Assembly (NCBI GenBank): GCA_027593175.1
Contig: JAQCJI010000010.1
Location: forward strand, 1 to 52,186
Direction of reading: 5' to 3'
DNA length: 52,186 nt
From: Bacteroidota bacterium
GTDB lineage: Bacteria > Bacteroidota > Bacteroidia > Cytophagales > Cyclobacteriaceae
A program made the translations under genes and the position numbers. Below, one piece after another: positions 1-52,186 of this stretch. Positions within the stretch are counted from its first letter, which is position 1; every line of letters starts with the position of its first letter. The notes below the pieces were generated by a model. That model saw only the letters and a list, made by a program, of their open reading frames with translations, did not search any database and was not told the origin of the DNA.

Positions 1-4
1 TCCC

Positions 5-760
5 ATGGATGCCTTTTTGGCCAAAGCCAAAGCGGCAGGCTATGATGGGGTAGAGCTGTGGATGCCCGCTGGGGAAGACAAAAAAAAGAGCCTAAAAGAA
101 GGCCTAAAAAAGTACGAGCTCGAAGTCATTTTTTTGCATGGCACCACCAGGAATCTGCCTTTTGAGGAAGCCTTGCGGGTGTATGAGGTAGGATTGCAAG
201 AGATCCTGGCTTGGAAGCCCATCAAAGTCAACAGTCACACCGGAAATGACTTCTGGACTTCGGAGCAAAATTTGGCGTTTATCGCGCTAAGTGACCGGTA
301 TGCAAAGCAAGTGGGCATTCCTGTGCTGCATGAGACGCATCGGGGTCGATTTTCCTATACCCTGCCGGAAGCGGTGTCCATGCTTCGGAAGTTCCCAAAT
401 CTAAAATACACCCTAGACGTCAGCCATTGGATGGTGGTTCATGAGCGAGTTCTCACCGAAAGTGACCCTCTTCTTCAAGAAATCTTCCCATCAGTGGATC
501 ATATTCACGCCAGAGTGGGCTTTGCAGAGGGTCCACAGGTGCCCAATCCAGCGGCTCCTGAATGGAAAAATGAAGTCAAGGAGCATTTGGCGATTTGGGA
601 AAAAATCATCCGCAGCCATTCAGGAAAGGTCTTCACCGTGACTACCGAATTTGGCCCTCCTCCCTACATGGCTACTGTTCCATTTACAAATCAGCCGCTT
701 GCGGATCAATGGGAAGCAAATGTGTGGATTATGAATGCGCTAAAATCCCGGGTCCAATGA
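5..760 (+). CDS. Sugar phosphate isomerase/epimerase family protein (5' end outside window)
   Basis: A xylose isomerase-like TIM-barrel protein of the AP-endonuclease 2 superfamily. These enzymes isomerise or epimerise sugars or polyols, usually with a divalent metal. Metal-ligand type residues appear in the expected order: Glu in HETH near residue 110, Asp and His in DVSHW near 138-141, His in DHIHAR near 168, and Glu in TEFG near 214. The first Met lies five bases from the window edge and is followed at once by a typical mid-helix family segment (KAAGYDGVELW), so the true start is probably upstream and the gene is cut by the window. Its stop overlaps the next start (ATGA), so the two are translationally coupled. 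The substrate cannot be told. Confidence 0.85.
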   Translation: MDAFLAKAKAAGYDGVELWMPAGEDKKKSLKEGLKKYELEVIFLHGTTRNLPFEEALRVYEVGLQEILAWKPIKVNSHTGNDFWTSEQNLAFIALSDRYAKQVGIPVLHETHRGRFSYTLPEAVSMLRKFPNLKYTLDVSHWMVVHERVLTESDPLLQEIFPSVDHIHARVGFAEGPQVPNPAAPEWKNEVKEHLAIWEKIIRSHSGKVFTVTTEFGPPPYMATVPFTNQPLADQWEANVWIMNALKSRVQ

Positions 761-1941
761 CTGAATTTTTACTACCCTTCTTGGGGAGAATGCATCCGGT
801 TTTGGTCCATCTTCCCATTGGGATTTTGGTATTCGGAATTCTGCTATGCTTTTTCCCTCAAAACGGAAAAAATCCGCTTCTCCCATCCATTCGGTTGGCT
901 TTTCTGATTGGGGGCATTGCTGCCTTGGCGGCAGGTCTGAGTGGTTTCCTTCAATACCAGTTTGAAGGCTTTGCCTGGGAGGACGTGCAACTGCACCTCA
1001 TTGGCGGGGTAATTACCGCTGTAGGCAGTTTTGGGATGTATGCTCTTGTAAAAAATACGGAAGTTTTAAGTACCAAAATTCGAGTTTTTGCAGCAGTCTT
1101 GGGTTTGATTTTGGGGATCACTGGACATTGGGGAGGAAATTTGACGCATGGAGAAGACTACTTTACGGAAGTTCTTCCCGCAGATCTTCAATCCCTACTT
1201 GGAACAGAGATTCAACCAGAAAAGGGACCTCAACTAACGGAAGAAACTTGGGAGAATGCACAGCTCTATGCAGAAGTGATTCAACCCATTCTCAATAAAA
1301 ACTGCAAAAGCTGCCACAATCCAAGAAATCGAAAAGGAGAATTGGACCTTTCTTCTCTCGCCGCTATGAGGAAGGGCGGAGAGGAGGGCATGGTGCTGAC
1401 TGCCGGCGATGCTGCGCACAGTATGCTTTTTGCTCGGCTTCTTTTGCCCAAGGAAGATGAAAAACACATGCCTCCTGCCGAAAAGAACCAACCCTCCAAA
1501 AAGGAAATTGCCTTGATTGAAAGGTGGATAAAAAGCGGTGCAAAAGAAAGTGGCACCTTGGCAGCCGCAGGGATCTCCAAAAAACAGATTGAGCGATTTA
1601 TTCTAAAAAATGAGATTCCATTTTACCCGATTTCGGAGCTCGCCCCATTGGCTGTCGATTCCTTGGCCGATTTAAAGGAGGCGGGATTATTTGCTGAGGC
1701 AGTGGAATCGGGTTCGGGACTTTTGAAAGTCACCTGCATTAATCTGCCGACGTTCCAGGATTCTGATTGGAAAATACTGGCATCGGTTCAAAGTAGAATC
1801 GCCTATTTGGATTTGAGTGGAACGCAGGTGACGGATGCCTTGGTGAGCCAGCTGGAGGCTTTGCCCAACCTGACGGTGCTTAAGCTCAATAGCACAGGAA
1901 TTGCTGGCAATTCCCTGAATAATTTGGCAAAATTGACCTAA
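757..1941 (+). CDS. DUF2231 / c-type cytochrome / LRR membrane protein, truncated by an in-frame stop
   Basis: The start is the ATG in the ATGA overlap with the upstream gene; an earlier in-frame ATG at 595 would run inside that gene and is rejected. Residues about 1-140 form a DUF2231-type membrane domain (starting with MHPVLVHLPIGILVFG) with several hydrophobic helices. A haem-binding CKSCH lies near residues 182-186 with a downstream HMPP near 237, as in PSCyt1-type cytochromes. Leucine-rich repeats follow from about residue 345. It is probably a membrane-bound, periplasm-facing haem protein. Translation stops at TAA 1939-1941 after 394 codons, in the middle of an LRR, yet the same frame goes on with plausible LRR-like sequence to 2148. 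This may be a truncated gene or a sequence error. Confidence 0.75.
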   Translation: MTEFLLPFLGRMHPVLVHLPIGILVFGILLCFFPQNGKNPLLPSIRLAFLIGGIAALAAGLSGFLQYQFEGFAWEDVQLHLIGGVITAVGSFGMYALVKNTEVLSTKIRVFAAVLGLILGITGHWGGNLTHGEDYFTEVLPADLQSLLGTEIQPEKGPQLTEETWENAQLYAEVIQPILNKNCKSCHNPRNRKGELDLSSLAAMRKGGEEGMVLTAGDAAHSMLFARLLLPKEDEKHMPPAEKNQPSKKEIALIERWIKSGAKESGTLAAAGISKKQIERFILKNEIPFYPISELAPLAVDSLADLKEAGLFAEAVESGSGLLKVTCINLPTFQDSDWKILASVQSRIAYLDLSGTQVTDALVSQLEALPNLTVLKLNSTGIAGNSLNNLAKLT

Positions 1942-2148
1942 ATCATCTTGAAGAATTTGAATAAAACAGGGGTAAAGATAAGCCAGCTGCAGGCACTTGC
2001 CTCGAGCAAAAGTCTTGAGAAGGTTTTTGCATTCGATACCCCAGCCTCACGTGAATTAGCAACAGCTGGGAAGGCGAGTTTCTCGTTTATCCTTGAGGCA
2101 GGTACCTATTCTCTACCCAAGTTGGCAACGGACTCTAAAGTGTATTGA
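1942..2148 (+). pseudogene. Detached C-terminal LRR tail of the preceding gene
   Basis: These 68 codons lie in the same reading frame as the gene ending at 1941, directly after its TAA. They hold LRR-like sequence (NLNKTGVKISQLQALA) and end at a natural stop. There is no start codon with a credible initiation context. The simplest reading is that this is the natural C-terminus of a 463-codon protein, cut off by a premature stop. Two compensating small indels around 1935-1962 are an alternative. Confidence 0.6.
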
Positions 2149-2259
2149 GTCGAATTAAGGAACCTGAAAATTTAAAAAAAAGGGTTTTGAGAATAATTAA
2201 TTCCTTGTTGGTTTTCGTATTCTTTTTGCCTTTACTCCAAGAAACAGGTTAAACTTGGA

Positions 2260-4026
2260 TTAATTAATTCTTCTTAGGGTAATTAAATTAATCTCAAGAT
2301 CATCTGCTTTTTTCAAGGAGCTTACTCTTAATTTCAATTTTCCTTCTCCATTTTTTAAATCAATTCTTCCAAGTTTCACGGGCAAGAAATCCTTGGTGTA
2401 GGATTCAATTCTTAAAACCCGATCATTTTCCCTACCGATAAGCGGCTTTTCATTTGAAGTCAATAGGCTACTGGCTAATGAACTTCCCTCAAATTCAATA
2501 CTTATTTCAGATCCAATATTTGCATCACTGCAAGCATAGTATACTTCAATTTCAAAGGACCCGGATTCTTGGACAGAAACAGGCCAACTTATTTCATCTT
2601 CTGAATTTCTCCATTGTAAAAAGAAACTACTGTTTGGATGTCTATTAGAGCGAATGACATTTCCTTTTCCAGTGGCTTCCGATGAAGGTAAGATGGTCAG
2701 TTCCATTTTAGGATGGCCTAGAGGGAAAGGTCTGGTATCCTGTTCAGGTAGTTCATTTAATACGGTGCTTATCCATTCATCTTTCCAAGTAAGTAGTTTT
2801 TTATAATCGTCTGGATGCTCCTTACTGATGTCTCTGATTTGGGCTGGATCATTTTGCATATCGTACAATTTTTGATCACTAGAAAGCCGAAAGCGTTCAC
2901 TGCGTATACTTGTTTTGCCCGACCAATAGCTGGGTATGATTCTATCGTTTACTGCTGCATCTTGATTTTTTGTCAGTAGATTTTTAAGACTTAACCCATC
3001 AAAAGGCTTTGCTTGCTCATTTTGAATGCCAGCTAATTCTACGAGGGTTGGAAAAATATCAATTACTGATGCGATGTTTTTGACTGTTATTCCTGTTTCC
3101 AAATTCCCCTTCCATTGAATGATAAAGGGGGATCTTATCCCTCCTTCATCCGTGTTTCCCTTTATGCCCTTCATATTGCCGTTCCATCTATGCCCATTTG
3201 GGCCGTTATCTGAGAAATAAATGACAATAGTGTTTTTCATTAAGTTCAGTTCTTCTAATTTCTGAACGATTCTCCCAACATTCCAGTCTAAATTTTCTGT
3301 CATTGCCAATGCAGCTTTGGTATGCACGGAATCTTCTAGTTCAGGGAGCCTACCTTCTTGTGCTAATGGCTTGTTTTCATAGCGATCCCAAAATTCATCA
3401 GGAACTTGCATCGGGCTATGCGGCGTATTGTAGGGGAAGTAAGCCAAGAATGGCATTTCCTTATTATTTTCAATAAACTGAATTCCTTGTGAGGTCAAAT
3501 CATCAATTATGAATCCTTTTCCCTTTATTATTTCTCCGTTGTGCTCCAAAATAGGGTTGAAATAATCCGCCCAATGCCCTGCACAAAACCCATAAAATTC
3601 ATCAAATCCTCTTGTATTTGGATGGTATGGGGCCTGTCCTCCATTGTGCCACTTTCCAAAAATCCCAGTACGGTAGCCGTTTTTTTTGAATGCCTCTGCG
3701 AAGGTCACTTCATCTAGGTCCAGTCTTTCAAATCCGCTGGAAGTGCCAGTGACCCCGCCACGTACGTGGTATCTTCCTGTCAGGAGTTCTGCACGAGTGG
3801 GCGAGCACACAGGGCTGACATAAAATCTGTCTAGGACGATTCCTTCCTTTGCTAGCTTATCGATGTTAGGCGTATTAACTGTTTTATTTCCATTGAAGCC
3901 AAGATCACCCCATCCCTGATCGTCTGCTAGAATGATGACAATATTTGGATGTTTTGATTGGGCGGTGGTTCTCGCAGCGAATGCAAAACAAAATAACAGG
4001 GTAACTATAAGGTTAATTCTGGGCAT
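2260..4026 (-). CDS. Secreted family S1 sulfatase with C-terminal beta-sandwich-like extension
   Basis: A formylglycine-dependent arylsulfatase-type enzyme of 588 residues that hydrolyses sulfate esters, probably on sulfated polysaccharide or glycoside. Residues 1-23 form a signal peptide ending ARTTAQ. The metal-binding DD is at 35-36. The maturation motif CSPTR has the modifiable Cys at residue 74. GKWH is at 124-127, TPHSP near 201-205, and SDNG at 272-275, followed by a Lys-rich metal or sulfate-binding stretch. Residues from about 450 to the end exceed the catalytic fold and look like a carbohydrate-binding-type beta domain. It stands alone, without SusC/SusD or an FGE gene nearby, and its DNA is visibly more AT-rich than its neighbours, which suggests separate acquisition (inference). 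Confidence 0.92.
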   Translation of the reverse strand: MPRINLIVTLLFCFAFAARTTAQSKHPNIVIILADDQGWGDLGFNGNKTVNTPNIDKLAKEGIVLDRFYVSPVCSPTRAELLTGRYHVRGGVTGTSSGFERLDLDEVTFAEAFKKNGYRTGIFGKWHNGGQAPYHPNTRGFDEFYGFCAGHWADYFNPILEHNGEIIKGKGFIIDDLTSQGIQFIENNKEMPFLAYFPYNTPHSPMQVPDEFWDRYENKPLAQEGRLPELEDSVHTKAALAMTENLDWNVGRIVQKLEELNLMKNTIVIYFSDNGPNGHRWNGNMKGIKGNTDEGGIRSPFIIQWKGNLETGITVKNIASVIDIFPTLVELAGIQNEQAKPFDGLSLKNLLTKNQDAAVNDRIIPSYWSGKTSIRSERFRLSSDQKLYDMQNDPAQIRDISKEHPDDYKKLLTWKDEWISTVLNELPEQDTRPFPLGHPKMELTILPSSEATGKGNVIRSNRHPNSSFFLQWRNSEDEISWPVSVQESGSFEIEVYYACSDANIGSEISIEFEGSSLASSLLTSNEKPLIGRENDRVLRIESYTKDFLPVKLGRIDLKNGEGKLKLRVSSLKKADDLEINLITLRRIN

Positions 4027-4120
4027 TACTTGAATTTAATTTTAACCTAAACTAACTAAATAATTTCAGTAAACCTACGTTAAATCTGCATTTATGGGGT
4101 TTTTGGGATGGGTACGTGGG

Positions 4121-4155
4121 AAGAAAAAGCCCCTCAGCGCTTGATGCTGAGGGGC
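4121..4155 (-). terminator. Intrinsic terminator of ssrA
   Basis: A perfect 10-bp GC-rich stem (GCCCCTCAGC at 4129-4138, GCTGAGGGGC at 4146-4155) encloses a 7-nt loop. Read on the minus strand it is followed by a T-rich run (4121-4128). It sits about 33 nt beyond the tmRNA 3' end. Confidence 0.85.
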
Positions 4156-4187
4156 GGATTTCTAACTCAAATGGATCGAGTTAAACG

Positions 4188-4585
4188 TGGAGCTGGCGAG
4201 AGTCGAACTCGCGTCCAGATAAGGAAGCACCGTACCGTCTACATGCTTAGTCACCGGTTGGGTTTTTGACCAATCTATGCTGGGTGACACACCTGAGCTT
4301 GGCTTAGCGATTGATCTTAGACCTGCTTAATCGCATCACAAGCCGCATCCCGATCAAGTTGACACCCCAAACCCGCGCCGATCAGGCAAAACACGGTGGG
4401 ATGTGGCTGGGGAATCACTCTCGCAACTCAACCCTTTAAGCGATCTATCCTTTTAGGTTAGATTAAGCAGCCATGGCGTAAGAAGTTTCGCCATTTGTCT
4501 TTTGTATGAATTTTTTGAGGCCGTACATACTCCAGCCTGCATGCGAGCCCGATGATTACACCTACTGTCAAAACCGGTCAGCCCC
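4188..4585 (-). ncRNA. ssrA: Transfer-messenger RNA (tmRNA), tag GETSYAMAA
   Basis: The RNA runs on the minus strand from GGGGCUGA (4585) to CAGCUCC plus discriminator A (4188), about 398 nt. These ends pair as the seven-base acceptor stem. The T-arm sequence GAGTTCGACTC lies just before the 3' end. The reading frame for the tag is at 4492-4463 and encodes GETSYAMAA followed by TAA, matching the pattern of degradation tags ending in Ala-Ala. CCA is not encoded after the discriminator and must be added. The tmRNA with SmpB rescues stalled ribosomes and marks the peptide for proteolysis. The exact 5' end assumes RNase P cleavage at the acceptor stem. Confidence 0.95.
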
Positions 4586-4597
4586 ATAGATTAGGTA

Positions 4598-4605
4598 CAA
4601 AGGTA
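4598..4605 (-). promoter_or_regulatory. Promoter -7 box of ssrA (TACCTTTG)
   Basis: An exact match to the Bacteroidota TAnnTTTG element on the minus strand, 12 nt upstream of the mature tmRNA 5' end. No clear TTG element is seen at the usual distance. Confidence 0.6.
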
Positions 4606-4627
4606 GGTGGAAAAAGGTTCACTTTTT

Positions 4628-4900
4628 GTACGAAGTACGAAGAACAAGGTACAAAGTAGGAAATACAAGATATGAAGTACGATATCGAAGCCAATGTCGA
4701 ATGCCAAACGCAGAGTGAAGAATGCGGAATTGGAAACCGGGGAATATGCCACTAGCAGGCTTTTCAGCTCGGCAGCATTTAGTCTAGTCTCTTGCTTCTC
4801 GAAGCGTCTTGATACTTGATACTAGAGAATTGATACTTAATTGTACAAAGTGCCAGGTATGGATTCAGCCAATAAGCCCGTATTTTGTACCTCGTACTCA
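4628..4900. repeat. Degenerate GTAC-rich repeats in the ssrA-dnaX intergenic region
   Basis: The 394-nt gap between ssrA and dnaX has no credible gene. From 4628 to about 4690 it carries imperfect tandem copies of a unit like GTACGAAGTAC / AAGGTACAAAG. Near 4808-4840 there are repeats of TTGATACT. A further copy, CGTATTTTGTACCTCGTAC, sits at 4879-4897 and matches 45634-45652 at 18 of 19 bases. The function is unknown. Confidence 0.6.
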
Positions 4901-4979
4901 TTTTGGGTTTTGAATGAAAAATTAAATCCAATCCCAATTTCCTTACCTAAGAATATGGACTTTTTTATATCTTGCAGGG

Positions 4980-6125
4980 ATGGAAAATTTCGTTGTTTCG
5001 GCAAGAAAATATAGACCTGCAGATTTTAAGAGTGTCGTGGGGCAGCAGCACATCACGACCACCCTTCAGAATGCAATCAAAAACAAGCATCTAGCCCAAG
5101 CATTTCTTTTTTGTGGTCCAAGAGGAGTAGGCAAAACGACTTGTGCGCGTATCCTTGCCAAAACCATCAACTGCGAATCCATCACCAAAGACTTTGAAGC
5201 CTGTGGCACCTGTGCCTCTTGCGTATCCTTTCAAAATAACGCTTCCTTCAACGTCTACGAACTCGATGCAGCCTCCAACAACTCGGTGGACGACATCCGC
5301 AACCTGGTTGAACAGGTGCGCTATGCCCCTCAAAAAGGAGAATACAAGATCTACATCATCGATGAAGTGCACATGCTCTCTACCGCGGCCTTCAATGCCT
5401 TTTTGAAGACGCTGGAGGAGCCTCCTAAGTATGCCATCTTTATATTGGCCACCACAGAAAAACAAAAAATCATCCCGACCATTCTCTCACGATGCCAGAT
5501 TTTTGATTTCAACCGAATTCAAATCAAGCACATCGCTGAGCAACTCAAATACATTGCTGGCAAGGAAGATGTGGACTACGAGGAAGAAGCGCTCCGCCTA
5601 ATCGCCACCAAAGCAGATGGAGCCCTCCGAGATGCCCTGTCTATATTTGACTTAATCGTTACTTACTCGGCTGGCAAAAAAGTCACTTATCAAGAGACCA
5701 TCTCCAACCTCAATATCCTGGACTACGACTACTACTTTAAAGTGGTAGATGGACTCCTGGAAGAAAATATCTCGACTACGCTTCTCCTCTTTGATGAAAT
5801 CCTCAAAAAAGGCTTTGATGGGCATAATTTTATTGTAGGCTTAAGCGAGCACCTCCGCGATCTACTCGTGGGTAAGGATGAAGCCACTTTGGAACTGCTT
5901 GAAGTATCCGAATCAGCCAAGGAGCGCTACCTGGAACAAACGGCACGCGCCTCGGTGTCCTTCCTCTTGTCTGCATTAAATTTGGCTAATCAGTGTGATA
6001 TCCACTACAAGACCAGTAAAAACCAGCGGCTTCATGTGGAACTAACCCTGATGAAGGTGGCTAAACTCTCCCAGGCCTTCCGCCTAGCCACCCTCTTAGC
6101 GGTGGATGCAAAAAAAAAAGCCTGA
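4980..6125 (+). CDS. dnaX: DNA polymerase III subunit gamma (zero-frame product of dnaX)
   Basis: The clamp-loader ATPase that loads the sliding clamp at replication forks. The AAA+ Walker A motif GPRGVGKT is at residues 46-53, the zinc-binding Cys at 65, 75, 78 and 81, DEVH at 128-131, and the SRC arginine-finger motif at 170-172. Domain III follows to about residue 365. In the zero frame the protein ends after 381 residues with KKKA, at a TGA placed two codons beyond a run of ten A (6110-6119). The missing C-terminal part lies in the -1 frame right after that run. The zero-frame product therefore equals the short gamma form. The arrangement suggests slippage yielding gamma and tau, or a homopolymer sequencing error. 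Confidence 0.95.
   Translation: MENFVVSARKYRPADFKSVVGQQHITTTLQNAIKNKHLAQAFLFCGPRGVGKTTCARILAKTINCESITKDFEACGTCASCVSFQNNASFNVYELDAASNNSVDDIRNLVEQVRYAPQKGEYKIYIIDEVHMLSTAAFNAFLKTLEEPPKYAIFILATTEKQKIIPTILSRCQIFDFNRIQIKHIAEQLKYIAGKEDVDYEEEALRLIATKADGALRDALSIFDLIVTYSAGKKVTYQETISNLNILDYDYYFKVVDGLLEENISTTLLLFDEILKKGFDGHNFIVGLSEHLRDLLVGKDEATLELLEVSESAKERYLEQTARASVSFLLSALNLANQCDIHYKTSKNQRLHVELTLMKVAKLSQAFRLATLLAVDAKKKA
6110..6120 (+). promoter_or_regulatory. Putative slippery site in dnaX (A10G)
   Basis: Ten consecutive A followed by G, read in frame as GCA AAA AAA AAA GCC TGA. One extra A in the mRNA, or a -1 ribosomal shift, joins the gamma frame to the open tau frame. Similar A-rich slippery runs at this point of dnaX are known from Thermus (transcriptional slippage) and E. 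coli (A AAA AAG, -1 ribosomal shift). A small GGAG/CTCC hairpin and a CTTGA/TCAAG hairpin lie just downstream. Confidence 0.6.
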
Positions 6126-6760
6126 TTGAGGAGCAAAAATCTCCACAACCCACACAAGCTCTTGAAGTACCTCAAGCTGTTGCTCCCACTCCTGTAGAAG
6201 CGCCCACTTTCCAAGAGGCTCCTGCTGTTCCTGCAGCAACCAAGTTGAGCCCTTTAAAACCCACCTTTTCGATTCCAAGTAGTCTCGCACAAACCAAGAA
6301 ATTAGGAGAAACCAACACTCCAGAAGAGGTTCTTGGGGTTGCAGAGATAGTGGAGAAGCTAAGCTACACTTCAGCTCCACCTGCTCAAGAGATTCCTTTG
6401 ACGCAAGAATTGCTGGATCAAGCAATTTTTTCGATTCAGGAGGTTTACCGCAATGCCAACAAAAATTTAGAGCTTACCCTTTTGGATCAAGAAATTAGGG
6501 TTCAAAATGGGGAAATCACGCTGCAAGTAAGCGGTTCGATTCAAGAGGATATCGCGCAAAAGATGAAGCCAGAGCTTATTGGCTTGGTACGGAAATTTAC
6601 CGGAGCATCTTCCTTTACTATAAGTCTAGTGCAGCAAGAAGAGGTGGCGGACGAAAAGGGGAAATTGTACACCAGCACGGACAAACTTAAATTTTTACAT
6701 GAAAAGTACCCTGCCTTGATGGAGTTGCAGCAAAAATTTGACCTGGATATAGATTTCTAA
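6119..6760 (+). CDS. dnaX: C-terminal tau-specific region of DnaX in the -1 frame
   Basis: Open in the frame one base back from dnaX, starting within the A10 run. It begins SLIEEQKS, passes through a Pro/Ala/Glu-rich linker (about 70 residues), and ends with an ordered domain terminating in YPALMELQQKFDLDIDF, which resembles the C-terminus of Bacteroidota DnaX. There is no separate start codon with a credible context. The earliest internal ATG (6245) lies inside the linker. Joined to the upstream part it gives a protein of about 593 residues, a normal tau length. In other bacteria this region contacts the polymerase alpha subunit and the helicase. Its preserved reading frame and normal ending argue that it is expressed. 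Confidence 0.8.
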   Translation, partial: SLIEEQKSPQPTQALEVPQAVAPTPVEAPTFQEAPAVPAATKLSPLKPTFSIPSSLAQTKKLGETNTPEEVLGVAEIVEKLSYTSAPPAQEIPLTQELLDQAIFSIQEVYRNANKNLELTLLDQEIRVQNGEITLQVSGSIQEDIAQKMKPELIGLVRKFTGASSFTISLVQQEEVADEKGKLYTSTDKLKFLHEKYPALMELQQKFDLDIDF

Positions 6761-7749
6761 AAATCGAGAGAGATCCCAAAGTTGATCAGATTCTGAAATT
6801 GAATCGCCCGCTTGCTACTGCCATCATCCTGCTTGATGAGGACCTGTTCATCGTAGATGAGTGCGGTTTCAATTCGGGTAGAAATGTACTTATTGACCTT
6901 CATTCGGATAAGTGAGTTGAAGTTGACCACCAGGTTACCAAATCGCTCGTAGTTGGAAAATAGGTTCAGGTCGGCCTTCCAGGTGACATTTTCCATCAGG
7001 ACCACATCTACCCCTCCTAGGGCAAGTGACATCCCCGCTTCTGCTCGTACATTTTCTCCTGGGATCACCCCAAAAGCCCCTGCACGACTTAAGGAATCAT
7101 TCAAGACCAGCGTAAATCGTCCAGTAAATGGAGATATAATTACCGAAATCTTGCCCTTGTCTTCAAAGCTTCTTCGGTAGTTGATACCGGTAGAGGATTG
7201 GAGGTATCCTGGCGCAAGGAGGTCAGAAATTTTAGTACGAAGTTCGTTTTCTGACCCAGCAGGTTTGGTGTATTTATATCCTGATGCCAACTGAGTACGG
7301 GCATCTAGCTGGGTAGTCAGAAAGAATTTTTCCGAAAGTTGCCGCCCATAGTTACTCACGAAAATAAAGTTGTCGTTGGTTTTTCTGGTTTTGTAGTCCC
7401 GCTCATTTTGCCGATTAAATCCCAAGTTGACCGTCAGCTGGGTATCCCAAACCTTGCTATCTTTTTTGAAATTGGCAAAAAGGGTAGCACCGGTATTCAG
7501 CGCAAAGGAACCTGTGCCACCTGCTGCCCAGTTGCTTAGGGTGACCTGTTGAACATTTAGCGTGTAAGTTCCTCCAGTCTTCCAGAAAGTTTCTTTTACA
7601 GGCTCTTGAATAAGTAGCGAATCCCCCAACATCACCAAGGTGTCCCGATCGATGATTACCGTATCGGGTACAATTTTTCGGTCCTGCGCCTTAACAAAGG
7701 AAGAGCTGCTAAGAAATAACAGACCGATTAGGAAAAAGCGATACCGCAT
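6757..7749 (-). CDS. DUF3078 domain outer-membrane protein
   Basis: 330 residues with an N-terminal signal peptide ending VKAQ (residues 1-22). The rest alternates polar and hydrophobic residues, and the protein ends in Phe (LNFGISLDF), as expected for an outer-membrane beta-barrel. The motif LSNWAAGGTGSFALNTG near residues 71-87 is typical of DUF3078 proteins, which are common in Bacteroidota and have no known function. It converges on dnaX with a 4-nt overlap of the ends and follows the LysM transglycosylase by 18 nt, so the two may be cotranscribed. Confidence 0.88.
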   Translation of the reverse strand: MRYRFFLIGLLFLSSSSFVKAQDRKIVPDTVIIDRDTLVMLGDSLLIQEPVKETFWKTGGTYTLNVQQVTLSNWAAGGTGSFALNTGATLFANFKKDSKVWDTQLTVNLGFNRQNERDYKTRKTNDNFIFVSNYGRQLSEKFFLTTQLDARTQLASGYKYTKPAGSENELRTKISDLLAPGYLQSSTGINYRRSFEDKGKISVIISPFTGRFTLVLNDSLSRAGAFGVIPGENVRAEAGMSLALGGVDVVLMENVTWKADLNLFSNYERFGNLVVNFNSLIRMKVNKYISTRIETALIYDEQVLIKQDDGSSKRAIQFQNLINFGISLDF

Positions 7750-7767
7750 GGGATAGGGGTGATCAAA

Positions 7768-9333
7768 TCAACGGTTCAAAATACGTAATTTCTGTCCTAC
7801 AGTGATCAAGTTTTGACTGCCGATGCCGTTGAGCTGTTTGAGTTCCTCAACGGATAGTGCGTATTTTTTGGAGATAGAAAATAAGGTTTCACCCGCGCTA
7901 ACCGTGTGGTAGGAGTAGGCGGGGGTTTGGGTCTGCACGTTTTGTGAAGGGGTATGTTCTACTTTAGATTGGGCGGTGGGTTGTGTAGGGCTACTGGTTA
8001 CTGGGTCGGGCTCCGAATAAATAGGTATTTCTATCCCTCTTTTTCTAGGTTCCTTCAGGTTGAGAACCATACCAGGGCGAAGGTCGGACTCTTTTCGAAT
8101 TCTATTTTTAGATTTTAAAGAGGCCAGACGGATGCCGTATTTCTGTGAAATAGACCAGAGTGTTTCCCCTGCTTCCACCACATGGGTATCCACTTCTGCA
8201 CTCGGACGCTTCCTTTGGGTATAGTAATAGGCTCCCTGTTCGATCTGTTCTGTTTCGGGGAGGTCATTTAATTTGATCAATCGTTTTTCTCGGATTCCAA
8301 TATCTTCCGAAAACTTGGTAGTTGAATTTGTGGCAGCGGCCTGTATTCCTTCCAAGTTATTCACTAGAATTTGCTTGCGCTGAGTGGCTTTGCTAGTGTT
8401 CCCTGTGATTTTAGGATAGGAGTTGGCTGGTTTATATGCGGGAGAAGATTTAGTGGGTGCTGCTTGAGAAGAACCCACTGTCGTTTGATTTGAGCTGCTC
8501 ACGGGGGCCTCAGGAAGTCTAGTCCCTTTAACAAAGAAAAGAGTAAAGGAGCCAGCAGGAATTTTCCCGTTTACCGCCCATTTGTTGTATTCGATCAAGT
8601 GTGCTTCAGTGACTCCAAATTGCTTTGCAAGGCTGGCAAAGGAGGTCGGTCCTTGAATCTGAATCTCGGATAGACGGGTGGAATTGGAGGTGAAAATAGC
8701 AATTGAAGACTGATAGGCAATTTTGTGTGCCAAATACTTTTTAAAGTACCAATGGGTGTTGCGGTCAATATTCACTACTTTTTGGCCTGCATATTGGTTG
8801 CCAAAATAGGCTTTAGCTCCTCCCAATCCCATCTGATAGGCGACCAGTGCGGTCATCCAGTTGTTGAGTACTCCTTGGTGTTTTTTAAGGTAAATTGCCG
8901 CACCACGCGAGGAGGCAACAATGCTCTTCCGTTCGTCCACTTGTCCATCTACTCGTAGGCCTACTTCTTCTGCAGTACCTTGTTTAAACTGCCAGAAGCC
9001 TACTGCGTAGGAGGTAGAGACGGCATCAGATACCAGCCCGCTTTCTTGAATGACCAAGTACTTGATTTCGTCAGGAACATCTTGACTGCGCAGCTCACGC
9101 TCCACGATGGGGAGGTAGAGGTTAATACGCTCCGCTTTTACCTTAAAGTAGGCGGCATTTCGGTAGAGTGCATCCACATCCAATTGAATTTCCCGTTGGG
9201 CTTGTGGGTGGATTTTCAAGGTTAAATCCGCAAATTCCATCTCCAAGGGAACCTGGGGAATCTGTGCCTGAAGAAGCTGACTTCCAGAAAAAAGGAGAAA
9301 AAATAAAAATTGAAAATGAAGTTGGGCTTTCAT
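7768..9333 (-). CDS. Lytic transglycosylase with LysM domains (MltD-like)
   Basis: A secreted peptidoglycan-cleaving enzyme. Residues 1-24 are a signal peptide. An SLT domain spans about residues 70-215 with the catalytic Glu in IQESG (residue 97) followed by the AVGFWQF motif (110-116). A degenerate LysM-like segment lies near 231-270, and two good LysM domains near 386-430 and 475-521, each with the GETLxSISxKY pattern that binds GlcNAc-containing glycan. A Ser/Thr/Pro/Gln-rich linker separates them. The overall plan matches MltD, which cuts between MurNAc and GlcNAc to give 1,6-anhydroMurNAc ends. The gene lies 61 nt downstream of the O-methyltransferase gene and may belong to the same transcript. 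Confidence 0.92.
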   Translation of the reverse strand: MKAQLHFQFLFFLLFSGSQLLQAQIPQVPLEMEFADLTLKIHPQAQREIQLDVDALYRNAAYFKVKAERINLYLPIVERELRSQDVPDEIKYLVIQESGLVSDAVSTSYAVGFWQFKQGTAEEVGLRVDGQVDERKSIVASSRGAAIYLKKHQGVLNNWMTALVAYQMGLGGAKAYFGNQYAGQKVVNIDRNTHWYFKKYLAHKIAYQSSIAIFTSNSTRLSEIQIQGPTSFASLAKQFGVTEAHLIEYNKWAVNGKIPAGSFTLFFVKGTRLPEAPVSSSNQTTVGSSQAAPTKSSPAYKPANSYPKITGNTSKATQRKQILVNNLEGIQAAATNSTTKFSEDIGIREKRLIKLNDLPETEQIEQGAYYYTQRKRPSAEVDTHVVEAGETLWSISQKYGIRLASLKSKNRIRKESDLRPGMVLNLKEPRKRGIEIPIYSEPDPVTSSPTQPTAQSKVEHTPSQNVQTQTPAYSYHTVSAGETLFSISKKYALSVEELKQLNGIGSQNLITVGQKLRILNR

Positions 9334-9394
9334 TAAAACAAGAAGAGTTTGGCTCTACCTAAAACCTAGCAAAAATGATTCCCTTTTTTGCAGC

Positions 9395-10039
9395 TTATCG
9401 CTTTCGTACCATTAATATACCATCACGAATGGGTAATAGAAGAGTTTCTACGCGTGGATCCTGGGCGAGCTGTCGGTTAAAATCTAGCAATGCTTGCGTG
9501 TCTTTGTCTATTTTTTGGCCTTCTTCGATAAGGATTTTTCCTGACCAGAGTACATTGTCTGCTAGGAGGATTCCTCCAGGGCGTAGTTTGTCAATGACCA
9601 ACTCGTAATAGGCACTGTAGTAATACTTATCCGCATCGATAAAAATAAGGTCAAAGGGACCTGGAATTGAGGGGAGAAGCTCTCGTGCATTTCCAAGGCG
9701 GTAATCAATCTGTGAAGCAAGGCCACTTTCCTCAAAAAATCCTCGGACCATTTTTTCCAGCTCATCATTGATATCCAGTGTCAGGAGTTTTCCGCCGGGG
9801 GCAAGGCCACGAGCAAGGCAAATTGCCGAGTAGCCCGTGAAGGTACCGATTTCCAAAATGGAAGTTGGCTGCAGCATTTTGGCAAAAAACTCCAAAGCTT
9901 TCCCTTGCAGATGTCCAGAGAGCATGCGAGGAAGTAGGACTTTGGTCTGAGTTTCGCGCGTGATTTTTAGAAGCAGTGGATCTTCTGCTTGGGTATGAGC
10001 CTCGCAGTAGGCGAGTAGTTCTGGTGAAATAAATTCCAT
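9395..10039 (-). CDS. Class I SAM-dependent O-methyltransferase (COMT/CCoAOMT type)
   Basis: 214 residues. SAM-binding motif I is ILEIGTFTGYSA near residues 61-72, followed by TLDIND as the acidic motif II. FIDADKYYY near 132-140 holds the metal-binding Asp of the metal-dependent catechol-type family, and ADNVLWSGKI follows as motif III. The length is normal for the bacterial YrrM-like group. It would transfer a methyl group from SAM to a hydroxyl, but the substrate is unknown. Its start lies one nucleotide after the stop of the M16 peptidase gene, so the two form an operon. Confidence 0.9.
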   Translation of the reverse strand: MEFISPELLAYCEAHTQAEDPLLLKITRETQTKVLLPRMLSGHLQGKALEFFAKMLQPTSILEIGTFTGYSAICLARGLAPGGKLLTLDINDELEKMVRGFFEESGLASQIDYRLGNARELLPSIPGPFDLIFIDADKYYYSAYYELVIDKLRPGGILLADNVLWSGKILIEEGQKIDKDTQALLDFNRQLAQDPRVETLLLPIRDGILMVRKR

Positions 10040-10040
10040 A

Positions 10041-11270
10041 TCAAGCAGGGGTATAGATGAGCTGAGTCAGTTGATCGGCTTGAAAAATCTCCTGAGCAAT
10101 GTTTTGAAGCTCGGCAGCGGTGGTGGAACGAATTTGCTCAAAAATAAGATCTAAGGGATCTATTTTCCCATGATCTAGAAGGCTTTTTCCGTAGACGAGC
10201 ATCAGACCTGCGTAGTTTTCCTCCGACATGGCCATCTGTCCAATCGCTTGGACTTTTGCAGTATGGAGTTGAAAGCTACCTAGTTTATTGGCGCGAAGTT
10301 TTTCCAGCTCACGTTGAACAATTGCAAGACTTTTCTTCAGTGTTTTTTCTTCCGTGCCAAAATAGATTCCAAAAAATCCAGTATCGGAGAAAGGCTGGTA
10401 GGTAGATTCCACGCTATATACATAGCCATAATTTTCCCGCAAAGACAGGTTGAGTCGGCTGTTCATGCTTGGTCCTCCTAGGATATTATTCAGTAAAAAT
10501 AGCTTGTAGCGGTTGGGATCGTGTAAGGAATAGGCAGGTCTTCCGATGGCGCAGAGGGATTGTGTGACCTCACGCACAATGGTTTTGTGCTTCGGTAGGT
10601 AGGTTTGAAATCCACGTCGGATGTGAAGGGTTCTTTTGGCAGGGATCTCGCGAAGTGGGCCTTCGATCTGGCGTAGCACTTTTTCGAAGGAAATATTGCC
10701 AACTACAGAGAATACCAGCTGAGATGTATCCAGTCGGGAAGAGATGAAATCAATGAAATCCTGGTGGTGGAAGTTGGAAACTGTTTCGTCGGTTCCCAAA
10801 ATATTTCTACCTAGGGCATGGTGCTCAAACACGAGCGCATCCAATTCATCCTGGATAGCATCGTCGGGGGAGTCTTGATACATGGCCATTTCTTCCAGGA
10901 TTACCTGCCGTTCCCGTTCGATTTGCTTTTCAGGGAAGGTGGAGTGGAAGGTGATGTCATAAAGCAATTCCGCAGCCTTGCCGTAGTGGTCTTTGAGGAC
11001 TGAGGCATAGAAACAGATCTTTTCTTTAGTGGTGTAGGCGTTCAGTTCGCCTCCTAAGGATTCGAGGCGGTTCAGGATATGAAAAGTTCTTCGTTTTTGG
11101 GTGCCTTTGAAGGCCATATGTTCCCAAAAATGTGCCAGTCCCTCTTGTTCTTGGTCCTCGTCTCTACTTCCAATGTTGAGAATAAATCCACAGTGCACCA
11201 ATCGGGTATGCGGAATCTCCTCATGGACAATCCGAATCCCATTGGGGAGTTCCTTATAAGTTAACTGCAT
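10041..11270 (-). CDS. M16 family zinc peptidase (insulinase/pitrilysin type)
   Basis: 409 residues, the size of a single-unit M16B processing-peptidase-like protein. The inverted zinc motif HFWEH is at residues 47-51, with the distal Glu in VILEEM near residue 127, so it should be catalytically competent. The C-terminal half contains the family's second structural domain (GGPSMNSRLNLSLRENYGYVYSV). It has no signal peptide and is probably cytoplasmic. It shares its intergenic region with divergently transcribed pepP, another peptidase, and leads the O-methyltransferase gene with a 1-nt gap. Its substrate is not known. Confidence 0.93.
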   Translation of the reverse strand: MQLTYKELPNGIRIVHEEIPHTRLVHCGFILNIGSRDEDQEQEGLAHFWEHMAFKGTQKRRTFHILNRLESLGGELNAYTTKEKICFYASVLKDHYGKAAELLYDITFHSTFPEKQIERERQVILEEMAMYQDSPDDAIQDELDALVFEHHALGRNILGTDETVSNFHHQDFIDFISSRLDTSQLVFSVVGNISFEKVLRQIEGPLREIPAKRTLHIRRGFQTYLPKHKTIVREVTQSLCAIGRPAYSLHDPNRYKLFLLNNILGGPSMNSRLNLSLRENYGYVYSVESTYQPFSDTGFFGIYFGTEEKTLKKSLAIVQRELEKLRANKLGSFQLHTAKVQAIGQMAMSEENYAGLMLVYGKSLLDHGKIDPLDLIFEQIRSTTAAELQNIAQEIFQADQLTQLIYTPA

Positions 11271-11383
11271 ACGCTGTGGTTCCGTGTTTGTGAAAATGGT
11301 GATCGTTCTTTCGTGGCAGTTCGAAGAATTTTAATTCTAGGAAATGACCTATTTTACTATCTTGGCAATATAATTTGTCTGCA

Positions 11384-12673
11384 ATGAAATATATTCCCTT
11401 ACCCAAAGAAATCTACCAACGCAATCGAGCCAAGTTTGCTGCAAAAATGGCGAAAAACGCGGTAGCAATCTTCAATGCCAATGATATTTTACCTTCCAAT
11501 GCGGATGGTACCATGAAGTTTAGGCAAAATAACGACTTATTTTACCTCTGCGGCATCGACCAGGAAGAGACCATCTTACTTTTAGCTCCGGACTGCCCAA
11601 ATCCCGCTTGGAGGGAAGTGTTATTTCTCCGAGAGACCAACGACCACATCGCGGTATGGGAAGGACATAAATACACCAAAGAGGAGGCACATGCCGCCTC
11701 AGGAATTGAAACAATTCAGTGGCTTCCGACCTTTGACTCCATTTTCAATTCGGTGGTCAACCTCTCGGAGCGCATTTGCCTGAATACCAACGAGCACCTG
11801 AGGGCCGGAGTAGTGGTGGAAACTAGAGATGCACGCTTTATTAAGAGTTGCAAGGAGAAGTACCCCTTGCATATCGTGGAGCGGGCGGCGCCCATTCTAC
11901 ATGCACTCCGTGGGGTCAAGGAGCCTGAAGAAATCCAGCAGTTGCAGGTGGCCTGCGACATCACCGAAAAGGGATTTCGTCGCGTACTCGGAATGGTAAA
12001 GCCAGGAGTTACCGAATACGAAATTGAGGCAGAATTTATTCACGAGTTTATCCGTAACTGCAGCAAGGGCTTTGCTTACGAGCCTATCATTGCCTCGGGA
12101 GCTTCGGCCTGCGTGTTGCACTATATCGAAAATAATAAGGCTTGTTTAGATGGCGAACTCCTTCTTCTTGATGTGGGGGCTGAGTATGGCAACTACAATG
12201 CAGATATGACCCGGACCATTCCAGTAAACGGAAGGTTTACCAAGCGGCAAAGACAGGTTTATGATTCCGTGCTACGCGTAGAGCGAGAAGCAGCAGGCAT
12301 GTTGCGCCCGGGTGTGACCATACAAGATTACCACAAGGAGGTAGGACTAGTGATGCAGGCAGAGCTCGTAGCCTTGGGGCTTCTTGATCAGACCGACATC
12401 AAAAATCAGGATCCTGCTTGGCCTGCCTATAAAAAGTATTTTATGCACGGCACCTCCCATCACTTGGGTTTGGATGTACACGATGTGGGGACGATGCATT
12501 TTCCAATATCGGTGGGTATGGTCTTTACGGTGGAACCGGGAATTTACATTCCAGAGGAAGGCTTTGCGGTACGTCTAGAGAATGACATTGTAGTTCAGGG
12601 AACTGGGTATTTGGATCTTATGCGCAACATTCCGATTGAAGCAGAGGAGATTGAGTCCCTGATGAACCGGTAA
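11384..12673 (+). CDS. pepP: Xaa-Pro aminopeptidase (aminopeptidase P)
   Basis: Releases N-terminal residues that precede proline. An N-terminal AMP_N domain (about 1-140) is followed by a pita-bread M24 domain. Metal ligands are visible: Asp in LLLDVGAEYGNYNADMTR (two Asp), His in HGTSHHLGLDVHD, Glu in TVEPGIY and Glu in RLENDI. The length is 429 residues from the ATG at 11384. A TTG nine bases upstream is also in frame, but the ATG gives the usual N-terminus (MKYIPLPKEIYQRNR). It is transcribed away from the M16 peptidase and ends at a bidirectional terminator shared with tsf. Confidence 0.93.
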   Translation: MKYIPLPKEIYQRNRAKFAAKMAKNAVAIFNANDILPSNADGTMKFRQNNDLFYLCGIDQEETILLLAPDCPNPAWREVLFLRETNDHIAVWEGHKYTKEEAHAASGIETIQWLPTFDSIFNSVVNLSERICLNTNEHLRAGVVVETRDARFIKSCKEKYPLHIVERAAPILHALRGVKEPEEIQQLQVACDITEKGFRRVLGMVKPGVTEYEIEAEFIHEFIRNCSKGFAYEPIIASGASACVLHYIENNKACLDGELLLLDVGAEYGNYNADMTRTIPVNGRFTKRQRQVYDSVLRVEREAAGMLRPGVTIQDYHKEVGLVMQAELVALGLLDQTDIKNQDPAWPAYKKYFMHGTSHHLGLDVHDVGTMHFPISVGMVFTVEPGIYIPEEGFAVRLENDIVVQGTGYLDLMRNIPIEAEEIESLMNR

Positions 12674-12692
12674 TTCGAGGTTTAAAAAGATA

Positions 12693-12730
12693 AAGCCCGC
12701 TGAGAATGATTTCCAAGCGGGCTTTTTTAT
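12693..12730. terminator. Bidirectional intrinsic terminator between pepP and tsf
   Basis: A 9-bp stem (AAGCCCGCT at 12693-12701, AGCGGGCTT at 12716-12724) with a 14-nt loop, followed by a T run on the plus strand and preceded by an A-rich stretch. It serves convergent pepP and tsf. Confidence 0.8.
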
Positions 12731-12745
12731 TGAATCTAGGGTAAA

Positions 12746-13576
12746 TTAACCGATAGAAATCCGTTTGAATGTATTTACAGTCAGCCCTTTGTTTACCCCG
12801 TCTAGGTATTGAGCAATAGACTTGGAATTATCTTTCACAAACAATTGGCTAAGCAAGGTGCTTTCCTTGTAGAATTTCTGAAGCTTGCCAAGGGCAATTT
12901 TCTCGAGCATATCTTCTGGCTTGCCTTCGGCTCTAGCTTGCTCCTTACCGATTTCGATTTCTCGTTCGATGGTAGTTGCATCTACGCCATCCTTGTCCAC
13001 TGCTACTGGATTCATGGCAGCAATTTGCATCGCTACATCTTTTCCAGCTTCTTCTACGTTGGTACCTGAAGTGTTTACCAATCCTACAAGTACGCCCAAT
13101 TTTCCATTGGAGTGAACATAGGAGACGACTTGATCGGCATTGATGACTTCGTAGTGAGATATTTCAAGTTTCTCTCCGATTTTACCAGTCATTTCAATGA
13201 TTTTTTCTGCAATGGTGCTGCCTTCCATAGGTAGGGCAAGTACTTCAGCAGTGGTAGTGGATCCGTTACTTACTGCCGCATCAATTAGGGAGTTAGCAAA
13301 TGCGCCAAATCCTTCGTTTTTAGCAACAAAGTCAGTTTCGCAAGTTAGGGAAAGTAAGACCCCTTTCGCGTTGCCGTTAGTCAAACGAGTGACGACAACA
13401 CCTTCTTTTGTTTCGCGGTCAGCTCTAGAGGCAGATACTTTCTGACCTTTTTTTCTGAGGATGTCCACTGCATTTTCGAAGTCGCCATCGGCCTCAGTAA
13501 GCGCTTTTTTGCAGTCCATCATACCTGCGCCGGTCATTTGTCTCAGTTTGTTTACGTCTTGTGCAGTAATTACCAT
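12746..13576 (-). CDS. tsf: Elongation factor Ts
   Basis: The guanine-nucleotide exchange factor for EF-Tu. The UBA-like N-terminal domain (MVITAQDVNKLRQMTGAGMM) and the signature TDFVAKNE near residues 80-87 are both present, and 276 residues is normal. The frame stays open 15 codons further upstream, but the family always begins at or near this Met, so 13576 is chosen. It follows rpsB, as in most bacteria, but the 154-nt gap contains a terminator-like hairpin and a GC palindrome, so expression relative to S2 may be adjusted by partial termination. Confidence 0.96.
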   Translation of the reverse strand: MVITAQDVNKLRQMTGAGMMDCKKALTEADGDFENAVDILRKKGQKVSASRADRETKEGVVVTRLTNGNAKGVLLSLTCETDFVAKNEGFGAFANSLIDAAVSNGSTTTAEVLALPMEGSTIAEKIIEMTGKIGEKLEISHYEVINADQVVSYVHSNGKLGVLVGLVNTSGTNVEEAGKDVAMQIAAMNPVAVDKDGVDATTIEREIEIGKEQARAEGKPEDMLEKIALGKLQKFYKESTLLSQLFVKDNSKSIAQYLDGVNKGLTVNTFKRISIG

Positions 13577-13669
13577 AGGGAGGTTTCGTTTAGATAGTTC
13601 GTTGGAATCGGGCCCTCCCAAAAGAGGGTGGGTTATACTTTATGAATGGCGCGCGCGCCGAATTAAAAC
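13577..13669 (-). promoter_or_regulatory. Leader of tsf with GC palindrome and hairpin
   Basis: Between the rpsB hairpin and the tsf start lie a perfect 12-bp palindrome, GGCGCGCGCGCC (13648-13659), and a CCCTC/GAGGG stem (about 13613-13627). No TAnnTTTG promoter is visible here, so tsf is probably read through from rpsB. The role of the structures is unknown. Confidence 0.4.
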
Positions 13670-13711
13670 AAAAAATTGAACATCGACTTCCGCCAGATGT
13701 TCAATTTTTTA
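13670..13711 (-). terminator. Terminator-like hairpin between rpsB and tsf
   Basis: A stem of about 13 bp around TTGAACATC / GATGTTCAA, with an 11-nt loop and T runs on both strands. On the minus strand it directly follows rpsB. Because tsf lacks a visible promoter, it may work as a partial terminator. Confidence 0.7.
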
Positions 13712-13730
13712 GATGCATAGCATGAGTGGA

Positions 13731-14492
13731 TTATTCCTTTGTTTCGGCATCCACGGCTCTTTTTGCCTCTTCCTCTTCAGAAATTTTGGCATCGTCCTTA
13801 TCTCTCTTGCGCTCAGATAGGCCTTCTTCGATGGCTGCTCCGAATGCGTGTACCAAAAGAGACACAGACTTGAATGCGTCATCGTTTGCTGGGATTGGGA
13901 ATTCCACCTCGTTTGGATTGGAGTTGGTATCAACCAATGCAAAAACAGGAATTCCTAATTTTTGTGCTTCAGCGATCGCAATGTGCTCTCTCTTGATGTC
14001 TACTACGAAAAGAGCGGCTGGAAGCCGGCTTAGGTCAGCGATACCGCCTAAGATTATCTCCATTTTTTCCTTTTGACGGCTTAACATCAAACGCTCTTTC
14101 TTCGCCAAGTTTTTGTACCCATCTTCTTTCATCAATTTCTCTAGGGAAGACATCTTCTTTAGAGATTTACGTATGGTAGCAAAGTTGGTCAACATCCCAC
14201 CTAACCATCTTTCGGTTACATAAGGCATGTTGAGACGCTGTGCTTCAGCAGTAACGAGGTCTTTGGCTTGTTTTTTTGTAGCGACAAACATGATTTTTTT
14301 GCCGGAACGTACAATTTGCTTGATTGCGTTGGATGCTTCTTCGAGGCAAGCAAGCGTTTTGTTGAGGTCGATAATATGGATACCATTCTTCTCCATAAAT
14401 ATATATGGAGACATTCTTGGATCCCACTTTCTCGTCAAGTGTCCGAAGTGAACACCAGCATCCAGTAAGTCTTTGTATTCTATTTTTGACAT
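13731..14492 (-). CDS. rpsB: 30S ribosomal protein S2
   Basis: 253 residues with the S2 signatures [15 protein letters not shown] near the N-terminus, [12 protein letters not shown] near residue 110, and [22 protein letters not shown] near 190-210. The acidic Glu/Lys-rich tail after residue 225 is typical of Bacteroidota S2. It is the third gene of a rplM-rpsI-rpsB-tsf block, 39 nt after rpsI. S2 binds the small-subunit head-body junction late in assembly. Confidence 0.97.
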
Positions 14493-14531
14493 GAATGAAA
14501 TTGTTTTCTATTGAGTGAAGTAAATCCCTAA

Positions 14532-14918
14532 TTAACGCTTAGAGAACTGGAATTTTCTTCTTGCTTTTCTACGTCCTGGTTTTTTACGTTCTACCATTCT
14601 AGGGTCACGCGTAAGAAAACCTTCTTTCTTCAATGTAGGTCTGTGTGTCTCATCTGCTTCGCAAAGTGCTCTAGAGATGGCCATACGAGCGGCTTCCGCC
14701 TGTCCTTTGATTCCACCACCGTCTACATTGATTTGTAGGTCGTAAGTTCCTTCCACGCCAACAAGCGTTAAAGGCTGCTTCACTACAATTTGGTGTAGTT
14801 CAAATGGGAAATAGACCTCAATTGATTTGTTGTTAACGGTGATTTTACCGTTACCTGGCGTCATGTAAATTCGGGCAACCGAAGTCTTTCTTCTACCGAT
14901 GGTATTGATTGTTTCCAT
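14532..14918 (-). CDS. rpsI: 30S ribosomal protein S9
   Basis: 128 residues. It has the N-terminal [12 protein letters not shown] motif, the [19 protein letters not shown] segment, and the basic C-terminal tail ending in FQFSKR, whose last Arg reaches the P-site tRNA. It lies 10 nt after rplM, the usual L13-S9 pair. Confidence 0.98.
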
Positions 14919-14928
14919 GCGTCAGCAA

Positions 14929-15372
14929 TTAAAGGGTGATGGCTTTCGGCTGCTGTGCGACATGAGGATGCTCAGATCCTTCGTACACGTACAGGTTGCC
15001 GTACAACTTACTTCCTAATCTATTTTTAGGCAACATGCCTTTGACTGCTTTCTCAATCAGGATGGTTGAAGACTTCTGCTTCAACAATCGAGGGGTAGAG
15101 ATTCGCTGTCCACCTGGGTATCCGGTGTGGCGCACATATATTTTTGCGTCCCACTTGTCGCCGGTCAATCGAACCTTGTCGGCATTGATTACGATGACAT
15201 TGTCACCACAATCGACGTTAGGAGTGAAGCTAGGCTTCGTCTTTCCTCTCAAGATTTTCGCAACATCACTTGCCAAGCGCCCTAGAATTGCAGATTGGGC
15301 ATCCACTAGCACCCATTGCTTTTCTACGGTGGAGCTGTTGGCTGAGATGGTCTTATAGCTCAGAGTATCCAC
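14929..15372 (-). CDS. rplM: 50S ribosomal protein L13
   Basis: 147 residues matching L13. WVLVDAQSAILGRLAS near the N-terminus and GMLPKNRLGSKLYGNLYVYEGSEHPH near the C-terminus are diagnostic. It is an early-assembly protein of the large subunit. It is the first gene of the rplM-rpsI-rpsB-tsf block and has a well-formed Bacteroidota promoter about 57 nt upstream. Confidence 0.98.
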   Translation of the reverse strand: MDTLSYKTISANSSTVEKQWVLVDAQSAILGRLASDVAKILRGKTKPSFTPNVDCGDNVIVINADKVRLTGDKWDAKIYVRHTGYPGGQRISTPRLLKQKSSTILIEKAVKGMLPKNRLGSKLYGNLYVYEGSEHPHVAQQPKAITL

Positions 15373-15428
15373 TTTGTAACTGTTTAATTTTTAGCTTGTT
15401 AATTAATTATCCACCCCAAAAAGGGACA

Positions 15429-15460
15429 CAAAGATAGAAGCATTTCTTTTTCTATGCAAA
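15429..15460 (-). promoter_or_regulatory. Promoter of the rplM operon (TTTG-N20-TATCTTTG)
   Basis: Minus-strand TATCTTTG (15436-15429) preceded by TTTG (15460-15457) with 20 nt between: a full Bacteroidota -33/-7 pair upstream of rplM. Confidence 0.75.
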
Positions 15461-15545
15461 CTATTTACAATCCTAAACCCTAATTTTCATTGGTTTAGCT
15501 GATTTTTTTTTGGCACAAACTCCTAATTGGTGTGTAGTCGGAGCT

Positions 15546-16256
15546 TTATCTATTCTTATCGAGCTGCTCCAATAGGACTTGAAAGTCTTTGGGGTAAGGA
15601 GCTTCAACAGCAATTTTTTTACCATCAACTCCTAAAAAGTGGATGCTAAAGGCGTGTAAGGATACGCGCTGCATGATGGGAAGCTCTTTGGTTTCTTTTT
15701 TTAAGTTGAACCGCCGCTTCAAAGCGGAGAGATACAAGGGCTTGCCGCCATACAAGGTGTCTCCACAAATAGGGGCCTTTAAGTAGGCTAGGTGAACTCG
15801 GATTTGATGAAGTCGGCCTGTGATCGGACTACAAGCCAGTAAGGTGTGGGAAAAATAGGTTCTCAGCGTGTTAACAAGTGTTTGAGCGGGTTTACCATCC
15901 TTGCTTACCTTAGCAATACCCTTATTATTGGCAGCCAAGTTGCGATCCACAAGCAAGGCTTTAAAATCTTGAATACCTTCGACCACCGCATGGTAAATTT
16001 TCCCTACCTGCCTATTTTCAAACTGCATGGCCAAATGTCGATAGGCTTCGTGATGCTTGGCGATGACAAGGCATCCGGAGGTTTCCTTATCCAATCGGTG
16101 GCAAAGCTGTGCACCCTCCCAATAGGTTTTGGCTAAATCAAGGATATTTTGAGCCTTGTGTCGGTCATCCAAACTTGAAAGATAAGGTGGTTTGTTGATG
16201 ACCAAGAAATCCGAATTTTCTAAAAGAATCAGGTCTTCAAACGTTATTTTTTTCAT
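15546..16256 (-). CDS. RluA-family pseudouridine synthase
   Basis: 236 residues from the Met at 16256; the longer frame upstream lacks family features. It has the family signature HRLDKETSG with the catalytic Asp near residue 56, and GRLHQIRVHLAYL further on. There is no N-terminal S4 domain, so it resembles the shorter RluA/RluC-like Bacteroidota paralogues. It isomerises specific uridines in rRNA or tRNA; the target site cannot be assigned. It lies alone between the ribosomal operon and the two-component pair. Confidence 0.92.
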   Translation of the reverse strand: MKKITFEDLILLENSDFLVINKPPYLSSLDDRHKAQNILDLAKTYWEGAQLCHRLDKETSGCLVIAKHHEAYRHLAMQFENRQVGKIYHAVVEGIQDFKALLVDRNLAANNKGIAKVSKDGKPAQTLVNTLRTYFSHTLLACSPITGRLHQIRVHLAYLKAPICGDTLYGGKPLYLSALKRRFNLKKETKELPIMQRVSLHAFSIHFLGVDGKKIAVEAPYPKDFQVLLEQLDKNR

Positions 16257-16402
16257 AGAGGAGTTTACCCAGTTTGCAGCGACAAAACTAGCTATTCCAA
16301 TTCGGTCCAAAAAGTATTGGTGATATTACTTCTAAAATGAGTGAAGTGTGGAACATCCAGTGAAAAAACTAGCACTTAAACTGCTTCTTTGAAGTCCCTT
16401 TC

Positions 16403-17473
16403 TCAAATTGCTTCAATCGGAACGCCCTTCTTTTTTTCCTTTTCTAAGGGGAGTTCAAAACTAAAAATGGATCCTTGCCCTAACACCGAAGTAACAGAGA
16501 TTTTACTTTTGTGGCCTTCTAGGATGTGTTTTACGATGGCCAAGCCAAGACCAGTCCCTCCTTTGCCTTTAGATCTACTTTTTTCTACTCGGTAGAAGCG
16601 TTCAAAAATCCGTTTCAAATCTTCGGGAGGGATGCCTGGGCCATTGTCTTTGATTTCTACCTGAATTTGATTTTTATTTAATTTCAAGCAGACCTTTACC
16701 TCTCCTCCGTTGTGATTGTATACGACGGCATTAAAAATTAAATTTTGACATACGCGGTAGATTTTTTTTTGGTCTGCAAGGGTGAAGTAGCTTTTTGCTT
16801 GATCTACTTCTAAGGTAATTTTTACCTCTCGTTTGCCGGCTTTGTACTCTAATTCTTCAATCACTTCAATCACTAGCTCTAGCAGATCAAACTCCGAAAA
16901 ATTGAATTTGATGACTCCTGTTTCCATTTGGTTGAGGGTAAGTAAATCTTGAACGAGGTGGTCTAGGGAGTCCAAACTTTTAGCAGCTTTCTTGAGGAAC
17001 TTCATACGGACCTGCTTGTCGTCAATGGCTCCATCTAGTAGGGTATGAATATAGCCCTGCGTTGCAAATATCGGAGTTTTAAATTCGTGAGAAATGTCCG
17101 CAATAAATTCTCGCCTGAATTCCTCATTTTTCTGTAGCGTTTCAATTTCACGCTGCCTAGCGAGCGCATAGGAATTGATTACTCTATTTATATTTTTTAA
17201 TGGAGAAAGTGTTGACGATAAGGATTTTTTCGGGATTTCTGTCAGGTCTTTTTTCTGAATTTTTTCTAAGAGGCCATAAATATTTCCGATTTCGCGAAAG
17301 ACTAAGAACTCCAAGGAAATACTGATGAGTAAGTAGGAAATGGAAAAGGATAAGAATAGGGCTGCCCAGAGTGTTGTTACAGTTGAGGAGGGAATTAGGA
17401 ATAAAAATAAAGTCACTAAACCAGAAATGGCAATAGCAAGCAAAAAGGATATGCTCAAAGATCCTGTTGGCAT
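16403..17473 (-). CDS. Sensor histidine kinase, PhoR-like, nearly no periplasmic domain
   Basis: 356 residues. Two transmembrane helices (about 7-27 and 33-57) are joined by a loop of only a few residues. A short linker leads to the H box FIADISHEFKTPI (phospho-acceptor His129), the N box NLIFNAVVYNHNGG, the G1 box DNGPGIPPED, the F box FERFYRVEKSRS and the G2 box GGTGLGLAIVK. All catalytic boxes are intact. The absence of an extracellular domain suggests sensing within the membrane or through a partner. The start follows the response-regulator stop by one nucleotide, so the two are one operon. Confidence 0.93.
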   Translation of the reverse strand: MPTGSLSISFLLAIAISGLVTLFLFLIPSSTVTTLWAALFLSFSISYLLISISLEFLVFREIGNIYGLLEKIQKKDLTEIPKKSLSSTLSPLKNINRVINSYALARQREIETLQKNEEFRREFIADISHEFKTPIFATQGYIHTLLDGAIDDKQVRMKFLKKAAKSLDSLDHLVQDLLTLNQMETGVIKFNFSEFDLLELVIEVIEELEYKAGKREVKITLEVDQAKSYFTLADQKKIYRVCQNLIFNAVVYNHNGGEVKVCLKLNKNQIQVEIKDNGPGIPPEDLKRIFERFYRVEKSRSKGKGGTGLGLAIVKHILEGHKSKISVTSVLGQGSIFSFELPLEKEKKKGVPIEAI

Positions 17474-17474
17474 T

Positions 17475-18173
17475 TTATTCTAGTTCAAATTTATAGCCTA
17501 CCCCTTTGACCGTAGTGATGTAATCTTCCCCAATTTTTTCACGCACCTTTCGTATGTGAACATCCACTGTCCGGGCCAAAACAATTACCTCTATTCCCCA
17601 AATATTGTACAAAAGCTCATCTCGGCCAAACACTACATTGGGACTTTTGGCTAAAAAGTGCAGGATTTCAAATTCTTTTTTTGGTAGCGTTATCCTCCTT
17701 CCCGCTTTGAAAACGGTGTAACTGCTGCGGTCGATGTTCAAATCCCGTATTTTTATTTGCTCTTTTTCCTGATCTTTTTTAGAACCTCTTCTGAAAAGGG
17801 CTGCAATGCGGCTCAATAAAGCGCGTGGTTTGATAGGCTTGGTTATGTAGTCGTCTGCTCCAATATCGAAAGCAGCTACCTCTGAGTACTCTTCGAGCCG
17901 AGCGGTTAGGAAGATAATAAAGGCATGCTTGAGTTCTGGAATTTGTCGAATTTGGAAGCAGGTTTCTACTCCATCTTGATTGGGCATCATGATGTCTAGT
18001 AGAATGAGATCGGGCTTAAATTTGATTGCCGTTTTTACCGCTTTGTGTCCGTCTTCTGCAGTTGCTACATAATACCCCTCTTTTTCCAGGTTGTACTTTA
18101 AAATTTCTACAATGTTTGGTTCATCATCGACAACCAATACTTTGATTTTTTTTTTGTCTGTCCTAAAAATCAT
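17475..18173 (-). CDS. OmpR/PhoB-family response regulator
   Basis: 232 residues. The receiver domain (about 10-125) contains DDE at 16-18, phospho-acceptor Asp60 in LLDIMMP, the Thr of FLTAR and the Lys of ITKPIKP. A winged-helix DNA-binding domain (about 140-230) ends in TTVKGVGYKFE. It is first in the operon with the adjacent kinase, which is its likely partner. The pair resembles PhoBR/RprXY-type systems, but the signal and targets cannot be read from this window. Confidence 0.94.
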   Translation of the reverse strand: MIFRTDKKKIKVLVVDDEPNIVEILKYNLEKEGYYVATAEDGHKAVKTAIKFKPDLILLDIMMPNQDGVETCFQIRQIPELKHAFIIFLTARLEEYSEVAAFDIGADDYITKPIKPRALLSRIAALFRRGSKKDQEKEQIKIRDLNIDRSSYTVFKAGRRITLPKKEFEILHFLAKSPNVVFGRDELLYNIWGIEVIVLARTVDVHIRKVREKIGEDYITTVKGVGYKFELE

Positions 18174-18317
18174 TCCTAAATATTTTATGAAAATTAATGA
18201 ATACCTACCGCTTCAAATCAAATGTTAAAGTAACCTTGCCAAGATCTAGCCAAAAACACCACAAATTCGGAGCTTTTCCTAGCGCTTTGTTAAGTTAGTG
18301 TTAATCAATTGTTCCTA

Positions 18318-19103
18318 CTAATTTTTCAATCCTCTGGCACTTTGGATATCGATATTAAACGAACCAATAAATAGATTGGCTTTGATTTTCACTGGGATTT
18401 TATGGGGATCCTTTGTGATCCAGACTTTGACAGGGTACTCGCCTCTGAATAAGCTATTTTTAGGCATTTTTGGAGAAAAGAGGTAAGTTTCCTTCGTTCC
18501 TAAGTTTGTTTCAAGGGTTTCAGTACCCTCGAATATTAATTTTAGGTTATATATTTCTTTGTCAAAAAAACCTCGGATTAAAATTTCTTGTCCCTTCCGC
18601 ATATTAGATAGGTCCAAGGTGCGTAAATAATAAAATCCGCTAACCAAATCCTGTACCGTTCCTGGAAGAGAAAACACTTTTATCTCCTTGATATTTTTGT
18701 TTTCCCGATCATATAGCTCCAGGGTGGCTTTTTTATTTTGTTGATCAAAATATATCTTTTCATTTCTTCGGTAGCGTCCCTCTTCGATGTAGCGGTAAGA
18801 GAGCCGTGGTAATAGACTTTGGGTATTCAGATGAGTACCCCAATTGTCATTTACTTTTCCAAAAAGGGAAGCTGCACCCTTGGTTTTTCCAAATGCATCA
18901 ATCTTAAAATGAGGCTGAGCGTTTTCTAAAATTGGCGTTTTTCCTATTTGAAGTCGGGCCTCAGCTAGATCAATCCAGCCATAACTTACATTAAAAAGTA
19001 ATTCTTCTCCAAAGGTGAAGGGGATATTTTTTTCTGGAGCTTGCGCCCAGGAACTGGTAAATTTGAAACTAGCGAGGAGCAGGATCCAAAAATAAAGGCG
19101 CAT
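18318..19103 (-). CDS. DUF3108 domain-containing secreted protein
   Basis: 261 residues from the Met at 19103, chosen because it begins a proper signal peptide (MRLYFWILLLASFKFTSSWAQ); the open frame extends 31 codons further without such features. The mature part starts with FTFGEELLFNVSYGWIDLAEARL, the typical DUF3108 opening, and runs as beta-rich sequence to the end. DUF3108 proteins are periplasmic or envelope-associated and of unknown function. It is divergent from recA. Confidence 0.85.
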   Translation of the reverse strand: MRLYFWILLLASFKFTSSWAQAPEKNIPFTFGEELLFNVSYGWIDLAEARLQIGKTPILENAQPHFKIDAFGKTKGAASLFGKVNDNWGTHLNTQSLLPRLSYRYIEEGRYRRNEKIYFDQQNKKATLELYDRENKNIKEIKVFSLPGTVQDLVSGFYYLRTLDLSNMRKGQEILIRGFFDKEIYNLKLIFEGTETLETNLGTKETYLFSPKMPKNSLFRGEYPVKVWITKDPHKIPVKIKANLFIGSFNIDIQSARGLKN

Positions 19104-19192
19104 TGAATAAGTGACAATTTGTGACAAAAACTGAAGAATTACGCTATAAATTTTACTAGATCTGCTGTTTTGAAGCTTAAAAGTACAAATTT

Positions 19193-19234
19193 GCACAGCG
19201 AAAACAAGGTAGGGCTAGACCTTGTTATTTGTGC
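19193..19234 (+). promoter_or_regulatory. Long inverted repeat upstream of recA
   Basis: AACAAGGT (19203-19210) and ACCTTGTT (19219-19226) form a perfect 8-bp stem around AGGGCTAG. GCACA (19193-19197) and TGTGC (19230-19234) extend it beyond an internal loop. A near-consensus -7 box, CAAATTTG (19186-19193), lies just before it. The repeat sits 48 nt ahead of the recA start, so it could be an RNA hairpin in the leader or a protein operator. Confidence 0.55.
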
Positions 19235-19281
19235 AGCAAATTGGTAACTTGAACATTTTAACCTACACACAACTCTCACTC

Positions 19282-20313
19282 ATGAGTACGAACAACACAG
19301 AAAAACTCAAAGCATTACAGCTCACCATTGACAAGCTTGAAAAAACATACGGCAAGGGTGCTGTCATGAAGCTTAGCGACAATAAAGTATTGGATATTCC
19401 ATTCATTTCTACTGGATCCTTAGGTTTAGACATGGCCTTGGGTATTGGAGGTATTCCTAGAGGTAGGGTGATTGAAATCTATGGTCCAGAATCCTCTGGA
19501 AAGACGACCTTGTCGCTGCATTGCATAGCCGAAGCTCAAAAGGCTGGGGGTATGGCGGCATTTATTGATGCGGAACATGCATTTGACAAGAATTATGCAG
19601 AAAAACTAGGTATTGACACTGAAAACCTACTCATTTCCCAGCCTGACAATGGGGAACAAGCCTTGGAGATTGCAGAACACTTGATCCGTTCGGGGGCGAT
19701 TGATATCATCGTTATTGACTCCGTAGCGGCTTTAGTGCCGAGAGGGGAACTAGAAGGGGAAATGGGCGAGAGCAAAATGGGCTTACAGGCTCGTTTGATG
19801 TCTCAGGCACTTCGTAAGCTTACAGGGGCTATCCACAAAACAGGTTGTGCTTGTGTTTTCATCAATCAGCTTCGTGACAAGATCGGGGTAATGTTTGGAA
19901 GCCCTGAAACCACCACGGGTGGAAATGCCTTGAAGTTTTATGCCTCTGTACGCTTGGATATCCGTCGAGTAGGGCAGATTAAAGAAGGCTCAGACAGTAT
20001 TTTGGGTAATAGGACGCGGGTGAAGGTGGTAAAAAACAAAGTGGCCCCACCTTTTAAAGTAGTGGAATTCGACATCATGTATGGACAGGGCATTTCCAAG
20101 GTCGGCGAAGTTATCGATATTGGGGTTGAGTTGGAAATCATCAAAAAGGCAGGGTCTTGGTTTTCCTACAATGGAGAAAAACTGGGTCAAGGGCGTGATG
20201 CAGTAAAAAATCTACTCCTGGATAATCCAGAGTTACTAGAAGAGTTGGAAGGAAAGATCAAGGGCGCTTCAGGATTGCTTCCCACTCAACCGACAATTTC
20301 TTCAGAAGATTGA
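19282..20313 (+). CDS. recA: Recombinase RecA
   Basis: 343 residues from the ATG at 19282, which gives the standard N-terminus; the frame is open 20 codons upstream from a TTG, judged unlikely. Walker A GPESSGKT is at residues 68-75, Walker B VIDSVAAL near 140, and the L2 loop region [23 protein letters not shown] is conserved. It promotes strand exchange and, in other bacteria, activates SOS repressor cleavage. It converges on the ABC permease with one base between the stops. Confidence 0.97.
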
Positions 20314-20314
20314 T

Positions 20315-21562
20315 TTAATTGGTTCGAATGGCCTCCACAGGATCCATTCTGGCGGCAAGTGTAGCGGGTACAATTCCAGCGATCACTCCTATCGCAGAGG
20401 ATACCCCCAGGCCTAAAATGATATTATTGAAGGACAAAACCAGGTCTAGGCTTCCCAAAGGAATGAAGCTCAGGATCCATACAAGTAGGATGCCGGACCC
20501 CCCGCCAATCAAACTCAAGCAGACTGCTTCAAAAAGGAATTGGAATAGGATGAAATAATTTCTGGCACCAAGAGATTTTTGAATTCCGATGATATTGGTC
20601 CGCTCTCGGACGGATACAAACATGATGTTTGCAATCCCAAAGCCGCCTACCAAAATAGAAAATCCTCCAATTACCCAGCCTGCCACAGAGATCACATCAA
20701 AAATGGACCCGATTGCATTTTGGATAAATTCGGTTTTGTTGAGGGCAAAGTCATTTTCTTGGGAGGGCTTCAGTCCCCGCTTGGCACGAAGGAATCCAGC
20801 CATCTCATTTTCTAAAGCCACCAATCCCACATCGGTATCTCTACCTTTGGCAGAGATGGTGGGCTCTAGCCCATCGCGGCCTGTATAGTATATTTTGCTA
20901 AATGCACCAAAAGGAACCAAGCAGGCTTCATCTTTGGAAGGGAGTTCCAAAAATCCTTCCCCTTCCTCTTCAAAAATCCCAATGATTTTAAATTTCACCC
21001 CTTTGATTTTGACTTCCTCGCCCAAGGTAGGTTGGTTAAGAAATAGCGTATTGGCTATTTTTTTTCCGATAATAATCAGGTTTCGCGAAGCATTAATCTC
21101 TGCTTCAGAGAAGTAACGCCCTTCTTCCAAGGCAACTTCAAATACATCTTGATAGGTGTAAGCAACCCCAGAAAGGGAAGTGCCTTGGTAGGAATTACTT
21201 CCTGCCTGTATGGTCGCAGAGGATGAGGCCGATATGGTGACTCCATCCGCGTTTTGCAATCGTTCTGCCAAAAATTTATATTCGGCATAGGTGCTAGAAG
21301 GTCGTTGAAAATACTTCCACCAGGGGTAATTTTGACGGTCAGAATCAAAAGGGAATCGATCTACACGCATGACATTGGTACCTAGAAATGCGAAGGATGA
21401 TTTGATTTTTCCTTCCAAAGAATCTACCAAGGTAAAAACAGCAATAATGGCAAAAATGCCGATGGTTACCCCCAAAAGGGAAAGAATAGTTCGAGTGAGG
21501 TTGGATTTTAAGGCCGAAAAGGCAAACCTAAAACTTTCCCAAGAAAGCTTTAAAAAGAGCAT
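20315..21562 (-). CDS. MacB-like ABC transporter permease (FtsX domain)
   Basis: 415 residues. A first transmembrane helix near residues 25-48 is followed by a large extracytoplasmic MacB_PCD domain (about 50-270), then an FtsX domain with three helices (about 290-410) ending in the motif GIVPATLAARMDPVEAIR. It has no ATPase domain of its own, and no partner ATPase gene lies in this window. Such permeases act in lipoprotein release, efflux or mechanotransmission; which one applies is unclear. Confidence 0.92.
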   Translation of the reverse strand: MLFLKLSWESFRFAFSALKSNLTRTILSLLGVTIGIFAIIAVFTLVDSLEGKIKSSFAFLGTNVMRVDRFPFDSDRQNYPWWKYFQRPSSTYAEYKFLAERLQNADGVTISASSSATIQAGSNSYQGTSLSGVAYTYQDVFEVALEEGRYFSEAEINASRNLIIIGKKIANTLFLNQPTLGEEVKIKGVKFKIIGIFEEEGEGFLELPSKDEACLVPFGAFSKIYYTGRDGLEPTISAKGRDTDVGLVALENEMAGFLRAKRGLKPSQENDFALNKTEFIQNAIGSIFDVISVAGWVIGGFSILVGGFGIANIMFVSVRERTNIIGIQKSLGARNYFILFQFLFEAVCLSLIGGGSGILLVWILSFIPLGSLDLVLSFNNIILGLGVSSAIGVIAGIVPATLAARMDPVEAIRTN

Positions 21563-21622
21563 AGAATAACTAGTTGGTTAAAACAATTTGTTAAGTTAGC
21601 TGAAATTGGGCATTATTGTTAT

Positions 21623-21630
21623 TATCTTTG
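21623..21630 (+). promoter_or_regulatory. Promoter -7 box of queA (TATCTTTG)
   Basis: An exact TAnnTTTG match 63 nt before the queA start. No well-placed TTTG element upstream. Confidence 0.6.
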
Positions 21631-21693
21631 CATTTTTTAAAAGTTATCGCCTTTCGAGTTTCGAATAAGTCAAACACTCCCCAATACCTCCCT

Positions 21694-22743
21694 ATGAAAT
21701 TATCTGCTTTCAAATTTGAAGTTCCCAAAAAACTGATTGCACTCTACCCCACTGAAAACCGTGATGAGTCCAGATTGATGGTTGTTCATCGGAAAACTGG
21801 AGAAATTGAGCACCGTAACTTTAAGGATGTCTTAGATTATTTTAGTGAAGGGGATGTATTTGTAACAAACGATACCAAGGTTTTTCCCGCACGCTTGTAC
21901 GGAAACAAGGAAAAAACAGGAGCAAAAATTGAAGTCTTCTTGTTGCGAGAACTAAATCCGGAATTCAAACTCTGGGATGTTTTGGTTGATCCTGCTCGAA
22001 AAATTAGAGTGGGAAACAAGCTTTATTTTGGTGACGGTGACCTAGTAGCAGAAGTGATTGATAATACCACCTCAAGAGGAAGAACCATCCGTTTTTTGTT
22101 TGATGGCACAGATGAGGAATTTCACAAAACAATTGATACCCTTGGTGAGACTCCGCTATTGAAAGAAATTATCGAGCGAGCCATCGAACCTGAAGATACA
22201 GAGCGCTACCAAACGGTCTTTGCAAAGAATGTAGGAGCTGTAGCAGCACCTACCGCAGGGATGCACTTTACGCCACAGTTGCTAAAGCGGTTGGAATTGA
22301 AAGGAATAGAAATTGCACCGATTACCCTTCATGTCGGTTTAGGCACTTTCCGCCAAGTCGATGTGGAAGATCTCACCAAGCACAAAATGGATTCAGAGAA
22401 TTATTTTATATCAGAGCGAACCGTCAATTTGGTCAACGAATCTTTGGACCAGAAAAAGCGTGTGGTTGCAGTGGGAACTACTTCTCTAAAAACGGTAGAA
22501 TCTTCAGTCACTGCGGGAGGTAAACTTAAGGAGAGTAGTGGATGGACGGATAAATTTATTATTCCTCACTACGATTTTAAAATTGCTAATGCGTTGATTA
22601 CGAATTTCCATTTGCCGGAGTCAACCCTACTCATGACCGCCTCTGCCTTCGGTGGATACCCATTGATCATGAAGGCCTACAAAGAAGCCATCAAAGAAAA
22701 ATATCGGTTCTTTTCTTATGGGGATGCGATGTTAGTCTTGTAA
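21694..22743 (+). CDS. queA: S-adenosylmethionine:tRNA ribosyltransferase-isomerase
   Basis: 349 residues from the ATG at 21694 ([19 protein letters not shown]), the usual N-terminus; the frame extends 26 codons upstream without family likeness. It catalyses transfer of ribose from SAM to preQ1 in tRNA, making epoxyqueuosine at wobble position 34. Signatures present are [21 protein letters not shown], the LHVGLGTF motif and [13 protein letters not shown] clear terminator follows, so it is a single-gene unit. Confidence 0.96.
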
Positions 22744-22746
22744 TGA

Positions 22747-22778
22747 AATAGCCCCGCACATGCGGGGCTATTTTTTTG
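22747..22778 (+). terminator. Intrinsic terminator of queA
   Basis: An 11-bp stem (AATAGCCCCGC / GCGGGGCTATT) with a four-base ACAT loop followed by a T run, immediately after the queA stop. Confidence 0.9.
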
Positions 22779-22844
22779 AAGTTGTTTACCTGTTTATGGA
22801 GACACAAATTCCTAAAAAAATAGTGAGCATCTCGGGTAGGACTT

Positions 22845-22852
22845 TAATTTTG
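22845..22852 (+). promoter_or_regulatory. Promoter -7 box of ispD (TAATTTTG)
   Basis: An exact TAnnTTTG match ending 10 nt before the ispD ATG. Transcription would start within a few bases of the start codon, giving a leaderless or near-leaderless mRNA. Confidence 0.5.
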
Positions 22853-22862
22853 TAAGAATTTA

Positions 22863-23546
22863 ATGCGCATGAACAAAGCAGCACTACTCGTCGCCGGTGG
22901 AAAAGGAATGCGGATGGGCACCTCTCTACCGAAGCAATACCTTCCTTTAGCAGGGAAGCCCGTGTTGATGCATACGCTGGAAAAATTTTTTAGTGCTGAC
23001 CCAAGCCTATTCTTAATCCTAGTTTTGCCAAAAGATGACTTTGATTACTGGAGGAGTTTGTGTGTCACACATAACTTTGTCCTTCAACATCAGCTGGTCG
23101 CTGGGGGAGGAAGTCGCTTTCAATCGGTAAAAAATGGCTTGATGGCTCTTCCATTTCAAGAGGGGCTGGTTGCAATCCACGATGGGGTAAGGCCTTTTGT
23201 AAGTGAAAAAGTAATTCAAACAAGCTTCGAGCAGGCGGCAAAAAAAGGAAGTGCCATTCCGGTAGTTTCCTTAAAAGATTCCCTTCGGAAAGTTGAAGCA
23301 GGTGGAGAAAGTATCTTTCAAGAGCGAAAAGACTACCGATTGGTACAGACTCCCCAAACTTTTCAGGTGAAGCAACTCATGCAAGCATTTGCGGTGGAGG
23401 AGTTGGATATTTTTACGGATGATGCCACCGTCTACGAACATCAGGGATGGGCAATCACGCTGATTGAGGGCAATCCAGAGAATATCAAGTTGACCACTTC
23501 CGAAGACCTCGCCTTTGCCGAATTTTTGATTTCAGTTCATAACTAG
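22863..23546 (+). CDS. ispD: 2-C-methyl-D-erythritol 4-phosphate cytidylyltransferase
   Basis: 227 residues. The third enzyme of the MEP isoprenoid pathway, coupling MEP with CTP. The nucleotide-binding signature GGKGMRMGTSLPKQYLPL is near the N-terminus, IHDGVRPFVS near residue 100, and RLVQTPQTFQ plus TDDATVYE near the C-terminal half. Met1 and Met3 are both possible starts. It is followed by a hairpin with a long T run and appears monocistronic. Confidence 0.95.
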   Translation: MRMNKAALLVAGGKGMRMGTSLPKQYLPLAGKPVLMHTLEKFFSADPSLFLILVLPKDDFDYWRSLCVTHNFVLQHQLVAGGGSRFQSVKNGLMALPFQEGLVAIHDGVRPFVSEKVIQTSFEQAAKKGSAIPVVSLKDSLRKVEAGGESIFQERKDYRLVQTPQTFQVKQLMQAFAVEELDIFTDDATVYEHQGWAITLIEGNPENIKLTTSEDLAFAEFLISVHN

Positions 23547-23552
23547 GAAATC

Positions 23553-23600
23553 GAAGAAGTCTTTACCGACCCATTCGGATGGTTTACCGATTTTTTTTTA
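23553..23600 (+). terminator. Probable terminator of ispD
   Basis: Nested inverted repeats (AATCG/CGATT outside, CCAT/ATGG inside) followed by nine T at 23591-23599. The stem is imperfect. Confidence 0.45.
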
Positions 23601-23641
23601 CACTTCACCTAATCGTGCTAGAACGATGGGATCTGGTCAAT

Positions 23642-23649
23642 TAGTTTTG
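23642..23649 (+). promoter_or_regulatory. Promoter -7 box of the LiaF-like/LytS/LytTR operon (TAGTTTTG)
   Basis: An exact TAnnTTTG match 20 nt before the start at 23670. Confidence 0.55.
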
Positions 23650-23669
23650 TTTGTATAAATTTAAACCTG

Positions 23670-24509
23670 ATGAAAAAATACACTACACCACGAAACGAAG
23701 GGAGTGTTGCTTTTGGCGTAATCATTCTCGGAATTGGCATTGTCCTACTATTGAGAAAATTTGGACTTTTTATTCCTGGCTGGGTGCTTACCTGGCCCAT
23801 GATCTTGATTGTTATCGGTGTTTTTACGCTGATTAATAAACAGTTTAAGAGTTTTTTTGGATCGGTTGTACTCTTTATAGGGGTCTATTTTTTACTCAAA
23901 AGAGAGTTTGATCTGGATTTAGGCATTGAACAATTCATTTGGCCTGTAGGTTTGATTGCGCTGGGCATCTATTTAATCACCCAGAAAAAAAGGGAGGATA
24001 AAGTCCTAGATGGCGTTCGACAAAATTGGGAGAGCTCCCGAAAGAATAAAGCAGTTGCTTCCGATTCAGAAAAGATAGAGGACGCTGCTGGAGTTGAACC
24101 AGCGCCTTCCCCAGAAACGAATGTCCCTGCCTCAGATACTGGATTTATTCGGGCCACAGGAACAGCCTTTGTGGACCGAATCAATGAGAGAGTTATCTTC
24201 AGCGGAGTGAATCGTAAGTTGATGACTAAAGATTTCCAAGGGGGTAATGCCAAAGTGATCTTTGGTGGGCTATACTTAGATTTGACACAGGTAGATTTTA
24301 CAGGTGTTGCCACCTTAGACCTTGAGGTTGGATTTGGTGGGATCAAGTTGATCATACCGCCACACTGGGATGTGCGAACCGAATTGTCCAACATTGCAGC
24401 AGGGCTTGAGGATAAGCGTATTTTTCGAGAAGGAGGGGTAGATACCAGCAAGGTCTTGATTCTTAAAGGCACCTTATTATTTAGTGGATTGGAGATTAAG
24501 TCCTTTTAA
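23670..24509 (+). CDS. LiaF-like membrane protein
   Basis: 279 residues. Four hydrophobic helices fill residues 13-115 (for example VAFGVIILGIGIVLLL). A charged linker (about 116-165) leads to a C-terminal beta-rich LiaF-like domain with the typical GGxxxxLxxVDFTG and FGGIKLIIPPHWDV motifs. In Bacteroidota such proteins often accompany LytS/LytTR pairs, as here, and are thought to modulate cell-envelope stress signalling; LiaF is an inhibitor in the Firmicutes LiaFSR system. It is the first gene of the operon. Confidence 0.85.
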   Translation: MKKYTTPRNEGSVAFGVIILGIGIVLLLRKFGLFIPGWVLTWPMILIVIGVFTLINKQFKSFFGSVVLFIGVYFLLKREFDLDLGIEQFIWPVGLIALGIYLITQKKREDKVLDGVRQNWESSRKNKAVASDSEKIEDAAGVEPAPSPETNVPASDTGFIRATGTAFVDRINERVIFSGVNRKLMTKDFQGGNAKVIFGGLYLDLTQVDFTGVATLDLEVGFGGIKLIIPPHWDVRTELSNIAAGLEDKRIFREGGVDTSKVLILKGTLLFSGLEIKSF

Positions 24510-24534
24510 TTACTTCCTAAAGCGCGACTAACTC

Positions 24535-25571
24535 GTGTACCTAAACTCTTTTTCAAACCCTAGTTGGGGAAAATGGATCCTCCCCGGAATCGGACTAATC
24601 TGGTTTCTGGGAGGGTATTTTTTATTGCAGGCCGAAGGACTAGCCGAAGAAATTTTGGTGGTAGATGCCTTCTTTTTTGCGCTTCTATTCTTGGGGGGAA
24701 TACTCTTCCTGGACCAGGTTTTTCGACATTACAGCCCCAACCGAAAAAAAGGCTGGCTCCTCCTAGTTTTTCCACTCCTTCTCAGCGGAGGCCTGGTTTG
24801 GGCCCATTTTCAGCTGCTCTCCTGGTGGTTTGATGAGGAACCGGCCTATTTGAAAATTTTGGAACAGGGCTTCGTTATTCGTTGGATCATGCTCACTGTC
24901 GTGAATCAATTGCTTGCCCTGTTGGCGGTTGTCCTCTCTAAATTGGGCAGTCAAGAGGAGTTAAGCCGACGCGAAGCCCAGCTCAGCTTTCCAAAGAAGC
25001 AGAGCTTGCTCAACTCCGGCAGCAGCTGCAGCCGCACTTTTTATTCAATAGTCTCAATTCAATCCATGCCTTGGTCCTTTCAAGCCCGCAGCGGGCTAGA
25101 GAAATGGTTTTGTTGCTTTCCGATTTTTTGAGGGGCACCCTTCGCACCGAAGGCTAATCTTGGATTAGTTTGGCCGATGAATTCAAATGTTTGCGTATGT
25201 ATTTTGACATTGAGCGGGTTCGCTTTGGACACCGTTTGCTCGTGGAGATGGAGGTAGCGCAAGAAGTAGAATTGCTAAAAATCCCACCGCTCTTGGTGCA
25301 GCCGCTAGTGGAGAACGCAATCAAGTATGGCCTTTACGGAACTTTGGGAGAGGTCAAGATCCGAGTTTCCTGCAAAAAGGAAGGGAATTACCTCCTGATA
25401 GCGGTACAAAACCCCTTTGATCCCCAAGATTCAGGGCCTGAGGGCATAGGCTTTGGATTGAGCTTGGTCGAACGTAGGCTATTTTTGATTTTTGGAAGAA
25501 CGGATTTGCTTCAAAAAAGTACTGTCGGGGGCTTGTTTCAGATACAATTAAAACTCCCCCTAATCACATGA
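24535..25571 (+). pseudogene. LytS/YehU-type sensor histidine kinase, broken twice
   Basis: The N-terminal part (from a GTG at 24535) codes four to five hydrophobic helices. At 24979-24988 the 5-bp unit CAGCT stands twice in tandem. Removing one copy restores the kinase frame EAQLSKEAELAQLRQQLQPH and the His_kinase motif QPHFLFNSLNSIHAL. With both copies the frame derails and stops at 25131. In the restored frame a second lesion, TAA at 25155-25157, interrupts RTEG|SWISLADEF; a single C-to-T change from CAA would explain it. Downstream the ATPase core is intact, with LLVQPLVENAIKYG and GIGFGLSLVERRL. Length minus the duplication is an exact multiple of three. Two independent lesions point to real decay. 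Its stop overlaps the LytTR gene by 4 nt. Confidence 0.85.
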
Positions 25572-26305
25572 TCAAAACTATTATTGTGGATGACGAGCCT
25601 TTGGCTACCGGTCTAGTGAAGGAATTTTTGAGTAGCTATCCTCAATTTGAAGTGGTGGCGATTTGCCACGATGGGTTTGAGGCATTGAAGGCGATCCAAC
25701 TTTTTCAGCCGGACCTAATCTTCCTAGATATTCAGATGCCCAAGATCACTGGCTTTGAGTTACTCGAACTCTTGGACTCCCCTCCAGCAGTTTTATTTAC
25801 TACGGCTTTTGACCAGTACGCGGTGCAAGCCTTTGATGCCAAGGGCCTAGACTACTTGGTCAAGCCTTTTTCTGAAGTACGATTTGCGCAGGCCATTGCT
25901 CGATTTTTAAGTCAACACAAGGTAACAGAGACTGCGGAACTACCCGCTGTGGTATACTACCCGGTTTCTGAAGAACGAAGTAAGCGCATCGTGGTCCGGG
26001 TAAAGAATGAGATAAAAATCATCCAGATACAGGAGGTTCGGTTCTTCGAGGCGGAAGACGATTACATTTCCATCCACACCCAAGAAGGGAAATTTTTGAA
26101 AAAGATGACGATGAAGCAGCTGGAAGAAAGCCTCGATCCAGAGAAATTTGCCCGAGTCCATCGCTCCTTTTTAGTGAACCTCCAGGAGGTGTCGGGGCTC
26201 GAGCCTTACGAAAAAGAATCTTACCTTCTTCGACTTCGAACAGGACAAAAGATTCCAGTTAGCAAGTCTGGCTATGCTCGATTGCGGCAATTGCTTGGAC
26301 TCTAA
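25568..26305 (+). CDS. LytTR-family response regulator
   Basis: 245 residues. The receiver domain contains DDE at 8-10, phospho-acceptor Asp54 in FLDIQMP, the Thr pair in LFTTAFD and the Lys of LVKPF. A C-terminal LytTR DNA-binding domain spans about 140-243 (VRFFEAEDDYISIHT, FARVHRSFLVNL). It overlaps the decayed kinase gene by ATGA, so the kinase was its cognate partner. If the kinase is dead, this regulator is an orphan in its operon, driven by cross-talk or working unphosphorylated. Confidence 0.94.
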   Translation: MIKTIIVDDEPLATGLVKEFLSSYPQFEVVAICHDGFEALKAIQLFQPDLIFLDIQMPKITGFELLELLDSPPAVLFTTAFDQYAVQAFDAKGLDYLVKPFSEVRFAQAIARFLSQHKVTETAELPAVVYYPVSEERSKRIVVRVKNEIKIIQIQEVRFFEAEDDYISIHTQEGKFLKKMTMKQLEESLDPEKFARVHRSFLVNLQEVSGLEPYEKESYLLRLRTGQKIPVSKSGYARLRQLLGL

Positions 26306-26352
26306 TCCCCTTTTAAGCACAAAAAAAAGCTACGCACCATTGGGATTTCCAA

Positions 26353-26574
26353 TTAATATTCGTCTTCGTTGAAGAAAAAGTCATCCTTAGTAGGATAATC
26401 AGGCCAAATTTCTTCAATGGTTTCGTAAGGTTCGCCATCGTCTTCCAGCTCTTGTAGGTTTTCCACTACTTCGAGTGGTGCGCCAGAGCGGATGGCATAA
26501 TCGATCAGTTCATCTTTGGTTGCTGGCCAAGGAGCATCTTCAAGGTAGGAGGCTAGTTCAAGTGTCCAGTACAT
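26353..26574 (-). CDS. DUF2795 domain protein
   Basis: 73 residues, acidic. The opening MYWTLELASYLEDAPWPATKDELIDYAIRSG matches the DUF2795 pattern of small Bacteroidota proteins, followed by NLQELEDDGEPYETIEEIWPDYPTK. No function is known. It has no signal peptide or membrane segment. It stands 73 nt downstream of the DUF349 gene on the same strand's course of transcription. Confidence 0.85.
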   Translation of the reverse strand: MYWTLELASYLEDAPWPATKDELIDYAIRSGAPLEVVENLQELEDDGEPYETIEEIWPDYPTKDDFFFNEDEY

Positions 26575-26647
26575 ATTTTTTGTTTTTGGAGGTGTTTCGG
26601 ATGTTAATAATTCAAGAATAGTAATTTTTTTGATATGTAGGTTGTAA

Positions 26648-27898
26648 TCAGTTTCTCGGAGAAATTTGCTTCAAGACATAGTTCTTTACATCAATCTTTC
26701 GCTTGAGGCTGGAAAGCTTTTTCTTCATCATCATTTCGAAATCTGCAGTCTCTACTCGGAAGTTATCCGAATTGTTTTGCATAGTTTCCAATTCCCCCTG
26801 GTCACGGTGCAGCAGGTCCAAAATAATTGAGGTTTTAATTTGGTTTTGTTCTTCCTGAGTCTTTTGGTCAAAGTCAGCATACTTGTTGTGCGCAAGTTTT
26901 TCCAAAAAAGCCCTTTCAAAGATAATATCCATGAAAAACTGGTAGGAGCGTGCAGGTAAATTTGCTTCCTTTGGCTTTCGCATGGGAAGTTTTTTCCAAT
27001 CTTCCTGGATGGTTTTGGCGCGGAGAGTGATTTCTTGGCTGGTAGGTTGGTGTGCCAATTCTTTTAATTCTTCCACCATCCCCTCAATTTTCTGGAGCAC
27101 TTCCCGAGGATGCATCTCTGGACCGGGATTGAGCGTGCGCTTGTAGCGAGAAAATATCCGGTTATTCAATCTTGAAAATTCATCCCAGATGGGCTGACGC
27201 CGTTCAGCAGGAACTTTTCCAGCAGCTTTCCACTCTTTTTGAACTCGTTTGCTGATATCAAAAGCCATTTTAGCATCGGGGAGATCGTGGGCAGCGCTTG
27301 CCTGCTGCAGTAGCGATTCGTACACTTTAATATTCTCTTCCGCCTGAAGGGCAAGGCCTTCATAAAAATGCTGTCGCTGCTCAAAGAAAAAGTCCACCGC
27401 TTGATTGAATTGCGCTTCCACTTCTTCACGAAACTCCTTTTCTACAGGCCCAGTTTTGATCCAGCGCAACTTTAATTCCTTAAATTTTTCGGTAGTATCT
27501 TTCCAGTCGGGACTAGCTTGCATCGCGAGGGCCTCCTGAATCAAACCTCGCTTAATCTCTAAGTTTTTGCAGCGGTTTCCCTGAATAATTTCACTTAAAA
27601 AAGCTTCTTCTTCCTCAAGCTGGGCGATTAAAGCTGTAAAATCCCCCAATCCATCACTTAGATAAAGTGATTCTTTGAGGTGAATCAATTTCATCAAAAA
27701 AGACCCCTTATTTTGATTTTCCTCAATGGCAGCTTTTAAGTACGCCACCTTCTCTTCAAGTTGGGTAAAACGAGTTTCAAAGTATAGGATGGTTGATGCT
27801 TCGTCTCCTTTCACCTCGCCGATCACTCGGTCTGGCCTACCTAAAAATCCCTTTAGAAAGACCTTTCCGTCTTGGATATATCCAAAGGTATATTTCAT
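26648..27898 (-). CDS. DUF349 domain-containing coiled-coil protein
   Basis: 416 residues, rich in Glu, Lys and Gln and largely helical. DUF349 repeats are visible as recurring segments with W and KxxGPV-type turns: ELKLRWIKTGPVEKEFREEVEAQF near 142-165, VQKEWKAAGKVPAERRQPIWDEF near 220-242, and TIQEDWKKLPM near 292-302. The family is widespread in Bacteroidota with no firmly established function. It is divergent from ettA. Confidence 0.87.
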   Translation of the reverse strand: MKYTFGYIQDGKVFLKGFLGRPDRVIGEVKGDEASTILYFETRFTQLEEKVAYLKAAIEENQNKGSFLMKLIHLKESLYLSDGLGDFTALIAQLEEEEAFLSEIIQGNRCKNLEIKRGLIQEALAMQASPDWKDTTEKFKELKLRWIKTGPVEKEFREEVEAQFNQAVDFFFEQRQHFYEGLALQAEENIKVYESLLQQASAAHDLPDAKMAFDISKRVQKEWKAAGKVPAERRQPIWDEFSRLNNRIFSRYKRTLNPGPEMHPREVLQKIEGMVEELKELAHQPTSQEITLRAKTIQEDWKKLPMRKPKEANLPARSYQFFMDIIFERAFLEKLAHNKYADFDQKTQEEQNQIKTSIILDLLHRDQGELETMQNNSDNFRVETADFEMMMKKKLSSLKRKIDVKNYVLKQISPRN

Positions 27899-27979
27899 GG
27901 CACTATTCTAGGTTAGAGGTGGTATTATTCAATTTTCTGTAAAATAATCAAATAGCCCTCACTTATCCTAAGAAAGGTA

Positions 27980-27987
27980 TATTTTTG
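27980..27987 (+). promoter_or_regulatory. Promoter -7 box of ettA (TATTTTTG)
   Basis: An exact TAnnTTTG match 43 nt before the ettA ATG. Confidence 0.55.
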
Positions 27988-28030
27988 CCTTTCACAATTG
28001 TTTCTTAAATACCGCAACTAGTTTAATGGC

Positions 28031-29710
28031 ATGAGCGCTGAAAAAATCATCTTTTCCATGGCAGGGGTTTCTAAAATTTACACCCCACAGAAGAAAGTTT
28101 TAAAAGACATTTACCTCTCCTTTTTTTATGGCGCCAAGATCGGCGTACTGGGTCTCAATGGTTCTGGAAAGTCCTCTTTACTTCGCATTATTGCTAGTTT
28201 GGACAAGGAATTTCTAGGCGAAGTAGTCTGGTCTCCAGGCTACACGGTAGGCATGCTTGAGCAGGAGCCCAAGTTGGACCCCACCAAGACCGTCAAAGAA
28301 GTAGTCGAGGAAGCGGTAGCTGAAACTGTTGCCCTGCTTAAAGAATTTGAGGAGATCAATGAAAAGTTTATGGATCCAGCCCTAATGGACGATCCTGATG
28401 CTATGGATAAGCTGATTACCCGCCAAGGGGAAGTACAAGAGAAGCTGGATGCAGCCAACGCCTGGGAACTCGATGTGATGCTGGATAAGGCCATGGATGC
28501 TTTGCGCCTCCCACCAGCCGAAGCCAATGTAGCCAATCTTTCTGGTGGAGAGAAAAGACGCGTGGCGCTCTGCCGCTTGCTTTTGCAGGAGCCTGATGTA
28601 CTCTTGCTCGACGAACCGACCAACCACCTGGATGCAGAGTCTGTGCATTGGCTAGAGCAGCACTTGCAAAATTACAAAGGGACGGTCATTGCCGTCACCC
28701 ACGACCGCTATTTCTTGGACAATGTAGCGGGCTGGATCTTGGAATTGGATCGAGGTGAGGGCATTCCCTGGAAGGGCAACTATTCTTCCTGGCTAGACCA
28801 AAAGCAAAATCGACTCAAGCAAGAGGAGAAAACCGAATCCAAGCGTCAAAAGACCTTGGAGCGGGAATTGGAGTGGATCCGAATGTCACCCAAAGCAAGG
28901 CAGTCCAAGGGAAAGGCCCGTTTGAATTCCTATGACAAGTTGATTGGAGAGGAGTCTAAGGATAAGGAAGCGAAGTTGGAACTATTTATTCCGCCTGGAC
29001 CACGATTGGGAGCCAAAGTCATTGAAGTCAACCAGGTGTCCAAGGCGTATGGAGAGAAATTACTTTTTGAAAACCTCAGCTTTTCCCTGCCTCAAGGGGG
29101 TATTGTTGGAGTAATTGGTCCCAATGGAGCTGGAAAATCTACCCTCTTTAAGTTGATCACGGGACAAGAAAAACCTGACTCAGGAAATTTTGAGGTGGGT
29201 GAAACGGTAAAGTTGGCCTATGTGGATCAGGAGCACGACAAGTTGGATCCCAACAAGACCGTGTACCAGTTGATATCAGATGGGAATGAGCTAATGAAAC
29301 TGGGCAACAAGGAAGTCAATTCCAGAGCCTATGTTTCCAAATTTAATTTTGCGGGTTCGGATCAGGAGAAAAAAGTAGGGGTGCTCTCCGGTGGGGAGCG
29401 CAACCGTGTGCATTTGGCGATTACGCTGAAGGAAGGCGGCAACCTGCTTCTTCTGGATGAACCTACCAACGACTTGGATATCAACACACTTCGGGCTTTG
29501 GAAGAAGCCTTGGAAAATTTTGGAGGCTGTGCTGTGGTGATTTCCCACGACCGCTGGTTCCTAGATCGTATTTGTACGCATATCTTGGCTTTTGAAGGAG
29601 ATTCGCAGGTAGTCTGGTTTGAGGGCAACTTCTCCGACTACGAGGAAAACAAAAAGAAGAGACTGGGTGATGTGATACCGAAAAGGATCCGGTATAAGAA
29701 TTTGAAGTAA
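28031..29710 (+). CDS. ettA: Energy-dependent translational throttle protein EttA (ABC-F)
   Basis: 559 residues with two ABC cassettes. Walker A motifs are GLNGSGKSS (about 43-51) and GPNGAGKST (about 364-372). Signature motifs are LSGGEKRR and LSGGERNR, and Walker B LLLDEPTNHLD and LLLDEPTNDLD. The EttA-specific linker and toe region follow the first cassette (DYNSWLDQKQ-like segment, SPKARQSKGKARL). EttA binds the ribosomal E site and gates the first elongation step according to the ATP/ADP ratio. It stands alone. A second ABC-F gene is found at 37696-39330. Confidence 0.94.
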   Translation: MSAEKIIFSMAGVSKIYTPQKKVLKDIYLSFFYGAKIGVLGLNGSGKSSLLRIIASLDKEFLGEVVWSPGYTVGMLEQEPKLDPTKTVKEVVEEAVAETVALLKEFEEINEKFMDPALMDDPDAMDKLITRQGEVQEKLDAANAWELDVMLDKAMDALRLPPAEANVANLSGGEKRRVALCRLLLQEPDVLLLDEPTNHLDAESVHWLEQHLQNYKGTVIAVTHDRYFLDNVAGWILELDRGEGIPWKGNYSSWLDQKQNRLKQEEKTESKRQKTLERELEWIRMSPKARQSKGKARLNSYDKLIGEESKDKEAKLELFIPPGPRLGAKVIEVNQVSKAYGEKLLFENLSFSLPQGGIVGVIGPNGAGKSTLFKLITGQEKPDSGNFEVGETVKLAYVDQEHDKLDPNKTVYQLISDGNELMKLGNKEVNSRAYVSKFNFAGSDQEKKVGVLSGGERNRVHLAITLKEGGNLLLLDEPTNDLDINTLRALEEALENFGGCAVVISHDRWFLDRICTHILAFEGDSQVVWFEGNFSDYEENKKKRLGDVIPKRIRYKNLK

Positions 29711-30022
29711 GGCTGCCCGTGGGCCTACGTTGAAGAAGCCTTTGTTAGTGGTAAAAAACCTCTGTGTAAAAGAAGTGCTTAGCTGTCAAACCCATCCTTC
29801 CTCCTCAAGCACCTTGACGAGTAAATTTATTTTTATTATTTAAACACTTGAAATCTTATTAATATGATTATTTGCAATTATACCAGTGAATTAGAATAAA
29901 CCTTGATAGCAACGGATAATTATCAACGGACGACTGGCCATGGTCCTCATCCCATTTTAGTGAGTAAAATTCGAAAGTTAGGGGATGGTTCTTCGAAGGG
30001 AATAGTAGTCCAGACACTTGTT
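29711..30022. other. Intergenic stretch without recognised feature
   Basis: 312 nt between convergent ettA and the phospholipase-like gene. It is AT-rich in the middle (29820-29880), with a short palindrome GATAATTATC near 29915. No gene, RNA or clear terminator is visible. Confidence 0.5.
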
Positions 30023-30958
30023 TCAATGCTCCCGAACTTTCAAGGCAGGATTGGGCTTTGGGTTCTTTTCTTCGAACAGAGGCTGGTCCAAGTCCATCAA
30101 TTCTGGTTGCCCGGCATTGACCCAAGCGGTATACCAAAAATCAGCAATTATTTTAATGGAGCGCTTCATTTGTCTTTCCACTTGTCCATCAAGTGCCTGG
30201 GCATAGGCATGCGTAAAGGCTCGGGAATAGACCCGCACGGTCAAGCCATTCCGCTCCTCGTAACTGTATTTTTGATCGGCGGGAAACCGCTGGGTCAGGA
30301 TTTTTTCGATCCGTAAGACCGAGTCTACCTGCGAATGAGCTCTGGCGACAGTTTCCCAAAGTGTCTGCTGGGGGTCGGGCACATATTCTGCCTTCCCTAC
30401 CCAAAAGGAGTAATTTTTTACGAGCAACTCAGGTACTCTACTTTCCCAGAAGCCATGGATACCTGCTTGCCCAGTCAGCTGTCCATTGTAGTTTTTGGTG
30501 GTATGCAAGGGTACATTTAAGTCCCCGAGGTAGTGACCTAGGTCTGCTGATAGGCGAAGAATGGCTGATTTATCTTTAGCCATAAAGGCTTTTGTTAAGC
30601 TAAGCAAGGTGAGATAGGCAGACCAGGGGCCGATGCCATGTGCCCGGAGGGAGTCTTCCGGAAATTTTTCTACGGCCTGTACCCAGTATTTTGGGAGATG
30701 GTACAAGGCACTATCTCCATAGTGATCCAAATCGATGTAGTGTTTTTCTGACTCTCCCTTTACCGCATACCGCCTTCGATCTGGGTTAACAGCGTTTTCA
30801 GAAATAAATCGGAGTTCCCTTTTGTAGAGGTGCAGCATCTCGGGTGGAAGGGAAAATACCGCTTGCCGATTGAGTAAAGTATGTCCATAAAAGCCCCAGA
30901 AAGGAATTGGAACAGGAAAAAATGGGAAGATCAAAAAAGAAAAGATTAAAAAATTCAT
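30023..30958 (-). CDS. Zinc-dependent phospholipase C / S1-P1 nuclease-fold secreted protein
   Basis: 311 residues with a hydrophobic N-terminus acting as a signal peptide (about 1-19). The mature protein starts with FWGFYGHTLLNRQAVFSLPPEM, where Trp and His are the usual first zinc ligands of this fold. HYIDLDHYG, LGHYLGDLNVPLHTT and GIHGFWE give the further His and Asp ligands. The order matches the phospholipase C / S1-P1 nuclease superfamily, common in Bacteroidota as predicted zinc-dependent phospholipase C. The substrate, phospholipid or nucleic acid, is not determined. Confidence 0.85.
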   Translation of the reverse strand: MNFLIFSFLIFPFFPVPIPFWGFYGHTLLNRQAVFSLPPEMLHLYKRELRFISENAVNPDRRRYAVKGESEKHYIDLDHYGDSALYHLPKYWVQAVEKFPEDSLRAHGIGPWSAYLTLLSLTKAFMAKDKSAILRLSADLGHYLGDLNVPLHTTKNYNGQLTGQAGIHGFWESRVPELLVKNYSFWVGKAEYVPDPQQTLWETVARAHSQVDSVLRIEKILTQRFPADQKYSYEERNGLTVRVYSRAFTHAYAQALDGQVERQMKRSIKIIADFWYTAWVNAGQPELMDLDQPLFEEKNPKPNPALKVREH

Positions 30959-31083
30959 GATTCAATCTACATGAAATTCATGAATAAATAGGAGTTTAAG
31001 CAATTTTTCAGCTTTTTTCGGGCCCATTCTCCCTAATTTTTAACCCATCTAGCGCCACTTACTTTAAAGATGTTCAAAATTCC

Positions 31084-31115
31084 TTTGGCAGAATTAATTA
31101 TTTCCAATAACTTTG
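31084..31115 (+). promoter_or_regulatory. Promoter of rpsT (TTTG-N20-TAACTTTG)
   Basis: TTTG at 31084-31087 and TAACTTTG at 31108-31115 separated by 20 nt: a complete Bacteroidota promoter 50 nt before the rpsT ATG. Confidence 0.75.
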
Positions 31116-31165
31116 CATTCCCGTTCAAAATAGGACGAGAATAAGAATTAGAAAATTAACTAAAT

Positions 31166-31420
31166 ATGGCAAACCATAAATCAGCTCTGAAGAGAATTCG
31201 TGCCAACGATGTGAAGCGTTTGAGAAACAGATACCAGGCCAAGACCACCAGAACTTTCATTAAAAGACTGAAGGAGGCTACGGATAAAATAGAGGCGATG
31301 GAGTTGTACAAGAAAGTTTCTTCCATGTTGGATAAGCTTGCCAAGAAGAATGTGATTCATAAAAATAACGCAAACAACAAAAAGTCAAGATTGGCTAGAG
31401 TTGTAAGCGCTTTGGGATAA
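31166..31420 (+). CDS. rpsT: 30S ribosomal protein S20
   Basis: 84 residues, very basic. The opening MANHKSALKRIRANDVKRLRN and the closing KNVIHKNNANNKKSRLARVVSAL are diagnostic. S20 binds 16S rRNA early in assembly. It is a single-gene unit with its own promoter and terminator. Confidence 0.97.
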   Translation: MANHKSALKRIRANDVKRLRNRYQAKTTRTFIKRLKEATDKIEAMELYKKVSSMLDKLAKKNVIHKNNANNKKSRLARVVSALG

Positions 31421-31442
31421 TATTTCCTTTCAAAAATTAAGC

Positions 31443-31467
31443 CCTGCCCACAAAGCAGGTTTTTTTT
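31443..31467 (+). terminator. Intrinsic terminator of rpsT
   Basis: A CCTGC/GCAGG stem with a 7-nt loop followed by eight T, 22 nt after the rpsT stop. Confidence 0.75.
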
Positions 31468-31510
31468 ATGCCTATTTTTCAGTAGGTTTACTGACTTTTT
31501 AAACTATTCC

Positions 31511-32206
31511 ATGGAAACATCCACCTCCATCAAAATTTTTGAATTGGCCGAGGAAGATCGGCCCCGAGAGAAACTCCTATTAAAAGGGAAATCTGCACTT
31601 TCAGATGCGGAGCTGGTCGCAATTTTGATCCGTACGGGGACCACTGCTTGTAGTGCAGTAGATCTTTCTCGAATGCTACTGGCTTCTGTCGGGAATAACT
31701 TGGCAGCTGTGGCTAGAATGTCTGTGGCGGATCTGACCAAATTCAAAGGCATAGGAGAGGCCAAGGCCATTTCGATCGTCAGCGCCTTGGAGCTCGGTAG
31801 GAGGAGAAAAGAACAGGATCTTCCCAAGCGGCAAAAAATCACCAGTTCCAAGCAGGTCTACGAGCTGATGCGACCCGACTTGTACGATGAATCGGTTGAG
31901 CAGGTGTATCTACTGCTTCTGAACCGCAGCAATAGCTTAATTAAAAAAGAACGCGTGAGCCAGGGAGGAACGACTGCTTCGGTGGTCGATCCTAAAGTGG
32001 TATTCAGATTTGCTTTGGAACAAGGGGCACATTCCTTAATTTTGATCCACAACCACCCAAGCGGAAACCTTCAGCCCTCGGAATCGGATAAACGCCTTAC
32101 CCAGTGCCTGCAGAAAATTGGGAGAGAGTTGGAATTACCCCTGCTAGACCATCTGATTTATACAGATCAGGGCTATTTTAGTTTTGCCGATGAAGGAATA
32201 ATGTAG
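31511..32206 (+). CDS. radC: RadC family JAB/MPN+ domain protein
   Basis: 231 residues. An N-terminal UPF0758 helix-hairpin-helix region (LTKFKGIGEAKAISIVSALELGRR, near residues 76-99) precedes a JAB1/MPN+ metalloprotease-like domain with the JAMM motif in LIHNHPSGNLQPSESD. All metal-binding residues are present. The historic link to DNA repair in E. coli is not supported by later work, and the enzymatic role is unknown. It sits between the rpsT terminator and the DUF1684 gene. Confidence 0.94.
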   Translation: METSTSIKIFELAEEDRPREKLLLKGKSALSDAELVAILIRTGTTACSAVDLSRMLLASVGNNLAAVARMSVADLTKFKGIGEAKAISIVSALELGRRRKEQDLPKRQKITSSKQVYELMRPDLYDESVEQVYLLLLNRSNSLIKKERVSQGGTTASVVDPKVVFRFALEQGAHSLILIHNHPSGNLQPSESDKRLTQCLQKIGRELELPLLDHLIYTDQGYFSFADEGIM

Positions 32207-32276
32207 TCTTTTGGGTAGCCTTCTTTTTCAATTGCTTAAACCAAGGACTTTGAGGGCATGTTTGAATACTAACTAT

Positions 32277-32284
32277 TAAATTTG
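32277..32284 (+). promoter_or_regulatory. Promoter -7 box before the DUF1684 gene (TAAATTTG)
   Basis: An exact TAnnTTTG match ending 5 nt before the GTG at 32290, so either the mRNA is leaderless or the box is accidental. Confidence 0.4.
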
Positions 32285-32289
32285 CGTAC

Positions 32290-32907
32290 GTGAAACAAAG
32301 TCAACTTCTTCTTGTACTGGCATCCCTGGTGGTCTTGACGACCATCATTTACATGTTTACCGCTGCTGAAAGCCCCGAGGATTACCGCGAAAAAATCGAG
32401 ACTGAACGGGAAAGTCAGTTTAAATACATCCGTTTCAATATTGAATCTCCCTTGACGGAGGAGCAAAAACGAGGTTTACAGAACCTAACTTTTTATGCTA
32501 TCGATCCTGGGTACCGGGTGAAGGCAAGATTGCTCCCGATTGAAATCAAAAAAATCAGGGAGGTGCCCTTAACGGATGGAAGTTCGGAGCGGTATCTAGA
32601 ACATTCCTACGCGGAATTCGAGTTGGGTGGAAAAACCAACAAACTCCTCATGCTTCAGTCTCTAAACGAGTCCGATATGCGTAATTTTTTTCTAGCCTTT
32701 GCAGATAAAACTTCCGGAAAAGAAACCTACGGTGGAGGGCGCTACCTGAATGTACGGCAGGATGGAAAAAATAGTATCACAATTGACTTCAACCTGGCAT
32801 TCAATCCCTACTGTGCCTATAATCCGAACTTTGCCTGCCCCCTCCCACCACGAGAGAATATCTTGGAAATTGCTATTCCAGTAGGGGAGAAAAATTACGA
32901 TAAATGA
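32290..32907 (+). CDS. DUF1684 domain-containing protein
   Basis: 205 residues from a GTG start, chosen because it adds an N-terminal hydrophobic anchor (LLLVLASLVVLTTIIYM, residues 5-21); the next Met would remove it. The mature part has the DUF1684 hallmarks: an early YREKIETERES, FELGGKTNKLLMLQS, the GGGRYLNV stretch, and the signature DFNLAFNPYCAYNPNFACPLPP near the C-terminus. It is probably attached to the inner membrane and periplasmic. The function of the family is unknown. Confidence 0.88.
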   Translation: MKQSQLLLVLASLVVLTTIIYMFTAAESPEDYREKIETERESQFKYIRFNIESPLTEEQKRGLQNLTFYAIDPGYRVKARLLPIEIKKIREVPLTDGSSERYLEHSYAEFELGGKTNKLLMLQSLNESDMRNFFLAFADKTSGKETYGGGRYLNVRQDGKNSITIDFNLAFNPYCAYNPNFACPLPPRENILEIAIPVGEKNYDK

Positions 32908-32928
32908 TCACCGCTCAGGCAAATCTTT

Positions 32929-32936
32929 TAAATTTG
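32929..32936 (+). promoter_or_regulatory. Promoter -7 box of the pheT operon (TAAATTTG)
   Basis: An exact TAnnTTTG match 65 nt before the pheT ATG. Confidence 0.6.
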
Positions 32937-33001
32937 TACTTTACCCAATAGCTGCTGCGCACCCTTTTTACGAATCACAAGGTTCGCTCACCCATTGCCC
33001 T

Positions 33002-35419
33002 ATGAAAATATCCATCAATAGACTCAAGGAATACCTTTATTTGAATGAAAGTCCAGCTGAGATTGCAGCGCTACTCACCCAGTTGGGACTTGAAGTAGAG
33101 CGCCTTGATTCCTTTGTGTCTGTGCCTGGAGGATTAGAGGGTCTGGTGATTGGAGAGGTGCTTACCTGTGTCAAGCATCCCGAAGCAGATAAATTGAGCC
33201 TCACCACAGTGGACATTGGACAGGATCAGCCCTCCCAAATTGTATGCGGAGCTTCAAATGTAGCAGCAGGACAGAAAGTAGTGGTTGCCACGGTAGGAGC
33301 TACCCTATATTCCAGTACGGGAGAACCCTTTGAAATCAAAAAAGCAAAAATACGAGGCCAACTATCTGAAGGGATGATTTGTGCGGAAGACGAGATTGGC
33401 ATTGGGACTTCCCATGATGGAATCATCGTTTTAGATACAGATCTACCCAACGGAAGTCTTGCGTCCGCCTACTTTGAAGTCACCCAAGACCTTATTTTAG
33501 AAATTGGGCTTACGCCTAATCGCGCAGATGCGGCCTCTCATTTGGGGGTTGCCAGGGACTTGAAAGTCCTATTGCGGAGATCCTTGTGTTTGCCGGTAGA
33601 GCCCTCCATCCAAGTGGAAGCGCAAGGCCCTTCCCTCGAGGTGGTCGTGGACCAAACTGCCGATTGCCCCCGCTATGCAGGGATTGTGCTGAATGGTATT
33701 CATGTAAAACCCTCACCCCAGTGGCTTCAGCATTTCCTCCGTTCCTTGGGCTTGGAACCCATCAACAATGTGGTCGACATCACTAACTATATCCTGCATG
33801 ACCTTGGGCAGCCGTTGCATGCATTCGATACCTCTAAAATTCGGGATGGACAAATCCGGGTAGGGAAGCTTCCAAAGGGGAGCACCTTTGTGACTCTGGA
33901 TGGAAAGGAACGAAAACTAGCTGGCGAAGAGCTCATGATCTGTGATTCGAGGGGGGGCATGTGCATTGCGGGAATTTTTGGAGGAAGTGAATCGGGCGTC
34001 TCGGATCAAACTACGAGTATATTTTTAGAGTCGGCCCATTTCGCTCCAGATGTGATTCGTAAGGGCTCACAACTACATGGATTGAAGACAGATGCTTCTT
34101 TTCGATTTGAGCGTGGGACAGACCCAAATATGCCAGTTTATGCGTTGAAGCAAGCAGTGATTCTCTTGCAGCGGTATGCTGGCGCAAAAATCGCTTCGGA
34201 GCTAATTGATATTTATCCAGAGCCAAAAGGCGATACACAGATTGAGGTAAGTTTCGGGCACATCAACCGGCTTATTGGTAAAGTAATTGATCCAGAGGAA
34301 GTAGTAGCGATTTTAGAAGGTTTAGATATCGCTGTGTCAGCACGAACTGAGGCAGGATTTGTGGCTACGGTGAAGCCTTACCGCGTAGATGTTACTAGGG
34401 AGGCAGATATCATTGAGGAGGTCTTGCGTATCCATGGCTTCCAGCAGGTGCCTCTTTCCGAAAAGCTTAGCGCCGATTTCTTGGCCGAACACCCGGTAAA
34501 GGATGTGGCGAAGTTACAGTACCGTCTCAGCGAGATGCTCGCCAATCAAGGCTACTTTGAGATGGTAACCAATAGCTTGACCAGCCCCAAGTACGTTGAA
34601 AAAGCAGGATTTTTGGATGCGAGTAGCACGGTGGAGATCTACAATAAACTTAGTGAGGACCTAGGGGTGATGCGCCAGACCCTCCTTTTTTCAGGATTGG
34701 AGGTTTTGGCGTACAACATCAACAGAAGGCAAACTGACTTGAAGTGCTTTGAATTTGGTACAGTGTACCAGAAGAAAGCTGAAGGTGGCTACAAGGAGTC
34801 AAGACGGTTGGCAATTTTGCTGTCGGGCAATAGTTCTTCGGAGAGCTGGATTGCACCTGCCAAGCCTTTTGCTTTTTCGGATGTCTACGCGACCGTGACC
34901 CAGATCTTGGAGCGGGTGCATGTGGAGGCGAGTCAAGTGGAGGTGATCGAAACGGCACCTTTTTCATACGGATTAAGTCTGAAGCTGGGTGAAAAGGTGG
35001 TTGCAACCTTGGGATTGGTGGAAGAAAAGGGACTCAAGTTGGCCGAAGTAAGGCAAGAAGTTTGGTATGCTGAATTGGACTGGGACTTGTTGGCCAAGAA
35101 GTCTTCAGGGCTAAAAAAATTCGAAGAGCTCTCCAAGTTTCCTGAGGTGCGTCGAGACCTTTCTTTGGTAATCGACCAGGAACTTTCGTTTGATCATGTC
35201 AAAAAAGTTGCTGAAAAGGCTGGAGGGAAACTATTGAAGCGGATGGATGTATTTGATGTCTATCAGGGAGATAAGTTGGGACAGGGAAAAAAAGCCTACG
35301 CCTTGAGCTTTATTCTTCAAGATCAAGAAAATACATTGACCGATAAGGAAATTGAAAAAACTATGAGTAACTTGATTCATGCCTTTCAAAATCAAGTGGG
35401 GGCAATTATCCGAAGCTAA
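33002..35419 (+). CDS. pheT: Phenylalanine--tRNA ligase beta subunit
   Basis: 805 residues, normal for the bacterial beta subunit. An N-terminal EMAP-like tRNA-binding domain spans about 40-155 (VIGEVLTCVKHPEADKLSLTTV). The B3/B4 editing domain (EPINNVVDITNYILHDLGQPLHAFD), B5, the core catalytic-like fold and a C-terminal ferredoxin-fold anticodon-binding domain (KFPEVRRDLSLVID, LFDVY-like VFDVYQGD) follow in order. The partner gene pheS is not in this window. The next gene starts 3 nt after its stop, so it leads a pheT-orf-zapA-rny transcript. Confidence 0.97.
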   Translation: MKISINRLKEYLYLNESPAEIAALLTQLGLEVERLDSFVSVPGGLEGLVIGEVLTCVKHPEADKLSLTTVDIGQDQPSQIVCGASNVAAGQKVVVATVGATLYSSTGEPFEIKKAKIRGQLSEGMICAEDEIGIGTSHDGIIVLDTDLPNGSLASAYFEVTQDLILEIGLTPNRADAASHLGVARDLKVLLRRSLCLPVEPSIQVEAQGPSLEVVVDQTADCPRYAGIVLNGIHVKPSPQWLQHFLRSLGLEPINNVVDITNYILHDLGQPLHAFDTSKIRDGQIRVGKLPKGSTFVTLDGKERKLAGEELMICDSRGGMCIAGIFGGSESGVSDQTTSIFLESAHFAPDVIRKGSQLHGLKTDASFRFERGTDPNMPVYALKQAVILLQRYAGAKIASELIDIYPEPKGDTQIEVSFGHINRLIGKVIDPEEVVAILEGLDIAVSARTEAGFVATVKPYRVDVTREADIIEEVLRIHGFQQVPLSEKLSADFLAEHPVKDVAKLQYRLSEMLANQGYFEMVTNSLTSPKYVEKAGFLDASSTVEIYNKLSEDLGVMRQTLLFSGLEVLAYNINRRQTDLKCFEFGTVYQKKAEGGYKESRRLAILLSGNSSSESWIAPAKPFAFSDVYATVTQILERVHVEASQVEVIETAPFSYGLSLKLGEKVVATLGLVEEKGLKLAEVRQEVWYAELDWDLLAKKSSGLKKFEELSKFPEVRRDLSLVIDQELSFDHVKKVAEKAGGKLLKRMDVFDVYQGDKLGQGKKAYALSFILQDQENTLTDKEIEKTMSNLIHAFQNQVGAIIRS

Positions 35420-35422
35420 GTT

Positions 35423-35707
35423 ATGATTCACGAGGAATTACAAAATCTTGAAAAACTTTCTGTTCAGGTTAGTAAAAAGGTAGAGGCCTTGACTGCTGAA
35501 AATGAGCAGCTAAATTCAAGGTTGGCGGTGCTTGAACAGCAGGTTCAAGAGAAGGAAGTCGCCCTTGACCATTTTAAAAATAAGATTAAAATTAGTAACA
35601 TTGTGTACAACCAACCGGTAAGCCCTGAGGATACTGGCGAAATGAGTGACTTAATCAATTCCTATATACAAGAAATCGATCAGTTGATTACCTACCTATC
35701 CGAATAA
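35423..35707 (+). CDS. Small coiled-coil protein of unknown function, next to ZapA
   Basis: 94 residues, not assigned to a named family. Residues 5-55 form a strong coiled coil with heptad-spaced Leu, Val and Ile (LEKLSVQVSKKVEALTAE, then LNSRLAVLEQQVQEKEV). The C-terminal 35 residues (SPEDTGEMSDLINSYIQEID) look helical and acidic. It lies between pheT (3-nt gap) and zapA (1-nt gap), so it should be made together with ZapA. A ZapB-like partner of ZapA in division is a plausible guess from size, shape and position only. Confidence 0.8.
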   Translation: MIHEELQNLEKLSVQVSKKVEALTAENEQLNSRLAVLEQQVQEKEVALDHFKNKIKISNIVYNQPVSPEDTGEMSDLINSYIQEIDQLITYLSE

Positions 35708-35708
35708 T

Positions 35709-35993
35709 ATGGAGACATTAGCCATTAAGGTAAAAATCGGAGATAGGGAATATCCCATGCGTGTAAAGCCCGAAGATGAGGGCAAAATCCGTCATGCTGG
35801 GCGGGTGATCAATGAGAAGCTAAGAAAGTATAAATCTGAGTTTGGCTTGGATGATTCCATTGATTTATTGGCCATGGCGGCCTTTGATTGCATGGTGGAA
35901 TCCTTAGAGAAAAATGCAGGAAATGCGGAAGATAGCGAACATATTCAGCGCAGTCTTGCCCATATATCAGCCTTGCTCGCCAAGGCTGTTTGA
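35709..35993 (+). CDS. zapA: Cell division protein ZapA
   Basis: 94 residues. The N-terminal beta-rich domain (LAIKVKIGDREYPMRVKPEDEGKIRHAGRVINEKL) and the C-terminal helix are standard for ZapA, which bundles and crosslinks FtsZ filaments at the division site. The helix includes MAAFDCMVESLEKN. It is translated one nucleotide after the coiled-coil gene. A hairpin at its very end precedes rny. Confidence 0.93.
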   Translation: METLAIKVKIGDREYPMRVKPEDEGKIRHAGRVINEKLRKYKSEFGLDDSIDLLAMAAFDCMVESLEKNAGNAEDSEHIQRSLAHISALLAKAV

Positions 35994-36006
35994 GATTAAG
36001 TTTTTT
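35968..36006 (+). terminator. Hairpin at the zapA 3' end with delayed T run
   Basis: CAGCCTTG (35968-35975) and CAAGGCTG (35981-35988) form a perfect 8-bp stem with a 5-nt loop inside the last zapA codons, and six T follow at 36001-36006. The T run is 12 nt away, so termination would be weak; it may instead protect or process the RNA before rny. Confidence 0.4.
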
Positions 36007-36057
36007 CATTTTGCTAATTTCCGGTGCCGGTAGGTGAACATTTATATATTCACAACT

Positions 36058-37623
36058 ATGGACGCACTTGTATTTAACATCCTAGCAGCCCTTTCAGGGC
36101 TTGGAGTAGGAACTGCCTTAACCGGCCTTTTTTTAAAAAGTAAACATGCTAAGCAGGAGGATGAGACCAAAGATCGGATTAAATCCATGCTTAGAGAGGC
36201 GGAATTGACCGCCGAAACCATCAAAAAAGACCGCATGCTGGAGGCCAAGGAAAAGTACTTGAAGCTAAAGGCAGAGTTTGATGAGGAGCATAATACCAAG
36301 AAAAACCTGATTATCACCAACGAAAATAAGGTGAAGCAAATGCAGCAGCAGGTCGCCAATGAGCAGGAAAATGTCAAGCGAAGAGAAGCAGAGCTCGACA
36401 GCAAAAAAGAAAATTTAACTGCTCAGCTACATGCCGTACAGGTGAAAAAAGAAGAACTGGATCGCGTCACCAATAAGCGTATTGCAGACTTGGAAAAATT
36501 AGCTGGGCTAAGCAGAGATGAAGCGAGAGAGCAATTGGTGAGCCTACTTACCGAAGAGGCTCAGACTAAGGCTTCCTCCCAGATCAAGGACATTCTAGAT
36601 GAAGCCAAGCTGACTGCGACCAAGCAGGCCAAAAAGATCGTATTGGACACCATTCAGCGTACCGCCACAGAGCATGCAGTCGAAAATTGTGTGTCGGTTT
36701 TCAACATTGAAAGCGACGACATCAAAGGTAAAATCATCGGTAGAGAAGGGCGGAATATTCGTGCACTAGAAGCAGCTACGGGGGTAGAAATTGTAGTAGA
36801 CGATACCCCTGAAGCGATCATCATCTCTGGATTTGATCCGGTACGAAGAGAGATTGCGCGCCTTTCCTTGCACCGTTTGGTTCAGGATGGTCGAATCCAC
36901 CCTGCTCGTATTGAAGAGGTAGTTGCGAAAACAGAAAAGAATATCGAGGAAGAAATTAATGAGATCGGTGAAAGAACCTGTATTGATCTCGGCATACATG
37001 GCCTGCACCCTGAATTGATCAAGATGGTGGGCCGGATGCGTTTCCGTTCCTCCTATGGACAAAACTTACTCCAGCACTCCAGAGAAGTGGCCAAGTTGGC
37101 CGCTACCATGGCTGCTGAAATGGGGCTCAATGCCAAGCTTGCCAAGCGTGCCGGCCTCTTGCATGACATTGGTAAGGTATGGCCGGAGGAGCAGGAATTG
37201 CCTCACGCCCTCCTAGGCATGGAGCTGGCCAAGCGCTACAAGGAGCATCCTGAAATTTGCAATGCTATTGGAGCACACCACGATGAAATCGAAATGACTT
37301 CAATGATATCACCTATCGTGCAGGCTTCTGATGCGATTTCTGGATCGCGCCCTGGTGCCCGCCGCGAAATCATGGATAGCTATGTCAAGCGCCTCAAGGA
37401 GCTGGAAGAGCTAGCATTGAATTTTGATGGGGTCAACAAGTGCTTTGCCATGCAGGCAGGAAGAGAGTTGAGAATCTTGGTCGATGCAGACAATGTAGAC
37501 GATCAGAAGGCAAGTCAGCTTTCTTTCGATATATCCCAAAAAATCGAAAAAGAAATGCAGTATCCAGGTCAAATCAAGGTGACTGTCATTCGAGAAATGA
37601 GAGTGGTCAACTACGCCAGATAA
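36058..37623 (+). CDS. rny: Ribonuclease Y
   Basis: 521 residues from the ATG at 36058; a GTG at 36034 in the same frame is less likely because the TM helix then follows in the usual place. The N-terminal membrane anchor (about 1-25) is followed by a long coiled coil (about 35-160), a KH domain with [16 protein letters not shown] near 223-238, and an HD domain with HDIGK and AHHDE. RNase Y is a membrane-bound endoribonuclease that starts mRNA decay in organisms lacking RNase E. It is the last gene of the pheT cluster and ends at a strong bidirectional terminator. Confidence 0.96.
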
Positions 37624-37638
37624 GGCTTTCATTTAAGC

Positions 37639-37680
37639 GCATAAAAAAAAGCAATTCATTCGAATTGCTTTTTTTTATGC
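37639..37680. terminator. Bidirectional terminator between rny and an ABC-F gene
   Basis: An almost perfect 18-bp stem: GCATAAAAAAAAGCAATTC paired with GAATTGCTTTTTTTTATGC, with a 4-nt loop. The A and T tracts within the stem give a U run in both directions. Confidence 0.9.
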
Positions 37681-37695
37681 GGTCTGTAGATCTGG

Positions 37696-39330
37696 TTACT
37701 TGCGCTCCACTTCGCGTAAATTTTCTAGCTTTTTGTTTTTCAAGAACCCATTGATATCATCAAAGTGCTCCCGCACCCGCTTGTTGCCAAATTCAAAGAC
37801 CTTGGTGGCTAGACCATCCACGAAATCTCGATCGTGCGATACTAGGATGAGTGTGCCATCAAAAGCCTTGAGGGCATCTTTGACAATGTCCTTGGTCTTC
37901 ATATCCAGATGGTTGGTCGGTTCATCGAGAATCAGGAAGTTGACTGGCTGCAATAGGAGTTTGATCATTGCCAAACGAGTTTTTTCACCACCAGAAAGCA
38001 CCTTTACTTTTTTATTGATGTCGTCGCCCTTAAACATGAAGGCCCCCAGTATATCTTTTATTTTGGTTCGGATCTCTCCTACAGCCAGCTGATCGATGGT
38101 TTCAAAGATGCTCAGTGTTTCGTCGAGGAGGGAGGCTTGATTTTGAGCAAAATAGCCGATAAAGGTATTGTGTCCCAACTCGCACTTTCCTTTAAAATCG
38201 ATTTGGCCCATGATGGCCTTGATCATCGTGGATTTTCCCTCTCCATTTTTACCTACAAAGGCTACCTTCTGTCCCTGCTCGATGGTCATGGATGCTTGGT
38301 GGAATACGACATCGCCTCCATAGCTTTTGCTCATGTCCTCTACGGTCACCGGGTATTTTCCGGAGCGAGGCGATGGAGGAAACCGAAGCTTCAGTGCAGA
38401 GGTATCCACTTCGTCGACTTCAATTATCTCCAACTTTTCGAGCATTTTCACACGGGACTGTACCTGTAAGGTTTTGGAATAGGTACCCTTAAATCGATCG
38501 ATAAACTGGGTGGTATCTGCTATGAATCGCTGCTGCTCCTCGTAGTGTTTTTGTTGTTGCTCCCGTCGCTCTTTGCGAAGTTCGAGGTAGTGGCTGTATT
38601 TGGCCTTGTAATCGTAAATACGTCCCATGGTCACCTCTATGGTTCGTGAGGTGATGTTGTCTACAAAGGCCCGGTCGTGGGAAATCACTACAACGGCTTT
38701 GGCTTTGGTCAATAAAAATTCTTCCAGCCATTGGATAGATTCGATGTCCAGATGGTTGGTGGGCTCATCGAGAAGGATGAGGTCTGGATTTTGCAATAGA
38801 ATCTTCGCAAGCTCAATTCGCATTCTCCATCCACCCGAAAATTCGGAAGTGGAGCGTGTGAAATCTTCCCGAGGGAAGCCCAATCCCAGCAATACTTTTT
38901 CAACGGCCGCCTCGTAGTTGATCTCCTCAATAGCATAATATTTCTCACTTAGTTCAGACACTTTCTCAATGAGCTTGTAATACTCCTCTGATTCGTAGTC
39001 CGTACGGATGGTCAACTGCTCGTTGATGGCCTCAATTTCTTCCTTCATGCTTAGGTAGGAAGCAAATGCCTTGGAGGCTTCTTCCATGACCGTACAGTCA
39101 TCGGCAGTCAGCAAGTGCTGAGGCAGGTAAGCTACCACATATCCTTTTGGGGCAGATACCGAACCTGAACTTGGTTTGTTTACCCCAGCAATAATTTTAA
39201 GGAGGGTAGATTTTCCAGCTCCATTCTTACCCATTAGGGCGATTTTATCACTTTCATTGATGTTGAAGGTGATGTTGCTGAAGAGTGGGCTGCCGCCATG
39301 AATAACGGACACATTGTCTACTGAAATCAT
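37696..39330 (-). CDS. ABC-F family ATP-binding cassette protein
   Basis: 544 residues from the Met at 39330 (MISVDNVSVIHGGSPLFSNI), which is where ABC-F homology begins; the frame is open about 117 codons further upstream, but that part has no likeness and covers the promoter and an unrelated gene scrap. Two ABC cassettes carry Walker A GKNGAGKST and GKNGEGKST, signatures FSGGWRMR and LSGGEKTR, and Walker B LILLDEPTNHLD and LILDEPTNHLD. A charged linker joins them. It belongs to the YbiT/YfmR-like group rather than EttA. Such proteins act on the ribosome during difficult translation or assembly. Confidence 0.94.
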   Translation of the reverse strand: MISVDNVSVIHGGSPLFSNITFNINESDKIALMGKNGAGKSTLLKIIAGVNKPSSGSVSAPKGYVVAYLPQHLLTADDCTVMEEASKAFASYLSMKEEIEAINEQLTIRTDYESEEYYKLIEKVSELSEKYYAIEEINYEAAVEKVLLGLGFPREDFTRSTSEFSGGWRMRIELAKILLQNPDLILLDEPTNHLDIESIQWLEEFLLTKAKAVVVISHDRAFVDNITSRTIEVTMGRIYDYKAKYSHYLELRKERREQQQKHYEEQQRFIADTTQFIDRFKGTYSKTLQVQSRVKMLEKLEIIEVDEVDTSALKLRFPPSPRSGKYPVTVEDMSKSYGGDVVFHQASMTIEQGQKVAFVGKNGEGKSTMIKAIMGQIDFKGKCELGHNTFIGYFAQNQASLLDETLSIFETIDQLAVGEIRTKIKDILGAFMFKGDDINKKVKVLSGGEKTRLAMIKLLLQPVNFLILDEPTNHLDMKTKDIVKDALKAFDGTLILVSHDRDFVDGLATKVFEFGNKRVREHFDDINGFLKNKKLENLREVERK

Positions 39331-39350
39331 AGGAACGTGAAATTGAGCTG

Positions 39351-39358
39351 CAAAGGTA
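39351..39358 (-). promoter_or_regulatory. Promoter -7 box of the ABC-F gene (TACCTTTG)
   Basis: An exact TAnnTTTG match on the minus strand, 20 nt upstream of the ABC-F start codon. It supports the short start at 39330. Confidence 0.55.
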
Positions 39359-39483
39359 GTTATTCGGTTCTTTGAAAATTCATTCCCAGCTAAAATAGTG
39401 GGTAATGGCAAGGGATTGGGCAAGGAGCACCGGGAGTATACTTCCTTAGATTCCAAGTAAAAATAAGGTTGCAGGAGTAAAGC

Positions 39484-39690
39484 ATGTGCACAGTTGAAAT
39501 TATAAACTTGCCTTTGCGCCATGCCTTTGCACTTCCCGTCATGGGAGCAGTGATACAGTATTTGTTTGGAAGAATTACCGCTGAGTCCTGGACGGCTATT
39601 ATTCAAGCTCAGCGTGATTATTTTGGTGCTCACACCTACCAGCGAAAGGACGATCCGACTGGAAAATCTTACCACACGCAATGGACCTAA
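39484..39690 (+). pseudogene. 3' remnant of 6-phosphogluconate dehydrogenase
   Basis: The last 60-odd codons of this frame read as the C-terminus of decarboxylating 6-phosphogluconate dehydrogenase: IQAQRDYFGAHTYQRKD is the diagnostic family segment, and it is followed by YHTQWT and a stop. About 400 upstream codons of a normal gnd gene, including the cofactor and substrate sites, are absent; in their place are the ABC-F promoter and unrelated sequence. The normal stop and a terminator 22 nt later are preserved. A deletion that removed the 5' part of gnd is the simplest explanation. Confidence 0.75.
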
Positions 39691-39711
39691 GGGAACTTTA
39701 GTTTATTTAAA

Positions 39712-39737
39712 AAGCTGGACTAAATCCAGTTTTTTTG
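39712..39737 (+). terminator. Intrinsic terminator after the gnd remnant
   Basis: A CTGGA/TCCAG stem (extended to 8 bp by A-T and G-T pairs) with loop CTAAA, followed by seven T. It lies 22 nt after the remnant stop and is likely the old gnd terminator. Confidence 0.75.
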
Positions 39738-39850
39738 GGGATGACTTCCTTTCGAGGGCATCCCTAGTTTTGATTTATTTTCCATCAGCGGAGTTGCATT
39801 TGGCAAAACAAGGGTCGAACTTCAACCTCATCCAAGCTAACCACTGTACT

Positions 39851-41221
39851 ATGCCTGCAAAAGCAAGTTTGTTAACTTTCCTGGTCTTGCTCTTGTCTTC
39901 CCTGCTTTTTGCACAAGACTTGCTGCTTACAGGGGTGCATGTGGTCTCTGTAGAAACGGGGCAGGTTCTTGAAAACCATACGATACATGTTGCCAACGGA
40001 AAAATAAAGGCGATTATCCCTTCAGGTAATTTACCTAAAGAAAGTCAAAATATCCCTCGAATTGAGGGGAAAGGAGGCTTTATTTTTCCAGGCTTAGCCG
40101 AATTTCACGCGCACTTGCCTGTATCCACGGATGGTAGCACGCAGCTGCAAGAGGAATCCATGTGGTTGTATTTGGCTAATGGGGTCGTCCGTATTCGGAG
40201 TATGCTAGGACATCCCAGCCACTTGGAATTGAGGGAAAGGATCAATTCTGGGCAGCTGATGGGTCCAAGGATTGTGATTTCTGGCCCCTCGTTTAGTGCT
40301 ACGACTGTAACAGACCCGCAGCAGGCTGCAGCACGCGTGAGGGAACAAAAACAGGCGGGATACGACCACCTCAAAATCCACCCTGGACTTAAACTTGAGG
40401 AAATGTTAGTCATTGCACAAACAGCTAAGCAAGAACAAATTCCTTTTGGTGGACATGTACCCCTCGCGGTAGGGATTCGAAATGCTCTTCAAAGTGGTTT
40501 TAAATCGGTGGAGCATATCGATGGCTACATGGAAGGCTTGCTCCCTGCCTCCCTCACCATTGACCCCACCACCTCAGGACCTTTCAATCTCAACTTAGCG
40601 AGTCAGGTAGATTGGAGCAAGTTGCCCGAATTGATTCAGCTTACCTTAACTCAAGGAAGCTATCTTGCGCCTACCCTAACTCTTTTTGACCGCTATTTTG
40701 GATACATTCCTGCAGATACCTTTCGAGTAGCTCCAGAGATGAAGTATTTGCCAGGCCCCCTAATCCAGCAGTGGGTGAATACCAAAAAGCAATTGGAGCG
40801 AGCAGGAATGCTGGATAAGGAAAAAGTGGCTCCCTATCTTGCGTTTCGGAGAAAACTATTTATAGAGCTGCATCGCGCAGGGATTCCCATGCTGATGGCT
40901 TCGGATTCCCCACAGGTATTTAATGTGCCGGGCTTTTCCATCCATCACGAGATCGCCCTGATGTCCGAGGCAGGGATGTCCAATCTTGAAATCTTAAAAA
41001 CAGGCTCCATAGTGCCTGCGCAGTACATAGGAACTGGAAGCAGTTGGGGACAGGTAAAAGAAGGGTTTGATGCTGACTTTGTGTTGGTGGAAAACAATCC
41101 CCTCCATGATCTAAAGACCCTTCAAAAACCCTTAGGAGTAGTCATCCGAGGGCAATGGATCGAGAGAAAAGAACTCCAAATCCAATTGGATCGAATCGAG
41201 AAAAACCACCTAAGAAATTGA
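39851..41221 (+). CDS. Secreted amidohydrolase family protein
   Basis: 456 residues from the ATG at 39851, which starts a clear signal peptide (MPAKASLLTFLVLLLSSLLFAQ). The open frame extends upstream through the gnd scrap, but that is not part of the gene. Metal-dependent hydrolase features are the HAH motif in EFHAHLP (near residue 82), His in GGHVP, His in VEHIDGY and Asp in MASDSP. The layout matches the imidazolonepropionase/prolidase-like amidohydrolases, which cut C-N bonds such as cyclic amides or dipeptides; the substrate is unknown. It lies 7 nt before the mutarotase gene. Confidence 0.88.
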   Translation: MPAKASLLTFLVLLLSSLLFAQDLLLTGVHVVSVETGQVLENHTIHVANGKIKAIIPSGNLPKESQNIPRIEGKGGFIFPGLAEFHAHLPVSTDGSTQLQEESMWLYLANGVVRIRSMLGHPSHLELRERINSGQLMGPRIVISGPSFSATTVTDPQQAAARVREQKQAGYDHLKIHPGLKLEEMLVIAQTAKQEQIPFGGHVPLAVGIRNALQSGFKSVEHIDGYMEGLLPASLTIDPTTSGPFNLNLASQVDWSKLPELIQLTLTQGSYLAPTLTLFDRYFGYIPADTFRVAPEMKYLPGPLIQQWVNTKKQLERAGMLDKEKVAPYLAFRRKLFIELHRAGIPMLMASDSPQVFNVPGFSIHHEIALMSEAGMSNLEILKTGSIVPAQYIGTGSSWGQVKEGFDADFVLVENNPLHDLKTLQKPLGVVIRGQWIERKELQIQLDRIEKNHLRN

Positions 41222-41228
41222 ACTGTTT

Positions 41229-42389
41229 ATGAAAAAGCACCTTATTCCTAGTTTAAATCTCCCTTTTTGCCAACTCCTACTTTTAGTTGCTTTAGCGATT
41301 AGTAGTTGTACCGCTCCTCCAAAACAAAATCCCAAATCAGTAACCACCACGTTTATGATTCAATCCGAATTGCTAACCGAATACCAAGGCCAGCCCGTTT
41401 ACCGCTATGTGTTAGACAACGGTACCATGCAAGTTGAACTCTCAAACTTTGGAGGGCTTGTTTACAAAATTCTAGCACCAGACCGGGACGGGAAGAAAGA
41501 GAATGTGGCCTTAACTTTGGATAGTATAGAAGATTTTTTGTCTAAAGAAAATCCTTTTTTTGGCTCTACCGCAGGAAGAGTGGCCAACCGAATTGCGAAT
41601 GCCCAATTCAAATTGGACGGAAAGACCTATGACCTGGCAAAGACCAATGGGGATAATCACCTTCATGGTGGATTAGTAGGGTTTAACAAGAAGGTGTGGA
41701 CACCAGAAACGTACTCCACTGACTCCACGGTAGGGGTCAGGATGACCTACCTCAGCCCAGACGGGGAAGAAGGCTATCCAGGCAACCTGCAAACGACGCT
41801 CTGGATGGAGCTACGAGCAGACAATACCTTGCGAATCCGATTTGAATCGACCGCGGATCAAGCCACCTTGGTCAACTTGACCAACCATACCTACTTCAAT
41901 CTTGGAGGCATGAAACGCGATGTTTTGGATCACGAAATTCAATTTTGGGCTGATGCCTACACGCCCATTGACGAGGAACTAATTCCTACCGGAGAGGTGA
42001 AGGATGTAGCGGGTAGCCCCTTTGATTTTCGTTCGCCAAAAATCTTGGGGGACCAAATTGCTGCTAATGGAGGAGGCTTTGATCACAACTTCGTGACCAA
42101 ACGTGAAAAATCAAACGACATGAAGCAGGTAGCCCGCGTGCGTCACCCCGAGAGCGGTCGCGTCCTAGAGATGTATTCAGACAATGTGGGTGTTCAATTC
42201 TACACGGGCAATTTTCTAAGCAAGTTTCCCGGCGCAGGGGGCCAAACCTACGATACCCATTGGGGCTTTTGTCTTGAGTCTCAAAATTGGCCCGATGCCA
42301 TCAATCATCCCAACTTTCCAAGACCTATACTTCGGCCTGGGGAAACCTACGCACATACCATCGACTACCGCTTTTCGGTAGAGGATTAA
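41229..42389 (+). CDS. Galactose mutarotase (aldose 1-epimerase), lipoprotein
   Basis: 386 residues. The N-terminus has a lipobox AISSC with lipid-modified Cys at residue 27, so it should be anchored in a membrane facing the periplasm. The mutarotase fold is recognised by NHLHGG and GFNKKVW, LTNHTYFNLGG with a catalytic His, GFDHNFV, and the catalytic Glu in CLESQNWPDA. It interconverts alpha and beta anomers of aldoses. The preceding amidohydrolase gene is 7 nt upstream, so they may be cotranscribed; no functional link is obvious. Confidence 0.93.
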   Translation: MKKHLIPSLNLPFCQLLLLVALAISSCTAPPKQNPKSVTTTFMIQSELLTEYQGQPVYRYVLDNGTMQVELSNFGGLVYKILAPDRDGKKENVALTLDSIEDFLSKENPFFGSTAGRVANRIANAQFKLDGKTYDLAKTNGDNHLHGGLVGFNKKVWTPETYSTDSTVGVRMTYLSPDGEEGYPGNLQTTLWMELRADNTLRIRFESTADQATLVNLTNHTYFNLGGMKRDVLDHEIQFWADAYTPIDEELIPTGEVKDVAGSPFDFRSPKILGDQIAANGGGFDHNFVTKREKSNDMKQVARVRHPESGRVLEMYSDNVGVQFYTGNFLSKFPGAGGQTYDTHWGFCLESQNWPDAINHPNFPRPILRPGETYAHTIDYRFSVED

Positions 42390-42404
42390 GTACATCGTCT
42401 TTTT

Positions 42405-42433
42405 CCCAAAGGATACAAAAAAGAACCTTTGGG
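42405..42433 (+). terminator. Possible terminator of the mutarotase gene
   Basis: A CCCAAAGG/CCTTTGGG perfect 8-bp stem with a 13-nt loop, 15 nt after the stop. The following sequence is not clearly U-rich, so the call is weak. Confidence 0.4.
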
Positions 42434-42513
42434 GGGTAATTTTCGTCTTCCTGCAAATCAAGCCAATTCGGCTTGGGTTAGGATTCAATTTGTCATTCAT
42501 TTTTAAAAAAAAC

Positions 42514-42894
42514 ATGGGATTATTTTCAGCTCTTTTAGGAAACGCTGGCGCAGTGAGCCAGGAAGAATTACTTAAAAAATACGATCAGTTGCTCACCGAA
42601 GGGGAGCAGTTTGAACTAGGATTCAAGCTGGTACGAGACACCTTTATCTTTACCAACAAGCGATTGATTTTGGTCGATATTCAAGGCCTCACGGGTAGTA
42701 AAACCGAATACACCTCTGTTGCTTACAAAAGCATTTCTCGTTTTAGTGTGGAAACTGCCGGCACCTTTGATTTGGATGCGGAGTTAAAAATCTGGGTTTC
42801 CAGTGAAGTGCACCCAAGCATCAAAAAACAGTTCAACAAGTCAGTTAATGTTTACGAGGTGCAGCGGGTACTGGCGCATCATGTACTGAAGTAA
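42514..42894 (+). CDS. Bacterial PH domain protein
   Basis: 126 residues from the ATG at 42514, the usual start (MGLFSALLGNAGAVSQEEL); eight codons upstream in frame are ignored. The pattern RDTFIFTNKRLILVDIQGLTGSKTEY and SISRFSVETAGTFDLDAELKIWVS is that of bacterial PH domain proteins, which form small beta-sandwich rings. It has no signal peptide. Its function is not known. Confidence 0.88.
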   Translation: MGLFSALLGNAGAVSQEELLKKYDQLLTEGEQFELGFKLVRDTFIFTNKRLILVDIQGLTGSKTEYTSVAYKSISRFSVETAGTFDLDAELKIWVSSEVHPSIKKQFNKSVNVYEVQRVLAHHVLK

Positions 42895-43013
42895 GTTCAA
42901 AAGGAGCCACAAGGTCAAGCTCTTCGCCTCAATTATCGCAGTGTTTTGCATCTTTCGTCCGTAGGGGGAGCATAAATAATTAACGATTAAACTAATTACA
43001 GAGTAACTGTTAT

Positions 43014-43322
43014 TTATTTGTCCACCGTGTTGGACCATTTCCCAATGGCTTCAAAAACTTCATTAAGGCCATTGGCCTTATCAGTCAACGAGTATTCTAC
43101 TCGAGGCGGAATCTCCTCAAACTGCTTTCGAATAATCAGTTTGTCCTTTTCGAGTCCCTTTAATTGATCAGTAAGTACTTTTCTCGAAACTCCTTCAACA
43201 ATTTGATGGATTTTGCCAAAACGTAGTGAGCCATTCTTTCGAATCGCATTCAGAATTGGAAGTTTCCATTTGCCTCCAATCTGCTCAGTAAAATTTAGAA
43301 CAGGGCATTTTTCATTTTTCAT
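43014..43322 (-). CDS. HxlR-family transcriptional regulator
   Basis: 102 residues. A winged helix-turn-helix of the HxlR type: CPVLNFTEQIGGKWKLPILNAI at the N-terminus, with the conserved Cys at residue 6 used by redox-sensing members, and LRFGKIHQIVEGVSRKVLTDQLKGLEKDKLI as the recognition region. The HxlR family often senses thiol stress or aldehydes. It is divergent from the mini-CDGSH/DoxX pair, and the shared 111-nt gap carries repeated GTTACC/GGTAAC half-sites, so autoregulation and control of the pair are likely. Confidence 0.9.
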   Translation of the reverse strand: MKNEKCPVLNFTEQIGGKWKLPILNAIRKNGSLRFGKIHQIVEGVSRKVLTDQLKGLEKDKLIIRKQFEEIPPRVEYSLTDKANGLNEVFEAIGKWSNTVDK

Positions 43323-43332
43323 GGTGGGCCTA

Positions 43333-43394
43333 GTTACTTAGTTGTTACCACTAATTGATAGTTACCTTTTGGTAACTTGTTTCTTTTTGTAACC
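43333..43394. promoter_or_regulatory. Operator cluster for the HxlR regulator (GTTACC/GGTAAC sites)
   Basis: A perfect inverted repeat GTTACCTTTTGGTAAC lies at 43361-43376. Further half-sites are GTTAC (43333), GTTACCA (43344) and GTAACC (43389). The last overlaps a TTTTG that could be the -33 element for a near-consensus -7 box TAAATTTC (43413-43420) before the CDGSH gene. Confidence 0.65.
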
Positions 43395-43433
43395 AAAGTT
43401 AATCCTATTGGATAAATTTCAAATCATTCCCAT

Positions 43434-43541
43434 ATGAAAAACGAAAGACCAAAATGCGGTTGTGGAAACACCTCTGATCCAAACGGATATTGTGACGGTT
43501 CACATTTAAAAAATTCTAAACCAACTTATCGACGACCATGA
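43434..43541 (+). CDS. Mini CDGSH iron-sulfur protein (35 residues)
   Basis: A 35-residue frame, MKNERPKCGCGNTSDPNGYC-DGSH and a short basic tail. The 2Fe-2S ligands are Cys8, Cys10, Cys20 and His24 in CGCGNTSDPNGYCDGSH. One extra residue stands between Thr13 and Cys20 compared with the standard CDGSH pattern. Its stop overlaps the DoxX start (ATGA), so the two are coupled. It lies divergent from the HxlR gene. CDGSH clusters are redox-active and labile. Its small size makes it easy to miss in annotation. Confidence 0.85.
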   Translation: MKNERPKCGCGNTSDPNGYCDGSHLKNSKPTYRRP

Positions 43542-43918
43542 AAGAACGTGTAGTAAAAATTATCCGTGTATTGCTTGCCCTAATCCTCATTATTTTTGGA
43601 CTAAATAAGTTTTTAAACTTCATGCCCCTTCCTCCCATGCCTGAGCCAGCTCAAGCCTTTATGGGAGCATTAATTGAAACAGGCTACCTGATGGTGATTG
43701 TTGCCATCGTTGAGATCATTGCTGGGATATTTCTCCTAATTAACCGGTATTCAGCCTTCATGTTAATCCTTATTTTCCCTATTTTAGTAAATGCATTACT
43801 GTTCCACCTTTTTCTTGATTTAAAGGGAATAGGAGGAGCACTGCTTACTATTTCTTTGACTATTTTCTTGATGGTAAAGGCCTTTGATACCTACAAAATT
43901 CTTTTATCGAAGTCTTAA
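43538..43918 (+). CDS. DoxX-like membrane protein
   Basis: 126 residues with four transmembrane helices: about 8-26, 45-66, 72-92 and 98-118. The FGLNKFLNFMPLPPMPEPAQAF region after the first helix is typical of the DoxX family in Bacteroidota. DoxX-type proteins are linked to membrane redox or thiol-stress complexes in other bacteria. It overlaps the CDGSH gene by 4 nt and faces a bidirectional terminator downstream. Confidence 0.88.
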   Translation: MKERVVKIIRVLLALILIIFGLNKFLNFMPLPPMPEPAQAFMGALIETGYLMVIVAIVEIIAGIFLLINRYSAFMLILIFPILVNALLFHLFLDLKGIGGALLTISLTIFLMVKAFDTYKILLSKS

Positions 43919-43980
43919 CACCTTCACTTATTTATCAAGCTTAAACTGCCACTTTACTCAAAAGAGGGAGCCAAACTAGA

Positions 43981-44013
43981 AAAGCCATACGCAGAAGCGA
44001 ATGGCTTTTTCGT
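43981..44013. terminator. Bidirectional terminator between doxX and the NagZ-like gene
   Basis: AAAAGCCAT/ATGGCTTTT with an inner CGC/GCG stem and an AGAA tetraloop, separated by an A-A mismatch. U runs appear in both directions. Confidence 0.85.
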
Positions 44014-44040
44014 TGTCATCAATCGCAGCAAAAAGCCTCT

Positions 44041-45540
44041 TTAGTTTCCGTTCAAAACTTCTGCAGTACGGACCTGGGTTTCGGTAAACCCTTGGTAGGC
44101 ACAGACTACCGCCTCAAAATCGGAGAGCTTGCCCAGGTGTTTGAGTGCCAAAGGATTCCCAAAATGAACCAGGATGCAGGGCTTGGTTCTCGCCAATTCT
44201 CGGATTTCATCCAAGACGGTTTGCTCCATACCAAATTGATTCAAGGGCTTGTGACTAGGCACAAATACCGCCAAAATCACTTTCTCTGCCTCTTCGATTG
44301 AGGAGAAAGGAATATCCAACTGCAGAGAAAAGATACTTGGACTAGCCGTAAAAAATTCCCTGTAACCCAGTTTTCCTGCTTTTGCTAACTCCTGGAGTTT
44401 TGCCGAATCAATTGCCCCATACATCTCCGAAACATAGTTTTCTGACAAGTCTTTTTGCAGCTTGGAATGGCTTTCCCAATCGAAAGTCGGGACAGCAATC
44501 GGCTGGGTTTCTAGGACGCCCAAACGGGTTTTCAACCCCATCACTTTTTCAAAAACAATATCAATTTCTGAATCTGAGGCATTCTGGGCAATTTTTTCAA
44601 TACCCTCTTTCACATGATCTGAGAAGCAGAGTAGGTCGTTGCCCGCGTGAAAAGCCTGCCATTCCAATTCCCCTGGCTCGGGATACAGATTGGCCACAGC
44701 CTTCATATTCAAGGCGTCAGAGATGACAAGTCCTTTGAATCCCATTTCTCCTTTGAGCAAGTCGGTAATCAGTTCGCGGCTGATGCTGGCTGGAATATCT
44801 TTTCCCCCAGTCAGTGCAGGTACAGCCAAGTGTCCCACCATGATTATTTCTACCCCTTGATCGATGCCAACTTGAAATGGAAGTAATTCCTCCGTTTCTA
44901 GTTCTGCTTTGGTTTTATGCAAAATCGGCAAGCCCAGATGCGAGTCGGTTGCCGTATCCCCATGTCCTGGAAAGTGCTTCAAGCAGGCTCCGATTCCAGC
45001 CTTTTTCATTCCTGAATAGGCAGCAAAGGCCAGTTGGGATACCTTTTCAGCCTGATTTCCAAAAGAGCGGTAGCCAATCACCGGATTATCTGGATTCGTA
45101 TTGACGTCTGCGCAAGGGGCAAGGTTGAGGTGAATGCCGGAGCGCTTCATATCCAAGCCCATGCGGAAGCCCACTTCCTCCACCCATGTTGCTGCATCGT
45201 TTTTCAAAGCGCCTAGGGTAATGGCAAAGGGGTATTGGGGTGTTTTTTCGATGCGCATGGCCAAGCCATACTCCCCATCGATGCTGATGAGCAAGGGGAT
45301 GGTGGCCGCCTTCTGGTAGCGGTTGATCAAGCCAATCAATTTTTCAAATGTGCCACTTACATCCAGGACTTCCGCCCGCTTTTCAAAGTTGGCCGCAGCC
45401 GAATGCCTGCTGTGGAAAAAAGTTAGCCCCCCGATTTCCTGTTCGCGAATCAGGGTCTCGATGGCTTTGTAATTTTCTTCCGTATCGTGAAGAAACGCCG
45501 CAGGAGAAAACAGCTGGGCAATTTTTTGATTTTTATTCAT
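44041..45540 (-). CDS. Glycoside hydrolase family 3 beta-N-acetylhexosaminidase (NagZ-like)
   Basis: 499 residues without signal peptide, so cytoplasmic. The GH3 catalytic domain (about 1-340) contains KHFPGHGDTATDSH, the mobile loop with the catalytic His/Asp dyad of NagZ-type enzymes, and the nucleophile Asp in VISDALNMKAV. The C-terminal 150 residues form a second domain, as in Bacteroidota paralogues. NagZ releases GlcNAc from muropeptide-derived GlcNAc-anhydroMurNAc. It is the last gene of the recycling operon, 113 nt after the AmpG-like permease gene. Confidence 0.92.
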   Translation of the reverse strand: MNKNQKIAQLFSPAAFLHDTEENYKAIETLIREQEIGGLTFFHSRHSAAANFEKRAEVLDVSGTFEKLIGLINRYQKAATIPLLISIDGEYGLAMRIEKTPQYPFAITLGALKNDAATWVEEVGFRMGLDMKRSGIHLNLAPCADVNTNPDNPVIGYRSFGNQAEKVSQLAFAAYSGMKKAGIGACLKHFPGHGDTATDSHLGLPILHKTKAELETEELLPFQVGIDQGVEIIMVGHLAVPALTGGKDIPASISRELITDLLKGEMGFKGLVISDALNMKAVANLYPEPGELEWQAFHAGNDLLCFSDHVKEGIEKIAQNASDSEIDIVFEKVMGLKTRLGVLETQPIAVPTFDWESHSKLQKDLSENYVSEMYGAIDSAKLQELAKAGKLGYREFFTASPSIFSLQLDIPFSSIEEAEKVILAVFVPSHKPLNQFGMEQTVLDEIRELARTKPCILVHFGNPLALKHLGKLSDFEAVVCAYQGFTETQVRTAEVLNGN

Positions 45541-45625
45541 CGGCTGATTGTACTACTGCAAAATTGAATGATTAAGAAAATAAGGGGTTGCAATGTGGGA
45601 AGTAACCTTAACGCTACTCATCCCC

Positions 45626-45656
45626 CCGTATATCGTATTTCGTACCTCGTACCTCA
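45626..45656. repeat. GTAC-rich repeat copy at the 3' end of the AmpG-like gene
   Basis: CGTATTTCGTACCTCGTAC at 45634-45652 matches 4879-4897 at 18 of 19 bases. It abuts, and slightly overlaps, the stop codon of the permease gene (45654-45656). Confidence 0.6.
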
Positions 45657-46916
45657 AGAAATCTTCTTTCCAAACTCCCTCGGATACTTTACTACATACG
45701 CCATCACAAATCCTGGAATCGTAGCGATCACCACCCAAACGAAAAATCCGGGATAGCCGAGCCACTGCTGCACGTAGCCGCTGAGCATGCCAGGAAGCAT
45801 CATTCCCATGGCCATAAATCCTGTGGCGAGGGCGTAATGAGCTGTTTTGAAAATTCCTTCTGCCAGAAACAGTAAAAACACCATAAAGGCAGCAAAGCCA
45901 AAACCATAGCCTAGCTGCTCAATCACGACCACCAAGGCCGCAAAGTAGACGTTGTCCGGTTGAACCCATGCCAAAAAAACGTAGCCGATATTCGGAGCGT
46001 TAATCGCAAAAGCCATGGGCATCATCCACTTGCCCAATCCATCACGAGAGATGAAGATGCCGCCCGAGATCCCGCCAATCAATAAGGCAATCACCCCAAG
46101 CGTACCGTATATAAATCCTACCTCGGTGGTACTTAAACCCAAGCCATCTGATGCTCGCTCATCCAAAAAGAAGGGAGAGGCCATCTTCACGAGTTGTGAT
46201 TCTCCCAAGCGGTAGAGAAGGACAAAGCCCAGGGATAGACCTATATTTTTTTTAGTAAAAAAGGTGGAAAACACCTTCCCATAACTGGGTTGATCTTCTT
46301 TGGCGATGCGTTCCTCTAGTACCTTGGGCGTAGCGAGGTAATTGATCCCTGTCAGCACCAGCATCAAGCCGCCTACGCCCAACATGGTCCAAGACCAAGC
46401 TTGGGCAGGATCTGCAAATTTCTCTTCTAAAAATCCGGCAATAATCACGATCAAGCCCTGTCCTGTAATCATCCCAACCCGGTAAAAGGTGCTGCGCATC
46501 CCTACAAAGAAACTTTGTTGCTCAGGTTTTAAGGCAATCAAATACAGCCCATCCGAAGCAATGTCGTTGGTGGCTGAGGCAAAGGCTCCCATCCAAAAAA
46601 AAGCGAGCGTGAGCGTGAAAAAATGGGAACTACTCGTAGTCAATCCTACCCCCAAAAATACCAGGGACAGGATAAACTGCATGCTCAAAAACCATTGTTT
46701 TTTGTGACCAAACAGTTCTAGAATTGGGCTCCAAATGGGTTTGATCACCCAAGGCAAGTACAAAAAGGAAGTATACAATCCAATGTCCGCATTGGAGATG
46801 CCCAGGTTTTTGTACATCACGACCGACACCGTAATAATCAGTACATAGGGCACCGATTCGGTGAGGTAGAGGGTAGGAACCCACAGCCAAGGGTTTTTGG
46901 AGGAGCTTTGGGTCAT
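45654..46916 (-). CDS. AmpG-like MFS permease (muropeptide transporter)
   Basis: 420 residues with about twelve transmembrane helices. The N-terminus WVPTLYLTESVPYVLIITVSVVMYKNLG and the WSPILELFGHKKQW segment are of the AmpG/SLC33-like MFS group. The conserved family motif DIASDGLYL near residue 116 is present. AmpG imports GlcNAc-anhydroMurNAc and its peptides into the cytoplasm. Its start overlaps the GNAT gene stop by 4 nt, and its stop abuts a GTAC repeat. Context with amidase, GHL10 and NagZ makes a muropeptide substrate likely. Confidence 0.88.
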   Translation of the reverse strand: MTQSSSKNPWLWVPTLYLTESVPYVLIITVSVVMYKNLGISNADIGLYTSFLYLPWVIKPIWSPILELFGHKKQWFLSMQFILSLVFLGVGLTTSSSHFFTLTLAFFWMGAFASATNDIASDGLYLIALKPEQQSFFVGMRSTFYRVGMITGQGLIVIIAGFLEEKFADPAQAWSWTMLGVGGLMLVLTGINYLATPKVLEERIAKEDQPSYGKVFSTFFTKKNIGLSLGFVLLYRLGESQLVKMASPFFLDERASDGLGLSTTEVGFIYGTLGVIALLIGGISGGIFISRDGLGKWMMPMAFAINAPNIGYVFLAWVQPDNVYFAALVVVIEQLGYGFGFAAFMVFLLFLAEGIFKTAHYALATGFMAMGMMLPGMLSGYVQQWLGYPGFFVWVVIATIPGFVMAYVVKYPREFGKKIS

Positions 46917-47392
46917 GGTTTGCGAAGTAAGTGTTGGTAGATGCTGATTTCTGAACCTTCGATGATTTTTGCACCAACAGCCTTTTCATAGAACTCCGCT
47001 GGTCCCACGCCGCCAATAATGGCGTAGGCATAGCCTAGTTCACGCATGGATTCTAGGGATTTGAGGAGTAGGAGTTTGCCGATGCCTTTGCCTCGTTCAG
47101 ACTCCAAGGTCCCCGTAGGGCCAAAAAAATTCCGCGCCGTACTTTCGTAGCAAGCAAAGCCCAAGAGTTCATTTTCCCGTTGCGCAATCCAACAGGATAC
47201 GGGCTGTCGAGAAAAGGCTACCCCAACCTCGGATTTCCAGTAGGCACCAAATTCGTTCAGGACCCAGTCAGCAACCAGGTGTTTCTCAGGTGCAATGGCT
47301 CGTCGCACCACAATTTTTTCCTTCTCTAGTAGTTTTTGCTCTAGTTCCGTTCCTGAAGGAAGTTCTAGCAGCCGAACAAGCATGTCTTTCAT
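46913..47392 (-). CDS. GNAT family N-acetyltransferase in the peptidoglycan recycling operon
   Basis: 159 residues. The acetyl-CoA binding loop RGKGIGKLL (near residues 98-106) and the GNAT C-terminal stretch AIIGGVGPAEFYEKAVGAKII are clear. The N-terminal part (about 1-60) is a substrate domain of unknown specificity. It overlaps its neighbours by 4 nt on both sides, between the GHL10 hydrolase and AmpG genes. A role in acetylating an amino sugar or peptide released during wall recycling is a guess from position. Confidence 0.85.
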   Translation of the reverse strand: MKDMLVRLLELPSGTELEQKLLEKEKIVVRRAIAPEKHLVADWVLNEFGAYWKSEVGVAFSRQPVSCWIAQRENELLGFACYESTARNFFGPTGTLESERGKGIGKLLLLKSLESMRELGYAYAIIGGVGPAEFYEKAVGAKIIEGSEISIYQHLLRKP

Positions 47393-49020
47393 GGTCGGGT
47401 AGTTTTAGTAAGTTGCACCACTTGACTTTCGATGATTCTTCCAAAGCTATCCACCCAGCGGATAGCCAGGTAATTGCTGTTTAGCTGGGGTAGATCCAAG
47501 CTGGATTTTTGATTAGTTCCTACCCACAACTTATGTATTGGAGCAAGATGCAGGCTATTCAGGTCATTCCCACCCTGTACCAATGCATAGCGAATTGCGG
47601 GATCTAGGCCCTTTTCAAGATGCATTTTTATTTTTTCAGGGTAGCCCAGCAGGTCCACGACTACCGGAAGGGTAATACTTAGTGGGGTTTTAGGTTCAAA
47701 AGCGGGAGGCAAGACTAGACGTTCGTATACCTCCTTTTTGAGGAGCTGCGCGATGTCCTGGTTTTTGGTATAGATAGACCGTGCTGAGAAAAATGCATTT
47801 CCTTGGATCTGAGGGAGGGTTCTACCGTAGTGAACCTGAGTTATAAGTTCCTTGGGCTCCTTCCAGGCTGCATCAGAGTCTTCCCTAATTTTATAAGGTC
47901 CATTGCCGAGATAAACAGGCACCCCATAGCTGTTATTGGACCACCAGTCGGCTAGGATACGGTGGGAAGCCAGGCGGTGCTCCATGCTCCAGTAGAGCTG
48001 TGGGATTAGGTAATCGATCCAACCATTTTTCATCCAGAGCAATACATCTGCAAAGAGGTCGTCGTAATTGGTTTGTCCTGCTTGCGTAGGCGAACCTTTG
48101 GGATCCTTACTTTGGTTTCTCCAAACCCCAAAAGGAGAGATTCCAAACTGAACCCATGGTTTTTTGCTTTTGATGGTTTCGCTGAGGGCCAAGATTAGTT
48201 CGTCTACATTCGCCCTTCTCCAGTCTTCTTTGGACTGCCCCGGTTCTTTGTAAGCAGCATAAGAGGCCTGATCTGGGAACTCCACATTGGGCTCTCGGTA
48301 GGGATAGAAATAATCGTCAAAATGGATTGCATCGATGGGGTAGTTTTCTACCACCTCGGAAATTATACGAAGCAAATGGGCTTTCACCTCAGGCAAACCT
48401 GGGTCGTAATACCACTTGGTTCCATATTTGAGCATCCAGTTGCGGTGCTTGTGAAAGTCATGGTTGGGGTTCAGCCCGGCAGTATTCAGATCCATGCTTG
48501 CCCGGTAGGGATTGAGCCAAGCATGGAATTCTAGACCGTGCTGGTGGGCCTCCTCGATCATCCAAGTCAGTGGATCCTCTTTTGTTTTGGGTGCGGTCCC
48601 CTGTTGCCCAGTAAGGTATTTGGACCAAGGAGCCAATTTGGTAGGGTAGAAGGCATCACCGGCAGTACGAATTTGAACGATGATGGCATTGAAATGCAAT
48701 CCTTTATAGTAATCTAGAAGTGCCAGATAGTCCTTTTTTTGCTTTTCCCAAGAATCTGTTCCAGAAACGGGCCAGTCAATATTTACTACCGTGGCAATCC
48801 AAACTCCTCGGAACTCCCGAGGGATTTCGGGTAGGGAATGGGATACCTTTACAAATGAGGCAGGACTAGCTTCTACAGAATAAAATTGGTTTTTAGCAGC
48901 AGTATTTGATGCCGGTGCAGCATTTTTTGATAAAAGTGGATCCAGCTGCTGGGCGGGACTAGAAACCCAGATAAAAAGGGCAAGTAGGAAGGGGGAGGTA
49001 AACTTTAGGGCCAGGTTCAT
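47389..49020 (-). CDS. GHL10 family glycoside hydrolase (YngK/DigH-like), secreted
   Basis: 543 residues with a signal peptide ending SSPAQ (residues 1-24). The TIM-barrel catalytic region (about 67-390) has the family segments EIPREFRGVWIATVVNIDWP, GLHFNAIIVQIRTAGDAFYP, LEFHAWLNPYR and DAIHFDDYFYPY. A beta-type C-terminal domain follows (about 430-540). E. coli DigH, of this family, cleaves glycan strands that have lost their peptides. It lies 7 nt after the amidase gene, which makes that role fit here. Confidence 0.88.
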   Translation of the reverse strand: MNLALKFTSPFLLALFIWVSSPAQQLDPLLSKNAAPASNTAAKNQFYSVEASPASFVKVSHSLPEIPREFRGVWIATVVNIDWPVSGTDSWEKQKKDYLALLDYYKGLHFNAIIVQIRTAGDAFYPTKLAPWSKYLTGQQGTAPKTKEDPLTWMIEEAHQHGLEFHAWLNPYRASMDLNTAGLNPNHDFHKHRNWMLKYGTKWYYDPGLPEVKAHLLRIISEVVENYPIDAIHFDDYFYPYREPNVEFPDQASYAAYKEPGQSKEDWRRANVDELILALSETIKSKKPWVQFGISPFGVWRNQSKDPKGSPTQAGQTNYDDLFADVLLWMKNGWIDYLIPQLYWSMEHRLASHRILADWWSNNSYGVPVYLGNGPYKIREDSDAAWKEPKELITQVHYGRTLPQIQGNAFFSARSIYTKNQDIAQLLKKEVYERLVLPPAFEPKTPLSITLPVVVDLLGYPEKIKMHLEKGLDPAIRYALVQGGNDLNSLHLAPIHKLWVGTNQKSSLDLPQLNSNYLAIRWVDSFGRIIESQVVQLTKTTRP

Positions 49021-49027
49021 CGCACAA

Positions 49028-49696
49028 TTAAAGCATAGGAAGGGGTTTTAGGTTCAGATCAATCAAATTTTTCCGCAATCTATTCATAAATAAATCTCCT
49101 GGATCTGACTTTATGGTTCGGTAGTTGGGGTCCGTCTCTTTCCAAAGATCTGTTTTTTGGAAGCGCTGGTACTCGTGATGTCCAATGACGTAGTCGATAG
49201 GATACTTCCGTTTCAGGTAGCGGATGAGTTTTTCGTTGGCTTCTAGCTGGGCTTTGGTGAGGGGCATATCGTCGCTGCCAATGTTTTCTATACCAATGGC
49301 GAGGTAATTTAGGCCGATCACATGTCGAGCAAAGGTGGTTTCAGGCAATAGCCGAAAAACGGTACCGTCTCGATCAACCAAAAATTGGCTGGAAACATTC
49401 AAATTGCTTGCGCCGATGAGGTCTGCACGTCCTCCCAGCGTGATGGGATTGAATACGTCAAAGGTTACTTCTATAGTTGGAATGGCCGTCCAGTGCACTA
49501 CCACCATTTGGGGCTTGATGGTAGCTGTTGTTTGCACTAAGCCATGCCGCTCCTTGAGGTAGTTGAGGGAAAGCTGCTCCCGTTCTGCATTCCAAGTGAT
49601 GGGCTTGTCAATGATACGAAAAGTTGCTTTTGGGCTGCAAGCAAACAGGCACATGCAGGTCAAAATCCATCGAAAGGGAAGTGTCAATCGGTTCAT
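49028..49696 (-). CDS. N-acetylmuramoyl-L-alanine amidase (Amidase_2), lipoprotein
   Basis: 222 residues from the Met at 49696, chosen because it gives a lipoprotein signal (RWILTCMCLFACSP, lipid Cys near residue 20); the frame is open seven codons upstream. Zinc ligands of the AmpD/PGRP fold are seen: His in MVVVHWTA, His in VIGHHEY and Asp in KSDPGDLF. The Glu in GIENIG is the usual catalytic-region residue. It removes stem peptides from MurNAc. It is the first gene of the operon amidase-GHL10-GNAT-ampG-nagZ. Confidence 0.9.
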   Translation of the reverse strand: MNRLTLPFRWILTCMCLFACSPKATFRIIDKPITWNAEREQLSLNYLKERHGLVQTTATIKPQMVVVHWTAIPTIEVTFDVFNPITLGGRADLIGASNLNVSSQFLVDRDGTVFRLLPETTFARHVIGLNYLAIGIENIGSDDMPLTKAQLEANEKLIRYLKRKYPIDYVIGHHEYQRFQKTDLWKETDPNYRTIKSDPGDLFMNRLRKNLIDLNLKPLPML

Positions 49697-49740
49697 GGTT
49701 TGGGAAAATAAATGCAATCTGTACCAACGACTAAGCTAGC

Positions 49741-49788
49741 TATAAAAAAGGAGGAATGCATCTTGGTTCCCCTAGAAAGTATCCTCCT
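49741..49788 (-). terminator. Probable terminator of the Ldh-type gene
   Basis: AGGAGGA (49788-49782 read on the minus strand) and TCCTCCT (49755-49749), with a 26-nt spacer, are followed by a T-rich run. It lies 31 nt beyond the stop at 49819. Confidence 0.5.
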
Positions 49789-49818
49789 CTCCTAAATCAA
49801 AGGCTTAGGAATGGGTAG

Positions 49819-50892
49819 TTAAAACTGGACTCCAAACTTTTCCCCCAACTCACTCAAATCTTGGACCACAGGATCAAGTAAAGGAATTCCTTCTTTTTTT
49901 CGAATGATTTCAAGTTCCCGCTCGGGATCCCCAGGAATCAATACTTTCTCATGACCAGGTGTTGGTTCTGCAGATCTAAATCGGCGAATCCATTGATCCA
50001 TGTGCCCTTTAAATTCTTCTGCAGGACGGAAGGCATCCACCCGCATGGCGCCAAAAAAGTGGCCTATTCCTTCTCCAACGAGATTGGGGAGGGGGTCAAG
50101 AAAAGCGATAAATGGAGGGACCCAAGGCCCGTAATTGGCACCTGAAAGTACGGCAGATAAAATATCTACCACAGCCCCGAGGGCATATCCTTTGTGTGAG
50201 CCATGCTCTCGATCACCGCCTAGAGGCAGCAATGCGCCACCATCTTTTACTCCATTGGAAGAGATAGTAGGATTGCCATTTTTATCTTGCACCCATCCGC
50301 TGGGAGTTTCCAAGCCCTTACGTTGGAGAATTTCTAGTTTGCCATTAGCAGCAGTAGTTGTAGCCATGTCTGCTACGAAGGCAGGTTCCTCCTTGGCGGG
50401 AATGGCTACAGCAATTGGATTGGTACCCAGAAGGCGTTCCTTGGAAAAGGTTGGCGCCACAAGTGGGCTTGCATTGGTAAGGGATATACCAATCATATCC
50501 TGCTCCAAGGCCAGCATGGCATGGTAACCCGCGATTCCATAGTGGTTGGAATTTTTAACTGACACCCACCCTGTACCTACATTTTTAGCTTTTTCCATGG
50601 CCACCTTCATTGCAAAAGGCGCCACCACTAGACCTAGGCCTGCGTCTCCATCCACAACGGCCGTTGAGGGGGTTTCGTAGGTCACGCGCACCTTCGGATT
50701 GGGGTTGATTCTACCCTTTTCCCAGAGGCGTACATAGCCACTCAGTCGCGCCACTCCATGGCTGTCTACTCCGCGAAGGTCTGCCGAAAGCAAGACCTTA
50801 GAGCCGAGTTGGGCATCTTCATCTGGACAGCCAATCTTTAGTAGCATGTCGTAAGTGAAGCGGTACAAGTGATCGTAGGAAAAGTGCTGCAT
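49819..50892 (-). CDS. Malate/L-lactate dehydrogenase family oxidoreductase (Ldh/MDH2)
   Basis: 357 residues of the NAD(P)-dependent LDH2 fold, distinct from the classic lactate/malate dehydrogenases. Family segments are SADLRGVDSHGVARLSGYV near residue 32-50, SNHYGIAGYHAMLA near 114-127, TNASPLVAPTFSKERLLGTNPIAVAIP near 140-165, and GGDREHGSHKGYALGAVVDIL near 225-245. Members reduce 2-oxoacids or oxidise 2-hydroxyacids, for example ureidoglycolate or sulfolactate; the substrate is unknown. It stands alone. Confidence 0.92.
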   Translation of the reverse strand: MQHFSYDHLYRFTYDMLLKIGCPDEDAQLGSKVLLSADLRGVDSHGVARLSGYVRLWEKGRINPNPKVRVTYETPSTAVVDGDAGLGLVVAPFAMKVAMEKAKNVGTGWVSVKNSNHYGIAGYHAMLALEQDMIGISLTNASPLVAPTFSKERLLGTNPIAVAIPAKEEPAFVADMATTTAANGKLEILQRKGLETPSGWVQDKNGNPTISSNGVKDGGALLPLGGDREHGSHKGYALGAVVDILSAVLSGANYGPWVPPFIAFLDPLPNLVGEGIGHFFGAMRVDAFRPAEEFKGHMDQWIRRFRSAEPTPGHEKVLIPGDPERELEIIRKKEGIPLLDPVVQDLSELGEKFGVQF

Positions 50893-51024
50893 GGCTGCTG
50901 TTAAAATTGATACTGAGTTTTAGACAAAGATAGAAAGCAGCGGGGAGTGATCGTTCTCTTTGACATTTAAAAATAAACTTGAAGTCAAATTTCCAAGTTG
51001 TGAGCAGTTAAGTCTATGTGACTA

Positions 51025-51981
51025 CTAGCCGTGGAGGTCAATCTCCCCAGAGAGCATTCTAGAAACCGCCCCTTCTTTCAAGGAGTAGTGGGAGCAGCGC
51101 AAACTTTTTACGGAGATGTGTTGAAGTATAAAGTCGATTAGGCAGCTGGCTACCACAATCATGTCTACGCGCATGGCAATCATACCTGGGATTTGGAGGC
51201 GCTCTTCGCGGTTTTTACTAATCAAGAGCGTAAAAAGTTTGTAAAAATCGGCTATGGGTAATTCAAATACATGCTGCCCAGTAAGTTTCCACTGCAACAT
51301 TCCCGAATAGTACATATCTACTAAGGTATCAAAGGTACCGGAGGCACCTACAAATCCACTTGGCTTATACCTAGCTATGGCGTCGAGTAAGGGTTGTAAC
51401 TTTTCTCCGCAGTACTGCTCCAACTTTTCAACTTCCTCTGGCAAAATGGGGTCGTGGTAATGAAAGGCATCCAAAAGGCGCTGCCCTCCGATTTCAAAAC
51501 TTTGTTTCCAGAAAGCTTGCTCCGCATTGCCAATGATAAACTCTACGGATCCGCCGCCAATGTCCATCATTAAATAGCTGTTTTCGTCGAGGGAACCTGA
51601 GAAATGAATGCCTTCGTAAATCAGTTGTGCTTCTTCTTCCCCAGAAATAACGTGGATTTGAATGCCGAGCTCCTCCTTGACTTTATTTACAAATTCAGGG
51701 CCATTGGAGGCATTTCGAACAGCAGAGGTGGCGAAGGCAAAAATTTGGTCGATGTTTTCCCTTTCAATCAAGTTTTTAAAATGCCCTAGTGTATGTAAAG
51801 CTCTCTTCTCGGCGTCAGCGGTAATCTGATTTTGCGTAATCCCTCCTTTTCCAAGTTTTACGGCCACTTTTTCCTTGTAGAGGGTGCTAAACTCTTTTCC
51901 ATCCAATTCCACCAACAACAAATGAAAGGTGTTGGTCCCCATGTCTATCACCGCTGCCTTCTTGGGATGTGTCATTGCCAT
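51025..51981 (-). CDS. ppx: Ppx/GppA family phosphatase (exopolyphosphatase)
   Basis: 318 residues. The actin-like ATPase fold is shown by AAVIDMGTNTFHLLLVE near the N-terminus, FATSAVRNASNGPEF near 84-98, and MDIGGGSVEFIIG near 143-155, the phosphate-binding loop. It is the short form without a C-terminal HD domain. Members hydrolyse polyphosphate or pppGpp. It may start at either 51981 or 51975. It faces away from the last gene of the window, a likely polyphosphate kinase, in which case the two would form a polyphosphate metabolism pair. Confidence 0.9.
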   Translation of the reverse strand: MAMTHPKKAAVIDMGTNTFHLLLVELDGKEFSTLYKEKVAVKLGKGGITQNQITADAEKRALHTLGHFKNLIERENIDQIFAFATSAVRNASNGPEFVNKVKEELGIQIHVISGEEEAQLIYEGIHFSGSLDENSYLMMDIGGGSVEFIIGNAEQAFWKQSFEIGGQRLLDAFHYHDPILPEEVEKLEQYCGEKLQPLLDAIARYKPSGFVGASGTFDTLVDMYYSGMLQWKLTGQHVFELPIADFYKLFTLLISKNREERLQIPGMIAMRVDMIVVASCLIDFILQHISVKSLRCSHYSLKEGAVSRMLSGEIDLHG

Positions 51982-52127
51982 TTTTTTGGATGGGCGAATA
52001 TAGAAAGTTTTTTAAAAGTTCTATTTTAAGTTTTTATACATCTGATAAATCACCGGTTAACAGCCCTTTGACAAAAATTTAGAAATTGACTTGGTGAATA
52101 AAGGCTTTTTCTATCCGCTCCAGCGTT

Positions 52128-52135
52128 TATATTTG
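52128..52135 (+). promoter_or_regulatory. Promoter -7 box before the last gene (TATATTTG)
   Basis: An exact TAnnTTTG match 21 nt before the ATG at 52157. Confidence 0.55.
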
Positions 52136-52156
52136 ATACTAGAAATACTCCCTGAA

Positions 52157-52186
52157 ATGACAGATCCAAAAAACCCAAATTACAGT
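52157..52186 (+). CDS. Start of a gene cut by the window end (perhaps polyphosphate kinase)
   Basis: Ten codons (MTDPKNPNYS) run to the edge of the window, with a -7 box 21 nt upstream. The product cannot be identified from these residues. Polyphosphate kinase is suggested only because ppx lies divergent next door. Confidence 0.45.
   Translation, partial: MTDPKNPNYS

Follow-up and report, generated by a model that had tools for sequence, protein, structure and literature searches.

The dnaX gene of a Cyclobacteriaceae genome raises the question of how both DnaX forms, gamma and tau, could be made from a gene whose reading frame closes just after ten consecutive A's. The gene lies in a stretch of 52,186 nucleotides (the window), which forms contig C25 in a draft genome of 2.49 Mb. 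Among named records, Algoriphagus and other Cyclobacteriaceae MAGs come closest to this dnaX, with protein identity of at most 97%. The features of the gene are as follows.

4980..6125, + strand: dnaX zero-frame ORF with a gamma-type product of 381 aa, ATG at 4980 and TGA at 6123-6125
6110..6119, + strand: A10 run (putative slippery run), GCA AAA AAA AAA GCC TGA, read off the sequence
6123..6125, + strand: gamma stop codon TGA in the zero frame, second codon after the A10 run
6127..6129, + strand: first stop of the third frame (the one besides zero and tau), TGA, 7 nt past the run
6119..6760, + strand: -1 frame with the tau C-terminal part, 213 codons plus TAA at 6758-6760, first codon AGC at 6119

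The junction reads ...GTG GAT GCA AAA AAA AAA GCC TGA. The coordinates and lengths given for dnaX in an earlier note on this DNA (4980-6760, ten A's, and a zero frame of 381 residues) were correct, and the zero-frame stop that it had placed at the second codon after the run was found there. Together, the zero frame and the -1 frame would give a full tau of about 593 aa. Upstream of dnaX, a tmRNA gene with the tag GETSYAMAA is located at 4185-4585 on the - strand.

Sequence evidence for the gamma and tau parts

The zero-frame protein was matched to NCBIfam NF011531 (gamma/tau, 614 positions) over model positions 1-364 with 714.7 bits (cut-off 685), and to TIGR02397 with 432.1 bits (cut-off 250), so that the N-terminal AAA+ clamp-loader part of DnaX exceeds the curated cut-offs. 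Pfam matches of the same ORF were PF13177 (158 bits) and PF22608 (49.9 bits), and E. coli-type DnaX chains in the PDB matched residues 4-359 at an E value of about 1e-70. The -1 piece alone was matched to NF011531 positions 419-614 with 39.6 bits (E 2.8e-10), a score far under the whole-protein cut-off. When the tau part of the window gene was compared with close relatives, dN was well below dS in 7 of 12 pairs, those in which dS could be estimated, and over the last 130 alignment columns dN/dS averaged about 0.12 (4 of 9 pairs with estimable dS). The tau part is evidently under purifying selection, and the -1 frame, described in the earlier note as open to a normal DnaX C-terminus, encodes a real tau C-terminus by the NF011531 match and the low dN.

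A predicted model of the tau C-terminal domain was of moderate confidence (pLDDT 77.1, pTM 0.55). None of the matches in a fold search with this model reached E <= 0.001. A weak one, at rank 20 (E 0.21), was to E. coli tau domain V (2aya), and the best VIA-align Z was 7.9, with 4tps_D (SirA-DnaA domain I complex). Searching the PDB with a profile of aligned tau C-termini gave no match below E 0.09.

Conservation of the A run and drift of the tau frame

Homopolymers are error-prone in sequencing, and the window genome, 83.5% complete, is split over 117 contigs, so a sequencing or assembly error in the run, or a decayed gene, had to be weighed; the earlier note had held a homopolymer error to be the main alternative. 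The layout was common to 56/56 same-genus genomes in which the junction is present (the window's included), with A10 in 52, A11 in 4, and tau in the -1 frame; this count excludes G054, whose sequence ends before the junction, and 3/58 same-genus genomes that gave no dnaX match. In the four A11 genes, the base following the usual ten A's is A instead of G. Four of the genomes with run and split are single-contig (G009, G021, G033, and G037), and all 32 records named Cyclobacteriaceae, some of them the same genomes, likewise have A10 with tau in -1. These genomes, single-contig ones included, refute the homopolymer error, purifying selection on the tau part speaks against decay and error alike, and the probability left to this explanation is practically nil. 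Because all 56 genomes share A10 or A11 with tau in -1, the split layout of the window dnaX is clearly not chance.

A run under nine was found in none of the 74 genes with at least 76% identity to the window gene (the window-type, Cyclobacteriaceae-like genes), and Lys codons elsewhere in the gamma part of these genes are AAA and AAG at 1124:795. The AAA codons 378-380 were invariant at the codon level in 65 genes of 381 aa, a set chosen with a run of at least nine and in which residues 370-377 were each less than 90% conserved and hence unscored. Long homopolymers are also prone to replication slippage, and a run whose length differed between cells could toggle tau on and off at the DNA level. 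Such phase variation is highly improbable, as run and frame agree in 56/56 genus genomes; tau is expected to be essential, so a lasting off state should be costly.

The earlier note had proposed that related dnaX genes be compared for a conserved run and frame split, and both were kept throughout the genus, where neither of the contrary results it had named appeared. Relatives with a continuous frame do occur in other families, and 43 of the 50 found among 89 same-class genomes of other orders retain a run of at least nine; since most of these surveyed continuous relatives have the long run, they fit slippage rather than refute it.

The survey covered 302 loci (L003-L304), which gave 279 distinct dnaX genes after removal of 21 duplicates and 2 cut loci; L175 and L103 were counted among these, with no clear tau frame after their short A runs. 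In 236/279 genes, nine or more consecutive A's were present between residues 335 and 480 (203 A10, 17 A9, 14 A11, and 2 A12), usually at residues 352-420, with L165 beyond this range at residue 463. The run begins in all three codon phases. With the tau frame taken as the longest frame after the run, tau was in frame 0 in 96 genes, in -1 in 138, and in +1 in 2. A tau C-terminal profile, built with the use of 63 of the tested rows, matched the assigned frame in 231/236 genes and never a different one; the 5 genes without a match are all frame-0.

These in-frame genes bear on whether the tau C-terminal part could be a separate protein made by internal initiation rather than a fusion. A TTG-start ORF at 6245-6760 would allow it. 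The gamma frame is unbroken in 96 run>=9 genes, with an in-frame match to the tau C-terminal profile in 91, and NF011531 spans the continuous relative L066 end to end; internal initiation is accordingly left with a very small probability.

A less biased sample consisted of 89 same-class genomes of other orders (89 of 90 drawn; G211, with an open frame of 590 aa, was left out). Of these, 82 had a run of at least nine, and by tau frame they divide into 43 (frame 0), 37 (-1), and 2 (+1). The remaining 7 genes are all continuous with shorter runs, and 4 of the 7 belong to family f30. In other classes of the same phylum, the run was present in 7/26 genes, these genomes having been picked from the top of the E-value list or for their split look and hence being non-random.

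Several genes without the usual run were recorded. The f30 genes (L198, L199, L201, and L279) are continuous, and none of their A runs in residues 335-480 exceeds six. L144 and L165 are continuous with their longest A or T runs (10 and 12) further downstream, at residues of about 574 and 463. The zero frame of L103, an Arcicella MAG, closes after 382 aa. The 75 nt ahead of its stop lack any run of five or more A's; a G-rich stretch is present instead, and about 200 codons are open in another frame, which may be an error or another recoding. In G094 (1.2 Mb genome), contig C1:359920-360864 gave a second DnaX-like match at 54% identity with an open frame of 544 aa.

A FastTree tree of 243 proteins (those of the 279 genes with a complete N-terminus) placed at least 14 tau-frame changes among the run>=9 genes, with 12 changes among the 189 genes with exactly A10, and a treekit 'quick' tree of 83 representatives also gave 14. 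Among exact A10 genes, the coded families f2, f10, and f15 each contain frames 0 and -1 and f26 contains all three; a 'Cytophagaceae' entry was ignored because its basis is L036, a MAG labelled Spirosoma with 95% identity to the window gene. Since the same run length is found with all three frames, miscounts of the run alone cannot yield the pattern. The two +1 genes (L209 and L210) represent one lineage, being two genomes with the same local sequence, and carry an extra C ahead of an unchanged A10 that is lacking in their relatives L248 and L259, so their +1 frame is not explained by run miscounts either. In a large part of the class, the run length of dnaX is, by these comparisons, kept while the frame of tau is not.

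Possible transcriptional slippage or ribosomal frameshifting at the junction

The fixed run with a changing frame fits transcriptional slippage better than ribosomal frameshifting, and dnaX in the window most probably makes both DnaX forms by transcriptional slippage at the A10 run. RNA polymerase would slip on the ten A's and yield mRNAs that vary in A count; those retaining ten, or having a length that leads into the third frame, would stop within a few codons and give gamma, and those with one A more or two fewer would enter the -1 frame and give tau. Slippage with a zero-frame gamma and a shifted tau, the reading already suggested in the earlier note, thus has the best support among those considered. 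The junction has one of the marks of programmed slippage genes, a conserved uninterrupted homopolymer of about 8-9 or more. If slippage fills all three frames, the frame of tau in the DNA would hardly matter, and the run would stay near ten A's while the frame changes; because repeated frame switches would be costly were slippage rare, slippage should also be efficient. The sequences of the junction and its relatives directly show the split, how well it is conserved, that tau is encoded, and the statistics of run and frame; slippage, its efficiency, and the two protein products are what we infer from them.

If all three frames are reached, both non-tau frames are expected to be closed. Across the 236 genes, non-tau stops followed the run at medians of 3 nt (nearer) and 13 nt (farther), whereas control positions inside the tau part of these genes gave 10 and 48 nt; the genes are related, so the counts are not independent. 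In the 74 window-type genes, the farther non-tau stop was at a median of 7 nt (control 48 nt). Against this support for slippage, the A7 genes of Pontibacter, in which slippage on the run is less likely, also have close stops, 2 and 7 nt after the run.

The alternative for the same products is programmed -1 ribosomal frameshifting on A_AAA_AAA in a faithful mRNA, with tau made on shifting and gamma on stopping. All 236 run>=9 genes hold this heptamer, and 41 additionally hold A_AAA_AAG; tau is in -1 throughout the genus and in all window-type genes, where a -1 ribosomal shift would reach it as well as slippage would, and the +1 frame is confined to a single lineage. A seven-base site, however, needs no ten uninterrupted A's in changing codon phases, nor would one expect the tau frame to move among 0, -1, and +1 while the run persists, or the third frame to be closed, which a pure -1 shift would not need.

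Possible stimulators of a ribosomal shift were examined on both sides of the run. An SD-like sequence 5' of the run was present in 29/74 window-type genes, a mild excess over the 20.7 +/- 3.2 expected from synonymous redraws (maximum of 300 redraws, 31), with GAG over GAA (p 0.002), which may indicate a ribosomal contribution and counts against slippage. The window itself has GGTGGA there, outside the SD motif set used, and the sequence was not raised in frame-0 genes (7/96, control rate 4.9%). Bacteroidia ribosomes are described as having an occluded anti-SD and generally failing in SD recognition, although prfB frameshifting is common in the class despite this (both from the relevant part of PMC8710568).

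Folding 3' of the window run gave z values of -0.19 (60 nt) and 0.02 (90 nt), with no clear stem-loop by a method that is blind to pseudoknots. As a group, the A10 genes likewise had no clear 3' structure, the mean z being -0.29 in the 74 window-type genes (control -0.02; z below -2 in 4% vs 0%), -0.26 in other -1 genes (control -0.21), and -0.36 in frame-0 genes (control -0.11). The mean was -1.65 in 19 genes with A7 or A8 (control 0.00), mainly owing to Pontibacter. An Rfam scan of 4000-7800 at E values up to 1 found nothing but the tmRNA, and a scan of 10 related loci (7 Pontibacter) at gathering scores found a single match, a tRNA. Taken with the precedents in the literature given below, ribosomal frameshifting as the source of tau in the window is unlikely but keeps a real share of the probability.

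Other A10-type runs in the window genome were sampled from 26 forward and 26 reverse matches, which overlap at longer runs, with loci obtained for 30. The sample held 22 distinct runs, 14 outside and 8 inside ORFs of at least 90 aa, dnaX being among the 8; this is weak evidence that A10 is avoided within genes of this genome. Elsewhere in the window, a T10 on the + strand (A10 in the coding strand) occurs at 18146-18155, 18 nt after the start of an ORF at 17475-18173 on the - strand, which encodes 232 aa and resembles a response regulator by eye (DKKKIKVLVVDDEPNIVEIL). On contig C1 of the same genome, near 6817 (L305), a T10 lies within an ORF of 427 aa and may be a further slippage site or chance.

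Pontibacter, known systems, and meaning

The 11 Pontibacter dnaX genes have A7 in place of A10, and tau is in frame. The run and its candidate pseudoknot are located as follows.

3600-3725 in L083, L084, L086, L087, L088, L092, L093, L094, and L102: A7 with candidate pseudoknot
3612-3737 in L077 and L079: A7 with candidate pseudoknot

The -1 frame meets a stop two nt after the A7. Located 3' of the run, GGTAG and CTACC enclose a GGCACC that is able to pair with a downstream GGTGCC in an H-type layout. The second stem is invariant in 11/11 genes; in the first, L077 and L079 lack the outermost pair. Single-sequence folding gave z below -2 in 6/11 (L086 was at +0.43), and RNAalifold found one of the two proposed stems plus other pairs. 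As the pairs hardly vary, covariation speaks neither for nor against the candidate pseudoknot. A ribosomal frameshift that would make gamma is accordingly a candidate mechanism in Pontibacter, and the genus may offer a natural contrast of transcriptional and ribosomal recoding within the same gene.

The arrangement of the window gene is already known, since a 2013 study describes dnaX genes of two ORFs with ten A's, and a reversed layout was mentioned in 2016. With GeneTack, Antonov et al. (2013, PMC3711429) found 17 two-ORF dnaX genes from 12 genera, of which nine have 10 A's, and they suggested that transcriptional realignment is at work; the section 'dnaX fs-genes' names three Chlorobi-type species with 7-9 A's. 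The window gene resembles these in its DNA-level -1 frameshift, its poly-A run, the zero-frame gamma stop close behind it, and the recoding needed for tau. That section is silent on in-frame or +1 versions with the same A10, on third-frame closure, and on frame drift. In the passage of a 2016 review that mentions the reversed dnaX layout (PMC5009743), tau seems to derive from ribosomal frameshifting, a wording that favors the ribosomal alternative over slippage.

In Thermus thermophilus, slippage on an A9 run gives gamma and tau (Larsen et al. 2000, as cited in PMC1088944 and PMC5009743). The window gene is alike in its long A run, in the slippage proposed here for gamma and tau, and in nearby stops in both non-zero frames (for Thermus, as described in PMC5009743). 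In Thermus, however, tau is the zero frame and slippage gives gamma, whereas in the window the zero frame is gamma and slippage would make tau. The E. coli gene, as described in the dnaX parts of PMC3711429 and PMC5009743, uses a ribosomal -1 shift at A_AAA_AAG with a 5' SD-like sequence and a 3' stem-loop, the shift making gamma; this is a precedent for ribosomal frameshifting in the same gene, with two products from one mRNA region, but the window, by sequence folding, is predicted to have no clear 3' structure. In Shigella flexneri mxiE, according to its treatment in PMC1088944, slippage is likewise needed for the longer product of two overlapping ORFs, in another gene and on a run of U's. 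A class-wide pattern of fixed run and drifting frame in dnaX was not found in the open-licence literature searched, mostly titles and abstract starts.

For the class, taken from its named relatives to be Bacteroidia, we lean, with some reserve, towards a history in which frame-scrambling slippage at a fixed A10 is ancestral for dnaX and efficient enough to leave the frame of tau nearly neutral and switched often among 0, -1, and +1, and in which a ribosomal frameshift with a pseudoknot took over at the A7 of Pontibacter. If this is true, a large bacterial class would depend, for an important replication gene, on an error-prone step of RNA polymerase, and the two halves of that gene would no longer need one reading frame. 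Gene finders would truncate such dnaX genes. Frame drift while the run stays fixed would, as evidence from evolution, point to very efficient slippage.
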